Of a DNA stretch of 64,000 nt, positions 1 to 64,000 are shown piece after piece. Each line of letters starts with the position of its first letter. Position 1 is the first letter of the stretch. The notes beneath the pieces are model-generated. The model ran no database searches. It was not told the origin of the DNA and worked only from the letters and a program-made list of their open reading frames with translations. The stretch comes from Marinobacter sp. es.042. GTDB lineage: Bacteria; Pseudomonadota; Gammaproteobacteria; Pseudomonadales; Oleiphilaceae. The DNA lies in contig NZ_LT897781.1 in assembly GCF_900188315.1 (NCBI RefSeq), forward strand, positions 3,872,137 through 3,936,136. The letters run 5' to 3'. A program made the translations under genes and the position numbers.

Positions 1-1761
1 TCCAGCAAGAATCAGGACCCGGATATTGCGGCGATGCTGGCGGCCTCTGCCGCTCTTTCCATCTCCGGTATTCCGTTCGATGGCCCTATCGGTGCGTCCC
101 GCGTGGGCTACACCAACGAGCGCGGTTACTTCCTGAACCCGACGTTTGAAGAACTGCAGACCTCCCTGCTGGATATGGTCGTTGCCGGTACTGAAGATGC
201 GGTTCTGATGGTGGAATCCGAGGCGAAAGGCCTGAGCGAAGACCAGATGCTGGGCGGTGTTCTTTACGCTCATCAGGAAATGCAGGTGGCCGTAGCGGCT
301 ATCAAGGAATTCGCAGCTGAAATCGGCAAGCCCCGTTGGGACTGGCAGCCGGCGGTCGAGAACACCGAGCTGCTCAATGCCATCAAGGCAGATTTTGCCG
401 GTGCTATCGAGGAAGCCTATGGCATCCGCGACAAGATGGCCCGCTACGAGCGTCTGGGCGAAGTAAAAGCCGCAGCTGTCGAGAAGCTGGCCGGTGAAGA
501 GGAAGGCCAGCCGTCCGAAGACGAGGTCAAGAAGTACTTCGGCAAGATCGAGAAGAGCGTGGTTCGCCAGCAGGTTATTGATGGCAAACCCAGGATTGAT
601 GGTCGTGACAACAAGACTGTTCGTCCGATCGAAATCGAAGTTGGCGTTCTGCCCAGCGTTCACGGTTCCGCTCTGTTTACCCGTGGCGAGACCCAGGCCA
701 TCGTGACCACCACTCTGGGTACGTCCCGTGATGTGCAGATCATTGATGCCCTGGAAGGCGAGCGCAAGGATCCGTTCCTGTTCCACTACAACTTCCCTCC
801 GTACTCCGTGGGCGAAGCTGGTCGTGTGGGCACACCGGGTCGCCGTGAGGTTGGTCATGGTCGTCTGGCCAAGCGTGGTGTTCTGGCGGTTATGCCGACC
901 CTCGAAGAATTCCCGTACGCCATCCGTGCGGTTTCCGAGATCACCGAGTCCAACGGTTCCAGCTCCATGGCTTCTGTCTGTGGTTCCAGCCTGGCGCTGA
1001 TGGATGCGGGTGTGCCCATCAAGGCACCGGTTGCCGGTATTGCCATGGGTCTGGTCAAGGAAGGCGACAAGTTCGCGGTTCTGACCGACATCCTGGGCGA
1101 CGAGGATCACCTGGGTGACATGGACTTCAAGGTTGCCGGTACCCAGGAGGGCGTGACCGCCCTGCAGATGGATATCAAGATCAACGGCATCACGGACGAG
1201 ATCATGGAACTTGCTCTCGAACAGGCCCACGCAGCGCGTCTGCACATTCTGGGCGAGATGAACAAGGTGATCTCCACCCCCCGTGCCGAGCTGTCTGCCC
1301 GTGCGCCGAGCATCACCACCATCAAGATCAATCCGGAGAAGATCCGCGACGTTATCGGTAAGGGCGGTTCTGTGATCCGTTCCATCTGTGACGAGACCGG
1401 CGCTTCCATCGATCTGGATGATGACGGCAATGTGAAGATTTACGCGGATAATCAGGAAGCTGCCCAGGCGGCGGTGAACCGGGTTAAAGAAATCACCGCT
1501 GAGATTGAAGTGGGTGCTATCTACAAGGGCCGCGTAGAGCGCATTGTGGACTTCGGTGCCTTCGTTAACATCCTGCCTGGCAAGGATGGTCTGGTGCACA
1601 TTTCCCAGATCTCTGATCGCCGCATCGAGAACGTGACTGACGAGCTGAGCGAAGGTCAGGAAGTTCTGGTGAAGGTGCTGGATGTGGACAACCGTGGTCG
1701 CGTTAAGCTGTCCATGAAGGAAATCAAGGAAGGCGATCAGCCGACCGATTTCTCTGCCTGA
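1..1761 (+). CDS. pnp: Polyribonucleotide nucleotidyltransferase (PNPase), 5' truncated
   Basis: The open frame runs in from the left edge and ends at a TGA, giving 586 codons of a family normally about 700 long, so roughly 115 N-terminal residues are outside. What is visible is the end of the first RNase PH-like domain, the helical linker, the second RNase PH domain (DNA about 600-1260, with FFR-independent phosphorolytic features such as [10 protein letters not shown]), a KH domain at about 1320-1480 (IRDVIGKGG is the GxxG loop) and an S1 RNA-binding domain at about 1510-1720 ([18 protein letters not shown]). PNPase degrades RNA 3' to 5' by phosphorolysis and joins the RNA degradosome. The reading frame is intact. 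Identification is very secure; rpsO normally precedes pnp and would lie off the window. Confidence 0.97.
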
Positions 1762-1778
1762 TCGTTTTCGGGCTTGAT

Positions 1779-1815
1779 AAAAACCCGCCTTTCCTCTGGA
1801 TTGGCGGGTTTTTTA
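1779..1815. terminator. Rho-independent terminator after pnp
   Basis: Perfect 9-bp stem aaacccgcc/ggcgggttt (1781-1789 with 1803-1811) followed by a T run on the plus strand and preceded by an A run. It can therefore serve both pnp and the convergent minus-strand hydrolase, whose stop lies at its edge. Confidence 0.9.
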
Positions 1816-2685
1816 TTGCGACATAAACCGAATCATTTCCTTCCGGTACCCCGGGATAACAAACGTCGCCCCGTGAGGCGTATCCGTCTGCAAGAACTCT
1901 TTGGGCTCCTGTGCTGCCTCAAACAGCGCCTCTCCATGATGAAAGGGAATAATCCCGTCTCGAACGCTGTGGATTACCATCACCGACACCGGACTGATCC
2001 TGGGAATATGATCCACACCTTCGTAGTCGTCGGGTATGGTCCAGCTTAGCGGGATCTGCAACGGCCAGGTAAGCCAGAACCCACCTAATTTCTCCCGGGC
2101 GATCTTGCGAAAGCCAGAGAAGGTACCGTCCAGGATGACACCGTCCAGCCGGGGCTGTTCCTCCCTCTGGGTCCACTCACTGGCCAGCGCAATAGCCAGG
2201 CCCCCGCCGAGGCTCTGGCCCAGAATGTATAGAGGACGGTCGGTCACGTCCGGTTTTTGGGCCAGCCAACGCAGGCCGGTTTCCACGTCGTGCAGCGCGC
2301 CTTCGATGTCCGGGTCGCCAGTGGATTTGCCGTAACCCCGGTAGTCGATGGTGAAAACGTTGTAGCCTCTCTCGGGCAGCCACGCTACGTTGAGGATGTG
2401 GCTGCTGACGTTCTGGGCGTTGCCATGCAGGAAATAGACTGTGCCCCTGGCGTTGTTCTCAGGGGCTTCTGCGGGCAGCCACCAGCCATGGAGGGTTTCG
2501 CCGTCGGCTGTGTCGAGGTAGATGTCTTCGTATTCGAGGTTCAGTCGGTCCGGGGTGATGTAAGTCACCCGATCCGGGTAGAAGAAGACGCTGCTGCAAC
2601 CGGATAGCAGCAGAAGCGCAACCAGAAGCCCGCTTAGCCGGGCCGTGGTGGCGGTCAGAAATACGCATGGATTCCGGCGTGCCAT
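1813..2685 (-). CDS. Alpha/beta hydrolase lipoprotein
   Basis: 290 residues. A hydrophobic N-terminal segment ends in the lipobox LLLSGC (Cys30), so the protein is predicted to be lipid-anchored in the cell envelope. The alpha/beta hydrolase fold is shown by FLHGNAQ (oxyanion region, near residue 86), the nucleophile elbow GQSLGG (Ser158), an acid at HSVRDG (Asp243) and His271 in TPHGA, the expected order of a Ser-Asp-His triad. The DYRGYGKS motif is typical of BEM46/ABHD13-like hydrolases. The substrate cannot be inferred. The start overlaps the end of the upstream minus-strand gene by 31 bases, suggesting translational coupling. Confidence 0.85.
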   Translation of the reverse strand: MARRNPCVFLTATTARLSGLLVALLLLSGCSSVFFYPDRVTYITPDRLNLEYEDIYLDTADGETLHGWWLPAEAPENNARGTVYFLHGNAQNVSSHILNVAWLPERGYNVFTIDYRGYGKSTGDPDIEGALHDVETGLRWLAQKPDVTDRPLYILGQSLGGGLAIALASEWTQREEQPRLDGVILDGTFSGFRKIAREKLGGFWLTWPLQIPLSWTIPDDYEGVDHIPRISPVSVMVIHSVRDGIIPFHHGEALFEAAQEPKEFLQTDTPHGATFVIPGYRKEMIRFMSQ

Positions 2686-4535
2686 AGGCTTTGATACCTG
2701 TCGTAGTGGTCTTCCCGGGTGAACTCGGCAAACAGACTGAACTCGCGGCCGATGTGCCAGTTGGCTTTGGCGTAAAGCTGATCCTGGCGGTGTTGGCTGC
2801 TAACGATCCAGGCCTTGGTTTTGGCACCGGCAAGCAGGCTGAATTGATTGTTCTGGTGCAGCAGGCCGATGTCGGCGCCCGGTGCAGCATCGTAGCCTCG
2901 GCGCAGGTCGTCGTCTATTTCCAGGTCGGCGGTGGCGATGGCAAAGGCCTGGGTCTGGTTGCCAAGGCGCCAGCTGCCCCCAGCTCCGCCCTCAAGATAG
3001 GGCGTCAGGACCCGGTCGTTGCCAGTATCCGTGCGGCGGCCACCAAAACCTACCTGCCAGGACAGTGGCGAGAAAAAGGCGTTCCGCGGGCTCAGAGAGC
3101 GGATTTCCACGCCGGTAAGCTGTTCCAGTTGAAGTTCGTCGTTGTCGGTATACAGGCGCGCGTCGAGTCGGAGAAACTGCAGCTGGGCACCGGTACGGTA
3201 GCCAGCCGGTGGGTCCAGCACATCGTGGTAGGCCGGGCGCAGGGTCAATTGGGTGAATTCCCTGTGTGCCTGCTGGCCTGCTCCGAGGCTCAGGCGGAAG
3301 GTATCGTGGCCCTGATCATCCCTAACTACCGGTTCGGGTGGTTCCTCGGGCGGGGCGACGTCGCTGATCTGGCTGCGCTCTCTCAACAGGTCATGGGAGA
3401 GCGGTGCGGCGATTTCACGGGGCCAGCCGTCGGCCTCGCTCTTGTATCGAACATAATCGTAGGTGGCGTCCAGAACATGTGCTCGTTGCTCGGCTGGCAG
3501 TGAATTCACTTCGCTACCATCAGCGGCTACATATCCGTTGGCGACCGCTGCCGCAAGGGTCTGTTGATCGTCGGGCAGGGTAGAGAGACTGTAGGCCACC
3601 GACGTGGCAGCCGAGGGCCGGTAATAAACGTCGCTCACCAGGTCCTTGTCTACCACCCAGCGAACCGTGTCCGACGGTATGGCGTGAGTGCTTACTTCTC
3701 CCAGGAGGTCCGTTCCCGGACGGGCAATGTCTATCAGCGCCAACAGGCGATAGGCACAGTTCTCGTCGAAGAAGTAGTAATCGAAATTCCGGTCCCTGAT
3801 CTCCCAGGCATGGGCGATCATCAGGTCCACTTCATCCTGGGTGAGGTTCAGTTTGTACTCCCACAGGTCACGATGTTCGATGTCGGAGTAAAGCCGGATT
3901 TTCTCGTAGTACGGCTGGACCGTAGTGATGCCGGGATAGCCGCCGAAAATGCCCTTGTACGCGAACAGCAGTTCACTGTCGTGGGCGGCGGCATCAGCGG
4001 CATAGGAGATTGTGTTGGCCAGCAGCAGGTTGGTTTCGTCGTCATCCTGGGGTGGGTCCAGGCGCAGAAACGTGTGGCCGAACATGGAAGACGGGCTGTT
4101 GAGGTAAGAGGCGGCAAACACCAGGGTCACCGTCTCGGTGTTCAATGTTTCCGACCATTCCTGGAAGCCGGGACACTCGATTTCCGGTAGCGACAGATCA
4201 AGTTGCTGACTGAGCCAGGTTGCCCGTGCCGGGAAGCGGCAGAGGGCGTGGTCGTTGCCTTCCCCGTCTTTCTGGATAGCATCCAGGGTGGCCTTGAGCT
4301 CCGCCCGGGGGGAGTGCTTGCCATTATCGCTCAGAAAAAAGGCCGGATCGTCGGCCTGGCTGGTATATCCGCTACCAAACCTGTCGGGTTGATAATGAAT
4401 GAGTGTGAGCCAGGCAGGGTCGAGATGGAGCTCGGTTGCGTGTTCAGGCGAATTGGCCTGGGTCGGCAGGCTGACTGCAAGCCAGATCAGGGCTGGCCCA
4501 ATGCGAAGCATGTTGCCCATGGGTTGGTGCTGCAT
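2655..4535 (-). CDS. DUF4105/Lnb-type N-terminal domain protein with beta-rich C-terminus
   Basis: 626 residues with a signal peptide (cleavage near residue 28). An alternative start is Met9. The N-terminal half resembles the DUF4105 family, whose Bacteroides member Lnb is a lipoprotein N-acyltransferase. The conserved pair is His154 in SMFGHTFLR and Cys260 in DENCAYRLL, a plausible thiol active site. Residues from about 400 on are rich in alternating aromatic/polar strands and end in Phe (HAGIHAYF), as in outer-membrane beta-barrel or porin-like domains. It is overlapped by the downstream lipoprotein hydrolase gene. Acylation activity is only an analogy: gammaproteobacteria normally use Lnt. 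The family call is good, the function uncertain. Confidence 0.75.
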   Translation of the reverse strand: MQHQPMGNMLRIGPALIWLAVSLPTQANSPEHATELHLDPAWLTLIHYQPDRFGSGYTSQADDPAFFLSDNGKHSPRAELKATLDAIQKDGEGNDHALCRFPARATWLSQQLDLSLPEIECPGFQEWSETLNTETVTLVFAASYLNSPSSMFGHTFLRLDPPQDDDETNLLLANTISYAADAAAHDSELLFAYKGIFGGYPGITTVQPYYEKIRLYSDIEHRDLWEYKLNLTQDEVDLMIAHAWEIRDRNFDYYFFDENCAYRLLALIDIARPGTDLLGEVSTHAIPSDTVRWVVDKDLVSDVYYRPSAATSVAYSLSTLPDDQQTLAAAVANGYVAADGSEVNSLPAEQRAHVLDATYDYVRYKSEADGWPREIAAPLSHDLLRERSQISDVAPPEEPPEPVVRDDQGHDTFRLSLGAGQQAHREFTQLTLRPAYHDVLDPPAGYRTGAQLQFLRLDARLYTDNDELQLEQLTGVEIRSLSPRNAFFSPLSWQVGFGGRRTDTGNDRVLTPYLEGGAGGSWRLGNQTQAFAIATADLEIDDDLRRGYDAAPGADIGLLHQNNQFSLLAGAKTKAWIVSSQHRQDQLYAKANWHIGREFSLFAEFTREDHYDRYQSLWHAGIHAYF

Positions 4536-4609
4536 CCGGGGTTGAACAGGGTAGAGAATGGAACGATGCGCCGTCCCTGGCGCATGAGAGTCCCTTCAAG
4601 GAGCCTGGA

Positions 4610-5074
4610 TCAGGCTGCTACGTATTTGCTGAGTGACTCGTTTTGCTCCAGCAGCGCGACGATGGCGTCCACGGCTTCACCGGAGGTGGTGTCAGAGTTC
4701 GGGAAAATGGTAGCAAAGTTGTCCTGCAGCACTTTGCGGAAGGCGTCGCGGTCAGCTTCGTCGACGCCCAGAAGCACAGCCAGGGTGTCCAGGTTCTCAC
4801 CGGAACCGCGAGACATATCCCGCGCAACCTTGTCGATGTTGCTGTCCATATACATTGCCATGGACTGAACAGACTGGTTGGTCTGGCAGCCAAGGGTGCC
4901 TGTGGTCATACCAAAGGTCTGGTTACCAAAGGTACCGTTGGTGGTTGCAGCCAGTACGTGGGGGGCAATGCCGGACTGTCCTTTCCAGATCATGGCACCG
5001 ACGCCACAGCCCGGTTGGGCAAAGGCCATAGAAGAGGCACCAAGAAGAATTGCACCTGCGATCAGTTTTTTCAT
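4610..5074 (-). CDS. DUF3015-type exported protein
   Basis: 154 residues from the ATG at 5074, chosen because GGAAGGAG lies just upstream and the signal peptide MKKLIAGAILLGASSMAFA begins there; an upstream in-frame start would add 15 unlikely residues. The mature protein begins QPGCGVGAMIWKG, the Cys-Gly-rich opening seen in DUF3015 proteins, and has a second Cys at LGCQTNQS. It is predicted to be periplasmic or outer-membrane associated. No enzymatic motif is visible and no function is known to me. It sits alone between the Lnb-like gene and the liv operon. Confidence 0.75.
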   Translation of the reverse strand: MKKLIAGAILLGASSMAFAQPGCGVGAMIWKGQSGIAPHVLAATTNGTFGNQTFGMTTGTLGCQTNQSVQSMAMYMDSNIDKVARDMSRGSGENLDTLAVLLGVDEADRDAFRKVLQDNFATIFPNSDTTSGEAVDAIVALLEQNESLSKYVAA

Positions 5075-5258
5075 TATCCACTCCTTCCTGTGGTTTAAAG
5101 CTGTCGTCGCAATACACAATGCTGCCCCTGACGTGGAGCAGCATTGCGAAAACGGCCCTGACTGGTCTTGTGGAGACAGGTTGACCGTTGGTGTGAGTAT
5201 AGTTGAAATCCAACCAACGCAAGTTTAAAGATTGGTGAGTATTTGATTTAGTCCAAAA

Positions 5259-5296
5259 AAAAGCCGGAGCACGTTGCCATGCTCCGGCTTTTTGTT
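5259..5296 (-). terminator. Terminator downstream of livF
   Basis: Stem aagccggagca/tgctccggctt (5261-5271 with 5280-5290) with an A run on its left, which is a U run in minus-strand RNA, and T run on its right. It closes the livKHMGF operon. Confidence 0.9.
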
Positions 5297-5315
5297 CTCA
5301 GACAAGGATCCCGGG

Positions 5316-6017
5316 TCAGCCGCCCAGGTAAGCGTTCTGGACGTCCGGATTGTTCAGCAGATTCTTGCCCGTGTCGTGCAGGCGAATCTTTCCGGTTTCC
5401 AGCACGTAGCCCCGGTCTGCCAGGTTCAGAGCCTGATGGGCGTTCTGCTCGACGAGGAAAACCGTAATGCCTTCCTCGCGAAGCTGGCCGATGATCTCGA
5501 AGATCTGCTTGATGATCAGCGGTGCCAGGCCCAGTGATGGTTCATCGAGGATGATCATCTCTGGTCTGCTCATCAGGGCCCGCCCGATAGCCAGCATTTG
5601 CTGCTCGCCCCCGGACATGGTGCCGGCGCGCTGATGTTCACGTTCTTTGAGGCGCGGGAAGAGCTCGTAGACGTGCTCCTGGCTCTTGCGGATTTCGGCC
5701 TTGGTGTTGAAGAAACCACCCATATGGAGGTTTTCCTCCACGGTCAGGCCCGAGAACACCCGACGCCCCTCCGGAACAATGGCGATGCCGGAGCGCATGA
5801 TCTGCGCCGTGGATTCGTTGGTGATTTCCCTGCCCTCAAGGAAAATGCGTCCTGAACTGGCCCGGGGGTTACCGCAGACGGTCATCAGCAGCGTGGTCTT
5901 GCCGGCGCCGTTGGCGCCGATCAGCGAGACGATCTCACCCTTTTTGACTTCGACAGACACCCCGTGCAAGGCCTCGATCTTGCCGTAGTGGGTATGGACA
6001 TCTTCTAGTACTAGCAT
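5316..6017 (-). CDS. livF: Branched-chain amino acid ABC transporter ATPase LivF
   Basis: 233 residues, the usual LivF length. It has Walker A GANGAGKTT, ABC signature MSGGEQQMLAIGRAL, Walker B IILDEPSLGLAP and the switch His in VEQNAHQAL. It is the second cytoplasmic ATPase of the high-affinity leucine/isoleucine/valine importer and ends the operon. The gap to livG is 9 bases. Substrate range beyond branched-chain or other aliphatic amino acids cannot be read from sequence. Confidence 0.95.
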   Translation of the reverse strand: MLVLEDVHTHYGKIEALHGVSVEVKKGEIVSLIGANGAGKTTLLMTVCGNPRASSGRIFLEGREITNESTAQIMRSGIAIVPEGRRVFSGLTVEENLHMGGFFNTKAEIRKSQEHVYELFPRLKEREHQRAGTMSGGEQQMLAIGRALMSRPEMIILDEPSLGLAPLIIKQIFEIIGQLREEGITVFLVEQNAHQALNLADRGYVLETGKIRLHDTGKNLLNNPDVQNAYLGG

Positions 6018-6026
6018 GTGTTTACC

Positions 6027-6782
6027 TCAGGCCTCGCCCAGATAGGCTTTGATCACGTCGTCGTTCTGGCGGATTTCTTCCGGTGTGCCACTGGCCAGGG
6101 GGCGGCCCTGGTTGATGACGTTGATGCGGTCCGAAATATCCATTACCAGGCTCATGTCGTGCTCAATCAGCACTACGGAAACGTTGTAGTCCTCTTTCAG
6201 GCTGATGATCAGCTGGTTGAGTTCCTTGGTTTCCGCCGGGTTGAGGCCGGCTGCCGGCTCGTCGAGCATCAGCAGCTTGGGCTCGGTGACCATGCAACGC
6301 GCAATTTCCAGGCGGCGTTGCTGGCCGTAGGCCAGGTTGCCCGCTTCCCGGTTGGCCAGATCCAGCAGGCCTACCCGGTCCAGCCAGTAGGCGGCCCGGT
6401 CCAGGGATTTCTGCTCTTTCTTCCGGTAACTGGGTGTCTGGATGAGGCCGGAAATCAGGTTGGTGTTCAGGTGGCGATGTTGTGCCACCAGCAGGTTTTC
6501 CACCACCGTCATCTGGCTGAACAGCCGGACATGCTGGAAGGTGCGAACCATCCCCAGACGGGAGATCTTGTAGTCAGGCTTGCCCTGTACTTCCTTGCCC
6601 TCGAACAGGATCTTGCCGCCCGTGGGCTTGTAAAAACCGCTCATGCAGTTGAATACGGTGGTTTTTCCAGCCCCGTTGGGGCCGATGATGGACACAATCT
6701 CGTGTTCCTGAACGTCCAGAGACACTTCGTCTACAGCGAGCAGGCCGCCAAAGCGCATGGACAGATTCTGTACTTCAAGCAT
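6027..6782 (-). CDS. livG: Branched-chain amino acid ABC transporter ATPase LivG
   Basis: 251 residues. Walker A is GPNGAGKTT, the signature region is LAYGQQRRLEIARC (LivG-type YGQQR instead of SGGQ), Walker B is LLMLDEPAAGLNP and the switch His is in LIEHDMSLV. LivG pairs with LivF to drive import. It lies 6 bases after livM in the same transcript. Confidence 0.95.
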   Translation of the reverse strand: MLEVQNLSMRFGGLLAVDEVSLDVQEHEIVSIIGPNGAGKTTVFNCMSGFYKPTGGKILFEGKEVQGKPDYKISRLGMVRTFQHVRLFSQMTVVENLLVAQHRHLNTNLISGLIQTPSYRKKEQKSLDRAAYWLDRVGLLDLANREAGNLAYGQQRRLEIARCMVTEPKLLMLDEPAAGLNPAETKELNQLIISLKEDYNVSVVLIEHDMSLVMDISDRINVINQGRPLASGTPEEIRQNDDVIKAYLGEA

Positions 6783-6788
6783 CGTCTG

Positions 6789-8060
6789 TCACTCCTGCCT
6801 TTTCAGTTCAATATGAATGCGGCGCATGGGCATCAGACCCTGCGGACGCCAGACCATCATCAGCACCATGGCGGCACCGAAGATCAGCATGCGGTACTCG
6901 GAGAACTCACGGGCCAGTTCCGGCAGGATGGTGACAGCGATTGCCGCCAGTACCACACCGATCTGGGAACCCATGCCGCCGAGAACCACGATCGCCAGGA
7001 TGATGGCAGACTCCAGGAAGACAAACGATTCCGGGCTGATGAAGCCCTGCTTGGAGGCGAACACAGTGCCGGCGAAACCGGCAAAGAAGGCGCCAATGGT
7101 AAACGCGGACAGCTTCACTGCGGTGCGGCTGAGACCCAGGGAGCGGGCAGCGATCTCGTCTTCCCGCAGTGCTTCCCAGGCCCGACCCACGGGCATCCGC
7201 ATGAATCGGCGGATCACGAGCGCGGTGAACACCGCCAGAACCAGGGCAATGAGGTACAGGAAGATGACCTTGTGCTCGCCGCTGTAGGCGATGCCGAAGG
7301 TTTCGTGGAACGAGGTGTTGCCCTCTTCCTTCACCCGGCGGCCGAATTCCATTCCGAACAGGGTTGGATCCGGGATGCCACCAATTCCGTTGGGGCCGCC
7401 AGTCAGCGTCGTCCAGTTATTCAGGAGTATCCGGATGATCTCGCCGAACCCGAGGGTTACGATGGCCAGATAATCCCCCCGCAACCGGAGTACCGGGAAG
7501 CCGAGCACCAAACCGAACAGGGCGGCAAGCAGAGCGCCAATAGGCAGGGCCAGCCAGAACGAAATGCCGGCGTACTGGGAGAGCAGGGCAAAGGTGTAGG
7601 CGCCTACGGCGTAGAACGCCACATAGCCCAGGTCCAGAAGCCCGGCCAGGCCCACCACCACGTTCAGGCCAAGGGCCAGCATGATGTAGATCAGCACCAG
7701 AGTCGCCAGATCCACCGCGCCGCGTGACACAAAGAACGGCCAGAACAGGGCCAGAACCACGATGCCGGTCAGCACCCAGGATTCAATCTTTGCCCGGCGG
7801 TTTTCCGCCATCGGCTCCTTGTTGGCTTGGGGCAAAGGATGGGGAATGCTCTTCAGACCCCCCATGATCTGTTCACGGAACATCTGGAACAGGAATACGA
7901 TCACCGCCGCGAGCAATACCATCACTATGGTGCTGGCATCGGCGCCGGTCAGGGTCACGTTGATGCCCTGGGCCTCAAGATTGAAACCAATGATCGGGTA
8001 GGAAATGATCAGTGTAATGAACGCGCAGAAGAGCGCGTGTCTGAAATTGTTAGCAGCCAT
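6789..8060 (-). CDS. livM: Branched-chain amino acid ABC permease LivM
   Basis: 423 residues, predominantly membrane segments. The core from about residue 110 carries the LivM hallmark [20 protein letters not shown] and the EAA-like cytoplasmic loop [18 protein letters not shown] that contacts the ATPases. The extra N-terminal membrane segments (residues 1-95) are typical of the longer proteobacterial LivM. Its ATG shares a base with the livH stop (TGATG), indicating translational coupling. Confidence 0.95.
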
Positions 8061-8983
8061 CAGATCTTCTCAACCTCCGGTTTGCCGAGCAGGCCGGTGG
8101 GTTTGAACAGCAGAATCAGGATCAGCAGGCTGAACGAGATCACATCCTTGTATTCACCGCTGAGGTAGCCGGAGGTCATGCTCTCCGCCACGCCCAGTAT
8201 CAGTCCGCCCAGCATCGCGCCGGGTATGCTGCCAATGCCGCCAAGTACCGCTGCGGTAAAGGCTTTCAAGCCGGCAATGAAGCCGAACAGAGGATCAACC
8301 GAACCGTAGTACATGCCCAGAAGCAGGCCGGCAACGGCTGCCAGTGCCGCACCAATCACAAAGGTTGCCGAGATGATCCGGTTGGTGTCGATGCCCAGCA
8401 GATTGGCCATACCCAGGTCCTGTGATACCGCCCGGCAGGCGCGGCCAGTCCGCGAACGGGATATAAACAGGGACAGGGCTGTCATACAGACCAGTGTGGT
8501 GATGAAGATGGTGATCTGCATATAGGATAGGGACATCTGGAAACCGTCACCGGAACCGAAGTTGAAGCCACCGTCAATCAGGGCCGGGAAACCAATGTTG
8601 CGGGATCCCTGTGCCAGGTGAACGTAGTTCTGCAGGAAGATGGACATGCCGATGGCGGAGATCAGCGGGATCAGGCGGTGACGCCCCCGCACGGGCCGGT
8701 AGGCCACCCGTTCCACTGCCCAGCCCATGGAGCTGGAGACGATCATGGCACAGAGCAGTGCTACGATCAGTATCAGTGGCAACCAGGCAACGCCAAGAGC
8801 GGCGAGGCCGGTAATGGCAATCAGCGCTGTGTAGGCACCGATCATATAGATTTCACCATGGGCAAAGTTGATCATGCCGATGATGCCGTAAACCATCGTG
8901 TAGCCGATGGCGATCAGGGCGTAAGTGCTCCCGATCGTCAGCCCGTTGATGAGCTGCTGTGAGAAATAAAGGAGGTCTTGCAT
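8060..8983 (-). CDS. livH: Branched-chain amino acid ABC permease LivH
   Basis: 307 residues when started at the ATG at 8983 ([10 protein letters not shown]), which agrees with family length and has a GGAG about 10 bases upstream; a longer in-frame start at 9022 would add 13 residues without homology. It shows the LivH signature [20 protein letters not shown] and the coupling loop [18 protein letters not shown]. It forms the inner-membrane channel with LivM. A stem-loop separates it from livK. Confidence 0.94.
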
Positions 8984-9075
8984 TGTTATGGGACTCCGAA
9001 AGCCTGCTCCCTCCGCTACCACACCTTGTGTCCGGGATATCCGGGCAGGAAGTGGGGGAGGATCAACAGGAGCCT

Positions 9076-9113
9076 AGAAAAACACCTTCTCCCGGATCGC
9101 GGTGAGAAGGTGC
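9076..9113 (-). terminator. Hairpin with U run between livK and livH (attenuating terminator)
   Basis: Perfect 9-bp stem caccttctc/gagaaggtg (9083-9091 with 9104-9112). In the minus-strand transcript it is followed by a run of U (plus-strand gaaaaa at 9076-9082). It lies just after the livK stop, inside the operon, so partial termination would give more binding protein than permease. Confidence 0.8.
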
Positions 9114-9145
9114 TCTCATGATTACCGTTTGTTAACGATTTTGGC

Positions 9146-10258
9146 TTAGTTTACCGGAGTTTTGCTTCCATCTGAATGCCATTCGTACACAACAAACTCG
9201 AACGACTTCATGTCGCCGGCCTTGTCGTATTCAACGGTGCCGATCGGAGTCTGGAAGCTGCCTTCGCGCAGCGCAGCGGCAACATCGAACGGATCGGTGG
9301 AACCCGCAGCTTCAATGCCTTCGGCGACCAACTGGACGGCGGTGTAGGAGGTCAGAACAAACGGACCGGACGGATCCTCACCCTTGTCTTCGAACGCTTT
9401 CACCAGCGCCTGGTTTTCGGCTTTCTGGTCGAATGCCGGCGGCAAGGTTACCAGGAGGCCTTCGGCGGCTTCGCCGGCGATGGTGTTGATGTCCTTGTTA
9501 CCGACGCCCTCAGGACCCATGAAACGGGCATCGAGGCCAGCGGAGCCAGCCTGGCGCAGGATCAGGCCCAGTTCCGGGTGGTAACCGCCGTAGTAGACGT
9601 AGTCCACATCGGCCTGCTTGAGCTTGGTGACCAGTGATGAGAAATCTTTGTCGCCGGCGGTGATGCCCTCGAACATGGCGATTTCAACGCCAGCGTCTTT
9701 CAGGGTGTCACGAACCGCAGTGGCAATACCTTCACCGTACTGCTGCTTGTCGTGAACAATAGCCACCCTCTCAGGGTTCTGGGAGGCGATGTAGTTGGCG
9801 GCAACCGGGCCTTGCATGCTGTCCAGGCCAATGGTGCGGAATACCAGTTCGTAGCCACGCTCGGTGATTTCCGGGCTGGTGGAAGCCGGCGTCACCATCA
9901 GGATGCCTTCATCTTCGTAGATGTCGGAAGCGGGCTGGGTAGAGCTGGAGCACAGGTGGCCGATAACGAAACGAACGCCATCGTTTACCATGCTGTTGGC
10001 AACCGTTACGGCCTGCTTCGGGTCACATACGTCGTCGTATTCAACGGCAACGAGCTCTTCGCCCATGACACCGCCATTGGCGTTGATCTGCTCGATCGCC
10101 ATGCGGGCGCCGGAGAATTGCATGTCACCGTACTGGGCAACGGGGCCAGTCATGGGGCCGGCGATACCGATCTGGATTTCTGCGGCGGCGTGGCCGGCGC
10201 CCATCAGGGCGACGGAAGTGCTAACAGCGGTTACGAGTTTTTTTACTGAAGTTCTCAT
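9146..10258 (-). CDS. livK: Branched-chain amino acid ABC substrate-binding protein LivK/BraC
   Basis: 370 residues with a signal peptide (cleavage after AGHAAA near residue 26). It begins EIQIGIAGPMTGPVAQYG, the Peripla_BP type I amino-acid-binding signature, and has the expected ligand-pocket segment HLCSSSTQPASDIYEDEG. It is a periplasmic receptor delivering ligand to LivHM and is the first gene of the operon. The hairpin downstream probably sets its expression above the membrane genes. Confidence 0.94.
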   Translation of the reverse strand: MRTSVKKLVTAVSTSVALMGAGHAAAEIQIGIAGPMTGPVAQYGDMQFSGARMAIEQINANGGVMGEELVAVEYDDVCDPKQAVTVANSMVNDGVRFVIGHLCSSSTQPASDIYEDEGILMVTPASTSPEITERGYELVFRTIGLDSMQGPVAANYIASQNPERVAIVHDKQQYGEGIATAVRDTLKDAGVEIAMFEGITAGDKDFSSLVTKLKQADVDYVYYGGYHPELGLILRQAGSAGLDARFMGPEGVGNKDINTIAGEAAEGLLVTLPPAFDQKAENQALVKAFEDKGEDPSGPFVLTSYTAVQLVAEGIEAAGSTDPFDVAAALREGSFQTPIGTVEYDKAGDMKSFEFVVYEWHSDGSKTPVN

Positions 10259-10412
10259 TGAGTCTGTCCTGTTTTATTTCAGGGTTATTCTTGTGTTCTC
10301 AGAGAGTTAAACAAACACCACACCTCACTGCTTGTCAAGCAGATGACTCTGGGGTTTGCTCCGGAACACGGGCCTGTCTGCAAAGGCAAAACCCGTGCCG
10401 CTCTGAGCGGTG

Positions 10413-11330
10413 TCACGCATCCCTGCCGTCTTCTTCATCCTCTGAGACCAGCACGCGGAAGCTCTCATGTTCGCGGAGCTGGTCAAAACTCACGTCTACG
10501 GAAGCATCGTCGCGGTATGCCTCGGAAATTTCAATAGCTTTCTTCAAGGTGCTGACTGCGTCGTCCCAGCGGCCGATTTCCGCATAGGCACATGCCAGCT
10601 GATAGTGCGCGTGGCCATTATCCGGTGCAAGTTTTAGCGCTCGTTGGCAGAGACTGATGGCCCACAACGGTTCCTGCATTTCCAGGACAGCGTCGGCCTT
10701 GTAACTCAGCGCTTCCACATCATCCGGGCGAAGATCCAGAATCTGGTCGTAGGCGGAAATCTTGTTCTGCTGTGAGGTTTCCTGACTGGCTTTCAACCAC
10801 AGCGAATGCACTTCGTTGGTGCGCTCGATCTCGGCCTGGTTCTGGTGAATGATGTCGGATTTCTGCTTGAGCTGGTCCTCGATGAACTCAAGCCGCTGCT
10901 CATACTCGATGACCAGCTCGTTGACCCGTTTTTCGGCCAGGCTGGTCAGCTGATTGCGCATATCCCGGATGGAGTTCCAGCCGATAACAACGAGAATAGA
11001 GGTGGCGCCAGCGATCAGATAGAAGAAGTAGGTGACGGTGTCGGTGGCATAGGACATGGTTTTGTCCGCTACCGAGAGCTCCTTGTCGACGACCTTTTCG
11101 ATCAGCTCTGCCCGGGTGTTTTGCATTTCCTTGCGCAATGCTTTGCTTTCTTCCAGCAGGTACAACTCCACAAAGGGCGTATACATGGGTTCGTCCAGCG
11201 TTTTGATGCTCTCTTCCAGATCCTCTGCGGTGAGCTCTTTCTCTGGCCCCAGTTTATCCTGTGCGAGGAGGGTACCGGCGAACGTCGTCATCAAAAGAAA
11301 AGGCAGGAAATACTTGATCATCGGGCGCAT
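10413..11330 (-). CDS. Tetratricopeptide-repeat membrane protein
   Basis: 305 residues from the ATG at 11330 (MRPMIKYFLPFLLM), preferred because it opens a signal peptide (cleavage near LLAQ) and has GACGGA upstream; in-frame codons further upstream look non-coding. A second membrane segment lies at FFYLIAGATSILVVIGW, followed by a charged helical/coiled-coil stretch and at least two TPR units (DDVEALSYKADAVLEMQEP and NGHAHYQLACAYAEIGRW). This predicts an inner-membrane protein with a TPR scaffold for protein contacts. No partner is apparent. It is divergent from the MarR gene. Confidence 0.7.
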   Translation of the reverse strand: MRPMIKYFLPFLLMTTFAGTLLAQDKLGPEKELTAEDLEESIKTLDEPMYTPFVELYLLEESKALRKEMQNTRAELIEKVVDKELSVADKTMSYATDTVTYFFYLIAGATSILVVIGWNSIRDMRNQLTSLAEKRVNELVIEYEQRLEFIEDQLKQKSDIIHQNQAEIERTNEVHSLWLKASQETSQQNKISAYDQILDLRPDDVEALSYKADAVLEMQEPLWAISLCQRALKLAPDNGHAHYQLACAYAEIGRWDDAVSTLKKAIEISEAYRDDASVDVSFDQLREHESFRVLVSEDEEDGRDA

Positions 11331-11486
11331 TCCGTCCGTTTGTCGTAAGTGGAACAAGTGGGGAACCTTAGCATAGTGGGTGGCCGAAAAAACGCCGGGA
11401 ATCTCCCTGACTTGCAATCCCAGGTGCAAAGACCTCTAATAGTTAGGGGTATAAAGAAAATCCCATCACCGAATCGGAGAATTGCT

Positions 11487-11981
11487 GTGAACAGTTATGA
11501 AGATGTACTGGTGGCTCTCAGGCGGGTTATACGGGCGACGGACCTTCATTCGAAGCGCCTAAGCAAGCATGCCGGGCTGACAGGGCCACAGCTGCTCATC
11601 ATGAGAACGATTCGGGATCTGGGCGAGGTGACTATCGGTACCATTGCGGAAAAGGTCAGTCTTAGCCAGGCGACGGTAACGACCATCCTGGACCGTCTGG
11701 AGCATCGGAACCTAGTTTATCGAGTACGCAGTACCCAGGACAAACGCAAGGTTCACGCGCACCTGACTGAAGAAGGCGCAGATCTTCTGGCCCGGGCGCC
11801 CAATCCGTTGCAGGAGGATTTCATTCAGAAATTCCAGAGCCTGGCAGAATGGGAGCAAACCATGATTCTCGCGTCGCTTCAGCGGGTGGCCAACATGATG
11901 GATGCCGATGATATTGATGCATCACCGGTGCTGACCGTTGGGTCAGTTCTTAAGGATGACGGGTGGAAGGAAAAAACCTGA
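11487..11981 (+). CDS. MarR-family transcriptional regulator
   Basis: 164 residues from the GTG at 11487, chosen because a GGAG sits 8 bases upstream and the winged-helix domain starts soon after. The frame is open further upstream but without typical MarR sequence. Residues about 30-115 form the winged helix: TIGTIAEKVSLSQATVTTILDRLEHRNL is the recognition region and RSTQDKRKVHAHLTEEG the wing. MarR dimers usually bind a palindrome and respond to small ligands. It is convergent with lon and divergent from the TPR gene, so neither neighbour identifies the regulon. A link to osmotic-stress regulators of the EctR type is possible but unproven. Confidence 0.85.
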   Translation: MNSYEDVLVALRRVIRATDLHSKRLSKHAGLTGPQLLIMRTIRDLGEVTIGTIAEKVSLSQATVTTILDRLEHRNLVYRVRSTQDKRKVHAHLTEEGADLLARAPNPLQEDFIQKFQSLAEWEQTMILASLQRVANMMDADDIDASPVLTVGSVLKDDGWKEKT

Positions 11982-12009
11982 CCTCAATGAGCCAGGCTTT
12001 CTCCTGCTA

Positions 12010-14475
12010 TCAGTGCACCGAAGACCCTTTCCTCGGCTTATTGCCGAAGCAGACCTGGAAAACATCGCTGTAATGCTTGGCAAAGTTCACCACCAAGCCT
12101 TCCTTCAGGTACTCCGGGAGCTCTTCGTAATCGCCCCGATTGGCTTCCGGCAGGATCAGATTGCTGATTTTCTGCCGCCGCGCCGCAATCACTTTCTCGC
12201 GAATACCGCCCACCGGCAGCACCTGTCCGGTCAGGGTCAGCTCTCCGGTCATGGCGATGTTTTGCTGCGGTGCTTCCCGTCGTGCGATCGATAGCAGGGC
12301 GGTTGCCATGGTGACGCCGGCGCTGGGGCCATCCTTCGGCGTGGCGCCTTCGGGCACGTGCAAGTGCACGAAGGACTTGTCGAAGAAAGTCGGGTCGCCT
12401 TTGAAGCGCTTGAGGTTTGAGGACACATAGCTGTAGGCGATTTCTGCGGACTCCTTCATGACATCACCCAGCTGTCCCGTCAGTTTGAAGCCGCGTTGTG
12501 CGCTGTGAATCCTGGAGGCCTCGATGCTCAGGGTGGCCCCGCCCATGGCGGTCCAGGCCAGGCCGGTGACAACGCCGGTACCTTTCAGGGATTTCTCTTT
12601 CTTGAACGAAGGCTGCCCCAGATAACTCTGCAGATCCGACACGCCCACCTTGACCGGCTGGTCCGGATTTTCCAGCAGCTTCACGATCCCCTTGCGGAGT
12701 ATCTTGTGCAGGAGTTTTTCCAGGCTCCGCACGCCGGCCTCTCGTGCATAGCCCTCAATAACCTGCTTGATCGCTGCGTCCGTGATGTTGAGCTGCTTTT
12801 TCAGCAGCCCCGCCCGCTTCAGTAGTTTGGGCAGCAGGAAGTGCTTGGCGATGGCCAGTTTCTCTTCCGCGATGTAGCCGGACAGACGAATGACATCCAT
12901 CCGGTCCAGCAGCGGCCGCGGAATCGTGTCCAGCTGGTTGGCCGTGCAGACGAACAGAACCTTGGAGAGGTCCATGCGAACATCGAGATAGTGATCAAGA
13001 AAGTCCCGGTTCTGTTCCGGGTCCAGCGTTTCCAACAGGGCGGATGCCGGGTCACCCTGGAAGGAGGCGCCGATCTTGTCGATCTCATCCAGCATGATCA
13101 CCGGGTTCGCAACCTTGGAATCCTTCAGCGCCTGAACAAACTTGCCCGGCATGGCGCCGATGTAGGTTCGCCGGTGGCCTTTGATTTCGGCTTCATCACG
13201 CATGCCGCCCACACTGAAGCGGTAGAATTTCCGGCCCAGTGCATCCGCCACGGAATGGCCTATGGACGTCTTGCCAACGCCCGGTGGGCCGACCAGCAGC
13301 AGGATTGAGCCGCTGACCTCGCCCTTGAAGGTGCCTTCGGCCAGGAACTCGACGATGCGGTCTTTTACATCGTCGAGACCGTCGTGATCGCGGTCGAGTA
13401 TCCGCCGTGCTTCGGTCAGATCGAAGTGGTCTTCTGAGTGAATGCCCCATGGAATCTGGGTCAGCCAGTCCAGATAGTTACGGGTAACGCCATATTCCGG
13501 CGAGCCCTGTTCCAGCACCTGCAGTTTTTCGAGTTCATCCCGGAAACGCTCCTGCACAGCCTCGGGCGGTTGCAGCTCTGCCATGCGCTGCTCGAAACGT
13601 TCCACGTCCGCAGTCTTGTCGTCCTTGGCCATGCCCAGCTCGCGCTGGATGACCTTGAGCTGTTCCTTCAGGAAGAACTCCCGCTGGTGCTTTTGTACCT
13701 TGGCGTTAACCTCCTCGCTGATTTCCGACTGGAGCCGAGCGACTTCCTGTTCCTTGCGCATCAGGAGCAGGACTTTTTCCATGCGGCGGAGTAGGGGAAC
13801 GGTGTCGAGCACATCCTGCAATTCGTTACCCGGGGCGCTGGTCATCGAAGCGCCAAAGTCGGCAAGCGGGGAGCTGTCATCCGGCCCGAAACGGGACAGG
13901 TACTGTTTTACTTCCTCGCCATACAACGGGTTGGTGCGCAGCAGTTCCTTGATCGCGCTGATGATGGCCAGGGTATAGGCCTTGAGTTCGTCTGCCTCTT
14001 CTTCCGGTTCTGCCGGATATTCTACTTCAACCAGGTAAGGCGGTTTGCGGCGTAACCATTGGACAATCCGGAAGCGCTGGAGCCCCTGGGCAATGAACTG
14101 AACCTTGCCGCTTTCATTCTGGGCATGATGTACGCGCACGGCGCAGCCGACGGTCTCCAGCTGTTCGCTGGCAGGTACGCCTGCCTCCGCATCCTCTTCT
14201 TCCACAAAACAGATACCCATGACCTTGTGGTCGGTTTCGCCGACCCGCTTCAGGGTTTCCTGCCACGGATTCTGGTTGACCACCACAGGCTGCACCTGGG
14301 CCGGGAAAAACGGACGGTTCGAAACCGGCAGCACGTACATGCGCCGGGGCATCATCTGCTGGGGCAGGGCAAGGCTCTTGCTGTGCTCGTCCTTGCCAAT
14401 GTATTCGGTCACGTCCTCTTCGAATTCCTCTAGTGAATCGTTTTGCGTCTCATCATTCATGCCGCGAGTATCCAT
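12010..14475 (-). CDS. lon: ATP-dependent protease Lon-family
   Basis: 821 residues, slightly longer than E. coli Lon. There is an acidic N-terminal extension, the LON substrate-binding domain (about 45-240), an AAA+ module with Walker A GPPGVGKT near residue 395 and Walker B VIMLDEIDKIG near 460, and the S16 protease domain with the catalytic Ser in KDGPSAGVTMA near residue 716 and the dyad Lys in GGIREKVIAARR near residue 760. All are intact. Lon degrades damaged and regulatory proteins. The divergent N-terminus leaves open whether this is the main Lon or a second Lon-like protease such as Pseudomonas AsrA; only a genome-wide count of lon genes could settle it. Confidence 0.92.
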   Translation of the reverse strand: MDTRGMNDETQNDSLEEFEEDVTEYIGKDEHSKSLALPQQMMPRRMYVLPVSNRPFFPAQVQPVVVNQNPWQETLKRVGETDHKVMGICFVEEEDAEAGVPASEQLETVGCAVRVHHAQNESGKVQFIAQGLQRFRIVQWLRRKPPYLVEVEYPAEPEEEADELKAYTLAIISAIKELLRTNPLYGEEVKQYLSRFGPDDSSPLADFGASMTSAPGNELQDVLDTVPLLRRMEKVLLLMRKEQEVARLQSEISEEVNAKVQKHQREFFLKEQLKVIQRELGMAKDDKTADVERFEQRMAELQPPEAVQERFRDELEKLQVLEQGSPEYGVTRNYLDWLTQIPWGIHSEDHFDLTEARRILDRDHDGLDDVKDRIVEFLAEGTFKGEVSGSILLLVGPPGVGKTSIGHSVADALGRKFYRFSVGGMRDEAEIKGHRRTYIGAMPGKFVQALKDSKVANPVIMLDEIDKIGASFQGDPASALLETLDPEQNRDFLDHYLDVRMDLSKVLFVCTANQLDTIPRPLLDRMDVIRLSGYIAEEKLAIAKHFLLPKLLKRAGLLKKQLNITDAAIKQVIEGYAREAGVRSLEKLLHKILRKGIVKLLENPDQPVKVGVSDLQSYLGQPSFKKEKSLKGTGVVTGLAWTAMGGATLSIEASRIHSAQRGFKLTGQLGDVMKESAEIAYSYVSSNLKRFKGDPTFFDKSFVHLHVPEGATPKDGPSAGVTMATALLSIARREAPQQNIAMTGELTLTGQVLPVGGIREKVIAARRQKISNLILPEANRGDYEELPEYLKEGLVVNFAKHYSDVFQVCFGNKPRKGSSVH

Positions 14476-14667
14476 CCGGAAAGGTTGTGAATCTGCCCGG
14501 GACGGGCTGCTGCGTGATTGCCCCGGGGCGTTGCTTATTAGTTATGTAACGGCAGATACGGTGATTTCAAGGAGTTGGGTTGGCGCTGTTGGCGCTTGAA
14601 TTTTCGGGAGTTGGCCCCATGTTTCTGGCAGTTTCCGATGATTCATACGACTTTTCAGGTGCCTTGC

Positions 14668-15531
14668 ATGAGCAACTCTCCGTATATTTTTGACGCCACC
14701 ATGGAAAACTTTCAGCAGAAGGTGATGGAAGCCTCTGCCAGCACACCCGTTCTGGTCGATGTCTGGGCCGAGTGGTGCGCTCCGTGCAAGCAGTTGATGC
14801 CCTTGCTGGAAAAACTGGCTGAGGATTACCAGGGTGCGTTCATGCTCGCCAAGGTGAACGCCGACGAGCAGGAGCAGCTTACCTCCAGCCTTGGTGTGCG
14901 CAGTCTGCCAACGGTCATTCTGGTCAAGAACGGCCAGGCGGTGGATGGTTTTAACGGTGCGCTGCCGGAAAACGAAATCCGCAAGGTTCTGGACAAGCAT
15001 GTTGAAGCGCCGAAGGAGGATCCGTACGACAAGGCTCATCGGATCTGGGAAGAGGGCGATGTTGAGGGAGCGCTGGCCATCCTGTCGCAGATGAACCAGG
15101 AGGATCCAGAGAACCTGAAGGTACTGATTGATCTTGCCCAGCTGAAAGCGGAAATGGGCGATCTTGAGACGGCTGAACAGGTACTGGAAAGCCTTCCGCC
15201 GGAGGAAAAGATGCAGCACCAGGCCAAGCAGTTGGCTGCCCGCTTGAAGTTTCTCCGGCAGTCTGCCGAGCTGCCACCGATCAAGGATCTCGAAATGGCG
15301 CTGGAGCAGGATCCCAAAGACCCGAACGCTCTGCATCAGTTGGCGCTCCACCACGTATTACAGGAGAACAACGCCGAGGCCATGGATCTTCTGATCCGTT
15401 TGATGCAGGTGGACAGTAAATACAAGGACGAAGCGGCCAAGACAACGCTGGTCGAGCTGTTCGACAAGCTGGGTAACAATAACCCGGATGTGCGGACCTA
15501 TCGGCGAAAGCTCTATACCCTGATGCACTGA
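14668..15531 (+). CDS. cnoX: CnoX/YbbN-type thioredoxin-TPR co-chaperone
   Basis: 287 residues from the ATG at 14668; upstream in-frame Met codons add sequence unrelated to thioredoxin. Residues 1-110 are a thioredoxin fold with WCAPC (Cys37, Cys40) and the cis-Pro in RSLPTVIL. Residues 120-287 are TPR-like helices, as in E. coli YbbN (CnoX), which protects proteins from oxidation and hands them to GroEL or DnaK. Unlike E. coli CnoX, which lacks the active CxxC (SxxC), this copy keeps both cysteines, so it may retain redox activity. It is divergent from lon, another proteostasis gene. Confidence 0.88.
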   Translation: MSNSPYIFDATMENFQQKVMEASASTPVLVDVWAEWCAPCKQLMPLLEKLAEDYQGAFMLAKVNADEQEQLTSSLGVRSLPTVILVKNGQAVDGFNGALPENEIRKVLDKHVEAPKEDPYDKAHRIWEEGDVEGALAILSQMNQEDPENLKVLIDLAQLKAEMGDLETAEQVLESLPPEEKMQHQAKQLAARLKFLRQSAELPPIKDLEMALEQDPKDPNALHQLALHHVLQENNAEAMDLLIRLMQVDSKYKDEAAKTTLVELFDKLGNNNPDVRTYRRKLYTLMH

Positions 15532-15571
15532 CGAAATTGCTCGGGGTTGATCGAAACCCGAGATTGAATCC

Positions 15572-15601
15572 GGGGTCAGATGAAAGCCTTCATCTGACCC
15601 C
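15572..15601. repeat. ggggtcagatgaa inverted repeat, copy 1
   Basis: Perfect 13-bp inverted repeat (15572-15584 with 15589-15601) with a 4-base loop and no T run. The same unit recurs at 36972-37032 and 50221-50265, always between genes. It looks like a REP/BIME-type mobile hairpin rather than an ordinary terminator. Confidence 0.85.
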
Positions 15602-15618
15602 ATCTTCACGAAATCATC

Positions 15619-15945
15619 ATGCTCAAGCTCCCACCCCAGCCAGACAATTGCGAACTCTGCGAACGCCCGGTTGCCAGGCTCACCCGGCACCACCTTATCC
15701 CCAAGCACCTGCATCGGAAGAAGCGCTTCCAGAAACTATTCACCAAAAAAGATCTGATCACCCGAACCCTGTGGGTGTGCAGACCCTGTCATAACGCCAT
15801 TCATAAAGCTCGCTCGGAATACGAGCTGGGTCTGTACTTCAACACCCGGGAAAAGTTGCTGCAGCTGGAGGAATTGCGGACGTTTGTTGAGTGGCTCAGG
15901 GACAAGCCAGAGGGGTTTGTGCCCAAGTTTGTAAGGCAAAAATAA
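15619..15945 (+). CDS. Small HNH-nuclease-fold protein
   Basis: 108 residues. Two CxxC-type knuckles (Cys11/Cys14 in CELC and Cys54/Cys57 in CRPC) flank HHLIPKH (His24-25) and CHNAIH (His58, His62). This is the zinc-bound HNH beta-beta-alpha metal arrangement. The protein is a stand-alone minimal domain of the kind widespread in proteobacterial chromosomes with unknown role. It follows the REP-like hairpin at 15572, with an ATG at 15619. It could be a housekeeping nuclease or a cargo gene; nothing in the neighbourhood decides. Confidence 0.75.
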   Translation: MLKLPPQPDNCELCERPVARLTRHHLIPKHLHRKKRFQKLFTKKDLITRTLWVCRPCHNAIHKARSEYELGLYFNTREKLLQLEELRTFVEWLRDKPEGFVPKFVRQK

Positions 15946-16008
15946 CGAACCTGATCCAATGACTAATAGATGCAGTATTCATAGGCTCATTTATTGGGAG
16001 AGGTCGTT

Positions 16009-16242
16009 ATGCGTAGTCGAAAAGATGATCGTCGAATTCAGCGATTCCTGGCTTTGAGCGCCCTTATTCTTCTCACTCCATGGATCCTCATTGCCGGCTT
16101 GCTGGCGATGGAGAATGTCCAGGACGGGGTTCTGGGTAATGGTGGTCTGCAGGTAGCGTTGATTGGCATTATCGGGGCTGTGTTCGGAGCCTTGGTCTTT
16201 TGGGTTATTCCCAACTGGAAAGCGCGTCGTTCCAATCGCTGA
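16009..16242 (+). CDS. Small two-helix membrane protein
   Basis: 77 residues from the ATG at 16009, with GGGAGAGG 7-14 bases upstream. A basic N-terminus (MRSRKDDRRIQRF) precedes two hydrophobic segments (LALSALILLTPWILIAGLL and LQVALIGIIGAVFGALVFWV) and a basic tail, predicting an inner-membrane hairpin with both ends in the cytoplasm. I recognise no family. A good ribosome site and a terminator immediately after it support a real gene. Confidence 0.65.
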   Translation: MRSRKDDRRIQRFLALSALILLTPWILIAGLLAMENVQDGVLGNGGLQVALIGIIGAVFGALVFWVIPNWKARRSNR

Positions 16243-16247
16243 AAAGC

Positions 16248-16279
16248 AAAGCGGCCCCGTCACAGGGGCCGCTTTTTTT
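16248..16279. terminator. Bidirectional terminator between small membrane gene and kamA
   Basis: Perfect 11-bp stem aaagcggcccc/ggggccgcttt (16248-16258 with 16265-16275) followed by T run. It sits between convergent genes. Confidence 0.9.
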
Positions 16280-16298
16280 ATCACGCCAGGGCCGGTAT

Positions 16299-17663
16299 TT
16301 AGCCGTTGCCTCTCTTCATGGCTTCATACTCATCTTCAAAGAAGAACTTCTCTTCGCCAAAGGCCGGTTCCAGCTCGTGCAGCCAGGTGGCCGTCTCGCT
16401 GTACTTGGCGAAGAACGGGCGCTGAACCCAGTCCGGATTACGACCCTGCAGGAAGCGCAGTACGAACACCTTCTCGCCGTTGATTTCAGTAATACCCTGA
16501 ATCTCCACCTTGCCGGGGCCGGCGCTCATGGAGGGGCCGCGGGCGGTACGGGCCAGGCCGCTGACCTTTTTCATGGCTTCCCGATAGATGTGGAAGGCCT
16601 CGGCAAGAGGTACTTCGAAGTAGTTTTTGGCACCCGTGTCCCGCTCTACAAACATGTAGTACGGAATGATGCCCAGCTGCACCTCTTTCTTCCACAGTTT
16701 GGCCCAGGCGTCGGCATCATCGTTGACGTGCTTGATCAACGGGCCTTGGGCGCGGATCTCGGCGCCGGTGGCACGGATGCGGCGGATAGCCTCTTCGGCG
16801 ATCTCGGTGGTGATTTCCTGCCAGTGGTTGTAGTGGGCCATGATGGCAACGTGCTTGCCGGCGTCCACGAGACGGGCGAACAGGTCGATCAGTTCGTCGG
16901 CATCCTTGTCGGTCACAAAACGGTACGGCCAGAAGGTGAGGGCCTTGGTGCCGATGCGGATGGTCTGGATGTGGTCGAATTCAGGCTCCAGCAGCGGCTC
17001 GAGGTACTGCACCAGATTTTTGGTTTTCATGACCATCGGATCACCACCGGTCACCAGCAGGTCGGTTACCTCGGTGTGCTCCTGCAGGTAGCCGTGGAGC
17101 TTCTCGGCTTCGGTGCTGGCCATTTTCAGGTCCTTGTCACCGACAAACTGTGCCCATCGGAAACAGAAGGTGCAGTAAGAGTGGCAGGTCTGACCCTGGG
17201 CCGGGAAAAACAGCACTGTCTCGCGGTACTTGTGCTGAACACCGTCGAGCACCTCACCATCCAGTTCGGGCATGTTCATTTCCATCTGGCCTGCCGGGTG
17301 CGGGTTCAGTTCATCCCGGATTTCCTTGGCAACCGCCTGGATCTCTTTTTTGTCGGCACCTTCACGGTGCATTGTTGCCATGCGCTCGTAATGCTCTTCT
17401 TTCAGCATGCCTTTCTGGGGGAAGACAAGCTGATAGATCGGGTCGTTGGGAACCTTGTCCCAGTTGATCAGTTCATTGATCACATATTCGTTGACCCGGA
17501 AAGGTAGCACGCTGGCTACCACCTTCATTTCAAACAGCGTCTCCTCAGGGAGATTCTGAATGACTTCAATCTTGTCGAGCTGGCGGTCTGTGTAGACCTT
17601 GAAACGCCGTTCCTCGAACTCCGTAGTGGGAATCCGGTTCGGAAAGGTGACGATGGAGTTCAT
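16299..17663 (-). CDS. kamA: KamA-family radical SAM protein (lysine 2,3-aminomutase-like)
   Basis: 454 residues. The radical-SAM cluster motif is C160-HSY-C164-TF-C167 (CHSYCTFC), followed by the KamA-typical TDLLVTGGDPMVM and the PLP-region PYYMFVERDTGAKNYFEVP. Lysine 2,3-aminomutases move the alpha-amino group to make beta-lysine using a 4Fe-4S cluster, SAM and PLP. The protein is larger than EpmB and has the long N- and C-terminal regions of free-standing aminomutases. No acetyltransferase (AblB) neighbour is present, so N-acetyl-beta-lysine osmolyte synthesis cannot be concluded, and the substrate (lysine or another amino acid) is open. A palindromic operator candidate lies 32 bases upstream of the start codon. 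Confidence 0.85.
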   Translation of the reverse strand: MNSIVTFPNRIPTTEFEERRFKVYTDRQLDKIEVIQNLPEETLFEMKVVASVLPFRVNEYVINELINWDKVPNDPIYQLVFPQKGMLKEEHYERMATMHREGADKKEIQAVAKEIRDELNPHPAGQMEMNMPELDGEVLDGVQHKYRETVLFFPAQGQTCHSYCTFCFRWAQFVGDKDLKMASTEAEKLHGYLQEHTEVTDLLVTGGDPMVMKTKNLVQYLEPLLEPEFDHIQTIRIGTKALTFWPYRFVTDKDADELIDLFARLVDAGKHVAIMAHYNHWQEITTEIAEEAIRRIRATGAEIRAQGPLIKHVNDDADAWAKLWKKEVQLGIIPYYMFVERDTGAKNYFEVPLAEAFHIYREAMKKVSGLARTARGPSMSAGPGKVEIQGITEINGEKVFVLRFLQGRNPDWVQRPFFAKYSETATWLHELEPAFGEEKFFFEDEYEAMKRGNG

Positions 17664-17694
17664 AGATCGCCCTCTGTTGGTGTCAATGACAGAA

Positions 17695-17713
17695 AAAGTG
17701 GTCCGACCACTTT
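17695..17713. promoter_or_regulatory. Palindrome of the FadR/GntR operator type upstream of kamA
   Basis: AAAGTGGT-ccg-ACCACTTT, an 8-bp perfect inverted repeat fitting the TGGTnnnACCA pattern known for FadR-subfamily GntR regulators such as PdhR and FadR. It lies upstream of kamA (minus) and on the kamA side of the long kamA-aceE intergenic region. No regulator gene is adjacent. Confidence 0.45.
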
Positions 17714-18323
17714 TCGGTGGTTAAAAATCAGGCAGGCGAGTATACATAAACGGGAGATTATTTTCAGGTCTAATTAAAAAGTTCCGGTAAATTAGATGAG
17801 TAGAAGAGTTAAAGGCTCAGAATATTCAACAAAAATCGCTAACGGCGGCGAATGTGTAGCGAATTGCGGCGAGGATATCGTTTAGCGTGGTAATCAATTT
17901 CCCGGTTGATAAGAATGCTACGACATTGGTCGCAGTCTGGTTGTCTGATGGTCCAAAAACGGTCATTCTTCCGTAAGTAACCGCAAAGAGCGCCCCTGAA
18001 ATGGATTTAGATAGGGTGTAAATTGAATTTAGCGTTAAAAATGTAGTAAAAAGACGACAAAATGGGTTGGCTGATCCGCGCGCTTCATCGGCATACCGAC
18101 CGTTCGTAGGGCCAAAAGCCCGTAAATCGGGGCGATCGGGCAGGAAAAGTGTGAAAGCTGTTCTATGCTTTGTACAGGTTCTGTGTACTGGGAGCCGGTA
18201 CACCTGTCAGGCTGACATACCCACAACAAAACACTGCATTTCATCGCAGCTTATCGACACCGCAACGCGCCCGGCTGCTGATCGTGGCGGCGCTGCACTT
18301 TTTGATGCCAAGGGGAGGGTTTG
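17714..18323. other. Long intergenic region between kamA and aceE
   Basis: About 600 bases between divergent genes. No frame has convincing coding character or a ribosome site. The stretch is relatively AT-rich and presumably holds the promoters and regulatory leader of aceEF, but I cannot assign a defined promoter. Only the AGGGGAGGG ribosome site of aceE at 18311-18319 is clear. Confidence 0.5.
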
Positions 18324-20987
18324 ATGTACCAGGACGATGATCCCATTGAAACCAGTGAATGGCTGGATGCGCTGGAATCTCTGATCGAGAACGAAGGCGT
18401 AGACCGGGCCAAATACATTCTTGAGAGGCTCTCCGAGCGGGCGAGCCGTGACGGAACCGAGCTGCCGTACTCCATTACCACGCCGTTCAGGAACAGTATT
18501 CCTGTGTCCCAGCAGGCGCCGATGCCCGGCGACCTCTTCATGGAGCGCCGTATTCGCTCCCTGATCCGCTGGAATGCCATGGCCATGGTTATGCGCGCGA
18601 ATCAGCGTCCCGGAGATCTTGGCGGGCATGTTTCCTCGTTCTCGTCGGCCGCAACCCTCTACGATGTTGGCTTTAACTACTTCTTCCACGGTGGCGACGA
18701 AAAGCGCGAATCCGATCTGGTTTATTTCCAGGGGCACTCATCTCCGGGCATCTATGCACGCTCCTTCCTTGAAGGCCGGTTTGATGAAAAAGATCTCGAC
18801 AAGTATCGCGAAGAGGTGGATGGCACCGGCCTTTCGTCCTACCCGCACCCCTGGTTGATGCCGGATTACTGGCAGTTCCCCACGGTTTCCATGGGTCTGG
18901 GCCCAATTCAGGCCATTTATCAGGCCCACGTAATGAAATACCTGGACAGCCGGGAGCTCATCGAGATGGGCGATCGCAAGGTCTGGTGCTTTGTCGGTGA
19001 CGGCGAGTGTGACGAGCCGGAAACCCTGGGGTCCATCTCCATGGCCGGCCGGGAAAACCTCAGCAACCTGATCTTTGTGGTTAACTGCAATCTTCAGCGC
19101 CTGGACGGTCCAGTGCGTGGTAATGGCAAGATTATCCAGGAACTTGAGGGTGTCTTCCGCGGTGCCGGTTGGAACGTGTTGAAGGTCGTCTGGGGCCGCC
19201 ACTGGGATCCCCTGTTCGAGCAGGACAAAGACGGCAAGATGCAGCACGTCATGGACGAGGTCTGCGATGGCGACCTGCAAAACTTCAAGAGCAACGGCCC
19301 GGCCTACACGCGAAAGCATTTCTTCGGTAAATATCCGGAAACGGCGAAGCTGGTTGAAAGCCTCTCTGACGAGGAGATCAACAAGCTCAACCGGGGCGGT
19401 CACGACCCGTACAAGATCTATGCGGCTTTCCATCATGCCATTCACAAGAACGGTGGCCGGCCAACGGTCATTCTGGCCCACACCATCAAGGGGTATGGCT
19501 TTGGTGAGGCAGGCGAGGCCCAGAACACCGCCCACTCCCTGAAAAAACTCGATATCGAGCAACTGAAGTCGTTCCGCGACCGGTTTGCGGTGCCGCTGAA
19601 GGACGAGGAGCTCAAGGACGTTCCCTACTACCGGCCAGCGCCGGATAGCCCGGAAATCGTCTACATGAAGAAGCGGCGTCAGGAGCTGGGTGGTTTCTAT
19701 CCCAAGCGTCGTAAGGATTGTCAGCCGCTGCAGATCCCCGATCTGGATATCTTCAAGGCGGTGCTGGAGGGCTCCGGTGACCGGAAGATCTCCACCACCA
19801 TGGCCTTCGTTCGTATCCTGACCGCGTTGACCAAAGACAAGCGTATCGGCAAGCGCGTGGTACCGATCGTGCCGGACGAAGCCCGTACCTTTGGTATGGA
19901 AGGTATGTTCCGTCAGCTCGGCATCTACACCGCCGAGGGCCAGAAGTACGTTCCGGAAGACCGTGATCAGATCATGTACTACCGGGAAGACAAGAAAGGC
20001 CAGATTCTTGAGGAAGGTATCAACGAAGACGGCTCCATGGCAGCGTGGATGGCGGCTGCGACCTCCTACAGCACCAACAACTTCCCGTTGATTCCTTTCT
20101 ACATCTTCTATTCCATGTTCGGTTTCCAGCGGGTTGGCGATCTGGCGTGGGCATCCGGTGACATCCAGGCCCGTGGTTTCCTGATCGGCGGTACCGCCGG
20201 CCGGACCACCCTGAACGGCGAAGGCCTGCAGCACCAGGACGGCCACAGCCACGTGCTGGCCAACACCATTCCGAACTGTAAAGCCTACGATCCGGCTTAC
20301 GGTTACGAAATGGCGGTTGTGCTTCGCAAGGGTATGAAGGAGATGTTCGAAGACAACCAGAACGTCTTCTACTACCTGACCATCGAAAACGAGAACTACG
20401 AACAGCCTGCCATGCCCAAGGATTGCGAAGACGGCATTATCAAGGGCATGTACAAGTTCGAGTCTGTTGAAACCAAGGGCAACAAAAAGACGCCTCGGGT
20501 TCAGTTGCTTGGTGCGGGCGCTATCCTAAATGAGGTGCGTGCTGCCGCCCAGATGCTGAAAGACGACTGGGGAGTTGCCTCCGATGTGTGGAGTGTTACC
20601 AGCTTCAACGAGCTCGCCCGTGAAGGCCTGCACGTAGAGCGCTGGAACCGCCTGCACCCGGATGACAAGCCGAAGAAGGCGTATGTTACCCAGTGTCTGG
20701 AGAAGCAGACCGGGCCAGTGGTTTCTTCCACCGATTACATCAAGCTGCACTCCGAGCAGCTCCGGGCGTTCATCCCGAAAACCTACCTGACCCTGGGCAC
20801 CGACGGCTTTGGCCGCAGTGACACCCGGGAAAAGCTGCGCAGCTTCTTTGAAGTCGACCGTTACTATGTAACAGTCACGGCGCTGTCAGCTCTGGCCAAG
20901 GACGGTGAGGTGAAGAACGATGTGGTTCTCGAAGCCATGCGCAAGTACGGAATCGATCGCAACAAAACGAACCCGGTGCTGAGCTAA
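18324..20987 (+). CDS. aceE: Pyruvate dehydrogenase E1 component, homodimeric type
   Basis: 887 residues, the length of the E. coli AceE family. The ATG at 18324 follows AGGGGAGGG; a TTG one codon earlier is less likely. The thiamine diphosphate motif GDGECDEPETLG to NCN begins near residue 227, and the C-terminal transketolase-like domain ends DGFGRSDTREKLRSFFEVD. E1 decarboxylates pyruvate and reductively acetylates the lipoyl groups of AceF. aceF follows 10 bases after the stop, so the pair is an operon. The E3 gene lpd is not in this window. Confidence 0.97.
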   Translation: MYQDDDPIETSEWLDALESLIENEGVDRAKYILERLSERASRDGTELPYSITTPFRNSIPVSQQAPMPGDLFMERRIRSLIRWNAMAMVMRANQRPGDLGGHVSSFSSAATLYDVGFNYFFHGGDEKRESDLVYFQGHSSPGIYARSFLEGRFDEKDLDKYREEVDGTGLSSYPHPWLMPDYWQFPTVSMGLGPIQAIYQAHVMKYLDSRELIEMGDRKVWCFVGDGECDEPETLGSISMAGRENLSNLIFVVNCNLQRLDGPVRGNGKIIQELEGVFRGAGWNVLKVVWGRHWDPLFEQDKDGKMQHVMDEVCDGDLQNFKSNGPAYTRKHFFGKYPETAKLVESLSDEEINKLNRGGHDPYKIYAAFHHAIHKNGGRPTVILAHTIKGYGFGEAGEAQNTAHSLKKLDIEQLKSFRDRFAVPLKDEELKDVPYYRPAPDSPEIVYMKKRRQELGGFYPKRRKDCQPLQIPDLDIFKAVLEGSGDRKISTTMAFVRILTALTKDKRIGKRVVPIVPDEARTFGMEGMFRQLGIYTAEGQKYVPEDRDQIMYYREDKKGQILEEGINEDGSMAAWMAAATSYSTNNFPLIPFYIFYSMFGFQRVGDLAWASGDIQARGFLIGGTAGRTTLNGEGLQHQDGHSHVLANTIPNCKAYDPAYGYEMAVVLRKGMKEMFEDNQNVFYYLTIENENYEQPAMPKDCEDGIIKGMYKFESVETKGNKKTPRVQLLGAGAILNEVRAAAQMLKDDWGVASDVWSVTSFNELAREGLHVERWNRLHPDDKPKKAYVTQCLEKQTGPVVSSTDYIKLHSEQLRAFIPKTYLTLGTDGFGRSDTREKLRSFFEVDRYYVTVTALSALAKDGEVKNDVVLEAMRKYGIDRNKTNPVLS

Positions 20988-20997
20988 GGAGACCGCC

Positions 20998-22662
20998 ATG
21001 AGTGAACAGGAAATCAAGGTTCCGGATCTCGGCGGTGCGGATGAGGTCGAGGTTATCGAAATCACCGTCAGTGCAGGGGATTCGGTTGAAGCAGAAGATC
21101 CGATCCTGACCGTAGAGTCAGACAAAGCCTCGGTGGAGCTGCCGTCGCCCGGTGCCGGCAAGATCACCAAGATCACCGTCAAAGTGGGCGACAAGGTCAA
21201 GGAAGGCGACGTCGTAGGGATGATGGAAGCCAGTGCCGATGGCGGTGGCTCTGACGATTCCGAGGAAGAGCCGGAAGGGAAAGCCGAGGAAAAGAGCGAA
21301 GCCGCGGAGCAGGAGAAGTCCGAAGAGAGCAAGCCGGCGCCGAAGAAGGCTTCCGGTGGCTCACGCAAGGAGACCGTGAGGGTTCCTGCGCTGGATGGCT
21401 TCGACAATGTTCCGGTTATCGAAATCAATGTCGCCGAAGGCGATACCATTGAGGCTGACGATCCGCTGGTTACCGTGGAATCGGATAAGGCCACCATGGA
21501 GATTCCCTCGCCGTACTCGGGCAAGGTGGGCAAGATACTGGTGTCCGAGGGCGACAAGCTCTCCGAGGGCCATGAGCTGCTGGAGATGACCGTCCAGGAA
21601 GAGGGCGGCGAATCGGAAGACGACTCCGGGCCGGCGTCTGAAGAACCGGCGAAGGAAGCGAAGTCTGAGCCCAAGTCCGAAGAGAAGCCAAAGCAGCAAG
21701 CAGAGTCTGCCCCTGAACCCCAGGGTGCAACCTATGAGCCGCCCACGCCTGGCGCGAAGGTCCATGCTGGCCCTGCTGTTCGCAAGCTGGCCCGTGAGCT
21801 GGGTGCCGATCTGGCCCGCATCAAGGGCTCTGGCCCAAAGAGCCGGATTATCAAGGACGACGTCCACGCCTATGTGAAGAGCCAGCTGAAGCAGGCTCAG
21901 CAGGGTGCCGGTGTTGCCACCGGTTCCGGTATCCCCGGGGTCAAGCTGCCAGACTTCAGCCAGTTTGGTGAAGTGAAGCGTGAGGCCATGTCGCGGATGA
22001 TGTTCGCCACGGCCAACAACATGCAGCGCAGCTGGCTGAACGTGCCTCACGTCACCCAGTTCGAGGATGCGGACATCACCGATATGGAGGATTTCCGCAA
22101 GGCCCAGAAGGCGGCCGGCGAGAAGAAAGGCGTGAAGATGACGCCGCTGCCGTTCCTGCTGAAGGCCTGTGCCACGGCGCTGGCCGAACTGCCTCAGTTC
22201 AACGTGTCCCTGGACATGGAGCGCAAAGAGGTGGTTCGCAAGAAGTACATTCACATCGGGATTGCGGTGGATACGCCCAACGGGCTGATGGTGCCGGTGA
22301 TCAAGGATGTGGACAAGAAGGGCTTGTGGGAGCTCGCTGCCGAGAGCGCCGAGCTGGCCCAGAAGGCCCGGGACAAGCAGCTGAAGCCGGCAGAGATGCA
22401 CGGTGCCTGTTTTACCATCACCAGTCTGGGTGGTATTGGCGGTACCGCATTTACGCCGATTGTGAATACGCCGGAGGTGGCGATTCTTGGGGTGTCCAAG
22501 GCGGCGATGAAGCCGGTTTGGGATGGCAAGGAGTTCCAGCCCCGCCTGATGCTGCCGTTGTCGCTGTCTTACGATCACCGAGCGGTGAATGGGGCGGATG
22601 CTGCCCGGTTTACCACGGTGCTCAGTCAGCTTCTTGGTGACATTCGTACCCTTCTGCTGTGA
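20998..22662 (+). CDS. aceF: Pyruvate dehydrogenase E2, dihydrolipoyl acetyltransferase
   Basis: 554 residues. Two N-terminal lipoyl domains have their lipoylated Lys in ESDKASVELPS (near residue 43) and ESDKATMEIPS (near 165). Acidic Ala/Glu/Lys/Pro linkers separate them. A peripheral-subunit-binding domain (AGPAVRKLARELG to RIIKDDV, about 258-295) follows, and then the catalytic core with SYDHRAVNG near residue 525 (active His and the Asp-Gly loop). Two rather than three lipoyl domains matches Pseudomonas-type enzymes. It transfers acetyl groups to CoA. The GGAG upstream and tight spacing indicate translation with aceE. Confidence 0.97.
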   Translation: MSEQEIKVPDLGGADEVEVIEITVSAGDSVEAEDPILTVESDKASVELPSPGAGKITKITVKVGDKVKEGDVVGMMEASADGGGSDDSEEEPEGKAEEKSEAAEQEKSEESKPAPKKASGGSRKETVRVPALDGFDNVPVIEINVAEGDTIEADDPLVTVESDKATMEIPSPYSGKVGKILVSEGDKLSEGHELLEMTVQEEGGESEDDSGPASEEPAKEAKSEPKSEEKPKQQAESAPEPQGATYEPPTPGAKVHAGPAVRKLARELGADLARIKGSGPKSRIIKDDVHAYVKSQLKQAQQGAGVATGSGIPGVKLPDFSQFGEVKREAMSRMMFATANNMQRSWLNVPHVTQFEDADITDMEDFRKAQKAAGEKKGVKMTPLPFLLKACATALAELPQFNVSLDMERKEVVRKKYIHIGIAVDTPNGLMVPVIKDVDKKGLWELAAESAELAQKARDKQLKPAEMHGACFTITSLGGIGGTAFTPIVNTPEVAILGVSKAAMKPVWDGKEFQPRLMLPLSLSYDHRAVNGADAARFTTVLSQLLGDIRTLLL

Positions 22663-22702
22663 TATGAAGCTAGTTGTCACCCAGCCTGAGGGTTGGGTGG
22701 CG

Positions 22703-22814
22703 CGACAAAGGCCGGTGCGGCTTTTCAGAACACGCTACAAGCACATCCCTGTGCGCTTGTTTCGGGCCATCCCTGGCCCTCTACAGTTCTGAAAAGCCGC
22801 ACCGGCCTTTGTCG
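22703..22814. repeat. Cruciform element copy A with 54-nt conserved core
   Basis: Perfect 29-bp arms (22703-22731 with 22786-22814) enclose a 54-nt core. Read on the minus strand, the core holds GGGCC-aggga-tGGCCC and GCGCAC-aggga-tGTGC hairpins and ends TTGTAGCGT. Copy B at 38105-38202 has a 54-nt core with the same motifs but unrelated arms. No T run follows either arm. The element lies downstream of aceF and before the porin terminator. Confidence 0.85.
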
Positions 22815-22889
22815 TTCTGGCTCCCTCCTGTTCGCTACTTCCTGTTCATATTTTTCCGTCAGGCCGACCTTCATGTATCTCGCACAAAC

Positions 22890-22916
22890 AAAAACCCCGG
22901 CCGGAGCCGGGGTTTC
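22890..22916 (-). terminator. Terminator downstream of porin gene
   Basis: Stem aaaccccggc/gccggggttt (22892-22901 with 22906-22915); plus-strand A run on the left gives U run in the minus-strand transcript. Confidence 0.85.
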
Positions 22917-22946
22917 TGCTGAGTTAACTAACTTCTAACGGAAGGA

Positions 22947-24080
22947 TTAGAAGCCGTATTGCGCTGCGAACAGGAGGCGGTTCGCATCGGTGGAATCACC
23001 GGCAACAGTTTCCTGATCGAAGTAGCCATATTCGACGCCGAACATAACGTTCTTAACCGGTGACCACATGTAGTTCAGGAAGATGTTCTGGTTGGTTTCT
23101 GCGTCGCCATTAGTGGCAGCGCCAGCCGCAACTGCGTCGTCCAGATCCAGTGTAGTGGTACCGTAGCCCAGGTTGATGCTACGACCGCCGCCGAGCGCTA
23201 CACTGGTGCCGATTGAGCCGCCGTAGCCTGCGATGGTTTCGAGGCTGTTGCCATCTACATAGGCGCTTGGGCCAAAGTAGTTGCTGCCTGAACGCCACAG
23301 GTATCCGTTGGCACCGTCGGTGTAGTTGATTGCACCCTGAATGGAGATCATGTCGCTCAGGGCAAACTTGGCAGCACCAAACACTGCGTAGCCCATTGCG
23401 CTATCATCGTTGGTGCCGTCGTCAACAGTGACCTGGCTGATCAGAGCGGCTGCCGAATATGACAGGGCATCTGCAGAATCTTGGATTCGAGCAGTCAGCG
23501 CCGGAGCAGAGGTCCGGGTGTCAGTGGAGTTGGTCACACCTTGAGAGCTCGGATCTTCAAGAGAGAAGGACAGAGCGCCAGTGGTGTAACGAATCTGCTC
23601 GGTACGATCCTGGCTACCTGCAGTACCTGCCAGGCTGTCGAAGTCCAGAGTCGGAGTGTTACCTACGAAGCTGGTGTAGTTGGACCAGTTACGGCCGGCC
23701 ATGAAACCGTTGTATTCACCGTACGCATGACGCATACGCAGACTGCCAGCACCGTTGCCGGAACCACGGAAGTCACCTTCCACGGTGATCGCAACGCCAG
23801 AGGCGTGCTTGACCTTAACGCCCAGACGGCTCTGCTGTACGTCAGCGCCGAAGTGGCCGGTTACGTCTTCGTTAGCTGAAGGAGTGAAAGAACCTGCGCG
23901 GGTGGATACGGCGCGGTTGCCGTCCAGGTCATAGCTCATGTTCAGACGAGCGTAGCCATACAGGCTCGCTTCGGTATCGTCACCTACGTTCAGCGTAAGT
24001 GCGCTCGCTTGAGAGGCAACCCCCATTACTACTGTTGCTGCCGTCGCACGAATTGCCAATCTCAGTTTGTTGCTTTGCAT
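22947..24080 (-). CDS. Outer-membrane porin
   Basis: 377 residues from the ATG at 24080 (MQSNKLRLAIRATAATVVM), chosen over one five codons upstream because it opens the signal peptide directly; cleavage is near ASQASA. The mature protein alternates short polar/aromatic strands, contains KVKHASGVAITVEGDFRG and ends RLLFAAQYGF with the terminal Phe needed for BAM assembly. This fits a 16-strand general diffusion or anion-type porin. Solute preference cannot be read. It is monocistronic with its own terminator. Confidence 0.85.
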   Translation of the reverse strand: MQSNKLRLAIRATAATVVMGVASQASALTLNVGDDTEASLYGYARLNMSYDLDGNRAVSTRAGSFTPSANEDVTGHFGADVQQSRLGVKVKHASGVAITVEGDFRGSGNGAGSLRMRHAYGEYNGFMAGRNWSNYTSFVGNTPTLDFDSLAGTAGSQDRTEQIRYTTGALSFSLEDPSSQGVTNSTDTRTSAPALTARIQDSADALSYSAAALISQVTVDDGTNDDSAMGYAVFGAAKFALSDMISIQGAINYTDGANGYLWRSGSNYFGPSAYVDGNSLETIAGYGGSIGTSVALGGGRSINLGYGTTTLDLDDAVAAGAATNGDAETNQNIFLNYMWSPVKNVMFGVEYGYFDQETVAGDSTDANRLLFAAQYGF

Positions 24081-24242
24081 CGTTGTTGTCTCCACACATT
24101 TTTGTTGTTGGACCCAAAAACAAGGTAGTTACGAATTCGTGACAATTCAAATAAATTCATGCAGAAATTAGACGAATGTCTATAACAGCTTTTCGTTCAT
24201 ATACAGACATCTGCAGTTGCCAAAGAGGCGTAAAGTTGTTCC

Positions 24243-25703
24243 ATGACGTCCGAAAGTACAGTTATTGAGTCAGCCACGTTCGCGTTTCTTGATATTGAAA
24301 CCACCGGCGGCAATTCAGCCCGGGACCGGATTACCGAGATTGGTATCCGGTTCTGGCGGGCCGGCGAGGTGGTGGGTGAGTGGCAGACGCTGCTGAATCC
24401 GGAAACGCGGATATCCCCGTTTATCGAGAACTTTACCGGCATTTCTAATGAGATGGTCGCCGATGCCCCGTTATTTGAAGATGTGGCGGATGAGCTGGAG
24501 GAGCAACTCAAGGGCAAGGTGTTTGTCGCTCACAACGCCCGCTTTGATTACGGTTTTATCAAATCCGAATTCCGCAGATTGGGTCGCCTGTTCTCAGCGA
24601 AGGTGCTGTGTACGGTAAAGCTTTCCCGGCGGCTGTATCCGGAATTCCGGCGGCATAATATGGACGCGCTGATTGCCCGCCATGGCCTTGCCCGGGTTCA
24701 GCGCCACCGGGCCATGGGCGATGTGTCCGCCATGTTGGCGTTCTTTGAGCATGCACTTTCGGAAAAAGGCGACGGGAAGTTTGATAAGGCCCTCCGAGAG
24801 TTGCTGCAACGGCCCAGTATTCCTTCCCATCTTCCGTCGGATACGCTTCAGGACCTGCCCCGTGGCCCTGGGGTATATCGGTTTTACGGCGAAAACGATG
24901 TGCTTTTATACGTGGGCAAGAGCACCAATATCGCCCAGCGGGTGGCCTCGCACTTTTCCGGCGATCATAACTCTGCCCGTGGTGTAAGGATGTCCGAGAG
25001 TCTGCGCCGTGTTGAGTGGACGGAAACTGCCGGCGAGCTTGGCGCGCTCTTGCTGGAACTCAAGCAGATCAAGACCCTGAAGCCTCTGTTCAACCGCCGC
25101 TCCCGGGCAGCCAAGAACCTGGTGAGCATTGAGCTGTCGAAAAACGAGGCGGGTTATCTTCAGGCGCGACTGGTTCGTGAAATCGAGCCCCACCGGTTGG
25201 GGAATTATTTCGGGTTGTTCCGAAGCAAGCGGGATGCCGAGCGGGCATTGAGCGGCATCGCGGCCAAGAATGAATTGTGCAACCGGCTGCTCGGCCTGGA
25301 GCCGGAGCACGAGGGTCCTTGTTTCCAGCGCGCGCTGGGGCGCTGCAAGGGCGCCTGCGAGGAACTCGAGAATGTCGAGCGCTATAACCTCAGGGTGCAG
25401 ATTGCTTTCCATGGCCTGCGACTGAAAACCTGGCCCTGGAAAGGGCCGGTCGGGATCATTGAGCGGGATGAGCGGTCTGGGCGCACGGACATCCTGGTGG
25501 TTTATAACTGGATGCATGTAGCCACCCTGCATGAAGAGGAGGCGCTGGCGGATCTCTCACTCAGCGGCCAGGCAGTCACCTTTGACCTGGATTCCTACAA
25601 ACTTCTGATCGGCGCCCTCATGGACGGAAAAAAGGGCGGGCACGAACCTCAGCGGGTGATCGAATTGCCTGCCATCGGGGAACCGGATGTTCTTATGCCG
25701 TGA
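24243..25703 (+). CDS. DnaQ-like 3'-5' exonuclease fused to GIY-YIG (UvrC/Cho-like) nuclease domain
   Basis: 486 residues. The N-terminal DEDDh exonuclease domain has Asp17 and Glu19 in FLDIETTGG, the central AHNARFD (Asp102) and the HRAMGD block (His155, Asp160). A GIY-YIG domain follows at about 209-290, with GVYRF and LLYVGKSTNIAQRV as its two signature strands and a conserved Glu in ELGALLLELKQIK. The architecture is that of proteins annotated as epsilon-subunit-like/Cho fusions, which presumably process DNA ends after repair incision. It is probably not the replicative proofreading subunit because of the fusion. The gene is divergent from the porin and upstream of the ast operon. Confidence 0.88.
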   Translation: MTSESTVIESATFAFLDIETTGGNSARDRITEIGIRFWRAGEVVGEWQTLLNPETRISPFIENFTGISNEMVADAPLFEDVADELEEQLKGKVFVAHNARFDYGFIKSEFRRLGRLFSAKVLCTVKLSRRLYPEFRRHNMDALIARHGLARVQRHRAMGDVSAMLAFFEHALSEKGDGKFDKALRELLQRPSIPSHLPSDTLQDLPRGPGVYRFYGENDVLLYVGKSTNIAQRVASHFSGDHNSARGVRMSESLRRVEWTETAGELGALLLELKQIKTLKPLFNRRSRAAKNLVSIELSKNEAGYLQARLVREIEPHRLGNYFGLFRSKRDAERALSGIAAKNELCNRLLGLEPEHEGPCFQRALGRCKGACEELENVERYNLRVQIAFHGLRLKTWPWKGPVGIIERDERSGRTDILVVYNWMHVATLHEEEALADLSLSGQAVTFDLDSYKLLIGALMDGKKGGHEPQRVIELPAIGEPDVLMP

Positions 25704-25802
25704 GTGGCGTATTATGGTGCAAGAGTCCGCACACCTACTTACTTGTTTGGTGCTGCCACTCTACTATTTTTAATTGCTTAGCCGCTTTCCCGAGAGAGAT
25801 TT

Positions 25803-27017
25803 ATGAATAAAGAACCCGTCAGCCGCGAACTGTTCGATGAAGTCATGGTGCCCAACTACGCTCCCGGTTCCATCATTCCGGTGCGAGGAGAGGGCTCCCG
25901 GATCTGGGATCAGGAAGGCCGCGAGTTTATCGATCTCCAGGGCGGCATCGCAGTGACCTGCCTGGGCCATTCCCATCCGGGGCTGGTGGGCGCGTTGCAC
26001 GATCAGGCTGAGAAAATCTGGCACCTGTCCAACGTGATGACCAACGAACCCGCCCTGCGTCTGGCGAAAACCCTGTGTGACCTCACCTTTGCCGAGCGCG
26101 TGTTCTTCGCCAACTCCGGAGCCGAGGCCAACGAAGCGGCGTTCAAGCTGGCCCGCCGTTACGCCTGGGAGCATCACGGTAAAGAGAAGAACGAGATCAT
26201 TTCGTTCAAGAATTCCTTTCACGGTCGCACCCTGTTTACCGTGAGCGTCGGTGGCCAACCCAAGTACCTGGAAGGATTCGAGCCGGCACCCGGCGGCATT
26301 CACCATGCCGAGTTCAACGACCTGGAATCCGTGAAGAAACTGATCTCGAAGGAGAAAACCTGTGCCATCGTGGTCGAGCCCATTCAGGGTGAGGGTGGTG
26401 TTATGCCCGGCGACCAGGCATTCCTTCAGGGGCTGCGAGATCTGTGCGACGAAAATGACGCATTGCTGGTGTTTGATGAGGTTCAGTCCGGCGTTGGCCG
26501 AAGTGGCCACTTCTACGCCTATCAGATGTATGGCGTGGTGCCGGATATTCTCTCCAGTGCCAAGGGGCTTGGCGGCGGTTTTCCGGTCGCAGCCATGCTG
26601 ACCACGGCCAAGGTTGCAGCCAGCCTGGGCGTGGGTACTCACGGCAGTACCTACGGCGGTAACGCACTGGCCTGCGCCGTGGCGCAGAAGGTAGTGGATA
26701 CCGTCAGTCAGCCGGAGATTCTCAAGGGCGTGAAAGCCCGTTCCGACAAGCTCCGCAAGGGCATGATGGATATTGGCGAACGCTACGGCGTGTTCACCGA
26801 AGTGCGCGGTGCCGGCCTGCTGCTCGGTTGCGTGCTTACCGAGAAATGGCAGGGCAAGGCTAAGGACTTCCTGAACGCCGGGCTGGAAGAGGGCGTGATG
26901 GTTCTGGTGGCCGGCGCAAACGTGATTCGTCTGGCGCCATCCCTGATTATCCCGGAACCGGACATTGAATTAGCCCTCGAGCGTTTCGAAGCGGCAGTGA
27001 AAAAACTGACGGCCTAA
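25803..27017 (+). CDS. astC: Succinylornithine/acetylornithine aminotransferase
   Basis: 404 residues of a class III PLP aminotransferase. The PLP Lys is in [11 protein letters not shown], with the phosphate-binding [14 protein letters not shown] and [12 protein letters not shown], the cofactor-ring Asp region. As the first gene of the AST cluster it should convert N2-succinylornithine to succinylglutamate semialdehyde. It is equivalent to AruC of Pseudomonas and can often also act on acetylornithine. aruF starts 9 bases downstream, so it begins a five-gene transcript. Confidence 0.95.
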
Positions 27018-27026
27018 GGAGATCTT

Positions 27027-28046
27027 ATGTGGCTGGTACGTCCGGCTGAGCCGGATGATCTGGACCAGATTCTCGCCATCGCGGGCACCCAGTGTGCCCG
27101 TCTTTCTTCCACCCTGCCCAAACAGGGCGACGCCCTGGCCTACAAGATCGAGCAGTCCCTGGCGTCGTTTGCCGGCCGGATCAGCGCAGAGGATGACCCT
27201 CCCAGGTTCCTGTTCGTGCTTGAGGACACTGAAACCGGAGACATCGCCGGCACGGCCGGTATCGATGCCCATGCCGGCAATGGCCAGCCTTTTTACAGTT
27301 ATCGGCGGGATGCCCTGATCCATGCCTCCCATGAACTGGGAGTGTCCCGCCGTGTGGAGGTGTTGTATCCCTCCCACTCGCTGACCGATTTATCGTTGCT
27401 GTGCTCTTTCTCGATCCGCCCGGAGCTGCAGGGCACGGATGCGTTCGAGTTGCTGTCGCGGGCCCGGATTCTGTTTATTGCTGATCACCGTGAATGGTTT
27501 ACCCAGCGTATGGCCGTGGAAATCCAGGGCGTTCAGCTCGAAGACGGGAGCGTTCCCTTTTGGGACAGCCTTGGCCGGCATTTCTTTGATATGGCTTTTG
27601 AAACGGCGGACCAGTACTCCGGACAGCTCAGCAAAACCTTCATTGCCGAGCTCATGCCGCCCAACCCCATTTATGTGACGCTGCTGAGTGAATCGGCCCA
27701 GAAGGCGATGGGGCAGCCGCACCAGATTACCGTACCAAACTTTGAGTTGCTCCAGCGGGAAGGGTTCCAGCCGGGAAACTATCTGGACATTTTTGATGCC
27801 GGTCCGGTTCTTGAAGCTCGTACCGACAGCCTGAAAACCCTCGTGACCAGTCACCCGAAGGAACTTCATGGGACCAACGAGGATACCGGCGAAACCTGCC
27901 TGATTGCCGCTGGCGAGGGTGAACAGTTTCGCTGCACCCTGACACCGGTCGCCGAAACACTGGACGACAAACTCAAGGTGCCGGTCTCGACCTGGCATAC
28001 GCTGAACCGTTCCGCGGGTGACCGGGTAAGGATCGCGCCGCTATGA
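27027..28046 (+). CDS. aruF: Arginine/ornithine N-succinyltransferase, alpha subunit
   Basis: 339 residues starting MWLVRPAEPDDLDQILAIA, the AstA-family GNAT-like opening. HFFDMAFETADQ and FIAELMPPNPIYVTLL are the conserved blocks shared with its neighbour. AruF and AruG together succinylate arginine with succinyl-CoA, the first step of the AST pathway. It is a paralogue of the next gene, as in Pseudomonas where the enzyme is a heteromer rather than the homomer of enterobacteria. It ends VRIAPL. Confidence 0.94.
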   Translation: MWLVRPAEPDDLDQILAIAGTQCARLSSTLPKQGDALAYKIEQSLASFAGRISAEDDPPRFLFVLEDTETGDIAGTAGIDAHAGNGQPFYSYRRDALIHASHELGVSRRVEVLYPSHSLTDLSLLCSFSIRPELQGTDAFELLSRARILFIADHREWFTQRMAVEIQGVQLEDGSVPFWDSLGRHFFDMAFETADQYSGQLSKTFIAELMPPNPIYVTLLSESAQKAMGQPHQITVPNFELLQREGFQPGNYLDIFDAGPVLEARTDSLKTLVTSHPKELHGTNEDTGETCLIAAGEGEQFRCTLTPVAETLDDKLKVPVSTWHTLNRSAGDRVRIAPL

Positions 28047-28107
28047 CCTATTCGGGCACCGAGGACGCAGTTAAGTATCAACCCGCCGGGATCACGGAGG
28101 CGACACC

Positions 28108-30671
<2,564 letters not shown>

Positions 30672-30685
30672 CGGAACCCAGTGCC

Positions 30686-32026
30686 ATGGTGAAACACGCG
30701 GTTGAAGCAAACTTCGATGGTCTGGTCGGTCCCACCCACAACTACGCGGGACTGTCCTGGGGTAATGTAGCCTCCAAATCCAATGTCAGTTCCGTCTCGA
30801 ATCCGAAAGAGGCGGCACTGCAGGGCCTGGCCAAAATGAAGCGCCTTGCGGACCGGGGCTATGTGCAGGGCGTTCTGCCTCCCCATGAGCGGCCGCATAT
30901 TCCGACACTTCGGGCCCTGGGGTTCGAAGGTCCGGACGCTCGCGTTCTTGAGCAGGCGGCCAAATCCAGTCCATCGATCCTGGCGGCGGTCTCCTCTGCG
31001 TCGCCGATGTGGACAGCCAATGCGGCCACGGTATCGCCCAGTGCCGATACCTCAGACCATCGCGTGCACTTCACCCCGGCGAATTTGAGCGCCAAGTTTC
31101 ACCGTTCCATCGAACACACGGTGACCGGACGGGCTCTGAAAGCCATCTTTGCTGACGAGAGCTACTTTGCCCATCATCCGGCGCTGCCATCAGTGAGCCA
31201 CTTCGGGGATGAGGGCGCCGCCAACCATACTCGCTTGTGCGCCGGCTACGGCGACCCCGGTGTTGAGTTGTTTGTGTATGGCCAGATGGCGTTCAACGAG
31301 CAGGCGCCAGCACCAAAAAAATATCCGGCACGACAGACTCTTGAAGCATCCCAGGCAGTGGCCCGGCTGCATGGTCTCAAGGATCAGCATGCAGTGTTCG
31401 CCCAGCAGAATCCGGACGCGATTGATGGCGGCGTTTTCCACAACGACGTGATAGCAGTGGGCAACGGTAATACGCTTTTCTACCATGAAATGGCGTTTCT
31501 CAACGAAGCGCAGGTGCTGGCGGACATCAGGGAGCGGCTCACCGGTGCCGAGCTGGAAGCGGTCCGGGTCAGCAGTGCCGATGTGCCGCTGGAAGATGCG
31601 GTGGCCTCCTACCTGTTCAACAGTCAGTTGCTGAACACACCCGACGGCATGCTGCTGGCAGTGCCCGGCGAGTGCCGTGAAGTGGCTTCCGTCAGCCGTT
31701 ATCTGGATGGCCTGGTGAAGTCTGGCGGGCCTATCACCGCGGTGGAAGTGTTCGACGTCAAGCAGTCCATGCGCAATGGCGGTGGCCCGGCCTGTCTGCG
31801 GTTGCGAGTGGTACTCAACGACGATGAGCTGAAAGCCATCAACCGGGGTGTGTTGCTCACCGATGAACTCTATGAGCGTCTGACCACCTGGGTGGAAGCC
31901 CATTACCGGGATGAACTCAGCCAGAATGAGCTTGGCGATCCGATGTTGCTGGAAGAGGTTCGCAAAGCCCTGGACGAACTCACCGGGATCATGGGCCTGG
32001 GCTCCATCTACGATTTCCAGCTCTAG
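30686..32026 (+). CDS. astB: N-succinylarginine dihydrolase
   Basis: 446 residues starting [22 protein letters not shown], the AstB hallmark. It contains [11 protein letters not shown] (catalytic His region) and [15 protein letters not shown] near the C-terminus with the nucleophile Cys. It belongs to the pentein/amidinotransferase fold and hydrolyses succinylarginine to succinylornithine with release of CO2 and ammonia. It is the last gene of this strand's AST run; astE lies 5 kb away on the other strand. Confidence 0.96.
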
Positions 32027-32048
32027 CAGCCTGCCGGGCTGCGAGTTG

Positions 32049-32684
32049 TCAGGCAGAAATCGACGACGTCAGCATATCCATGGTGTGCCGGATCAGCTGC
32101 TCGGCCGGAAACGCCGGGTTACCCTCGCCCATTTCCGACTGGCATAGCAGGATCACCCCGTGCAGGGCCCCGCGCAGGTACAGTGCGGTCTGAACGGGGT
32201 CGTTGATCCGGTCGCGGTTCATGGTGCCGTCCCGGAGGCCCAGTTCGATGGCTCCTACCATCAGCTCCATCAGGTCTGATTTGGAGCACAACATTTCCTC
32301 TGCCTGACTTTCGTCTGCCTCCGCCATGGCGGTGGACGCCTTGGTCAAAGCCGAGAAGTAATCCGGTTCCTCCAGATAGAAGCGATAATAGGATTCTCCC
32401 ATCGCCCGGATCTGGCCCAGCCCGTTATGCGCGGTCTGTCTTGCCTCTTCAAATCGACGGAACAGGCTATGGCCCGCCCTGAGCATAATGCCCCTCTGTA
32501 TCGCAGCCTTGTCCTTGAAGTACACGTACAGCAAGGCCCGGCTGAGGCTGGCGGTACGGGCGATGTCGTCCATGGACGTGCGTTCGTAGCCCTTTTCCGA
32601 GAACACCAGTTCGGCGGCGTTCAGGATGGTGTCGTAACGGGCCTGTTTCTCACGCTCGCGACGGGTTTTCAGCGGTTCGCTCAT
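32049..32684 (-). CDS. TetR-family repressor
   Basis: 211 residues. The N-terminal HTH is typical: RYDTILNAAELVFSEKGYE, then TSMDDIARTASLSRALLYVY with the recognition helix and YFKDKAAI. The C-terminal ligand domain is variable. The gene is divergent from the RND efflux genes and two tandem palindromes lie in the gap, so local repression of the efflux operon and itself is likely. It resembles the regulators of MexGHI/TriABC-like pumps only by arrangement. Confidence 0.88.
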   Translation of the reverse strand: MSEPLKTRREREKQARYDTILNAAELVFSEKGYERTSMDDIARTASLSRALLYVYFKDKAAIQRGIMLRAGHSLFRRFEEARQTAHNGLGQIRAMGESYYRFYLEEPDYFSALTKASTAMAEADESQAEEMLCSKSDLMELMVGAIELGLRDGTMNRDRINDPVQTALYLRGALHGVILLCQSEMGEGNPAFPAEQLIRHTMDMLTSSISA

Positions 32685-32748
32685 TCAATCATCCGGTTAG
32701 TTGGCAACAGCACGCATAGGATACCTGAAATCGAATCAAACCCGATTA

Positions 32749-32780
32749 TTGACAAAATGTCAAAGAATGACATGATGTCT
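32749..32780 (+). promoter_or_regulatory. RND efflux promoter overlapped by two tandem palindromic operators
   Basis: TTGACA (32749-32754) and CATGAT (32771-32776) are separated by 16 bases. Overlapping them are TGACAaaaTGTCA (32750-32762) and TGACAtgaTGTCT (32768-32780), centred 18 bases apart. This is the expected geometry for two TetR dimers blocking a promoter. Confidence 0.65.
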
Positions 32781-32850
32781 AAATCAACCATCGGGTTTCT
32801 CCAGGGACAGGACCCCGTCAACTACACAAGCAAGGATGAAAGGAAGAGTC

Positions 32851-33930
32851 ATGACACCACTTCGAATCCCCGTCGCCATCGTTTCTCTTGCGGTTTTTTC
32901 ACTGTTGTTGTCGGGCTGTAAAGCCAGTGACCTAGCCCCGGAGCCCGGGCAGCAGAAGGTTTCAGTGCGTGTGTCAGAAGTTTCCGGCGGCGAGAGCCAG
33001 GATATGCCGCTGCGGTTTTCCGGAATTGTTCGTGCTACCCAGCGAGCGACACTGACCTTCCAGGTCAGTGGCACCCTCAAGGAGCAGGCGGTGGAGCTCG
33101 GGCAGAAGGTGCAGGCCGGTGATCTGCTCGCCCGGGTCTACAATCCTGGCCTGGAGCCGGCCCGGGACTCTGCCCGGGCCCGCCTGGAAGAGTTGAGAAC
33201 CCAGTATCAGCAGGCTCAGCGGGAGTGGGAACGCTCCAGCCGATTGCACGAGCGCGGTGTGGTGTCCGAGCAGACGCTGGAGCAGCTTGCCGCTCGGCGG
33301 GACTCCCTGGAGGCCAGCGTGGCAACGGCGCGGGCCTCCCTGGCGGAGGCAACCCAGCTGCTCGAGGAGAGTACACTTCGGGCGCCCTTTTCCGGACGGG
33401 TTGAAGCCCTGCTGGTGGAGCGGGACGAATTCGTGGCGGCCGGACAGCCGGTGATGCGGCTTTCCTCGCCCGAGGGCCGTGAGGTAGAGGTGCGGGTGCC
33501 GGCGTATCTGCTGGATCATGTTGAGCTGGAGCAAACCTTGCCTGTCTGGTCCGTCCAGGACCGCAGCCGCCCCGCACAATCCGGTTCGGTGGTCGAGATT
33601 GCCCAGGCCAGCGCCATTCGCGGCGAACTGCATCCGGTTCTGGTGAGCCTGCCGGTAAACACCCTGGAGCCCGGCCAGCCGGTAGAAGTGGGCATCACGC
33701 CTGTTCGGGAATCTGCCATCACAGTGCCCCTGCTGTCGGTGATCCGCAACGCCGAGGGCGTCAGTGTGTTCCGGGTCCGGGATAACGTGGCCTCCCGCGT
33801 TGCGGTGGAAGTCGACCGGGTCGTGGGCGAGCGGGTGGTGGTTACCTCCGGCGATCTGTCCCCGGGTGACCTGGTGGTTTATGCCGGCATGACACGGCTG
33901 GCGGACGGTGATGCCGTGGAGGTGCGCTGA
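32851..33930 (+). CDS. RND efflux periplasmic adaptor (membrane fusion) lipoprotein
   Basis: 359 residues from the ATG at 32851, preceded by AAGGAAGA. The signal peptide ends in lipobox LLLSGC, so it is lipid-anchored. A barrel-sandwich (biotinyl-lipoyl-like) half is seen in TFQVSGTLKEQAVELGQKVQAGDLLARVYNP, then a long alpha-hairpin (about 95-165), then the second lipoyl half STLRAPFSGRVEALLVERDEFV. It bridges the inner-membrane RND pump to an outer-membrane channel. Its stop overlaps the pump gene start (TGATG). No outer-membrane factor is encoded nearby, so a shared TolC/OprM-like channel is presumed. Confidence 0.92.
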   Translation: MTPLRIPVAIVSLAVFSLLLSGCKASDLAPEPGQQKVSVRVSEVSGGESQDMPLRFSGIVRATQRATLTFQVSGTLKEQAVELGQKVQAGDLLARVYNPGLEPARDSARARLEELRTQYQQAQREWERSSRLHERGVVSEQTLEQLAARRDSLEASVATARASLAEATQLLEESTLRAPFSGRVEALLVERDEFVAAGQPVMRLSSPEGREVEVRVPAYLLDHVELEQTLPVWSVQDRSRPAQSGSVVEIAQASAIRGELHPVLVSLPVNTLEPGQPVEVGITPVRESAITVPLLSVIRNAEGVSVFRVRDNVASRVAVEVDRVVGERVVVTSGDLSPGDLVVYAGMTRLADGDAVEVR

Positions 33931-36900
33931 TGACCCGCCGGCTTCTGAACTGCCAGCGCCTGCTGGGCATGGTGGTGACCATGCTCTGCTTACTGGGTAT
34001 CGCCGCTTACAGCACCATGCCGCGCCAGGAGGACCCGTCGTTTCCCTACCGGGCCGGCCTGATCAGCATCAATTATCCGGGTGCCAGCGCCGAGGCCGTT
34101 GAACGGCTGGTACTCCGGCCCCTGGTGGATGAACTTCGGCAGGTTGAGGAGGTGGATTATACCCAGTCCACCGCCCGTACCGGCGTTGCCATCGTGCGCC
34201 TGCGCCTGAATGACGACATCTACGACACCGACCCCGCCTGGGACCGTGTGCGCCAGGCAATGGAACGGGCGAAGCAGGACTTCCCGGACGATGTGGGCCG
34301 GATGGTGCTTGATGATCGCCTGATCGATATTCCCGCCATCGTCATGGCCGTAGGAGGCTCGCCCTCGGTAACGGAACTATCCGACGTCGCCGAAAGGCTC
34401 AAGCAGAACCTGTCGAATCTACCGGGGGTTTCCCGGATTGAGCTCGAAGGCGATGCCGACGAGCAGATTACCCTGGCACTGGACGATGCCGCGCTCTTCC
34501 GGCTTGGTATTTCTCCGGCGCGGGTGCTGGACACGCTGGCGCGGCGAAACCAGACCATTCCCGGCGGCTTCGTGGTGGTCAATGGCCGCCGCCTGTCGGT
34601 GCTTCCCAACAGCGAATTCGCCGATATTGACGCCATCCGCGCCACGCCTATAGAGCTTCCGGATGGGTCCCAGGTGCCCCTGGCCGCGGCAGCGGATGTC
34701 TGGCGTGGACCAGTAGAACCCAGACAGCCGGAAACCTGGTACGACGGCGAACGGGTGGTGCTGGTCTCCATCATTATGGAAGAGGGCACCACCGATGCGA
34801 TCCGCTTTGGTCAGCGGGTGCGCGAACGCATGGAGCAGATTCGCGGAGACTTTGAGCCTTATGAAATCCGGGAGATGTTCTTCCAGCCGGACAAGGTGCA
34901 GGAACGGCTCGATAACCTGGCCTGGAGCCTGGTGCTTTCAGTGCTGATCATCGTGGCGGTAGTCTTTACCGGCATGGGCATTCGTATGGGGCTGCTGGTC
35001 GCGTCCATTCTGCCCATGGTTGCCCTGATCAGTGTCGGGCTTTATGACCTCGGCGGGGGCGTGCTGCATCAGATTGCCGTCATCGGCATGGTGATCTCAT
35101 TGGGCATTCTGATCGACAACGCCATCGTGATTGTCGAAAACATCCAGGGCCACCTGGATGAGGGCATGCGACGGCTGGATGCCCTGCGCCAGGCCGTCAG
35201 TGAGCTGGCCGGTCCGCTGGGTGCCTCAACGGGAACCACGCTGGCGGCCTTTGCGCCCCTGCTTCTGGCCAAGGGTGGGGCCGCTGATTTCACCCGCGGT
35301 GTGCCGGTGATGATCATGCTGACGCTGTCCGTCAGCTACCTGCTTGCTATCTCCGCCGTTCCCCTGCTGGCGGCCAGATTCCTGAAGCCCCGCCGCAAGG
35401 CGGGCCAGGACCGATTGATCGGAGTAGCCCGTTTTCTGGGTGGCCTGGTATCCCGTTACCCCGGACGGCTGATTACCGCCGGCGCCATACTTGTAGGCAT
35501 CAGTCTTGCGATGACCCCCTTCATGGCCCAGCAGTTCTTTCCGAATGCCGATCGCCCGAGGGTGATTGTCGAAGTCTACATGCCCGAGGGCACCGACCAG
35601 GCCCGCACGGCAGAGGCCACGGAAAGTCTGGAACGAATTATCCGGTCACAGCCGGACGCCCTGAAGGTTCACCGGTTCGTAGGCTTCACCGGACCTTCAT
35701 TTTATTACAACCTGCAGCGCGCCCCCCAGGCACCGAACCGGGCACGGCTGGTGGTTACGACACCCACACTGGAAGACACTACCGGCATGATCCGCTGGAT
35801 TCGCGCGCACGTGAAAGACCAGATGCCGGAACTGGACGTGACCGTGGGTATTCTCGGGCAGGGGCCACCAAGGGCTGCACCGGTGGCAATCCGTGTCTAC
35901 CATGCCAATGATGGAGCCCGGATCGAGGCGGTGGAGCGGATCTTCAGCATTCTGAGAGGCGTTGAGGGCACGGTTGATGTCCGCCATGACCTGGATATTG
36001 GCGTTCCCAGTATTGCCATCAACGTCGACGATGCCACGGCTGCCCGCTACGGCCTGACCCGGGCCGATGTGGCCCAGAGCCTCTATGGCCAGAGCTTTGG
36101 TGTGGTGGCTGAGCGCTATCGCCAGGAAGAGGATCCCATCCCCCTGGTGCTGCGTTCCCGCGAGGGCACGGCCCTGTCGCTGTCACGGTTGCTGTCAGTG
36201 AACATCTACAATGACCGGGGCGACGCCGTGCCGCTTTCAGCAGTGGCGACGGTGGACACCACCTGGGAACCGGCGGCTCGATACCTGCGTGATGGCGTAA
36301 GAATGAACACCGTCACGGCTAATCTCGAAACCGGTTACAGCTTCAGCCAGGCTCTGGACGGCCTTTACGCAGGGCTTGAGAGAAACCCGTTACCGCCGGG
36401 CACCCGCATGGCCATGGGCGGTGACGCCGAAGGCTCCGGTGAAGCCAATACCGCATTGCTAACCGCAGCCCCCATCGGGATGCTGTTGCTGCTGTTCTTC
36501 CTGCTGCTGCAGTTCAACTCCTTCCGCCGGGTCGGCATTATCCTTCTGACGGTGCCGCTGGCTACCGTCGGTATTTTCCCCGGATTGGTGCTGTCCGGCT
36601 CACCCTTCGGTTTCCAGTCTTTGCTTGGCGTGATCGCCCTGGTGGGAATCGTGGTGAACAACGCCATCGTTCTGCTGGACGTGATGGATCGGGAACTGGA
36701 GAAAGGAAGAGACATCCGCGACGCCATGCGCAACGCGGTAGAGCAGCGCACCCGCCCGATCCTGCTGACCACAGCAACCACCGTGGCCGGCCTGCTGCCA
36801 TTGGCGTTCTCAAGCTCCACGCTCTGGCCACCCATGGCCTGGGCCATCATCTCCGGCCTGCTGGCCTCAACGGTGCTGACGCTGCTGGTCATCCCGGCTG

Positions 36901-36956
36901 TCTGCACCCAGTTGATCAAAGTCAGCGTGCCGGAACCGGAAAACGCCCCGGCCTGA
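33930..36956 (+). CDS. RND-family efflux transporter (AcrB-like)
   Basis: 1008 residues, with the internal duplication of RND pumps. The first transmembrane helix is near 13-31, a large periplasmic loop follows, and helices resume near 330. The helix with the proton-relay motif (GMVISLGILIDNAIVIVENI) corresponds to the conserved TM4 Asp region; its counterpart in the second half is ALVGIVVNNAIVLLDVMDRE. Substrate is unknown; the adaptor/pump pair without outer-membrane gene resembles hydrophobe or dye exporters. The frame is intact. Confidence 0.93.
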   Translation: MTRRLLNCQRLLGMVVTMLCLLGIAAYSTMPRQEDPSFPYRAGLISINYPGASAEAVERLVLRPLVDELRQVEEVDYTQSTARTGVAIVRLRLNDDIYDTDPAWDRVRQAMERAKQDFPDDVGRMVLDDRLIDIPAIVMAVGGSPSVTELSDVAERLKQNLSNLPGVSRIELEGDADEQITLALDDAALFRLGISPARVLDTLARRNQTIPGGFVVVNGRRLSVLPNSEFADIDAIRATPIELPDGSQVPLAAAADVWRGPVEPRQPETWYDGERVVLVSIIMEEGTTDAIRFGQRVRERMEQIRGDFEPYEIREMFFQPDKVQERLDNLAWSLVLSVLIIVAVVFTGMGIRMGLLVASILPMVALISVGLYDLGGGVLHQIAVIGMVISLGILIDNAIVIVENIQGHLDEGMRRLDALRQAVSELAGPLGASTGTTLAAFAPLLLAKGGAADFTRGVPVMIMLTLSVSYLLAISAVPLLAARFLKPRRKAGQDRLIGVARFLGGLVSRYPGRLITAGAILVGISLAMTPFMAQQFFPNADRPRVIVEVYMPEGTDQARTAEATESLERIIRSQPDALKVHRFVGFTGPSFYYNLQRAPQAPNRARLVVTTPTLEDTTGMIRWIRAHVKDQMPELDVTVGILGQGPPRAAPVAIRVYHANDGARIEAVERIFSILRGVEGTVDVRHDLDIGVPSIAINVDDATAARYGLTRADVAQSLYGQSFGVVAERYRQEEDPIPLVLRSREGTALSLSRLLSVNIYNDRGDAVPLSAVATVDTTWEPAARYLRDGVRMNTVTANLETGYSFSQALDGLYAGLERNPLPPGTRMAMGGDAEGSGEANTALLTAAPIGMLLLLFFLLLQFNSFRRVGIILLTVPLATVGIFPGLVLSGSPFGFQSLLGVIALVGIVVNNAIVLLDVMDRELEKGRDIRDAMRNAVEQRTRPILLTTATTVAGLLPLAFSSSTLWPPMAWAIISGLLASTVLTLLVIPAVCTQLIKVSVPEPENAPA

Positions 36957-36971
36957 CTGGAACGCGAACAG

Positions 36972-37032
36972 GGGGTCAGATGAAAATGGGGTCAGATGAA
37001 CTTTTCATCTGACCCCATTTTCATCTGACCCC
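36972..37032. repeat. ggggtcagatgaa inverted repeat, copy 2 (double unit)
   Basis: Two head-to-tail units ggggtcagatgaa on the left are mirrored by two on the right: a perfect 29-bp inverted repeat (36972-37000 with 37004-37032) around a 3-base loop. It lies between the convergent RND pump and astE genes and ends 4 bases before the end of astE. Confidence 0.9.
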
Positions 37033-37035
37033 GAT

Positions 37036-38076
37036 TTAAGGCGGTGGTCCGGGCCTGATCATCAGGCCGACTCTATGGCCCACCGGAACCTCCGGATTGG
37101 GGAACACAATCGCCTCTGGTGAATGCCCCACCCGGTAACTGGTCTCGTCGTCCTCCCAGATGACTGTGCCGGGCTGATACTCGGTGAAATTGGCGACATC
37201 GTCCGGAATATGGAACCGGAAGTTCTTCCCGGTGTTCAGAATCTCATGCACCACCTCGAACACCGTCAGATGATCAAATGGCGGCTGCGGCGCAGGTGAG
37301 GGCAGCCCCCGGAACCGCCGTCGCAAGGCATCCTGGATGCCGGAAAAGCGCCCCAGATCATTCTGGCCGAACGGCCGAACCTTACCCAGCTCCACGGTAA
37401 AACTCTCGGCCTTCAACAGCGACGAGGAAAACGACGAAAACGTTGTACCCGCCTTGTGCTGCAGCAGAAGCGTCTCCACCTCTGCCTCCAGCAAAAAATC
37501 ACACTGGTCGACCGGAACCGTTCTTCCCTCAACAAACGGATACAGCGCAAACCGCTCCCTGTGCGACGGCCGAATGGCCGTGTGCAGGTCGTAGTGATAG
37601 AGCGCCTGGGGATTGGCCATTGCAAACTGCCGGCAAGCCTCCTCAAGCTCCTGCGCCCGCGCAGCCTCGGCCAGCCCCTCATACTCGTTCCGACTATGCG
37701 CGCCATCGAACAGCCGATTGAGGTTCACTTCCAGAAAGCGCTTCCCAGCGACCATCGCGGGCGGATTACCCAGAATCAGCAAGACCGGGCAAGCCAGCTC
37801 CCATTCGCCCTCAATCAGCTCGGAAACCAGTCTGTTAAGAACCTCAATGGGCGCTGTTTCGTTCCCGTGAACACCTGCAGAAACGATGATGGCCTCGGCA
37901 TTCGGATTGCTGCGGCCAGCCGGGGGAACAATGTCCAGTACACCCACAGCCTTGCGGCTGATTCGGGTGCCGTCGGGGAGGAATGCTTTGGTTTCTGGGA
38001 GTGATGCGGCTGGGTTGTCCAGGGTGTGGGAAAGCCAGTCACAATTCGTTCCGAACAGATCTTGTTTTGCCGACAT
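37036..38076 (-). CDS. astE: Succinylglutamate desuccinylase
   Basis: 346 residues from the ATG at 38076 (MSAKQDLFG); the frame is open further upstream but runs into the cruciform element, so the longer start is rejected. Zinc-carboxypeptidase-like (M14/AspA family) ligands are visible: His and Glu in GVHGNETAPIEV, His in YHYDLHTAIRPSH, and the catalytic Glu in SFTVELGKVRPFG. It hydrolyses succinylglutamate to glutamate and succinate, the last AST step. It stands at the end of the aot transporter run on the minus strand instead of after astB. Confidence 0.93.
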   Translation of the reverse strand: MSAKQDLFGTNCDWLSHTLDNPAASLPETKAFLPDGTRISRKAVGVLDIVPPAGRSNPNAEAIIVSAGVHGNETAPIEVLNRLVSELIEGEWELACPVLLILGNPPAMVAGKRFLEVNLNRLFDGAHSRNEYEGLAEAARAQELEEACRQFAMANPQALYHYDLHTAIRPSHRERFALYPFVEGRTVPVDQCDFLLEAEVETLLLQHKAGTTFSSFSSSLLKAESFTVELGKVRPFGQNDLGRFSGIQDALRRRFRGLPSPAPQPPFDHLTVFEVVHEILNTGKNFRFHIPDDVANFTEYQPGTVIWEDDETSYRVGHSPEAIVFPNPEVPVGHRVGLMIRPGPPP

Positions 38077-38104
38077 AGAAGCCCCGAACCAAGTTTGGGG
38101 GCGG

Positions 38105-38202
38105 GCAGGGTATTGCCTCCCGGGAATGTCTGAAGCCATGGATGGCTTCAGTCAAGCGCACATGGATGTGCTCGTAGCGTTTCCCGGGAGGCAATACCCT
38201 GC
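38105..38202. repeat. Cruciform element copy B with 54-nt conserved core
   Basis: Perfect 22-bp arms (38105-38126 with 38181-38202), extended by a few imperfect pairs, enclose a 54-nt core. The core contains CTGAAGCCATGGATGGCTTCAG-type and GCGCACATGGATGTGC hairpins and ends CGTAGCGT. It matches copy A (22703-22814, minus strand) in core length and motifs; the arms are unrelated. It lies between aotM and astE. Confidence 0.85.
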
Positions 38203-38236
38203 CTGCCCGGGCACTGAAGTGTGATGTTCCGCGGGC

Positions 38237-38959
38237 TCAGCCGTTCACAGGCCGCTGGTGCTTCAGAAGATGAGTTTCGAGTTTGCGGAAAGCGAACACC
38301 AGGATAAAGGTCAGTGCCATGTAGCACAGCGCCACAAAAATAAACGCATCAAACGGCGCATAAAACCGGGAGTAAATATTACGGGCCGCCCCCGTCAGAT
38401 CCACAATGGTTACCACACTCGCAATCGCACTCGCGTGCAGCATGAAGATCACCTCGTTGGAGTAGGCCTGCACCGCCCGCCGCGCTGCACTTGGCAGCAC
38501 AATCCGCCGCATCCGCATAAACCAGTTCATGCCATAGGCTTTGGCTGCTTCAATTTCACCGTTGGGCGTAGATATGATCGCACCGCGGATAATCTCCGTG
38601 GTATAGGCCGCGGTGTTCAGCGTGAAAGCCAGCAGGGCCGGGTAAAAAGGCTCCCGGAAAATCTCCCACCAGAAGGTTTCCTGGATGCCCTCAATCTGGG
38701 CAAGCCCGTAATAGATGATATAAAGCTGGATCAGCAATGGTGTGCCGCGGAACAGATAGGTGTAAAGCCACACCGGGCCGGAGACGAAGGGGTTGCGAAC
38801 CGTCCGGAGGATGGCCAGCGGAACCGCCACCAGCAAACCGATAACCAGGGACAGAAACACCAGATGCACGGTGGTCACCATGCCATCCCAGTATTCCATG
38901 ATGGTCATGGCGGTAAAGATTTCGTTCTGGTTCAGCCACCCGGCAATGAAATCAGGCAT
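38237..38959 (-). CDS. aotM: Basic amino acid ABC permease (AotM/HisM-like)
   Basis: 240 residues with about five membrane segments. The HisM-type block LYTYLFRGTPLLIQLYIIYYG and the EAA coupling loop EIEAAKAYGMNWFMRMRRIVLPSA are present. It pairs with AotQ in importing arginine/ornithine-type cationic amino acids, a choice made from the adjacency to AST genes. It begins 3 bases after aotQ ends. Confidence 0.9.
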   Translation of the reverse strand: MPDFIAGWLNQNEIFTAMTIMEYWDGMVTTVHLVFLSLVIGLLVAVPLAILRTVRNPFVSGPVWLYTYLFRGTPLLIQLYIIYYGLAQIEGIQETFWWEIFREPFYPALLAFTLNTAAYTTEIIRGAIISTPNGEIEAAKAYGMNWFMRMRRIVLPSAARRAVQAYSNEVIFMLHASAIASVVTIVDLTGAARNIYSRFYAPFDAFIFVALCYMALTFILVFAFRKLETHLLKHQRPVNG

Positions 38960-38962
38960 CCG

Positions 38963-39667
38963 TTAACTCCCCTGAACCACGCCGACATTGGCCCGTTTAT
39001 CGAGCCACTTGATAAACAATTCAGACCCTGCCGTGAGGGCCAGGTAAACAAACGCCACCGGAATGAAAAAGTGGAACGGCATGCGCTCCGCCTTGGCAGC
39101 TTCCTCCGCCACACGAACCATGTCGGTCAGGCCGATAATGGAAACCAGGGCGGTGGTCTTCAGCAGAACCTGCCAGTTGTTGCCCAGACCGGGCAGGGCA
39201 TGGCGCATCATTTGTGGCAGCATGATTCTGCGGAAGGTATGAAAACGGGTAAAGCCGTAGGCTCGGGCAGCCTCAATCTGGCCGGTTTCAACCGCCAGGA
39301 AAGCGCCGCGGAAGGTTTCGGTCATATAGGCGCCGAAAATCAGCCCGATGGTTACAACGCCGGAGATGAACGGGTCGAACTGAAAGAAAAAGTCGATTTC
39401 GTAAGCTTCCCAGATGTAATCCGAGAGCATGTTCACTGCCACCTGGCCGCCATAGTAGAAGAGCAGCATCATGACCAGGTCCGGTACGCCACGAATCAGC
39501 GTGGTGTAGGTAGTCGCGATACCTTTGGCAACCCGGCTTTGCGACAGTTTGGCAGACGCGCCAATCAGTCCCAGGGCAACCGAGAGGGCAAGCGACAGGA
39601 AGGCCAGTTCAATGGTGACTACTGCCCCTTCCATCAGGGCCGGGCCATAGCCTTTCAGATCGAGCAT
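38963..39667 (-). CDS. aotQ: Basic amino acid ABC permease (AotQ/HisQ-like)
   Basis: 234 residues from the ATG at 39667 (MLDLKGYGPALMEGAVVTIE), the family start; upstream in-frame Met adds a non-homologous leader. It carries TTLIRGVPDLVMMLLFYYGGQ and the EAA loop QIEAARAYGFTRFHTFRRIMLPQ. It forms the inner-membrane channel with AotM. Confidence 0.9.
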   Translation of the reverse strand: MLDLKGYGPALMEGAVVTIELAFLSLALSVALGLIGASAKLSQSRVAKGIATTYTTLIRGVPDLVMMLLFYYGGQVAVNMLSDYIWEAYEIDFFFQFDPFISGVVTIGLIFGAYMTETFRGAFLAVETGQIEAARAYGFTRFHTFRRIMLPQMMRHALPGLGNNWQVLLKTTALVSIIGLTDMVRVAEEAAKAERMPFHFFIPVAFVYLALTAGSELFIKWLDKRANVGVVQGS

Positions 39668-39718
39668 GGGAACGTCCGGTAAGCAGAGGCGGCCCTGACG
39701 GGCCACCCCTCGGCAGAT

Positions 39719-40471
39719 TTACATCTTGATGTCGTAAGCGAAGTACTTCTGCATGATGGTGTCGTAGGTACCATCTTCCTTCAGGGTGCGAAGGGCCGCA
39801 TTCACTTCTTCTGCAAGGTCGGTGTCGCGCTGACGCATGGCAACACCCACGCCTTCGCCAAGCTTGACCGCTTCACCAACTTCCTTGAAGCCTTCCTTGG
39901 TGAGAACAGTCTGCTCGCCCACCGGATAGTCTACGAAAACGACATCGAGGCGCTGGCCTTCAAGGTCCAGAACCATGTCGTCTGCGGTGGTGTAGCGCTT
40001 GATGGTGACGATGCCACCCATGTTTTCAGTCACGTAGGTGTCCATGGTGGTACCGCGCTGAACGCCAACGGTCTTGCCTTCCATCGCACTCATGTCAGTG
40101 ACGTCGGTGTTGAAGCTCTCAGGACCGAACCAGCCACCCGGGGTGTTGTAGTACGGCTCGGAGAACAGAACCCGCTCTGCGCGCTCCGGCGTAATGGACA
40201 TGGAAGACATGATCAGATCGAATTTACGCGCCAGCAGGCCCGGAATCATTCCGTCCCACGCCTGGATCACGAATTCGCAGTTGGCGTTCATTTCTTCACA
40301 CATGGCTTCGGCCAGTTCCACTTCGAAACCGGTCAGTTCACCATTCTCGTCCTTGTACTCAAACGGCTCGTAAGGCACGTCGAACGCGATGCGGAGGTCC
40401 CGCTCTTGGGCCTGTGCGCCACCAGCAATCAGGGCGAGTGCGCAGCTTGCTGCAAAAATCATTTTTTTCAT
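39719..40471 (-). CDS. aotJ: Basic amino acid ABC substrate-binding protein (AotJ/ArgT-like)
   Basis: 250 residues with signal peptide MKKMIFAASCALALIAGGAQA and GGAGAAG upstream. It opens DLRIAFDVPYEPFEYKDENG, and SSMSITPERAERVLFSEPYY and GVQRGTTMDTYV are the type II amino-acid-binding blocks. It captures arginine/ornithine-like ligands in the periplasm. It is about 100 bases downstream of aotP in the same direction. Confidence 0.92.
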   Translation of the reverse strand: MKKMIFAASCALALIAGGAQAQERDLRIAFDVPYEPFEYKDENGELTGFEVELAEAMCEEMNANCEFVIQAWDGMIPGLLARKFDLIMSSMSITPERAERVLFSEPYYNTPGGWFGPESFNTDVTDMSAMEGKTVGVQRGTTMDTYVTENMGGIVTIKRYTTADDMVLDLEGQRLDVVFVDYPVGEQTVLTKEGFKEVGEAVKLGEGVGVAMRQRDTDLAEEVNAALRTLKEDGTYDTIMQKYFAYDIKM

Positions 40472-40571
40472 GTGTCACTTCTCCAGTGGTTTGCCTTTTG
40501 GGCTTTATTTTTGATGGAAGTTTTTGGTTCCAACATTTTATTTCTTCACCGGTTCAAGATAGCACCGAGTG

Positions 40572-41342
40572 TCAGAAGTTGGGAGTCAGGAACTGCTTCA
40601 TGCGTTCCGAATCCGGATGATCAAACACTTTCTCGGGGGTACCCTGTTCCTCGATCACGCCCTGATGCAAAAAAAGGACCTGACTCGACACATCCCTTGC
40701 AAATGCCATCTCGTGGGTAACCACGATCATGGTGCGGCCTTCCTCAGCCAGGCCTTGCATGACCTTCAACACTTCGCCTACCAGTTCCGGATCCAGTGCC
40801 GAAGTGGGTTCGTCGAACAGCATGACCTCCGGTTCCATGGCGAGAGCCCGCGCAATGGCCGCCCGTTGCTGCTGGCCGCCGGACATCTGGGCCGGGTAGT
40901 AGTCCTTGCGCTCGTAGATACCCACCTTGTTCAGGTAGGCTTCGGCGCGCTCGATGGCTTCCTTCTTGGGTACCTTCAGCACGTTAACCGGGGCTTCAAT
41001 GATATTTTCCAGAACGGTCATGTGAGACCAGAGATTGAAGCTCTGGAAGACCATGGAAAGTTTCGCGCGAATCAGTTCAACCTGTTTGTTATCGGCCGGA
41101 ATACGTTCGCCCTTGCGGTTGGTTGTGAACCTTATTGGGTCGCCGTGCACGATAATGTCGCCGGAGGTGGGTGTTTCCAGCAGGTTGATGCAACGCAGGA
41201 AAGTACTCTTGCCGGAGCCGGAGCTGCCGATGAGGGAAACCACGTCACCTTTGCGGGTCTCCAGCGAAATACCTTTGAGCACCTCAAGTTGGTCAAAGGT
41301 CTTGTAAATGTCCCTGCAGATCAAAGGCGCTTGGTCCGCCAT
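40572..41342 (-). CDS. aotP: Basic amino acid ABC transporter ATPase (AotP/HisP-like)
   Basis: 256 residues from the ATG at 41342 ([16 protein letters not shown]), preceded by CAGGAG. Walker [10 protein letters not shown], signature [15 protein letters not shown], Walker [14 protein letters not shown] and [11 protein letters not shown] are intact. It powers AotQM. In Pseudomonas the ATPase gene closes the aot operon and is followed by argR; here it comes first and no argR is present. Confidence 0.93.
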
Positions 41343-41497
41343 GGGTGACTCCTGGGGCTGTAATTCAAAGGCGCATGTTTTACGGACTGTGGATGCGGAA
41401 ATCAATCCCTTTAAGGGAGCGTTTTACCGAATTTCACCGCCGTTCGCTGCATGACATTGTGGTCGAATGATTGATCAATGCAAGCTTTTTGCCATGC

Positions 41498-42256
41498 TCA
41501 GGCTTCTGCCCGCAAATGATCATTCGCTTTGTCCTGTTCAATGGGCAGCCTGATCAGTTTGCCTCCGTCTTTCTCCATGTCTCTCATGGCCTCACTGACA
41601 AACCGTACGTGGGCCATCGCCACCTTTTGGGCGTTGGCCGGCTTGCCAGCGATAACGGCCTCATACAGCTGCCGGTGCTGGCGGACGATTTTCTTCCGCA
41701 TTTCTTCTCTCGGGTTCAGGTTGGCAACCGAGGCCTGAACGGTCAACAACATCATGTTTTTCAGGCTGTTGAGCACATGCACCAGTACCGGATTATGGGA
41801 TGCCTCGACAATCGCAAGATGGAAGCCATGGTCGAGCCGGGCGTTACGAAGCGGGTCGGTATCCTCAAGCGCCCGGAACGCCTTCGTGATGCGATGCCGG
41901 TCGAGCCGGGTTGCCCGCAGGGCAGCGAGATAGGCCGCCTGGCCTTCCAGTTGTTCACGTACTTCCAGAAGGTCGAAAAGTGTTCGGGGATGTCCCTCGA
42001 AAAGATGCATCAGCGGACTCTGTTCTCCCAGCTCGCTCGCGCCGGGCACCATGCTGGCCACAAACGACCCCTTGCCGTGGCGGGTCTCAATAACGCCGCG
42101 GCCCTGAAGCTCATGCAGGGCTTCCCGAATTACCGCGCGGGAAACGCCCAGCCGGGTCGCCAATTGGCGTTCGGACGGTATCTTCTGCTCCGGAGCCAGC
42201 CCGCCGTCGAGAATAAGGCGTTCCAGCCGATATGAGATTTCCTGGGAAATTGCCAT
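41498..42256 (-). CDS. FadR-subfamily GntR regulator (GlcC/LldR-like)
   Basis: 252 residues. The N-terminal winged helix is the GntR type: LAPEQKIPSERQLATRLGVSRAVIREALHELQGRGVIETRHGKGSFV. The C-terminal all-helical FCD ligand domain has metal/ligand residues in LDHGFHLAIVEASHNPV and HRQLYEAVIAGKPANAQKVAMAHVRF. It is divergent from a TRAP transporter and glcGDEF, with two palindromes between, so it is the likely local regulator answering to glycolate or a similar hydroxy acid. A GlcC name is likely but not proven. Confidence 0.88.
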   Translation of the reverse strand: MAISQEISYRLERLILDGGLAPEQKIPSERQLATRLGVSRAVIREALHELQGRGVIETRHGKGSFVASMVPGASELGEQSPLMHLFEGHPRTLFDLLEVREQLEGQAAYLAALRATRLDRHRITKAFRALEDTDPLRNARLDHGFHLAIVEASHNPVLVHVLNSLKNMMLLTVQASVANLNPREEMRKKIVRQHRQLYEAVIAGKPANAQKVAMAHVRFVSEAMRDMEKDGGKLIRLPIEQDKANDHLRAEA

Positions 42257-42277
42257 TTGGGGGCCTGTTTATGCTCT

Positions 42278-42290
42278 CTGGTCTGACCAG
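42278..42290. promoter_or_regulatory. GntR operator candidate 1
   Basis: Perfect palindrome CTGGTC-T-GACCAG, matching the TGGTnnnACCA pattern of FadR-subfamily regulators. It lies 22 bases upstream of the regulator start, in a position to give autoregulation. Confidence 0.75.
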
Positions 42291-42394
42291 TGAATGCTTC
42301 TGATTGTTGGTGTTTACGTGCTCGCCTGATGTGCGTCCGAGCCCATTAAATATGGCCGATTCAGAGTATTTCGTCCATTTTTAATACTTCAAAA

Positions 42395-42409
42395 ACTGGT
42401 CAGACCAGT
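42395..42409. promoter_or_regulatory. GntR operator candidate 2
   Basis: Perfect palindrome ACTGGTC-A-GACCAGT, the same core as the site 117 bases to its left. It lies about 110 bases upstream of the TRAP binding-protein start, so it can control the transport and oxidation operon. Confidence 0.78.
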
Positions 42410-42519
42410 GCTTGCCGAACTGGACTAAACCCGGATTGGCTACGAATATCATTCTAATGTCGGCCTGCGCCGGCGTTGCCATAGACGCTGATAAAAACAA
42501 AGCCAACGGAGACGTTTCG

Positions 42520-43647
42520 ATGAATTCGAAGAATAACATCCGAAATAGCTGTGACACTGGCGAGACCCCACCTCGCAGAAGTTTCCTCAAGACAATCGCC
42601 ATGGGCGCCACTCTGGCAGGCGCAATGCTCATGGGCGCAGGTCAGGCCCAAGCTGCTACTACGTGGAAAATCCAGTCGACCTGGGACGCGGGTACGGTGG
42701 GCTACACGCTCTTCGAGGAGTGGTGTAAGAGTATTGAGGCCAAGTCCGGCGGAGAGCTCAAGTTCCAGTGCTTCCCGGCCAAGGCGGTTGCTGCCGACAA
42801 CAACGCGCTGTTTGATGCTGTTCGTAACGGCGTGCTGCAGGGTATGAACCCGTTCACCCTTTACTGGGCGGGCAAGATCCCTGCCTCTGTGTTCCTGTCT
42901 TCCTACCCAGCGGGTCCGGATCAGCCTCATCAGTGGGACACCATGTTCTATTCCTTGGGCATGCTGGAAAAGACCCGGGAAATCTACAAGAAATTCGGCC
43001 TGTTCTACGTTGGCCCAATTCAGCACGATGCCAACATCATCCACTCCAAAAAGCCGGTTAACAGCCTTGAAGATCTCAAGGGCATGAAGATCCGTGTCCC
43101 GGGTGGCATGGTGGCCGAGGTATTCCAGCAGTTTGGCGTTTCCACCGTCAGTCTGCCCGGCTCGGATATCTTCCCGGCCCTCGAGAAAGGCACTATCGAT
43201 GCAGCCGACTTCGTTGGCCCTGCGGTTAACTACGAACTGGGCTTCTCCCAGGTGACTGACTACATCATCTTTGGGCCTCCAGGTGTTATGTCCATCTACC
43301 AGCCGGTCGATCTTATGGATCTGACCGTGAGCCTGCGCGCATGGAATTCCCTGTCGCCTGAGCTTCAGCAGCTGGTTGAGGACGAAGTGCGGATCTACTC
43401 TCAGAAGCACTACCTTGCGATCCAGGCCCGCAACATCGAGGCGATGGACAAGTTCAAGGCAGATGGCGACACGGTTACCCGTCTGAGCCAGGAGGATGTG
43501 GAAACCTGGCGTAAAGCAGCCATTCCCATCTGGTTCAACTGGGCGAACAAGAACGAGGACGCACGTGCCATCCTCGATATCCAGCTCAAGTACATGATGA
43601 ACGATACGGTTGGTTACATCACGGAAGAAGACATCGAGGGCTACTAA
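42520..43647 (+). CDS. TRAP transporter substrate-binding protein (DctP family), Tat-exported
   Basis: 375 residues from the ATG at 42520 (MNSKNNIRNS) with GGAGA upstream; an open leader further upstream overlaps the operator zone and is rejected. Residues 19-24 RRSFLK form a twin-arginine motif, and cleavage is expected near AQA at 45. The mature protein has DctP features: NPFTLYWAGKIPA, LEDLKGMKIRVPGGM (the ligand-carboxylate Arg) and FPALEKGTIDAADFVGP. The Tat route is typical of TRAP receptors of the TakP type for keto/hydroxy acids. Context with glcDEF suggests glycolate or lactate. Confidence 0.9.
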   Translation: MNSKNNIRNSCDTGETPPRRSFLKTIAMGATLAGAMLMGAGQAQAATTWKIQSTWDAGTVGYTLFEEWCKSIEAKSGGELKFQCFPAKAVAADNNALFDAVRNGVLQGMNPFTLYWAGKIPASVFLSSYPAGPDQPHQWDTMFYSLGMLEKTREIYKKFGLFYVGPIQHDANIIHSKKPVNSLEDLKGMKIRVPGGMVAEVFQQFGVSTVSLPGSDIFPALEKGTIDAADFVGPAVNYELGFSQVTDYIIFGPPGVMSIYQPVDLMDLTVSLRAWNSLSPELQQLVEDEVRIYSQKHYLAIQARNIEAMDKFKADGDTVTRLSQEDVETWRKAAIPIWFNWANKNEDARAILDIQLKYMMNDTVGYITEEDIEGY

Positions 43648-43676
43648 GCCCTGACCATTCAACAATAACGATACAC

Positions 43677-43721
43677 GGGGAAGGCAGGGTTAGCCGAAAG
43701 TGGATTAACCCTTCCTTCCCC
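43677..43721 (+). terminator. Stem-loop between TRAP binding protein and membrane subunits
   Basis: A 16-bp stem with one mismatch (43677-43692 with 43706-43721) around a 13-base loop. No strong T run follows, so it is more likely an mRNA-stabilising or partial attenuating hairpin that raises binding-protein levels above the membrane genes. Confidence 0.65.
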
Positions 43722-43746
43722 GCTCTTTGATCTAGGTGGTAACAAC

Positions 43747-44451
43747 ATGTCTGATCTGAGTGCATTTGGCTTTGTCATGCCGCACTGGTTCTATTGGGGC
43801 TGGCTTGCCGTAATGCCACTGCTCATGATGGCTTGGGACAAGTGGAGCAGCAAGCATGGCGGGGATGAAGCCGAGCCCGAGAAAACGGTTTCCGAGTTAC
43901 AGTCCGAAGAAGATGATCCGCTTGCCCATTTTGAATACGAGGGTAACTGGTTCACGAAAATCGTCGACTGGATGTGCGAGAAGTCAGGCCTTTTCGTTGC
44001 GTTCTGGACCATCAACGCAGTGCTGTTCTATTTCTTCGAAGTGGTGATGCGTTACCTCTTCAACATGCCGACCATCTGGGTGCATGAAGCCAGCTTCCTG
44101 ATCTTCGGTATGCAGTACATCCTTGCCGGTGCCTTTGCGCTGTTGCACGGAGCGCACGTTCGGGTAGACGTCGTTTACAACTTCCTGCCGGTTCGAGGGC
44201 GCGTGGGCATGGATATTTTCACCTCCATGTTCTTCTTCATATTTGCAGCCGTTCTGGCCACCACATCCTGGACCTTCTTCCAGGACTCCATAATGATGCA
44301 AGAGACCACTGTCGAGACCTGGGGTATCCAGTATTACCCCGTGAAAGGCGTGATGTTCGTGGGCGCAATCCTGTTGCTGCTCGCTGGCTTTTCGAAGCTG
44401 CTTAAAGACATCGTACTGTTCATCCGTCTCGGTCAGGAGCGCACATCATGA
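43747..44451 (+). CDS. TRAP transporter small membrane subunit (DctQ)
   Basis: 234 residues. One N-terminal hydrophobic segment and an acidic linker (about 40-75) precede the four-helix DctQ domain, which contains FFEVVMRYLFNMPTIWVHEASFLIFGMQYILAGAFAL and HGAHVRVDVVYNFLP. This length is above the usual 160-200 because of the N-terminal segment. Its end overlaps the dctM start by 4 bases (ATGA). Confidence 0.9.
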   Translation: MSDLSAFGFVMPHWFYWGWLAVMPLLMMAWDKWSSKHGGDEAEPEKTVSELQSEEDDPLAHFEYEGNWFTKIVDWMCEKSGLFVAFWTINAVLFYFFEVVMRYLFNMPTIWVHEASFLIFGMQYILAGAFALLHGAHVRVDVVYNFLPVRGRVGMDIFTSMFFFIFAAVLATTSWTFFQDSIMMQETTVETWGIQYYPVKGVMFVGAILLLLAGFSKLLKDIVLFIRLGQERTS

Positions 44452-45980
44452 GTACAACAACTGCAGCGCCCAGCAGCGGCATGGCCGGAAAACTGGGTAC
44501 ATGGTTAATGATCATCGCCACCGTGGGTCTGGCGTTTGTCATCTGTGTTGAACTGATCAACATTCTCTTTTACGACCCATGGAGTGATGAGAAATTCCTC
44601 TTCAAGCTCTCGGGTAGCTTGTCCGGCGTCGAAATCGGGCCGCTGACTTACCTGATGTTTGGATCTCTGGCTGTGGCCCTGATGATGGGGCTGCCCCTTG
44701 CTTTCGTGACCGGTGGTCTTGGTGTCATGTTCATCTACCTGGTGGGTGACGCCATGATGTTGAACATTGTCCCCGGCCGGATCTTCCCGCTTATGGCAAA
44801 CCCGGACATTGCTGCGATCCCTCTGTTCATCTTCATGGCGTCGATGCTTGAACGCGCGGGCCTGATCGAAGAAATGTTCAGCGTCGTTTACAAGTGGATG
44901 GGCGGCATCAGTGGCGGCCTTGCTGCTGCAACCATTGTCGCCTCTACGATTCTGGCTGCGATGGTTGGTGTTATCGGTGCCGCCGTTGTCACCATGGGCA
45001 TCATCGCACTGCCGGCCATGTTGAAACGTCATTACGACCACAAGATTGCCATCGGCTCCATCATGGCGGGGGGAACCCTGGGTATCCTCATTCCGCCTTC
45101 GATTCTGGCCATTCTGTACGCCGTGGTCGCACAGCAGTCTGTGGGCGAGCTTTACCTGGGCTCTCTGTTGCCCGGTCTGATGCTCTCCGGTCTGTACCTG
45201 AGTTATGTTCTGGTACGCAGCTGGCTGAACCCGCAGCTTGGTCCCCCGATTCCGGTGGAAGACCGGATCAGCCTTAAAGAGAAGGTGAAGCTTCTTGGCA
45301 ATCTGATTGCGCCCCTTGCGCTGGTTGGTCTGGTTCTGGGCCTGCTTTTCGGTGGTATTGCAACGCCGGTTGAAGCCGCGGGCATTGGTTCTTTTGGTGC
45401 CATCATTGTTGCAATGATGCACAAGAAGTTCTCGATCGCCGGTCTGCGTGAAGCATCTGTGACCACAGCCAAGGCGTCCGCCATGGTTCTCTGGATCATG
45501 TTCGGTGCATCGGTGTTCGTTGGCTTCTACATCCTCCAGGGTGGCCAGCAGTTTGTAACAGACGCGATTCTGGGCACTGGCATGTCAGCCTACGGCATCC
45601 TGTTCCTGTTGATGGTCTTGCTGGTTGTTCTGGGTATGTTCCTTGACTGGGTTGGTATCCTGCTGCTGGCCGTGCCCATCTTCATTCCGATCGTTAAAGC
45701 GCTGGAATTCCCCGGCCTGTTCGGCTTCCCGCCGGTTTCAGGTGACGACGTGGTGCTCTGGTTCGGGGTGCTGTACCTGGTGAACATGCAGATGTCTTTC
45801 CTGAGTCCGCCGTTCGGTTACGCACTGTTCTATATCCGCGGCGTTTGTCCTCCGGAAATCTCCATGGGCACCATCTTCAAATCGTCCCTGGTATTCCTGG
45901 CAATCCAGGCGTTCGGACTGTTCATGTGTATCCTGATCCCCGGCATCGTGACCTGGCTGCCAGGGCTGGTATACGGCTAA
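44448..45980 (+). CDS. TRAP transporter large membrane subunit (DctM)
   Basis: 510 residues with about 12-13 membrane segments. The DctM blocks IPLFIFMASMLERAGLIEEM, GTLGILIPPSILAILYAVV and GVLYLVNMQMSFLSPPFGYALFY are present. It forms the Na+-coupled channel with DctQ. The operon runs on into glcG. Confidence 0.93.
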   Translation: MSTTTAAPSSGMAGKLGTWLMIIATVGLAFVICVELINILFYDPWSDEKFLFKLSGSLSGVEIGPLTYLMFGSLAVALMMGLPLAFVTGGLGVMFIYLVGDAMMLNIVPGRIFPLMANPDIAAIPLFIFMASMLERAGLIEEMFSVVYKWMGGISGGLAAATIVASTILAAMVGVIGAAVVTMGIIALPAMLKRHYDHKIAIGSIMAGGTLGILIPPSILAILYAVVAQQSVGELYLGSLLPGLMLSGLYLSYVLVRSWLNPQLGPPIPVEDRISLKEKVKLLGNLIAPLALVGLVLGLLFGGIATPVEAAGIGSFGAIIVAMMHKKFSIAGLREASVTTAKASAMVLWIMFGASVFVGFYILQGGQQFVTDAILGTGMSAYGILFLLMVLLVVLGMFLDWVGILLLAVPIFIPIVKALEFPGLFGFPPVSGDDVVLWFGVLYLVNMQMSFLSPPFGYALFYIRGVCPPEISMGTIFKSSLVFLAIQAFGLFMCILIPGIVTWLPGLVYG

Positions 45981-46002
45981 TCAAATCAAGGAGTAATGCT
46001 TT

Positions 46003-46428
46003 ATGTTGACGATCAAACGACTGGACCTTGCCGACGCGCGTATCCTCATTGAGGGCGCTGCAGAGAAGGCTCGCGAAATTGGCGTGCCCATGTGCATTGC
46101 GGTGGTGGACGAGTCCGGCAATCTGGTGGCTTTCGAGCGCATGGACGGCGGCAAGATCACCAGTGTGACCATCGCCCAGGACAAGGCCTTCACGGCGGCT
46201 GCGGCCAAGAAAGCCACCCACGACTACAACAAGGTGAACGTGCCCGGCAGTCTGGCCTTCGGTATCCATACCGAAGTGGGCGGGCGCATCAGCTCTGTTG
46301 GTGGTGGCCTGCCAGTGATCGTCGACGGCGACGTAGTGGGTGGTATCGGAATCAGTTCCGGTACCCCCCAGCAGGATATGGACTGCGCCCAGGCCGGTCT
46401 TGACCACTTTGAAACAAAACGCGGTTGA
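46003..46428 (+). CDS. glcG: GlcG/HbpS-like protein
   Basis: 141 residues covering one whole GlcG/HbpS (DUF336) domain: CIAVVDESGNLVAFERMDG, KAFTAAAAKKAT and GGLPVIVDGDVVGGIGISSG. The family includes heme-binding HbpS and the unexplained GlcG of glycolate operons. There is no signal peptide, so it is cytoplasmic. Placed between transporter and oxidase, it is likely an accessory to glycolate oxidation. Confidence 0.9.
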   Translation: MLTIKRLDLADARILIEGAAEKAREIGVPMCIAVVDESGNLVAFERMDGGKITSVTIAQDKAFTAAAAKKATHDYNKVNVPGSLAFGIHTEVGGRISSVGGGLPVIVDGDVVGGIGISSGTPQQDMDCAQAGLDHFETKRG

Positions 46429-46467
46429 TGACTGTCACACAGACGTAATTCACACCCAGAGAATGTT

Positions 46468-47940
46468 ATGACTACCAAGCCGAAAGTCAGCAAAGCCGAG
46501 CTGGCGGAGCAGTTCCGGGCCTTCATAGACCCGGATTACGTCATCACGGATGACGAAACCATGAAGCCCTACGAATGCGATGGCATGTCGATGTATTGCG
46601 AGATGCCGTTGCTGGTGGTGCTGCCGGAAACCGTTGAACAGGTGCAGCGGGTCATGCGCATCTGTAACGAAAACGCAGTACCGGTCGTGGCTCGTGGAGC
46701 CGGAACCGGGCTCAGTGCTGGTGCCATGCCCAATAAAGAGGGCGTGGTGCTGTCGCTGGCCAAGTTCAACCGCATCATGGAGATTGATCCGCTGGCCCGA
46801 ACGGCAAGGCTGCAGCCGGGTGTCCGTAACCTCGCCATCAGCGAGGAAGCGGCCCAGTATGGCCTTTATTATGGCCCGGATCCTTCCTCCCAGATCGCCT
46901 GCACCATCGGCGGTAACGTGGCCGAGAACTCCGGCGGCGTGCACTGCCTCAAGTACGGTCTGACTGTTCACAATATCCTGAGCGTGGAAATGGTCACCGC
47001 TGAAGGGGATGTCGTGACCGTCGGTAGTGATGGTCTGGACAGCTGCGGCATGGACCTGCTGGCACTGATGACAGGCTCGGAAGGTCTGCTGGGTGTGGTG
47101 ACGGAAGTCAAAGTGAAACTGCTGCCCAAGCCGGAGGTGGCCCAGGTTGTCATGGCCGGATTTGATGATGTCCAGAAAGGCGGTGATGCCGTGGGCGGGA
47201 TTATCTCCCACGGCATCATCCCCGGTGGTCTGGAAATGATGGATGGCCACGCCATCATCGCGGCGGATGATTTTGCCCAGGCGGGCTATCCGAGGGATGC
47301 CAAGGCCCTGCTGCTGTGTGAAGTGGACGGTACTGAAGAGGAGGTCCACGAACACATTGCCGAAGCCGAGGAGGTGTTCCGCAAGCTGGGCGCCACTTCC
47401 GTGCGCACCTCCCAGAGCGAGGAGGAGCGTGCCCTGCTCTGGAAAGGCCGCAAATCTGCGTTCCCTGCTGTGGGCCGGATTTCACCGGACTACTATTGCA
47501 TGGACGGTACCATTCCCCGTCGCGAGATCGCCTACGTTCTGACGGAAATGGAAAAGATGTCCGAGGAGTTTGGTCTGCGCGTCGCCAACGTATTCCACGC
47601 CGGTGATGGCAACCTGCACCCTTTAATTCTGTTTGATGCCAACGTGCCGGGCGAATTCGAGCGCACTGAAGCCTTTGGCTCACGCATCCTGGAAATGTGT
47701 GTGGAAGTAGGTGGCTGCATTACCGGTGAGCACGGCGTTGGCGTCGAGAAAATTCGCCAGATGGCGGTGCAGTTCAACGACGAGGAACTGCAGCAGTTCC
47801 ACGACGTGAAGGCTGCCTTTGATCCCGCCGGTATTCTGAACCCGGGCAAAGGGGTACCGGCCCTGCGGTTCTGCCAGGAATACCGTTCCCTTGAGCACAA
47901 ACAACACACGCACGAGCATACGGAAGCCGCCCATGGCTGA
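46468..47940 (+). CDS. glcD: Glycolate oxidase FAD-binding subunit GlcD
   Basis: 490 residues of the FAD-linked oxidase type 4 family. VPVVARGAGTGLSAGAMPN is the FAD pyrophosphate loop, CTIGGNVAENSGGVHCLKYG follows, and NVFHAGDGNLHPLILFD and TGEHGVGVEK are the C-terminal active-site segments. It oxidises glycolate (or D-lactate) to the keto acid. Its last codons overlap glcE. Confidence 0.93.
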   Translation: MTTKPKVSKAELAEQFRAFIDPDYVITDDETMKPYECDGMSMYCEMPLLVVLPETVEQVQRVMRICNENAVPVVARGAGTGLSAGAMPNKEGVVLSLAKFNRIMEIDPLARTARLQPGVRNLAISEEAAQYGLYYGPDPSSQIACTIGGNVAENSGGVHCLKYGLTVHNILSVEMVTAEGDVVTVGSDGLDSCGMDLLALMTGSEGLLGVVTEVKVKLLPKPEVAQVVMAGFDDVQKGGDAVGGIISHGIIPGGLEMMDGHAIIAADDFAQAGYPRDAKALLLCEVDGTEEEVHEHIAEAEEVFRKLGATSVRTSQSEEERALLWKGRKSAFPAVGRISPDYYCMDGTIPRREIAYVLTEMEKMSEEFGLRVANVFHAGDGNLHPLILFDANVPGEFERTEAFGSRILEMCVEVGGCITGEHGVGVEKIRQMAVQFNDEELQQFHDVKAAFDPAGILNPGKGVPALRFCQEYRSLEHKQHTHEHTEAAHG

Positions 47941-49000
47941 TATTTCCCAACAATTGAAGGAGCAGGTGCTCCAGGCCCGGGACAGCGGGCACAAACTCAA
48001 TATTGTCGGAGGTGGCACCAAGGTCTTCATGGGCCGGGAAGCCGACACCGATGCCGGAACCCTCAACGTGGGCGAGCATACCGGTATCGTTGACTATCAC
48101 CCGGTGGAGCTGGTTTTGACCGTCCGTGCCGGCACGCCGCTGAGCGAAATCGAGGCGACTCTGGCTGAAGAAGGTCAGTGCCTGCATTTTGAGCCACCCC
48201 ATTTTGGTGCCACCTCCACCATCGGCGGTACCCTGGCCTGTAACCTTTCCGGTCCGGGACGCCCCTGGGCCGGCTCTGTGCGGGACCAAGTTCTGGGTAT
48301 CCGGCTGCTCAATGGCAAGGGCGAACATCTTCGCTTTGGTGGTCAGGTCATGAAAAACGTGGCCGGCTATGACGTATCACGTCTTCAGGCCGGTGCCCTG
48401 GGAACCCTGGGCGTAATCACTGAAATCAGCATGAAAGTGATGCCGAAACCGGCCGCTTCCCTGACCCTGGTTCAGGAAATGGGCATGGACGAGGTGGTTC
48501 ACTATATGAACAGCCGGGCGGCCGAGCCCAAGCCCATCACTGGTGCCTGCTGGGTGGACGGCAAGGTTTACCTGCGCCTGGCCGGTGCGAAATCCGGTGT
48601 AGAAGCCACCGCTGAAAAGTGGTCCGGCGAAGTGATGGAAGAGGGGGACCACTTCTGGCGACAGGTGCAGGATATGCACCACGAATTTTTTGCCGGTAAC
48701 GACGTGCCTTTGTGGCGCTTCTCCGTTGGTTCGACAGCTGCCACACCGAAACTGGGAGGTAACTGGTTTATCGACTGGGCGGGTTCCCAGCGTTGGTTCC
48801 GTGGTGCCGGTGAGCTGAAAGATCTGGAGCCTGCGGCCCGTGCTGCCGGTGGCCAGGTCAGCCTGTTCCGTGGTGGCGATCGCACCGGTGAGGTGATGCA
48901 TCACCAGCCGGAGGCCCTGAAGGGCATCCAGCGCCGCATCAAGAATGCCTTTGATCCGGACAATATCTTCAATCCCGGACGTTTATACAGCTGGTTGTAA
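47933..49000 (+). CDS. glcE: Glycolate oxidase FAD-binding subunit GlcE
   Basis: 355 residues from the ATG at 47933, overlapping the glcD stop by 8 bases. It contains the FAD-binding GGGTKVFMG and a TSTIGGTLACNLSGPGRPW loop, and ends FDPDNIFNPGRLYSWL. It is the shorter second flavin subunit of the GlcDEF complex; GlcE and GlcF are both needed for activity in E. coli. Confidence 0.93.
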   Translation: MADISQQLKEQVLQARDSGHKLNIVGGGTKVFMGREADTDAGTLNVGEHTGIVDYHPVELVLTVRAGTPLSEIEATLAEEGQCLHFEPPHFGATSTIGGTLACNLSGPGRPWAGSVRDQVLGIRLLNGKGEHLRFGGQVMKNVAGYDVSRLQAGALGTLGVITEISMKVMPKPAASLTLVQEMGMDEVVHYMNSRAAEPKPITGACWVDGKVYLRLAGAKSGVEATAEKWSGEVMEEGDHFWRQVQDMHHEFFAGNDVPLWRFSVGSTAATPKLGGNWFIDWAGSQRWFRGAGELKDLEPAARAAGGQVSLFRGGDRTGEVMHHQPEALKGIQRRIKNAFDPDNIFNPGRLYSWL

Positions 49001-49002
49001 TT

Positions 49003-50211
49003 ATGCAGACGAATCTGGTTCAACAATTTGCCAACACCAAGGAAGGCCAGGAAGCCGAGTCGATCCTGCGGGCCTGTGTGCATTGTGGCTTTTGCACCGC
49101 TACCTGCCCGACCTATCAGGAGCTGAACGATGAGCGTGACGGTCCTCGTGGCCGGATCTACCTGATGAAGATGTTCCTGGAAGGGGCGGAAGTTACCGAG
49201 AAAACCCGCGAGCACCTGGATCGCTGCCTGACTTGCCGCAGCTGTGAGACCACCTGTCCGTCCGGTGTTCAGTATGGCCGCCTGGTGGACATCAGCCGCG
49301 GCCTGATGGAAAAGGAGATGCCCAGGGAGCCGAAAGACAAGTGGCTGCGCTGGGCCCTGGCGCGGGTGATTCCCAACCGCCAGTTGTTCGGTGTTCTGCT
49401 TCGCCTGGGGCAGGTTTTCCGCCCGGTATTACCGGAAAAACTGCGCACCAAGGTGCCGCCCAGAAAGCAGGCCAGCCCGTGGCCTGCAGCCAGCCACAGC
49501 CGTATTGTGCTGGCACTGGCCGGTTGCGTGCAGCCTTCGGCCACTCCGAATACCAATGCGGCCGCCGCCCGGGTTCTGGACCGGCTCGGTATTACCATGG
49601 TGGAAGCACCCGAGGCTGGCTGCTGTGGCGCCGTGAATTATCACCTTTCCGAGCACGAGAAAGGCCTGGAAAGAATGCGCCAGAACATTGATGCCTGGTG
49701 GCCCGCTATCGAAGCTGGTGCTGAGTCAATCATTATGACGGCCTCTGGCTGCGGGGCGATGGTTCAGGATTACGGTCATCTGTTGAAGGACGATCCGGTC
49801 TATGCCGCCAAGGCCCAGAAGGTGAGCGAGCTGTGCACCGATCTCGGCGCCTTTTTGCTGAAACAGGATCTGGAAAAGCTCAAGGTCCGCCAGGACCCGG
49901 GCAAGGTGGCATTCCATTGTCCCTGCACCCTGCAGCACGCCATGAAGCAGAACGGTGTGGTTGAGCAGGTATTGACCAGGGCCGGTGTCAATCTTGCAGC
50001 AACAAAGGACAAGCACCTCTGCTGCGGGTCTGCTGGCACCTATTCGGTGACCCAACCGGAGATGAGCCAGAAGCTGCTTGGTAACAAGCTGAAGGCTTTG
50101 ACTGTCGACAATCCGGATCGCATCGTGACCGCCAATATCGGTTGCCAGATGCACCTGGAAACCAAGTCGCCGGTGCCTGTGCAGCACTGGATTGAGTTGC
50201 TGGATCAGTAG
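49003..50211 (+). CDS. glcF: Glycolate oxidase iron-sulfur subunit GlcF
   Basis: 402 residues. Two 4Fe-4S motifs are CVHCGFCTATCPTY and CLTCRSCETTCPSG in the first 90 residues; two CCG cysteine-rich (heterodisulfide-type) modules follow, with EAGCCGAVNYH and DKHLCCGSAGTY. It passes electrons from GlcD/E to quinone at the membrane. It starts 2 bases after glcE and ends the operon. Malate synthase (glcB) is not nearby. Confidence 0.95.
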   Translation: MQTNLVQQFANTKEGQEAESILRACVHCGFCTATCPTYQELNDERDGPRGRIYLMKMFLEGAEVTEKTREHLDRCLTCRSCETTCPSGVQYGRLVDISRGLMEKEMPREPKDKWLRWALARVIPNRQLFGVLLRLGQVFRPVLPEKLRTKVPPRKQASPWPAASHSRIVLALAGCVQPSATPNTNAAAARVLDRLGITMVEAPEAGCCGAVNYHLSEHEKGLERMRQNIDAWWPAIEAGAESIIMTASGCGAMVQDYGHLLKDDPVYAAKAQKVSELCTDLGAFLLKQDLEKLKVRQDPGKVAFHCPCTLQHAMKQNGVVEQVLTRAGVNLAATKDKHLCCGSAGTYSVTQPEMSQKLLGNKLKALTVDNPDRIVTANIGCQMHLETKSPVPVQHWIELLDQ

Positions 50212-50220
50212 AATGGATTT

Positions 50221-50265
50221 GGGGTCAGATGAAATTTTCATCTGACCCCTTTTTCATCTGGCCCC
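50221..50265. repeat. ggggtcagatgaa inverted repeat, copy 3
   Basis: 14-bp perfect inverted repeat (50221-50234 with 50236-50249), followed by a decayed third unit tttttcatctggcccc (50250-50265). It lies between glcF and the DUF4124 gene. Confidence 0.85.
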
Positions 50266-50329
50266 AAGTTCCGGGCTTTTTTCGCTATACTGCCCTACCA
50301 AATTACCGAACCACAGGGAGTGGAACCGT

Positions 50330-50770
50330 ATGCCAAGGATGATGGCTGGTCTTGTTTTGTCTTTTTCGCTTGTCGCAGTAGCTAATGCCGAGGTCTATAC
50401 CTGGATCGACGGCCGTGGCGTAGCGCACTTCTCCGATTACCCTCCGGGTGACATTCCGCACAAACAGCTGCAGGTGCAGCCGCCTGTCACAGTGCCGATG
50501 TCTGAGAACCTTGGGCAAGGAAAGCGGGTGTCCGGAATTCGCAAAGACGTTGAAGGCCTGCTTGCCTCCGGTCGCTCGGGAGGCTCCGGAATCACCGAGA
50601 AAGCAAAGGCCGAGGCCGAGCTTGAGAAGACGTGCGCGACTTACCGAAGCAAGCTGGGGCGGATTCAGTCCAAACTGCGGGCGGGCTATAGCAACGACAG
50701 GGGTAATACCCTGAGGCAACAACGCAGGACGCTCAGCCAGAAGCTGAGTCGGGAATGTATCCTGCGTTGA
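50330..50770 (+). CDS. DUF4124-domain exported protein
   Basis: 146 residues with a signal peptide (cleavage after VAVANA). The mature start EVYTWIDGRGVAHFSDYPPG is the DUF4124 signature, a short beta domain of unknown role found at the N-terminus of many proteobacterial envelope proteins. The rest is basic and helical with a Cys pair (ETCAT-like and RECILR). CAGGGAGTGG precedes the ATG. Confidence 0.8.
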   Translation: MPRMMAGLVLSFSLVAVANAEVYTWIDGRGVAHFSDYPPGDIPHKQLQVQPPVTVPMSENLGQGKRVSGIRKDVEGLLASGRSGGSGITEKAKAEAELEKTCATYRSKLGRIQSKLRAGYSNDRGNTLRQQRRTLSQKLSRECILR

Positions 50771-50782
50771 ACGGGTTTGTGA

Positions 50783-51403
50783 TCAGGCGCGCTTGAAGCT
50801 GGCCAGGGCGACAGCGGCGGTCACAAACAGGCCGCCAAATACGCGGTTCATCTGCCGCTGGCGCCGGGCTGTGGTCATAAACCGGAACAGCTGGCTTGCC
50901 AGCAGGGCGTAGCCGAGCATTACCAGGCAGTCCACCAGAATCAGTGTGATGCCCATGGTGAGCAACTGCGGGCCATGGGGTGCGCCTGCTACCAGAAACT
51001 GTGGAAACAGGGCCACCAGAAAGACCGTGGCCTTGGGGTTGGTGAGGTTCACGAACACGGCATTCCAGAACCGCTTGTACCCGCTAACGGGCTGACGGTC
51101 ATCGTCCATGGATTCCATCACAGGCTCTCGCCATTTGGAAATGCCCAGCCAGATCAGGTAGGCAACACCCAGCCATTTGATAACCGACAGGGCGATGTTG
51201 GAGGACGCGATGATGGCGCCGAGGCCGGCACCCACCAGCAGAATCTGGATGCCAAAACCAAGCTGCAGCCCCATGATTGCCGGCAGCGATCGGCGAACGC
51301 CGTAACGCATACCATTACTCATGGTATTGATCGCCCCGGCACCCGGGGAAACACTGATCAGAACGGCTGCAACAAGGAAGGTCAGCCAGGCTGCAAGTGA
51401 CAT
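50783..51403 (-). CDS. LysE/RhtB-family amino acid exporter
   Basis: 206 residues, six membrane segments. The LysE family signature VSPGAGAINTMSNGMRYGVRR is near the N-terminus and FVNLTNPKATVFLVALFPQF in the middle. It is an inner-membrane exporter for amino acids such as homoserine/threonine or lysine; the exact cargo is unknown. It is convergent with the DUF4124 gene, 12 bases apart. Confidence 0.9.
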   Translation of the reverse strand: MSLAAWLTFLVAAVLISVSPGAGAINTMSNGMRYGVRRSLPAIMGLQLGFGIQILLVGAGLGAIIASSNIALSVIKWLGVAYLIWLGISKWREPVMESMDDDRQPVSGYKRFWNAVFVNLTNPKATVFLVALFPQFLVAGAPHGPQLLTMGITLILVDCLVMLGYALLASQLFRFMTTARRQRQMNRVFGGLFVTAAVALASFKRA

Positions 51404-51600
51404 GATTTACGCTCCCGAAAAAGCCAAGGGATCTACAGTATAAGCCATGAAGGCAATCGGCAGGGCGCACAGGTCCCAGCAATAAGTACAAACTGCTTCA
51501 ACACTGGAATCGATCCCGCTGTAATTGATTTCAATCAACCCTCGTATGGCCGCAGCAATGTTAGGTTGGTTAAACATTGATCAGGAAAGGAGTTGATGAC

Positions 51601-52041
51601 ATGGCAAATGGAAATCAAAGCATTGTAGTCGCGTGTGACGGTTCGGAGCATTCATCGCACGCCGCCAAAATGGCAGCGGAGTTTGCCAGAGCGACGAGCC
51701 AGCCACTCAAACTGCTTGCCGTCTTCCCCGGTACCAAGCTCGAGAGACTGATCGTAAGCGGCATACCGCAGAGTGACATTGACGAACAAGCCAGCGAATA
51801 CGGACGCAAGGCATTTGACGCCGCGAAGCAGGCGGTAAGCGGGATTGTTGAGCCGGCGGAAGAAGTCCTGCTAAAGGGTGATCCGGCCAAGGAGATCGTT
51901 GAATACCTCGATGAACATTCCGGCTCCCACATGTTTCTGGGGCGCCGCGGCGACTCTGCGCTGAGAAGCCTCACTCTTGGCAGTGTGAGCGAGAAGGTCG
52001 TCAGGCATGCCCATCGTCCGGTGACGGTGGTTAGTGAGTAA
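51601..52041 (+). CDS. Universal stress protein (UspA family)
   Basis: 146 residues from the ATG at 51601 with AGGAAAGGAG upstream. It contains IVVACDGSEHSSHAAKMA (strand 1 with the nucleotide-contacting Asp) and the C-terminal ATP-binding loop MFLGRRGDSALRSLTLGSVSEKVVRHAHRPVTVV, close to G-2x-G-9x-G-S. It is a cytoplasmic dimeric stress protein. It is followed at once by a terminator, so monocistronic. Confidence 0.92.
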   Translation: MANGNQSIVVACDGSEHSSHAAKMAAEFARATSQPLKLLAVFPGTKLERLIVSGIPQSDIDEQASEYGRKAFDAAKQAVSGIVEPAEEVLLKGDPAKEIVEYLDEHSGSHMFLGRRGDSALRSLTLGSVSEKVVRHAHRPVTVVSE

Positions 52042-52065
52042 ACGACAAAGGAAGTTATAGTCTTT

Positions 52066-52090
52066 AAAGCCCGCTCAAAGCGGGCTTTTT
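52066..52090 (+). terminator. Terminator after uspA
   Basis: Stem aaagcccgct/agcgggcttt with a 3-base loop (52066-52087) and a following T run. Confidence 0.92.
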
Positions 52091-52207
52091 CATTTCTGAT
52101 CCTCAATGCCCTCCATGTTTCGCCACAATTCATGCGAAAAACAACCGAGATAGCTCTGTGCCAGAGACTTTATGCTGACCGGGTAAATTCAACGAAACGA
52201 GGTGGCT

Positions 52208-52396
52208 ATGAAGACTGCAGAGTTGATTGAGAAGTGGCTTGATAAGTGCGATCTGGCGAGACTGGCCCAGGAGCGCTACAAAGAAGATCCGAGCCCCACC
52301 AATTACTCGGAACTGAAAAGGGCCATGTGTGAACGACGGCTGATGGAAGAGCGCATTGATCCCAGGGCGTGCAATGCCCAAAGAATCTCAGCATGA
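52208..52396 (+). CDS. Small hypothetical cytoplasmic protein
   Basis: 62 residues from the ATG at 52208, with GAGG 6 bases upstream. It is helical and charged (MKTAELIEKWLDKCDLARLA, then EDPSPTNYSELKRAMCERRL), has no signal or membrane segment and two cysteines. I recognise no family. A ribosome site, length and a terminator just downstream favour a real gene. Confidence 0.55.
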   Translation: MKTAELIEKWLDKCDLARLAQERYKEDPSPTNYSELKRAMCERRLMEERIDPRACNAQRISA

Positions 52397-52406
52397 GTCG
52401 GCTTTC

Positions 52407-52470
52407 TAGGGCGTCAGAAACAACAAAACCCGCACGTGGCGGGTTTTGTCTGAATTTTTAATGGTGCCCG
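52407..52470. repeat. Direct repeat copy 1: terminator plus tRNA-Phe 3'-end-like sequence
   Basis: From TAGGGCG through a terminator to ATGGTGCCCG, this closely matches 53050-53115 (only a few mismatches and a small gap). The right end corresponds to the last bases of tRNA-Phe (minus strand) and is then followed by unrelated sequence. The copy flanks a 580-base segment with the EF-hand gene. Confidence 0.75.
52423..52449. terminator. Terminator in direct repeat copy 1
   Basis: Perfect 11-bp stem acaaaacccgc/gcgggttttgt (52423-52433 with 52439-52449). It serves the small hypothetical gene on the plus strand and can also end the EF-hand gene's minus-strand transcript. Confidence 0.8.
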
Positions 52471-52521
52471 TGGGGCACCACTTTCTTTTCCCATCAAATT
52501 GCGCCCCAGTGAACCCAGGAT

Positions 52522-52887
52522 TTACTTCTGCACGTTCATGCTATTGCAGTGGGCGCGGAGCTCCAGACTGCTTATCCTCCCATCACCATCTGCATCGGCA
52601 AGTTGAAGAAATCTCGATCCGAATTGCACGGTGTTAGTGTTAGAGCTTTCGTCAAATGAGTCTGGAACATTACCGCAGGCGAGGTCTTCGTTGATTCCGC
52701 ATGGGCGCAGGTAAACGTGTTCAGAACGGTCGATGTAACCATTACCATTGCGGTTAATGCATTCAAAAAGCCCTTTGGAGCTCACAGATGCGCTGGAAGT
52801 TTTAAGCGTTGGTTCGACGTTGCTATTGACGCATCCAGCTACCAAAAGAGAAACCGCTAAAGATAGGGTTAGGTGGAGTTTTCTCAT
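52522..52887 (-). CDS. EF-hand calcium-binding lipoprotein
   Basis: 121 residues. Lipobox LLVAGC at residue 19 predicts lipid anchoring. Two EF-hand loops are visible: NRNGNGYIDRSE (first ligand Asn instead of Asp, probably weaker) and canonical DADGDGRISSLE. Three further cysteines in the mature part may form disulfides. It is a small envelope calcium sensor or binder with no known partner. It sits between the two tRNA-Phe-end repeats, so it may be transferred DNA. Confidence 0.75.
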   Translation of the reverse strand: MRKLHLTLSLAVSLLVAGCVNSNVEPTLKTSSASVSSKGLFECINRNGNGYIDRSEHVYLRPCGINEDLACGNVPDSFDESSNTNTVQFGSRFLQLADADGDGRISSLELRAHCNSMNVQK

Positions 52888-53049
52888 GGTAATGCCCTCT
52901 GAATCTTTGCATTACTGGTGTTGGGTGCCAAAAACAAAGGATATGCCAATGTCGCCAGGGGCGCCAGACATTCCTGTGCTGCAACTGCGGGGCTGAGAGA
53001 CCAGTGGTTGGCAGGGGGGAGTTGCGAAGTGTTTGTGGCGGATGCCCCT

Positions 53050-53115
53050 TAGGGCGGCCTGGAAACAACAAAACCCGCACAAGGCGGGTTCTGTCTGAAT
53101 TCTTAATGGTGCCCG
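53050..53115. repeat. Direct repeat copy 2: terminator plus tRNA-Phe 3' end
   Basis: Partner of 52407-52470. Here the homology continues into a genuine tRNA-Phe 3' half (53107-53154), so this copy is likely the original locus and copy 1 the displaced duplicate. Confidence 0.75.
53068..53094 (-). terminator. tRNA-Phe terminator
   Basis: Stem acaaaacccgc/gcgggttctgt with one G-U/mismatch (53068-53078 with 53084-53094), directly downstream of the tRNA-Phe 3' end on the minus strand. Confidence 0.75.
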
Positions 53116-53154
53116 GAGGCGGAATCGAACCACCGACACGGGGATTTTCAATCC
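53107..53154 (-). tRNA. tRNA-Phe 3'-half fragment (prophage attachment site remnant)
   Basis: Read on the minus strand, the sequence from the anticodon arm (GATTGAAAATCCCC, anticodon GAA) through the T-arm (GGTTCGATTCC) to CCGGGCACCA is an exact tRNA-Phe 3' half. The 5' acceptor strand and D-arm that should precede it are missing; unrelated sequence begins at 53155. It is therefore one end of an att site used by the integrated phage; the intact, reconstituted tRNA-Phe should lie past the integrase, beyond 64,000. Confidence 0.85.
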
Positions 53155-53266
53155 TTTGCTAGAGCTGCTCAATAGTCCACAGTGCTGCACATTCAAGCAC
53201 TTACGGAAATGTAGTTCCACACATGACCACTCATGAACGCAGATACGTGGACACTATGCGGACACC

Positions 53267-53533
53267 CTAAAAGCCTTTGTATACCGTGTCGCGGCGACCG
53301 ACAGTCACAACCGTAACGACCACTTTGCCATCGTCTACGTGGTAAACCAGGCGAAAGCCTTGGGATCTGAGTTTGATTTTGTAGAAGTCAGAGGATCCCT
53401 TTAACTGATGCTTTGGAATCCTCGGATTCTCTAGGCGTCGCTCCAGAATATTCAGGAACTCCGTCTTGACGGCAGGGTTAAGTTTGTTCCATTCCTTGAG
53501 CGCTTTTTTCTTGAATTCCAGCTCGTAGCTCAT
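53267..53533 (-). CDS. RelE/StbE-family toxin
   Basis: 88 residues beginning MSYELEFKKKALKEWNKL, with FYKIKLRSQGFRLVYHVDDGKVVVTVVTVGRR, the RelE fold with the Arg/Tyr residues of ribosome-dependent mRNA interferases. It is a toxin that would cleave mRNA in the ribosomal A site. Its start overlaps the antitoxin end by 56 bases, so antitoxin and toxin are co-translated. Carried at the left end of the prophage it can stabilise the integrated element. Confidence 0.9.
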   Translation of the reverse strand: MSYELEFKKKALKEWNKLNPAVKTEFLNILERRLENPRIPKHQLKGSSDFYKIKLRSQGFRLVYHVDDGKVVVTVVTVGRRDTVYKGF

Positions 53534-53768
53534 TGATGCTCACCGGTATTGATTCGTCATCCATACGCTTGCGAGCCTCCTGTAGAAGCCGGTAATCCTC
53601 AAGCTGCTCTTGCATCTGTTCGAATGTCTCGACAGGCACCATGTAGGCTCTTGGTTTGTTGTGACTCAAAATCACAATCGGTTCGCCGTTGGCCTGGTTG
53701 AGCACCTCATTCGGATTAGCTTTCAGCTCCGAAATGGTGGCCGCAAGCCTCGCAAAAAGGCTTTTCAT
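53478..53768 (-). CDS. Phd/YefM/StbD-type antitoxin
   Basis: 96 residues. The N-terminal DNA-binding part matches the Phd/YefM pattern: ISELKANPNEVLNQANGEPIVILSHNKPRAYMVPVETFEQM. The C-terminal tail (EARKRMDDESIPVSINELR) is the toxin-binding region. It should neutralise the RelE/StbE toxin and autorepress the operon. The 12-bp tandem repeats at 53886-53915 lie about 120 bases upstream. Confidence 0.9.
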   Translation of the reverse strand: MKSLFARLAATISELKANPNEVLNQANGEPIVILSHNKPRAYMVPVETFEQMQEQLEDYRLLQEARKRMDDESIPVSINELRAGIQEKSAQGMEQT

Positions 53769-54304
53769 GTCAGTTCTCCCGTGCCCTCATCCATAGTTTG
53801 TGGTTGCCCGCTCACCACTAGCTTTCACTCAGCCTATCACTCGCGGCAACATTCATTGCTATTCGGCACTACTCTGAATAATAGACTAAAAAAAGGTCTA
53901 AAAAAAGGTCTAAAAAGTGGCTTGGCGTAGTGTTGGCGGGTTTTCAAGGGGCCGGGCAGGGCATTATGAGAGCCTTACCGTAGCGTATGCGAGTGCACAA
54001 ACACCACTTTCCACCACGTTTTAAGCATATGGGGTTGTAGCTAACCGCAGTAGTCCACAATAAACCTCTAATCGGTGGTTACTCTGTTGGCACGCTGTGA
54101 GCTCCTATCCCAACCAACTCTATTTCACCCATTTTCTCTTAACAATATTTGGAGGTTTAACATATTGCGAGGCTGTCTGACGGGGGCTGCGCATTTCGCT
54201 TTGCACATCACTACTATAAATGAGCGGCTTCTTTGGAGGGTTAGTAAGAAGGAAAGTGGCTATCGTTCTTAACCATTCTTCAGCCGCGTTTATGGATGTT
54301 TCTC
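53769..54304. other. Non-coding stretch between antitoxin and unknown gene
   Basis: About 535 bases. It holds the antitoxin promoter region and the 12-bp tandem repeats (53886-53915). Beyond those I see no frame with a ribosome site or coding bias, no RNA gene and no clear terminator for the minus-strand operon that ends at 54305. Confidence 0.5.
53886..53915. repeat. Tandem 12-bp repeat (ctaaaaaaaggt)
   Basis: Two complete copies (53886-53897, 53898-53909) plus a partial third. The 12-bp period puts A-tracts roughly on one face of the helix, as expected for an intrinsically bent segment or iteron-like protein-binding site upstream of the antitoxin. Confidence 0.7.
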
Positions 54305-55096
54305 TCATTTCTTTTCCAGCAAAGGATTCTTTGCCGCAGAGGGAAGCTCCTCCGCCCGCGCCTGTGTTCGAAAAACAATGTCTGAAATCTCTCGGATTCT
54401 GTCAACGAAAGGTTTGGCGTCAGTACCAAATTTGCCAATAACAACTCCAGCATCTCCGACCAAACCCCACAACCGGTCAACGTCACTCATCCGTTTGTGG
54501 AGCTCCGACTGCAGCCTCTCTAGTCTTCGCAATAGCCTTGTCTTGTGGTTCTCTTCAAAAAGCTCAGATACGGATATTTTTTCTCTAAGCTCGTTTATGA
54601 TTTCTTGAATTCGTTTCAAGTCTCCATCTGTGAATTCATAGTAAAAACCTTTTTCTAGTTTTGCTTTCTTTTTGTTTATCAAATCATAAAAATTTTTTGA
54701 CTCTCTATTTGCATTCTCTTCAATTATTAGTGGTTCAATCAAAGATCTTATTTTCGATGTATACCATATTATCTCTCTGATATTTTTCTTTCTGTCGTGA
54801 TTGAGTTTCGGAAGGCTTGGTTTTTTTAGGTCATCGAAGTATGAATCCTCTTCAATTGACGCAACTATTTCTGCTGCGATGTCTGTAATCTTGGGATAGT
54901 GTGCAACAAGCTTTGATAATTGGTTTTGATTTATTGATTCTATTAAGGAGTCCAGAAATGATAAATCACTCTTATTTGGATCTCGCACGCTGGTTTCTAT
55001 GAAAGATCCCATTCCAGACATGGCAGTGATTTGGTCAATTTCTTTCAACTTCCTGTGTAAGATTCTAGCTGGACTTTCATTAAACTCATTGCTCAT
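54305..55096 (-). CDS. Unknown protein of the prophage lysogeny operon (A)
   Basis: 263 residues, predominantly helical and charged, without signal peptide or membrane segment. The C-terminal third is the most distinctive: a helix LLRRLERLQSELHKRM, then SDVDRLWGLVGDAGVVIGKF and a region around KPFVDRIREISDIVF. I do not know a function. It is AT-rich with codon use unlike the phage structural genes. It follows the membrane protein gene (88 bases apart) and the S24 repressor on the same strand, so it is likely expressed in the lysogen. It could be a cytoplasmic effector or sensor in superinfection exclusion or anti-phage defence. Confidence 0.7.
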   Translation of the reverse strand: MSNEFNESPARILHRKLKEIDQITAMSGMGSFIETSVRDPNKSDLSFLDSLIESINQNQLSKLVAHYPKITDIAAEIVASIEEDSYFDDLKKPSLPKLNHDRKKNIREIIWYTSKIRSLIEPLIIEENANRESKNFYDLINKKKAKLEKGFYYEFTDGDLKRIQEIINELREKISVSELFEENHKTRLLRRLERLQSELHKRMSDVDRLWGLVGDAGVVIGKFGTDAKPFVDRIREISDIVFRTQARAEELPSAAKNPLLEKK

Positions 55097-55184
55097 GTTT
55101 TATTATCCAGTTTAGTATTTAAATATATAACTATATAACCCGCTCTGAGGTTTCGCACAAACTACCAATTCTGTCCTTCCGCGA

Positions 55185-56273
55185 TTATTTTTTGTTAATC
55201 TTTTCTAAAAGCTTTTCAATAAACTCATGCGAGCTGATCGGAATTTTTTGGTCCTCGCTTTCGATTGCGCGAGAGCCCATAAATATTTTATTAGCAAGCC
55301 TCTCTTTAATTTCGTTTCTTTTTTCCTCGGGGAGTGAAGACAGATACGGATCTACCGATTTAAGCTCCAGTGAAACCCTATGGTGATTTGTTTCAAGCAT
55401 TCTGTGCCTGGACGATTCTTTGGCAAGGTAGGCTGCAGGAATTGATAGGATCATGACTATCGCGATGCGGAAAATAGAATCTTGAATCGTGATTGTGTCA
55501 TTTACACTTTCCCACATCGTTATTCCCATAACTACAGTCATTAAGATCATAAAGAATAGGGAAAGACCTCTCAGAACATTTGCTACTTTTCGTTCAGCCG
55601 CCGCTGACTGCTGATAACTACCAGATATCGTATCTCGGGAGATAAGCTCAAGTAGCTCTTCTGCTTTGACCTCTTTTTCTTTCAAGCTTTTTATTGACTG
55701 CTCTATAAACTTGTCTGCATTTTCGAAGGTTTCTTCTAAAACTGATTTCATCTTATCTGTTGTGGAAGATATTGAGCTCAGCTCACCTCTAATATCACTA
55801 ATTCTCTCTTCAATGTCAGACAAAGCCTGGTTATTCTGGCTCGTTGCAGCATTCATCTTCTGATATAGGTCATCAATTTTGATGTTTATTTCCGTTAATG
55901 AAAGGTCTCGGCTTTCGCTAAACTCAAAGGGAGACTCGAATAGATAATAGCCCGATAGCTCACCCTGAATTTTGTCTGATTCACTAACTAAGATATTTGC
56001 TATTTCTTTGGCATGATCTTTAAGGTCGTCTTTCTCAAGAATCTTCTCGGCAATTGACTTTGCGCGTTTGCAGGATCCTATCGCGGATTCAATTATTGAT
56101 GTAGGCTTTTCGTTATTAGATAACTTGCTTTTGAATGATTTGTAAGAGGCGGTAAAGGAGTCAATGAATTTCTTGAGTTCCTTGGAGTCAAAAGTTTGTG
56201 ATTCTATGAGTAGTTTTTTAAGTAATTGTTCGATCCTATCGATTTTATGCGCTAGTTCGTTGTTTAGTATCAT
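55185..56273 (-). CDS. Coiled-coil membrane protein of the prophage lysogeny operon (B)
   Basis: 362 residues. Residues 1-115 are helical, about 125-230 form a long coiled coil (heptads around INIKIDDLYQKMNAATSQNN and TTDKMKSVLEETFEN). Two membrane helices follow at about 236-254 and 267-284, and the C-terminal domain SVDPYLSSLPEEKRNEIKER faces the cytoplasm. No enzymatic motif is visible. It begins 10 bases after the repressor stop with GGGAATT upstream, so it is co-transcribed with the repressor. This layout resembles prophage-borne exclusion or membrane-acting defence proteins, but that is inference. AT-rich. Confidence 0.75.
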   Translation of the reverse strand: MILNNELAHKIDRIEQLLKKLLIESQTFDSKELKKFIDSFTASYKSFKSKLSNNEKPTSIIESAIGSCKRAKSIAEKILEKDDLKDHAKEIANILVSESDKIQGELSGYYLFESPFEFSESRDLSLTEINIKIDDLYQKMNAATSQNNQALSDIEERISDIRGELSSISSTTDKMKSVLEETFENADKFIEQSIKSLKEKEVKAEELLELISRDTISGSYQQSAAAERKVANVLRGLSLFFMILMTVVMGITMWESVNDTITIQDSIFRIAIVMILSIPAAYLAKESSRHRMLETNHHRVSLELKSVDPYLSSLPEEKRNEIKERLANKIFMGSRAIESEDQKIPISSHEFIEKLLEKINKK

Positions 56274-56283
56274 ATAATTCCCT

Positions 56284-56985
56284 TTATAGATCCTTTCCTA
56301 CCCAAACTACTTTGCCAATCACTTCTAGGTTTTCAAGATCTGCCCTTGAAATCTCTTGCGGAGGATACTCTTTGTTGTCACTTAGCAGTTGTACTCCATC
56401 ATTCCACAGTGTCTGAATGCGCTTTACCAGTAAGTGGTCTCCGTTTCGGATCACATAGATATGTCCATCGCGGAGCTTCTTTTCGTTGGTGTCGACCATT
56501 ACAGTTTCGTTATCGGATATCGTCGGCTCCATCGAATCGCCTTTAGCGAAGACTAGTGCCAGATCGTTCTCGCTGAATCCTCGATATCTAAGCCATTTCC
56601 TCCGGAAAGCCAGTTCCCTGGTAGGTGCTTCGTTCCCAGCTATTGATCCGTGGCCAGCTGCTACCTGCACGTTGTAACCGGCGATGAGTGCAAACTCTTC
56701 GTCAAGGCGCTTTAATTTTTCAATGTCCTGACCTAGCTCTGTATGAGCTTGCTCTCCTTTCGGTTGCCCTTTTCCAGTTAGTAACCAGTTTGCGTCGAAG
56801 CCCATCTCAACAAGTTTGAGCAAGGTCTCTGCGTCAGGAACTCTATTGCCTCTCTCATAGTGGCCTAGAGAGTTTTTGTGCACTCCCAGCTCTTCAGCGA
56901 ATGCTCCTTGGCTCTTGGATCCCCTGATTTGGGTGAGCCTTTCTCCTATCGCCGCTGCGATAACGTTTTGTGTGCCTTGATGCAT
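56284..56985 (-). CDS. Phage CI-like repressor with S24/LexA-type autoprotease domain
   Basis: 233 residues. An XRE helix-turn-helix at about 22-65 (SQGAFAEELGVHKNSLGHYERG) precedes a linker and an S24 domain. The predicted self-cleavage pair is Ala110-Gly111 in QVAAGHGS, with catalytic Ser151 in KGDSMEP and Lys188 in LLVKRIQ. RecA-stimulated cleavage would link phage induction to DNA damage. It is divergent from the phage early genes across an operator array and heads the lysogeny operon containing the two unknown genes. Confidence 0.93.
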   Translation of the reverse strand: MHQGTQNVIAAAIGERLTQIRGSKSQGAFAEELGVHKNSLGHYERGNRVPDAETLLKLVEMGFDANWLLTGKGQPKGEQAHTELGQDIEKLKRLDEEFALIAGYNVQVAAGHGSIAGNEAPTRELAFRRKWLRYRGFSENDLALVFAKGDSMEPTISDNETVMVDTNEKKLRDGHIYVIRNGDHLLVKRIQTLWNDGVQLLSDNKEYPPQEISRADLENLEVIGKVVWVGKDL

Positions 56986-57011
56986 TTTGTGTTTCGCCTA
57001 GATCAAAAATA

Positions 57012-57079
57012 AACACATTAAGGTATTGCAATAACACCTTAAAGTGTTATATTGGTCTTAGTGACACACGAAAGTGTTC
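57012..57079. promoter_or_regulatory. Repressor operator array
   Basis: Related palindromic sites share AACAC/GTGTT half-sites: imperfect AACACattaagGTATT (57012-57027), perfect ATAACACcttaaaGTGTTAT (57031-57050; 20 bp) and GACACacgaaaGTGTTC (57063-57079). A looser GGTGTCG half-site follows near 57085. They lie between the divergent repressor and early genes, as in a lambda-type switch. Confidence 0.75.
57026..57053 (+). promoter_or_regulatory. Candidate rightward early phage promoter
   Basis: TTGCAA (57026-57031) and TATATT (57048-57053) separated by 16 bases. The perfect operator at 57031-57050 fills the spacer, so bound repressor would block it. Confidence 0.6.
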
Positions 57080-57128
57080 TAAATCGGTGTCGTTTTGTGT
57101 GTGAATCAGTGTAGCAGAGTGCAAAACA

Positions 57129-57332
57129 GTGGACGAGCAAAAGCAAATCATTCTGATCGCAACTCCGGTCATGACCCAGGACCGCTACGCCCAGCTTACT
57201 GGCTTAACGGAAGGGCAGGTACGGGGCCAGATCGAAAAAGGACATCTGCCTTCACTCAAAATCGGCCGGGTGCGCATGGTCAACATTGCTGCCCTGTCTC
57301 AGCAGGCCCTGGACCAGGAGGACTGGCAATGA
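57129..57332 (+). CDS. Small HTH protein (excisionase/CII-like)
   Basis: 67 residues from a GTG at 57129. The sequence MTQDRYAQLTGLTEGQVRGQIEKGHLPSLKIGRVRMV fits the MerR-like HTH_17 fold of phage excisionases and Cox/CII-type regulators. It is the first gene of the rightward transcript and directly follows the operators. It could be the directionality factor for the integrase. Its stop overlaps the next start (ATGA). Confidence 0.7.
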   Translation: MDEQKQIILIATPVMTQDRYAQLTGLTEGQVRGQIEKGHLPSLKIGRVRMVNIAALSQQALDQEDWQ

Positions 57333-57607
57333 CTCCGGATGTTCGCAACCAGAAGAAAACCATCATGCGCCTACGCTTCCAGCAAGCCTGTGAGGCTCAT
57401 GAGGCGGGCGATTACGAGCTTGCCGCCCTGCGCGTGAGCCAGATCCAACAGATGGTTTCTTCCTATATGGGTGTCGATTCCGGCCTCTACTGGTACGGCC
57501 TCAACCTCACCATCACCTGGGCCGAATTCTTCCTCCAGGACGATACCCGCGACTTCAACGCCTGGGCAGTAGGGCAGGCCTGCACCGGATTGAGGGCCGC
57601 CGCATGA
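57329..57607 (+). CDS. Hypothetical inovirus early protein 1
   Basis: 92 residues starting at the ATG overlapping the previous stop. MTPDVRNQKKTIMRLRFQQA is a basic helix; the remainder (YELAALRVSQIQQMVSSYM, WAEFFLQDDTRDFNAW) is helical, TPR-like in feel. No function recognised. Start and stop are each in ATGA overlaps with neighbours, strong evidence of a translated gene. Confidence 0.7.
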   Translation: MTPDVRNQKKTIMRLRFQQACEAHEAGDYELAALRVSQIQQMVSSYMGVDSGLYWYGLNLTITWAEFFLQDDTRDFNAWAVGQACTGLRAAA

Positions 57608-57933
57608 GATACCACCGCCAAGACGTCAGCAAAGCCATCAGCGCGGCCAGTTTTGCCTTCCAGGGCCCCCGTCCGTCCTCTGCGCTCACTGCCCAGGCCC
57701 TGGAAGGCCTTTTTGACACCCTCCTGCACCAGCTAAGCCAGCTGCAGGAAGTGCGCACCGACTACCCGTGCGACTACATGGCCCGCTGCAAAGCGGCCTT
57801 CACCGACGCCCTGATCCACGAACTGGAAGCCAGCGGCCATCACAGCCCGGCCTTTGACCGCCTTATACAACTGCGGGACGCCTGGGACTGCGGCCACCTG
57901 GATCTTCCCACCGTCACGGAGACGCAACCATGA
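57604..57933 (+). CDS. Hypothetical inovirus early protein 2
   Basis: 109 residues (MRYHRQDVSKAISAASFAFQ), helical with two cysteines (DYPCDYMARCKAAF). No domain recognised. It is translationally coupled by ATGA overlaps to the genes on both sides. Confidence 0.7.
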   Translation: MRYHRQDVSKAISAASFAFQGPRPSSALTAQALEGLFDTLLHQLSQLQEVRTDYPCDYMARCKAAFTDALIHELEASGHHSPAFDRLIQLRDAWDCGHLDLPTVTETQP

Positions 57934-58196
57934 GCCATATCCCCCCCAGAAAAGACCAGGTGGAAGACAAAGAGCGCCGTTTCTACGTCTGCGCTCCGTC
58001 CTCCATCTACCTCCAGCTGCAACAGGAAGCCATCCAACGGGGAACGGATCTCTGGACCCTCGGAGGTTCCGTCCTGACCGCCTGGCTGGAGGCTGGCTGC
58101 CCGACCTTTGGCACTCAGGACCAACCCCCTGAAAAGCCCACGAGTCCGCCCCCGTCATCGTCACCACTCGCGCACGAAAAGGGGGCCGGACAGTGA
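57930..58196 (+). CDS. Hypothetical inovirus early protein 3
   Basis: 88 residues. YVCAPSSIYLQLQQEAIQRG then TLGGSVLTAWLEAGCP resembles a small ribbon-helix-helix/CopG-like core, and the C-terminus is Pro/Ser-rich and disordered. It may be a DNA-binding regulator. It ends in a GTGA overlap with a further, doubtful frame. Confidence 0.65.
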   Translation: MSHIPPRKDQVEDKERRFYVCAPSSIYLQLQQEAIQRGTDLWTLGGSVLTAWLEAGCPTFGTQDQPPEKPTSPPPSSSPLAHEKGAGQ

Positions 58197-58573
58197 CCGT
58201 TACAAGGCTGGCGCGTAGCGCCAGGGCCGCAGGCCCCCTGGCCTTGTGGCGGGCTCTGGCTGGTCCACAGTGCGCATCCGGAGTGGTGAGGATGTCGGGG
58301 GAGGACGCCCGCCCCTTGATTCCGAACCATGAGCAAAGGCGGCAAACGGAGTGCGGCAGGCGACAGGGATCGTTACCCGTAAGGGTGGCCACCTTAGTGG
58401 CCAGGAGCAGAGCGAGTAGAGCCCGCCCCGAAGGGGTCGAAAAACCCAACTCAAACCCTTTCCACCATCACCACCAGGAAAGGCAGTACTGAAAACCAAA
58501 GTTAAATATTTAACCCCGGCCCAGCCGGACAACCAGCAACAGCAACACCCAACGAAACCAGAGGACACACGCA
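58197..58573. other. Structured, probably non-coding phage region
   Basis: About 375 bases. At 58203-58246 CAAGGC and GCCTTG close a three-way structure with a perfect CTGGCGC-gta-GCGCCAG hairpin (58208-58224) and a second hairpin (about 58221-58241). A frame from 58193 to 58492 is open but Ala/Arg-rich and spans these hairpins, so I doubt it is a protein. The region could hold a packaging signal or replication element of the single-stranded phage, or the promoter for the coat genes. Confidence 0.5.
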
Positions 58574-58870
58574 ATGGAAAACTACCTGAACCTCATGATC
58601 ATCGGCGCCACCCGCTACGACATCGACGGCAACCGGGGCGGTTCCCTGTGGGCCTATTCCCCAGCCGAAGCTGACGACGACAACCGAGTCGGCAACGAAG
58701 TCATGAAAATCGCCTGCGACTGGAAGCACATCGACCAGCTGCGCAACCACGCCGAACGTCTCCCGGCCATGTTCACCGTCAAGGCCCAGATGAAAGCCGG
58801 GCAGGGCGGCAAGATCACCTTCAAGGCCCTGGACATGAAACCCCAGGACCCGATCAAGAAAACCGCCTGA
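58574..58870 (+). CDS. Putative phage ssDNA-binding protein (gV-like position)
   Basis: 98 residues with GAGGACA upstream. MENYLNLMIIGATRYDIDG and FTVKAQMKAGQGGKITFKAL read as beta-rich, consistent with an OB-type fold, and it sits just before the coat genes where inoviruses encode the protein that coats viral ssDNA before assembly. The assignment rests on size, position and composition; I cannot recognise the family with certainty. Confidence 0.55.
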   Translation: MENYLNLMIIGATRYDIDGNRGGSLWAYSPAEADDDNRVGNEVMKIACDWKHIDQLRNHAERLPAMFTVKAQMKAGQGGKITFKALDMKPQDPIKKTA

Positions 58871-58880
58871 GTAAGAACTG

Positions 58881-59105
58881 ATGAACGTCATCACCTGCGA
58901 CGGTGAATGGACACAAGGATCCCAGGGCATCGAATGCACCGGGACCCTGCAAAGCATTCCTTATCAGGACGTCGACGTCCTGTTTCAGGAATACCTGGCA
59001 CCAGACGCCAGCGTCATCGGCCTGGTGTCAGGAATCGCCCTGGCTCTCTTCGTCACCGGAGTCGGTGCCGGAAGAGTCATCCAAGTAATGAGAAAGATCT
59101 CATAA
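58881..59105 (+). CDS. Putative minor coat protein
   Basis: 74 residues with one hydrophobic span (SVIGLVSGIALALFVTGVGAG) ending in a basic tail RVIQVMRKIS. Two cysteines lie in the N-terminal outside part (CDGEWTQGSQGIEC). Between the ssDNA-binding candidate and the major coat, this matches gVII/gIX-type tip proteins of inoviruses. Confidence 0.6.
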   Translation: MNVITCDGEWTQGSQGIECTGTLQSIPYQDVDVLFQEYLAPDASVIGLVSGIALALFVTGVGAGRVIQVMRKIS

Positions 59106-59127
59106 CCAACCCGAAAGGAAAAACGAC

Positions 59128-59397
59128 ATGAACGACATCATCGAAATGGAAAAGCAAAACAACTGCAAAACCTGGGGCATGGCCCGCGCTCGCTTCGGCA
59201 AACGCGCCGCCAAGATCGGTACTGCACTCGCGGCCGCCGGAACCTCTGTGACCGCGTTCGCCGTGGACCACACCGCAGAGATCACCGCCGCCCAGGGTGA
59301 CGCCACCACCAACACCACCGCAGCGGTTGCGGCGGTTATCGCGGTTGCTGCCGTGGTGTTCGGTGTGGGCATCGTCCTGCGACTGCTCAACCGGTAA
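59128..59397 (+). CDS. Major coat protein (pVIII-like)
   Basis: 89 residues. A long leader-like N-terminus (basic, RFGKRAAKIGTALAAAGTSV) ends in TAFA, a signal peptidase site. The mature ~45-residue protein has acidic VDHTAEITAAQGDATTNTTA, a hydrophobic helix AAVAAVIAVAAVVFGVGIVL and a basic C-terminus RLLNR that contacts DNA. This is the classic inovirus major coat layout. AAAGGAAA upstream is a good ribosome site, and the three hairpins downstream stop transcription. Confidence 0.85.
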   Translation: MNDIIEMEKQNNCKTWGMARARFGKRAAKIGTALAAAGTSVTAFAVDHTAEITAAQGDATTNTTAAVAAVIAVAAVVFGVGIVLRLLNR

Positions 59398-59416
59398 TGC
59401 TCACCAGCATCTTAAT

Positions 59417-59487
59417 AGCCTGTCTCTGGACAGGCTGTTTCGTGTCCGGTTACCGGACTGTGTAAGGGCCGGATTCCGGCCCTTTTT
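59417..59487 (+). terminator. Triple-hairpin terminator after major coat gene
   Basis: Three consecutive hairpins: agcctgtc/gacaggct (59417-59436), gtccgg/ccggac (59444-59458) and aagggccgg/ccggccctt (59464-59484), the last followed by a T run. A strong terminator after the coat gene is typical of filamentous phages and keeps coat expression far above pIII. Confidence 0.9.
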
Positions 59488-59509
59488 CATTCAGACAACG
59501 GTCCCAGTG

Positions 59510-60844
59510 ATGCGCCTTTCAATCCTCGCCTTCGTCACACTGCTACTGACGCTCGGATCCGTCCAGACCCAGGCGGCCACCTCCGTCTGGCATCAACAGT
59601 TTTACCTGGACCAGTGCAACAAGGTACCCAGCCAATCCGAGTCCTGGTCCTCGGCGCAATCCTTCATCGACTCCGACGCCGCCTGCTCCGCGACCAACGG
59701 CTACGCCTGCTACATCGAAATCACCGACAACGCCACCCAGCACTGCACCGGCACCAGCCGCGGTACCATGCGGGTCTTTCAACAGGCCTGCACCCAACTC
59801 AGCCATGAAGGCGGTGTACCCGAAGGCACAGCCTGCGGCCAATGTGGCACCGGCCACGTCCCCGATCCCAGCGGGGAAAGCGGCTTTGACTGCCGCCTGG
59901 AAAAAACCTTTGAAGAATGCCGCTACAACTTCATGAGCTATGACCCACGGCAAAAGAAATGCGTCACCGAATGCATCTACGGCGAACTCGATTACCGCTG
60001 CAATGCCGAACCCTTCGACGAATGCACCAGTGAAGCCGACGACTTTGTCGGCACCATCGGCTGGGGCGCCAACCGAAGAAACGTTTGCTCCGGCGACAAC
60101 CAATGCGCCGACAACGAAACCTTCGCCTTTGGGGAAGGCCCCGATGGCGCTTATACCGGCCAATGCGTCAATAACGACGCCAACCCGCCCATCTGCCCCG
60201 ATGGCTTCAAAGGCGGCCTGATCATTACCGAAGACGGCTTCGCCTGCGCCTCCCTCAATCCCGATGGTACCAACGAAAACGACACCTCCAACGGGGACAG
60301 CGACGGCGATGGGGAAGGGGATCTCACCGGCATGGCCGGCCAGCTCGACGACATCAAAGGCCTTCTCTCCTCCGGCAACACCGAACGCGGCAACATCAAG
60401 AACCAGCTCGACGGCATCGGCAAATCCATCAAAGACGGTACCCAGGCCATCACCGACGCCATCGGTAACATCCCCGGCGGGGGAGGTGGCGGAAGCGGAA
60501 ACGGCGACGGAAACAGCCAGACCGAAATCGTCGGCGAAGACGGCGAATCGATTACCTGGAGCGGGGAAGCCATCCCATTAGAACTGGCCGACGGCCTCGA
60601 TGAGCTCAACGCCGTCCAGGGCGAATACGAAACCCTCATCGCCAACATCCGCGCCGAAATGTCGGCCTCCTTCGGCTCCTTCACCGGGGCCGGTGGCCTA
60701 CAGGACAACAACATCACCCTCTACGGCGAGACCTTCAACGCCGGTCTTTCCAAGTTCGGAGCCGACCTCTCCATCCTCGGCTCCATCATCCTCTTTGCCG
60801 CGACCTTCATTGCACTGGGCATCATCATGGGAGCACGAGACTGA
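59510..60844 (+). CDS. Adsorption/attachment protein (pIII-like)
   Basis: 444 residues from the ATG at 59510. A signal peptide (cleavage near VQTQAA) is followed by a Cys-rich ectodomain (more than 15 cysteines, residues about 30-260), an acidic Asn/Asp/Gly linker, a Gly-rich segment GGGGGSGNGDG near residue 325, and a C-terminal membrane anchor LGSIILFAATFIALGIIMG. This is the pIII layout: N-terminal receptor-binding domains, glycine linker and an anchor that caps the virion. The receptor (usually a pilus and TolA) is unknown. The frame is open upstream of 59510, but that part spans the terminator hairpins. Confidence 0.8.
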   Translation: MRLSILAFVTLLLTLGSVQTQAATSVWHQQFYLDQCNKVPSQSESWSSAQSFIDSDAACSATNGYACYIEITDNATQHCTGTSRGTMRVFQQACTQLSHEGGVPEGTACGQCGTGHVPDPSGESGFDCRLEKTFEECRYNFMSYDPRQKKCVTECIYGELDYRCNAEPFDECTSEADDFVGTIGWGANRRNVCSGDNQCADNETFAFGEGPDGAYTGQCVNNDANPPICPDGFKGGLIITEDGFACASLNPDGTNENDTSNGDSDGDGEGDLTGMAGQLDDIKGLLSSGNTERGNIKNQLDGIGKSIKDGTQAITDAIGNIPGGGGGGSGNGDGNSQTEIVGEDGESITWSGEAIPLELADGLDELNAVQGEYETLIANIRAEMSASFGSFTGAGGLQDNNITLYGETFNAGLSKFGADLSILGSIILFAATFIALGIIMGARD

Positions 60845-61163
60845 TGGAATTCATTGCCACCTTCTTCGACGCCATCTGGGCCTTCCTGGAAGCCATCCCA
60901 CCTTCATCAACGACGCCATGGTCAAACTCTCGGCCTGGTACGTCATCTGGGTGACCAAGGCCAAAATCTACTTCGTCGGCTTTGCCTGGGGTGTTGCCCA
61001 GGAAGTCCTCAACCAGCTCAACATCTCCGGCACCATCAACCAGTACTGGGGCTCCATCGACTCCAAAGTCATGGGCGCACTGACCTACTTCCGCATCCCC
61101 GACGCCCTGAACATCATCCTGAATGCGCACCTGACCCGGTACGTCATGGGAGTGCTGAAATGA
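60844..61163 (+). pseudogene. pVI-like minor coat protein (DUF2523-like), frameshifted
   Basis: The ATG at 60844 overlaps the pIII stop and encodes MEFIATFFDAIWAFLEAIP, then the homologous sequence continues in another frame as TFINDAMVKLSAWYVIWVTK to YFRIPDALNIILNAHLTRYV and VMGVLK at 61163. One missing C in the run near 60897-60902 explains the shift. The restored product would be about 106 residues with hydrophobic segments, matching the pVI/DUF2523 cap protein by size and place. Either the locus is inactivated or the assembly lost a base. Confidence 0.75.
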
Positions 61164-62518
61164 CCATCAACATCCACCATGGCCCACCCGGCTCCTACAA
61201 ATCCGCCGGGGTCGTACAACGCTACGTCATCCCCGCCCTGACCGGAGAAGATAGTGACTACCCCGACGGTCGCTGCGTTGTCACCAACATAAGAGGCCTG
61301 GACTCCATCGAACGGGTGGAAGAAGCCTTCGGCGTCACCTGCGGCCCGGAATCCAGAATCATCAACCTTGAAACCGAAACCCGCGACGCCCTCGAATACG
61401 CCGCAAGATGGTTCCACTGGGTCCCGATCGGCGCACTCATCGTCCTCGACGAAGCCCAGGCGGTGTATCCCGCGGCCAGACGGGACTTCCGAATCGAACA
61501 CCTGGATTACCCAGGGGGCAAAGAAGCCGCCCAACGCGACAACCGCCCGGCAGATGTCCTCCTGGCCTTCGACATGCACCGCCACTACAACTGGGACCTG
61601 TTCCTGTGCACGCCCAACATCGGAAAGATCCACAAAGAAATCCGCCAGAGTGCCCAGCAGGCCTTCCGGCATTGGCAAATGGGCCACATCGTGCCCTGGA
61701 AGAAAAACAAATGGAGGGAACTGGAACATGACCCTGAAAACAGCGGAAAAGCTGCCTCCCATAGTATCGGTGTCCCAAAAGAGTACAAGGTCGACCTCCG
61801 GGTCTTCGAGTGCTACCAGTCGACGAAAACCGGCAAGGCCAAAGGGGTGGTCGGGGGTAATTCAATCCTTAAGGATCGCAAGTTGCAGCTTGCAGTTGTG
61901 GTTATCGTGGGCAGCTTCTCGCTGCTCGGCTATCAGGCGTACCACATTATCGAGCGCGAAAAGGCTCGCCTCTCGGGTGATCCGGTGGCTGTTCCCGAGA
62001 GTGATACGGCTGATGGTCGCGCTAACCCTGATGGTTCTGATGGGAGCCGCCTTGCGCCTGGTAGCCCGTCTGAGCGTTCTTTAGACCAAAACCAACAACA
62101 AAATGCCCCCAACTCACGCCAGCACCTGGAACACCCCTTCGCCGACGTTGAGCTACGCATCGCCGGCAGCGTCAACCGCCTCTACCTGTTCCAGGGCGAA
62201 GATCTGCAAGGGGAGTTCGCGCTTACCCAACAAGACCTTTCCAGCTTCGGCTACCGCGTCCTGTACCTCAGAGATTGTCACGGCCAACTCTGGTGGGACG
62301 GGGAGCGCGTCCAGGATCTGTATTGCCAACGCATGAGAATCCGAGAACCCGAACCCAGGCCAAGCTTCGAGCCAACCATGTTCCAGCCCTGGTCACGACA
62401 CGAAAGACCCGGCGCCAGCGGAGCGCTAGCGACGATGCGCGAGGAGCAAGCGCTCCGCTGGCGCCGGGGCGCAGCCCTGAGACGTCCCTGTAACACGTCT
62501 CATAGAAAACGACGGTAG
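61160..62518 (+). CDS. Zot/pI-family phage assembly ATPase
   Basis: 452 residues starting at the ATG overlapping the pVI stop. A Walker A variant GPPGSYKS at 8-15, Walker B ALIVLDEAQAVYP at 92-105 and DVLLAFDMHRHYNWDLFLCTPN form the cytoplasmic motor domain. A single membrane helix (LQLAVVVIVGSFSLLGYQAY, about 243-261) leads to a periplasmic tail with a Cys pair (LRDCHG and DLYCQ). It drives coat assembly and extrusion through the envelope. The last about 45 codons are made of two strong DNA hairpins (62408-62502), giving an Arg/Ala-rich tail. Confidence 0.88.
   Translation: MTINIHHGPPGSYKSAGVVQRYVIPALTGEDSDYPDGRCVVTNIRGLDSIERVEEAFGVTCGPESRIINLETETRDALEYAARWFHWVPIGALIVLDEAQAVYPAARRDFRIEHLDYPGGKEAAQRDNRPADVLLAFDMHRHYNWDLFLCTPNIGKIHKEIRQSAQQAFRHWQMGHIVPWKKNKWRELEHDPENSGKAASHSIGVPKEYKVDLRVFECYQSTKTGKAKGVVGGNSILKDRKLQLAVVVIVGSFSLLGYQAYHIIEREKARLSGDPVAVPESDTADGRANPDGSDGSRLAPGSPSERSLDQNQQQNAPNSRQHLEHPFADVELRIAGSVNRLYLFQGEDLQGEFALTQQDLSSFGYRVLYLRDCHGQLWWDGERVQDLYCQRMRIREPEPRPSFEPTMFQPWSRHERPGASGALATMREEQALRWRRGAALRRPCNTSHRKRR
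62408..62502. repeat. Two strong hairpins at the end of zot (candidate origin or packaging signal)
   Basis: A perfect 20-bp inverted repeat (62408-62427 with 62449-62468) around a 21-base loop, then an 8-bp one (62478-62485 with 62495-62502, TGAGACGT/ACGTCTCA). They overlap the zot 3' end, just before the rep gene. In filamentous phages the origin and packaging hairpins often lie between gI/gIV and gII. Confidence 0.7.
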
Positions 62519-62556
62519 TCGATTTTTAAACCACTTAGAACCACAGTGAGACACAG

Positions 62557-63819
62557 ATGAAAATCAGAGACTTCGAACGCATCGACACCACCACCGGCGA
62601 AATCGGAAAAGGGGACCTCTTCATCGGTCCGGAAGGCCAGCAAGTGAACCTGAAGAAGGTCAACGTCCTTTGGACCGGCACGGATACCGTAAGACAACTG
62701 TTCCAGGGACGCCTGAAACCCGAAATCCTCGCCGAGATTGCCACCGAATACGAATCCGGCTTCGACGCTACTCTCACAATCAAGAAGATCCCTTTCCGCC
62801 TGCAATCCGGCAGACGCGGTGGCTTCAAATACATCCTGCAAAATCGGGAATACGGCCTGACGATCCTGCTTCAGAACTTCTACGCCGAAGCCGACACCCT
62901 GGCACGCACGTTAAATCGAAACCTCCCCCAGATGGCTCTATGAACGCTCCAGCCAAGAGATCCACGACGAGCTTGGGGAGTGGGGTATGTACTTCCTCAC
63001 TAACATCAAGCCCGTTGGCATCGCACTCCACCTGGCCGTCGACTTCCAGGGCTGGGAACCACCCCAAGACTTTGCCCAGCACTTTGTCACAAGGGCCCGA
63101 ACCATCAGCGTCCACAACGGCATGAGCGATTTCCACTTCCAGGGCCTGGAGGCTCCACCGTCAACGGCCGAGGCGAAACCTACACCTTCGGCAAGGCTAA
63201 CAGCCTGCAGGTCTGCCTCTACGACAAATCCAAAGAGGTCGATGTCAGCGACAAACGCGCCTTCATGGAATCCATCTGGGAATGCGCCAGCAACGAAGAC
63301 TGCTTTCCGGACACCTGCTATGACCGGAAAAGCCCGTCTGGCGCCTGGAAATCCGCTTTCATCACGGATCGTCAACGAGATCTCCCAGGGCACGCCCAAC
63401 ATGAAGCCCATCTACACCTACAATGGACGCGGTACGCACCTGACTGGCCTCTGGCAGTACGCCCTGCAACAGCAACCGTTACGAGGTCAAACGGGAATGG
63501 GTGCACCCCATCTGGACCAAGCTCCGCGAAGACATCGGCTTCGGCTACTCGGCCCCGGATCTGCTCTACAAACGCGCAAAAAAGGAACCCGGTTGCGGCA
63601 ACGAAAAGAACGTCTCCCTGGCCTTTGGCAATCTCTTGTCCATTTATGCACGCAACCGTTTTAAACCCTCGTCAGGCCTGGGACTGCCTCAAGAAATCCG
63701 GACTTTGGGAGGACCTGTGCGCCTATTACCGACGACGGGAGATCTATGAAAACGAGCTATTTCAGCTCGTCCAGGATGGCCTGATAAAACGACGACTACT
63801 GACAAAGGTGGCGGCATGA
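62557..63819 (+). pseudogene. Inovirus replication initiator (rep), broken by multiple frame changes
   Basis: The start is intact: MKIRDFERIDTTTGEIGKGD through GFKYILQNREYGLTILLQNF, then the gene must be read by switching frames. Successive segments are WGMYFLTNIKPVGIALHLAV and the following VDFQGWEPPQDFAQHFVTRA (about 62970-63155), GETYTFGKANSLQVCLYDKS and MESIWECASNEDCFPDTC (about 63165-63325), KPVWRLEIRFHH (about 63335), ISQGTPNMKPIYTY and LTGLWQYAL (to about 63470), YEVKREWVHPIWTKLREDIG to LLSIYARNRF (to about 63660), and RQAWDCLKKSGLWEDLCAYY to the TGA at 63819. It matches a phage-X/CRI-type rolling-circle initiator of about 420 residues. At least six frame changes, mostly single bases in short homopolymers, and almost no missense signs are visible. 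Confidence 0.8.
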
Positions 63820-64000
63820 TCAGGAAGCTACCATCTGGGCGATGGCAAGTAGATATCCAGCCGGGCGGGAGAGGGCAGAAGCGCGTCAGAAAATCCTTCG
63901 ACTCAAAGGCAGAGGCGCTGCGTTTCGAGCGCTGGGCACTCAACAGCCATGCAGCTGGAGAAGATTGGAATCCGAGCAAGGATACTAGGACCCTTAAGGG
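63816..64000 (+). CDS. Phage tyrosine integrase, N-terminal part (truncated by window end)
   Basis: The ATG at 63816 overlaps the rep stop. The visible 61 residues, MIRKLPSGRWQVDIQPGGRG then KRVRKSFDSKAEALRFERWA, form the three-stranded arm-DNA-binding domain typical of phage integrases of the Phage_integrase/SAM-like family. The catalytic domain lies outside. It should recombine attP with the 3' half of tRNA-Phe, matching the fragment at 53107-53154. Confidence 0.85.
   Translation, partial: MIRKLPSGRWQVDIQPGGRGQKRVRKSFDSKAEALRFERWALNSHAAGEDWNPSKDTRTLK

Follow-up and report, generated by a model that had tools for sequence, protein, structure and literature searches.

Two genes that follow the repressor gene of a filamentous prophage in Marinobacter sp. 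es.042, here termed X and Y, represent, as the strongest statement we can make, two unnamed families of repressor-linked cargo found in the company of known defence genes. Their order, orientation and composition were directly observed, as was the recurrence of their relatives at corresponding sites in unrelated phages, in part next to defence genes, known or candidate. We regard it as fairly probable that X and Y occupy a repressor-linked cargo slot as accessory genes, putatively expressed in the lysogen and protective, and probably independent of one another. Small filamentous prophages carry defence genes beside the repressor, and most of the genes there are nameless. The present case adds two unnamed families recurring in the slot of unrelated phages, and one of them, Y, has hundreds of homologues with a C-terminus conserved across phyla.

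Organization of the repressor-X-Y locus

The window, i.e., the whole stretch of 64,000 nucleotides analyzed, contains the following features of the prophage.

53108..53154, plus strand: 3' part of tRNA-Phe, a 47-base exact copy at the left prophage border (attachment-site copy)
53267..53768, minus strand: Phd/YefM-ParE-type toxin-antitoxin pair, additional prophage cargo on the side of X and Y (from ORFs, Pfam and PHROG)
54305..55096, minus strand: gene Y (P0001), encoding a soluble helical protein of 263 aa, 88 bases past X
55185..56273, minus strand: gene X (P0002), encoding a coiled-coil protein of 362 aa with a C-terminal two-TM hairpin, 10 bases past the repressor gene
56284..56985, minus strand: S24-type phage repressor (HTH plus Peptidase_S24) of 233 aa, heading the lysogeny gene run (Peptidase_S24, 1.4e-25; HTH_19, 1.7e-9; phrog_4, 1.9e-52)
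57129..57332, plus strand: excisionase-type (Cox-like) gene, divergent from the repressor gene (best match phrog_1864 of unknown function, 1.2e-19; Cox-like phrog_575, 3.3e-10)
60854..62518, plus strand: Zot/pI-type morphogenesis ATPase gene, a marker of filamentous prophages (Zot PF05707, 1.1e-36)

The repressor, X and Y genes lie on the minus strand throughout, with spacers of 10 bases (repressor/X) and 88 bases (X/Y). X and Y are thus co-directional with the repressor gene and opposite to the structural genes, the Zot/pI-type gene and a set of small genes being on the plus strand. The backbone was recognized as filamentous from the Zot domain (PF05707, 1.1e-36) together with phrog_1041/197, and no integrase of the window prophage was identified. 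The GC content was 0.386 for Y, 0.383 for X, 0.483 for the repressor gene, 0.589 for the phage body (57095-64000) and 0.568 for the whole window; the cargo is unlike the backbone in composition (0.383 vs. 0.589). An earlier note on this DNA had described the layout, spacers, strand, AT-richness, S24 repressor, two-helix X and soluble Y in the same way, and ORFs, GC content and hydropathy bore out this description in full. The frames of X and Y are regarded as real genes because homologues of both exist (see below). A scan of 53000-57600 returned 10 promoter-like sites (6.4 +/- 2.5 in shuffles), none of them in the 88-base gap between X and Y, and two terminator-like sites (4.3 in shuffles). 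Near the left prophage border, 52407-52470 and 53050-53115 form a repeat of 88% identity, perhaps an older attachment remnant, which includes an inverted repeat resembling a terminator as well as the beginning of the tRNA copy.

The end of the window is the end of the contig. With the genome taken as circular, a second copy of the prophage follows in tandem, and the pair spans 53063-64000 of the window and 1-11841 of L080, the stretch beyond the window, in which a complete tRNA-Phe is found at 11766-11841. The two copies are 99.5-99.8% identical, apart from 2,112 bp that are deleted in the second; one base overlaps at the deletion junction. The repressor gene, X and approximately the first 56 codons of Y were thereby lost from the second copy, while the Phd/YefM-ParE-type pair was kept in both. 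The repressor-less copy adjoins the intact one. It is possible that the tandem arrangement is an assembly error.

Gene X encodes a predicted membrane hairpin behind a variable coiled coil

The hydropathy of P0002 showed two peaks, at residues 233-251 and 260-278, and the AlphaFold model was all-helical with moderate confidence (pLDDT 75, pTM 0.33). Across the family, the N-terminal two thirds are a variable coiled coil, and the conserved part comprises the two-TM hairpin followed by AxYxAxESxxHR, LxLKxxxPY and SLP (AxYxAxESxxHR ... PYxxSLP in the shorter notation). Among 27 relatives of X, two TM peaks were seen in 15, one in 10 and none in two at a hydropathy threshold of 1.6, and two peaks in 25 and three in two at a threshold of 1.2; the second peak therefore depends on the threshold. 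Positively charged flanks of TM helices face the cytoplasm (the positive-inside rule). In P0002, positive residues precede TM1 and follow TM2, and the loop between the two helices is short. Since positive residues flank the hairpin, both ends of X are likely cytoplasmic by this rule, and the protein is predicted to be mostly cytoplasmic with only a short loop outside. Such a topology speaks against X sensing events outside the cell, and the proposal of the earlier note that X acts at the envelope where filamentous phages enter finds no support in it. Furthermore, nothing ties X to the entry of filamentous phages, because its relatives are also carried by tailed phages and plasmids, and one belongs to a restriction operon.

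No known family had been visible to the earlier reader, and this held for both proteins, as neither X nor Y matched Pfam or NCBIfam at the family cut-offs. The PADLOC search of X returned LmuB only (E = 0.15), which does not place X in a known anti-phage system. A match of X to phrog_29215 (function unknown) was detected at 2e-7 over residues 52-333. Single X relatives matched other NCBIfam families weakly, e.g., ZorA_1 in one of 27 (7.8e-5), which we take as coiled-coil similarity.

Besides X itself, 11 homologues were obtained at E<=1e-3, and more were found in phages, plasmids, IMG/VR and genomes. Counting the own genome in each case, the genome search detected X in 4 of 195 related genomes, and the X profile matched 2 of 124 genomes in the genus, 2 of 274 in the class (one of the two weakly) and 29 of 299 in the phylum. 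The phylum-level matches were mostly weak coiled-coil matches, and only L102, L103 and L104 were used. We met no description of either the X or the Y family in the literature; both are nameless, so that they cannot be searched for by name.

Gene Y belongs to a widespread family with a conserved C-terminal part

P0001 showed no TM peak in its hydropathy, and its AlphaFold model was all-helical with moderate confidence (pLDDT 77, pTM 0.50). No match to PADLOC was found. We identified 482 homologues at E<=0.01 and listed the best 120; the truncated second copy in the same genome is one of the homologues. In an alignment of about 25 sequences including P0001, all of the 35 invariant columns fell in residues 151-253. 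The C-terminal part is strongly conserved, and the N-terminus is variable; two or more forms of it can be told apart that, by visual inspection, appear unrelated. The 72 Y loci found in GTDB genomes belong, according to the record titles, to Pseudomonadota, Bacteroidota, Planctomycetota, Nitrospinota, Omnitrophota and others, and no common partner of the Y relatives was found in these loci. The largest recurring groups of neighbours within five ORFs comprised eight ABC-type and seven resolvase-type ORFs.

In 64 of 65 loci, the GC content of the Y-like gene was below that of its flanks (mean difference of -9.9 points), and in 40 of 59 it was the lowest of all genes, in contrast to the 6.2 loci expected. 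The 65 loci are the 72 GTDB loci minus L056 and L062 (no gene called) and L045, L047, L059, L065, L070 and L073 (ORF shorter than 450 bases), plus L075; 59 of them had at least four other genes for the ranking. Because of its low GC content relative to the flanks, often the lowest of all genes, Y bears the mark of a mobile accessory gene. On the other hand, neither the 50,697 phage records nor the 72,556 plasmid records gave a tblastn hit for Y, and the genome search found Y in 2 of 195 related genomes (own genome counted). Patterns derived from the profile matched Y in seven IMG/VR contigs. Single-sequence scans of viral contigs gave nothing or the same contig again.

X and Y are not a conserved pair

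The X profile detected a relative in a single one of the 72 GTDB Y loci, L025, 40 of the 72 stretches being at least 16 kb long, and the Y profile detected none in the stretches examined of the 21 other X loci. Among the loci scanned with both profiles, the two families thus occur together only in the window and in L025, in which the X-like and Y-like genes are one gene apart. The idea of X and Y as a conserved gene pair was consequently rejected; the earlier note had suggested a single two-component system, with conserved adjacency as a check, and the counts do not support it.

Relatives of X and Y behind phage repressors and beside defence genes

We compared 15 phage-type X loci, namely the window, L025, three phage records and ten IMG/VR contigs. 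Vibrio phage 10N.286.55.C3_PE002 was left out, being 99.8% identical to L083, and the following were treated as duplicates: L133 and L146 (contig of L091), L152 (L137), L132 (place of L079) and L075 (region of L029). A repressor gene lies directly upstream of the X-like gene and on the same strand in five of the 15 loci, including the window; the earlier note had advised looking for relatives next to further repressors. The four other cases are as follows.

L083, Vibrio phage 10N.286.54.F4_PE002, P2-like: CI repressor (CI by the depositor's note) upstream of the X-like gene, with a 1-bp overlap
L131, Vibrio phage 10N.286.45.F8_PE002, P2-like: CI repressor (CI domains by Pfam), with a 1-bp overlap with the X-like gene
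L092, IMG/VR prophage: S24 repressor 36 bp upstream of the X-like gene
L084, Microcystis phage vB_MaeS-yong1: putative repressor upstream of the X-like gene, assigned from position and sequence, with no Pfam hit

The repressors preceding X relatives are of different types. In two further loci, the inoviruses L091 and L025, the gene run that includes the X-like gene also begins with a repressor (phrog_147), but other cargo separates the two; in L091, this is a PLD gene. In the remaining eight loci (L093-L100), no repressor was found beside the X-like gene; the upstream region is cut off in L099 only. The X-like genes were GC-poorer than the remaining stretch in 17 of the 18 loci counted (mean difference of -11 points).

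Several neighbours of X relatives deserve mention. In L083, a NOV_C/DUF3427 gene is located downstream of the X-like gene. In L131 (4392-9206), genes for a CI repressor, the X-like protein, a 75-aa ORF, an AAA_21 AriA/Gabija-like ATPase and a NOV_C/DUF3427 protein are consecutive and may form a defence system of several genes. An X-like gene and a DUF4268 gene are inserted between the S and R subunit genes of a type I restriction-modification operon on a plasmid of Vibrio crassostreae (L082, 2483-11148). In L078 (1474-3532), the X-like gene is found shortly downstream of that of a DprA-type protein (PF02481, 6e-54; SLOG cluster4, 3.1e-8).

Relatives of Y were likewise found in phage slots. The inovirus of Pseudomonas alcaliphila JCM 10630 (L025, 4295-10866) carries genes for a repressor, HamA, HamB, the Y-like protein, phrog_7381, the X-like protein and a ParE-like protein. 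The Hachiman pair looks complete (HamA, 6.5e-129; HamB, 2.2e-258). Against PADLOC, the Y-like protein of this locus gave no match and the X-like protein LeoC only (0.002). In the IMG/VR inovirus L137/L152, the Y-like gene is the sole gene between those of the repressor and phrog_7381. In L136, which is P2-like by GpA (phrog_91), CII (phrog_101) and the integrase, an S24 repressor gene is followed by a gene of 295 aa with a partial PDC-S48 match (3.4e-10), the Y-like gene and the integrase gene. In M. nitratireducens (L029, the same region as L075), the Y-like gene is 3 bp from a match to a methyl-directed restriction enzyme (2.5e-75). In the gene maps of the five remaining Y-bearing IMG/VR contigs, no repressor gene adjoined Y. 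As to neighbouring defence genes, which the earlier note had advised looking at, some relatives are beside Hachiman or type I restriction genes, and Y has no common partner.

A variable cargo slot next to the repressor in Pf-type inoviruses

To see the slot apart from X and Y, we surveyed all 13 IMG/VR contigs with a phrog_7381 gene together with L025, which are 14 inoviruses of the Pseudomonas Pf type. All 14 possess the repressor and excisionase-type genes in the same order, and the gene order agrees with the Inoviridae records PfAC08 and PfAC02b. The interval from the repressor gene to the phrog_7381 gene is empty in two (L141 and L148) and filled in 12. The contents are Hachiman with Y; Y alone; PLD with X; a NACHT protein (2.5e-13); PDC-M53A/B; an unnamed gene with PDC-S31; DUF4238; and, in five, unnamed genes (L149 and L153 unscanned). 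Of the 13 unlabelled slot proteins, nine were scanned with PADLOC and eight with Pfam, those of L149 and L153 and the second of L151 with neither. All 13 filled slots (these 12 and that of the window) were GC-poorer than the backbone, by 17 points on average and by 3 points in the weakest case (L153). Slot content thus varies among the 14 Pf-type inoviruses, 12 of which have cargo, whereas the tandem copy of the window prophage differs by the deletion only; a close relative of the window prophage that differs in slot content was not found.

In the IMG/VR inovirus L145 (6136-7968), the NACHT-domain protein (SNaCT12 below cut-off) is the only cargo between the repressor and phrog_7381. The unnamed AT-rich slot genes of L142, L144, L149 and L151 are candidate cargo, and some of their products have an N-terminal membrane helix by eye. 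In PfAC02b and PfAC08, Gabija and IetAS are found on the same side, past phrog_7381.

Possible functions of X and Y

Because of the location of the two genes, we infer that both are co-transcribed with the repressor gene in the lysogen and protect it against other phages. The earlier note had proposed cargo for defence or exclusion. The location linked to the repressor and the relatives in like slots near defence genes uphold this part of the proposal, but not the obligate two-gene system. In sum, defence cargo is likely, an obligate pair unlikely, and envelope sensing unsupported.

If X and Y are indeed independent protective cargo, the N-terminal cytoplasmic coiled coil of X would, in the mechanism that we consider most likely, oligomerize and sense infection directly or via a cytosolic trigger. 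The C-terminal two-helix hairpin would then permeabilize the inner membrane and abort the infection in the style of RexB or SLATT effectors, the formation of a pore being suggested by topology and analogy. Y would be a separate cytosolic module, with a variable N-terminal part that recognizes a trigger and a strongly conserved helical domain at the C-terminus that targets some conserved component of the cell. The two genes would then probably protect independently of each other, sharing an operon without being obligate partners. A bolder version, which we put forward tentatively, regards them as two undescribed immunity families acting as stand-alone cargo, Y being a widespread single-gene defence and X a new class of coiled-coil, two-TM abortive effectors. 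The C-terminal domain of Y would here engage one conserved cellular target, with the N-terminus swapped for different triggers, and X would sit under phage repressors and respond to some signal of infection in the cytosol. As the genes are short and easily cloned, the idea that repressor-linked membrane proteins form a general class of prophage effectors is directly testable.

Other explanations were weighed against the same data. X and Y could constitute an obligate two-component exclusion system like lambda RexA-RexB, in which Y senses and opens the membrane effector X. A soluble and a membrane protein in a repressor operon are indeed the plan of cI-rexA-rexB, CarolAnn 43-44 and RexABpp, and the two families meet again in the P. 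alcaliphila inovirus with one gene between them. Nevertheless, an X-like gene is present in only 1/72 Y loci and a Y-like gene in 0/21 other X loci, P0002 could not be aligned to RexB, and the 23.9-bit match of P0001 to RexA recurs in only 2/121 family members, so that we consider such a system unlikely. It is rather improbable that X, Y or both serve the phage itself by regulating lysogeny, conferring immunity to phages of its own kind or exporting virions. Filamentous phages are not the only carriers of the two families, which are also found in tailed phages, the restriction operon and chromosomes, and 11 of the 14 Pf-type inoviruses have neither gene in the slot. The idea draws on KKP of Pf6, a prophage accessory module that is reported to control lysogeny besides defending, and on the tandem copy, which, without the repressor, X and part of Y, would need the intact copy for repression.

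We are more doubtful still about an addiction element, with one gene as a toxin restrained by the other gene or by the nearby Phd/ParE pair. A Phd-ParE pair is next door and ParE-like genes are on the cargo side in five of the 14 inoviruses, but the second prophage copy lost X and part of Y, and beyond the window and L025 each family was found without the other. A functionless module, carried along as neutral passenger DNA, would agree with the lack of a known phenotype and with the loss of the module from one of the two tandem copies. The intact frames, the 35 invariant columns of Y and the recurrence at equivalent slots in different phages are difficult to reconcile with this explanation, making it very improbable.

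Comparison with known systems

The inovirus accessory hotspot itself is already in print. According to PMC11630473, filamentous Vibrio prophages have a hotspot of accessory genes that is flanked by a regulator and often defence-related, and PMC11878078 states that the Pf phages of P. aeruginosa carry accessory defence genes such as Gabija and IetAS. The locus studied here shares with these the position of accessory genes beside a transcriptional regulator in a filamentous prophage. It differs in that X and Y are nameless in the libraries searched and that the host is Marinobacter.

In lambda RexAB, CarolAnn gp43/44, Sbash gp30/31 and RexABpp, genes for a soluble and a membrane protein are tied to a repressor as in the X-Y locus. 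In the X-Y locus, in contrast, the membrane protein gene comes first, and the two families are no conserved pair. The alignment of P0001 with RexA extended over 50 residues at a score reached by none of 200 shuffles. Nevertheless, RexA scored 2.1 bits against the profile of the Y family, and no Rex family was among the Pfam matches of the locus proteins at E<=1. Homology of X or Y to Rex proteins was rejected, as these tests against RexA and RexB failed.

X can also be compared with the SLATT proteins, which, as stated in PMC12632851, are needed in the DRT10 defence system and predicted to form pores. SLATT_1 of NCBIfam was the family touched by most X relatives (9/27; best E of 0.0013). P0002 itself scored 12.2 bits against SLATT NF033634 (E = 0.14), below the curated cut-off of 41 bits, whereas accepted SLATT members gave E values from 9.7e-20 to 2.2e-39. 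A thin comparison of the X profile with three SLATT sequences by hhalign was null, with a probability of 1.3. The SLATT layout, in which a conserved cytoplasmic helix comes after two TM helices, was nonetheless seen in the hydropathy of P0002 and in the family alignment. By analogy, X appears similar to RexB and SLATT effectors in design, with sequence membership established in neither. X and the SLATT effectors have in common the two-TM hairpin with cytoplasmic helices, and X is distinguished from them by its long N-terminal coiled coil.
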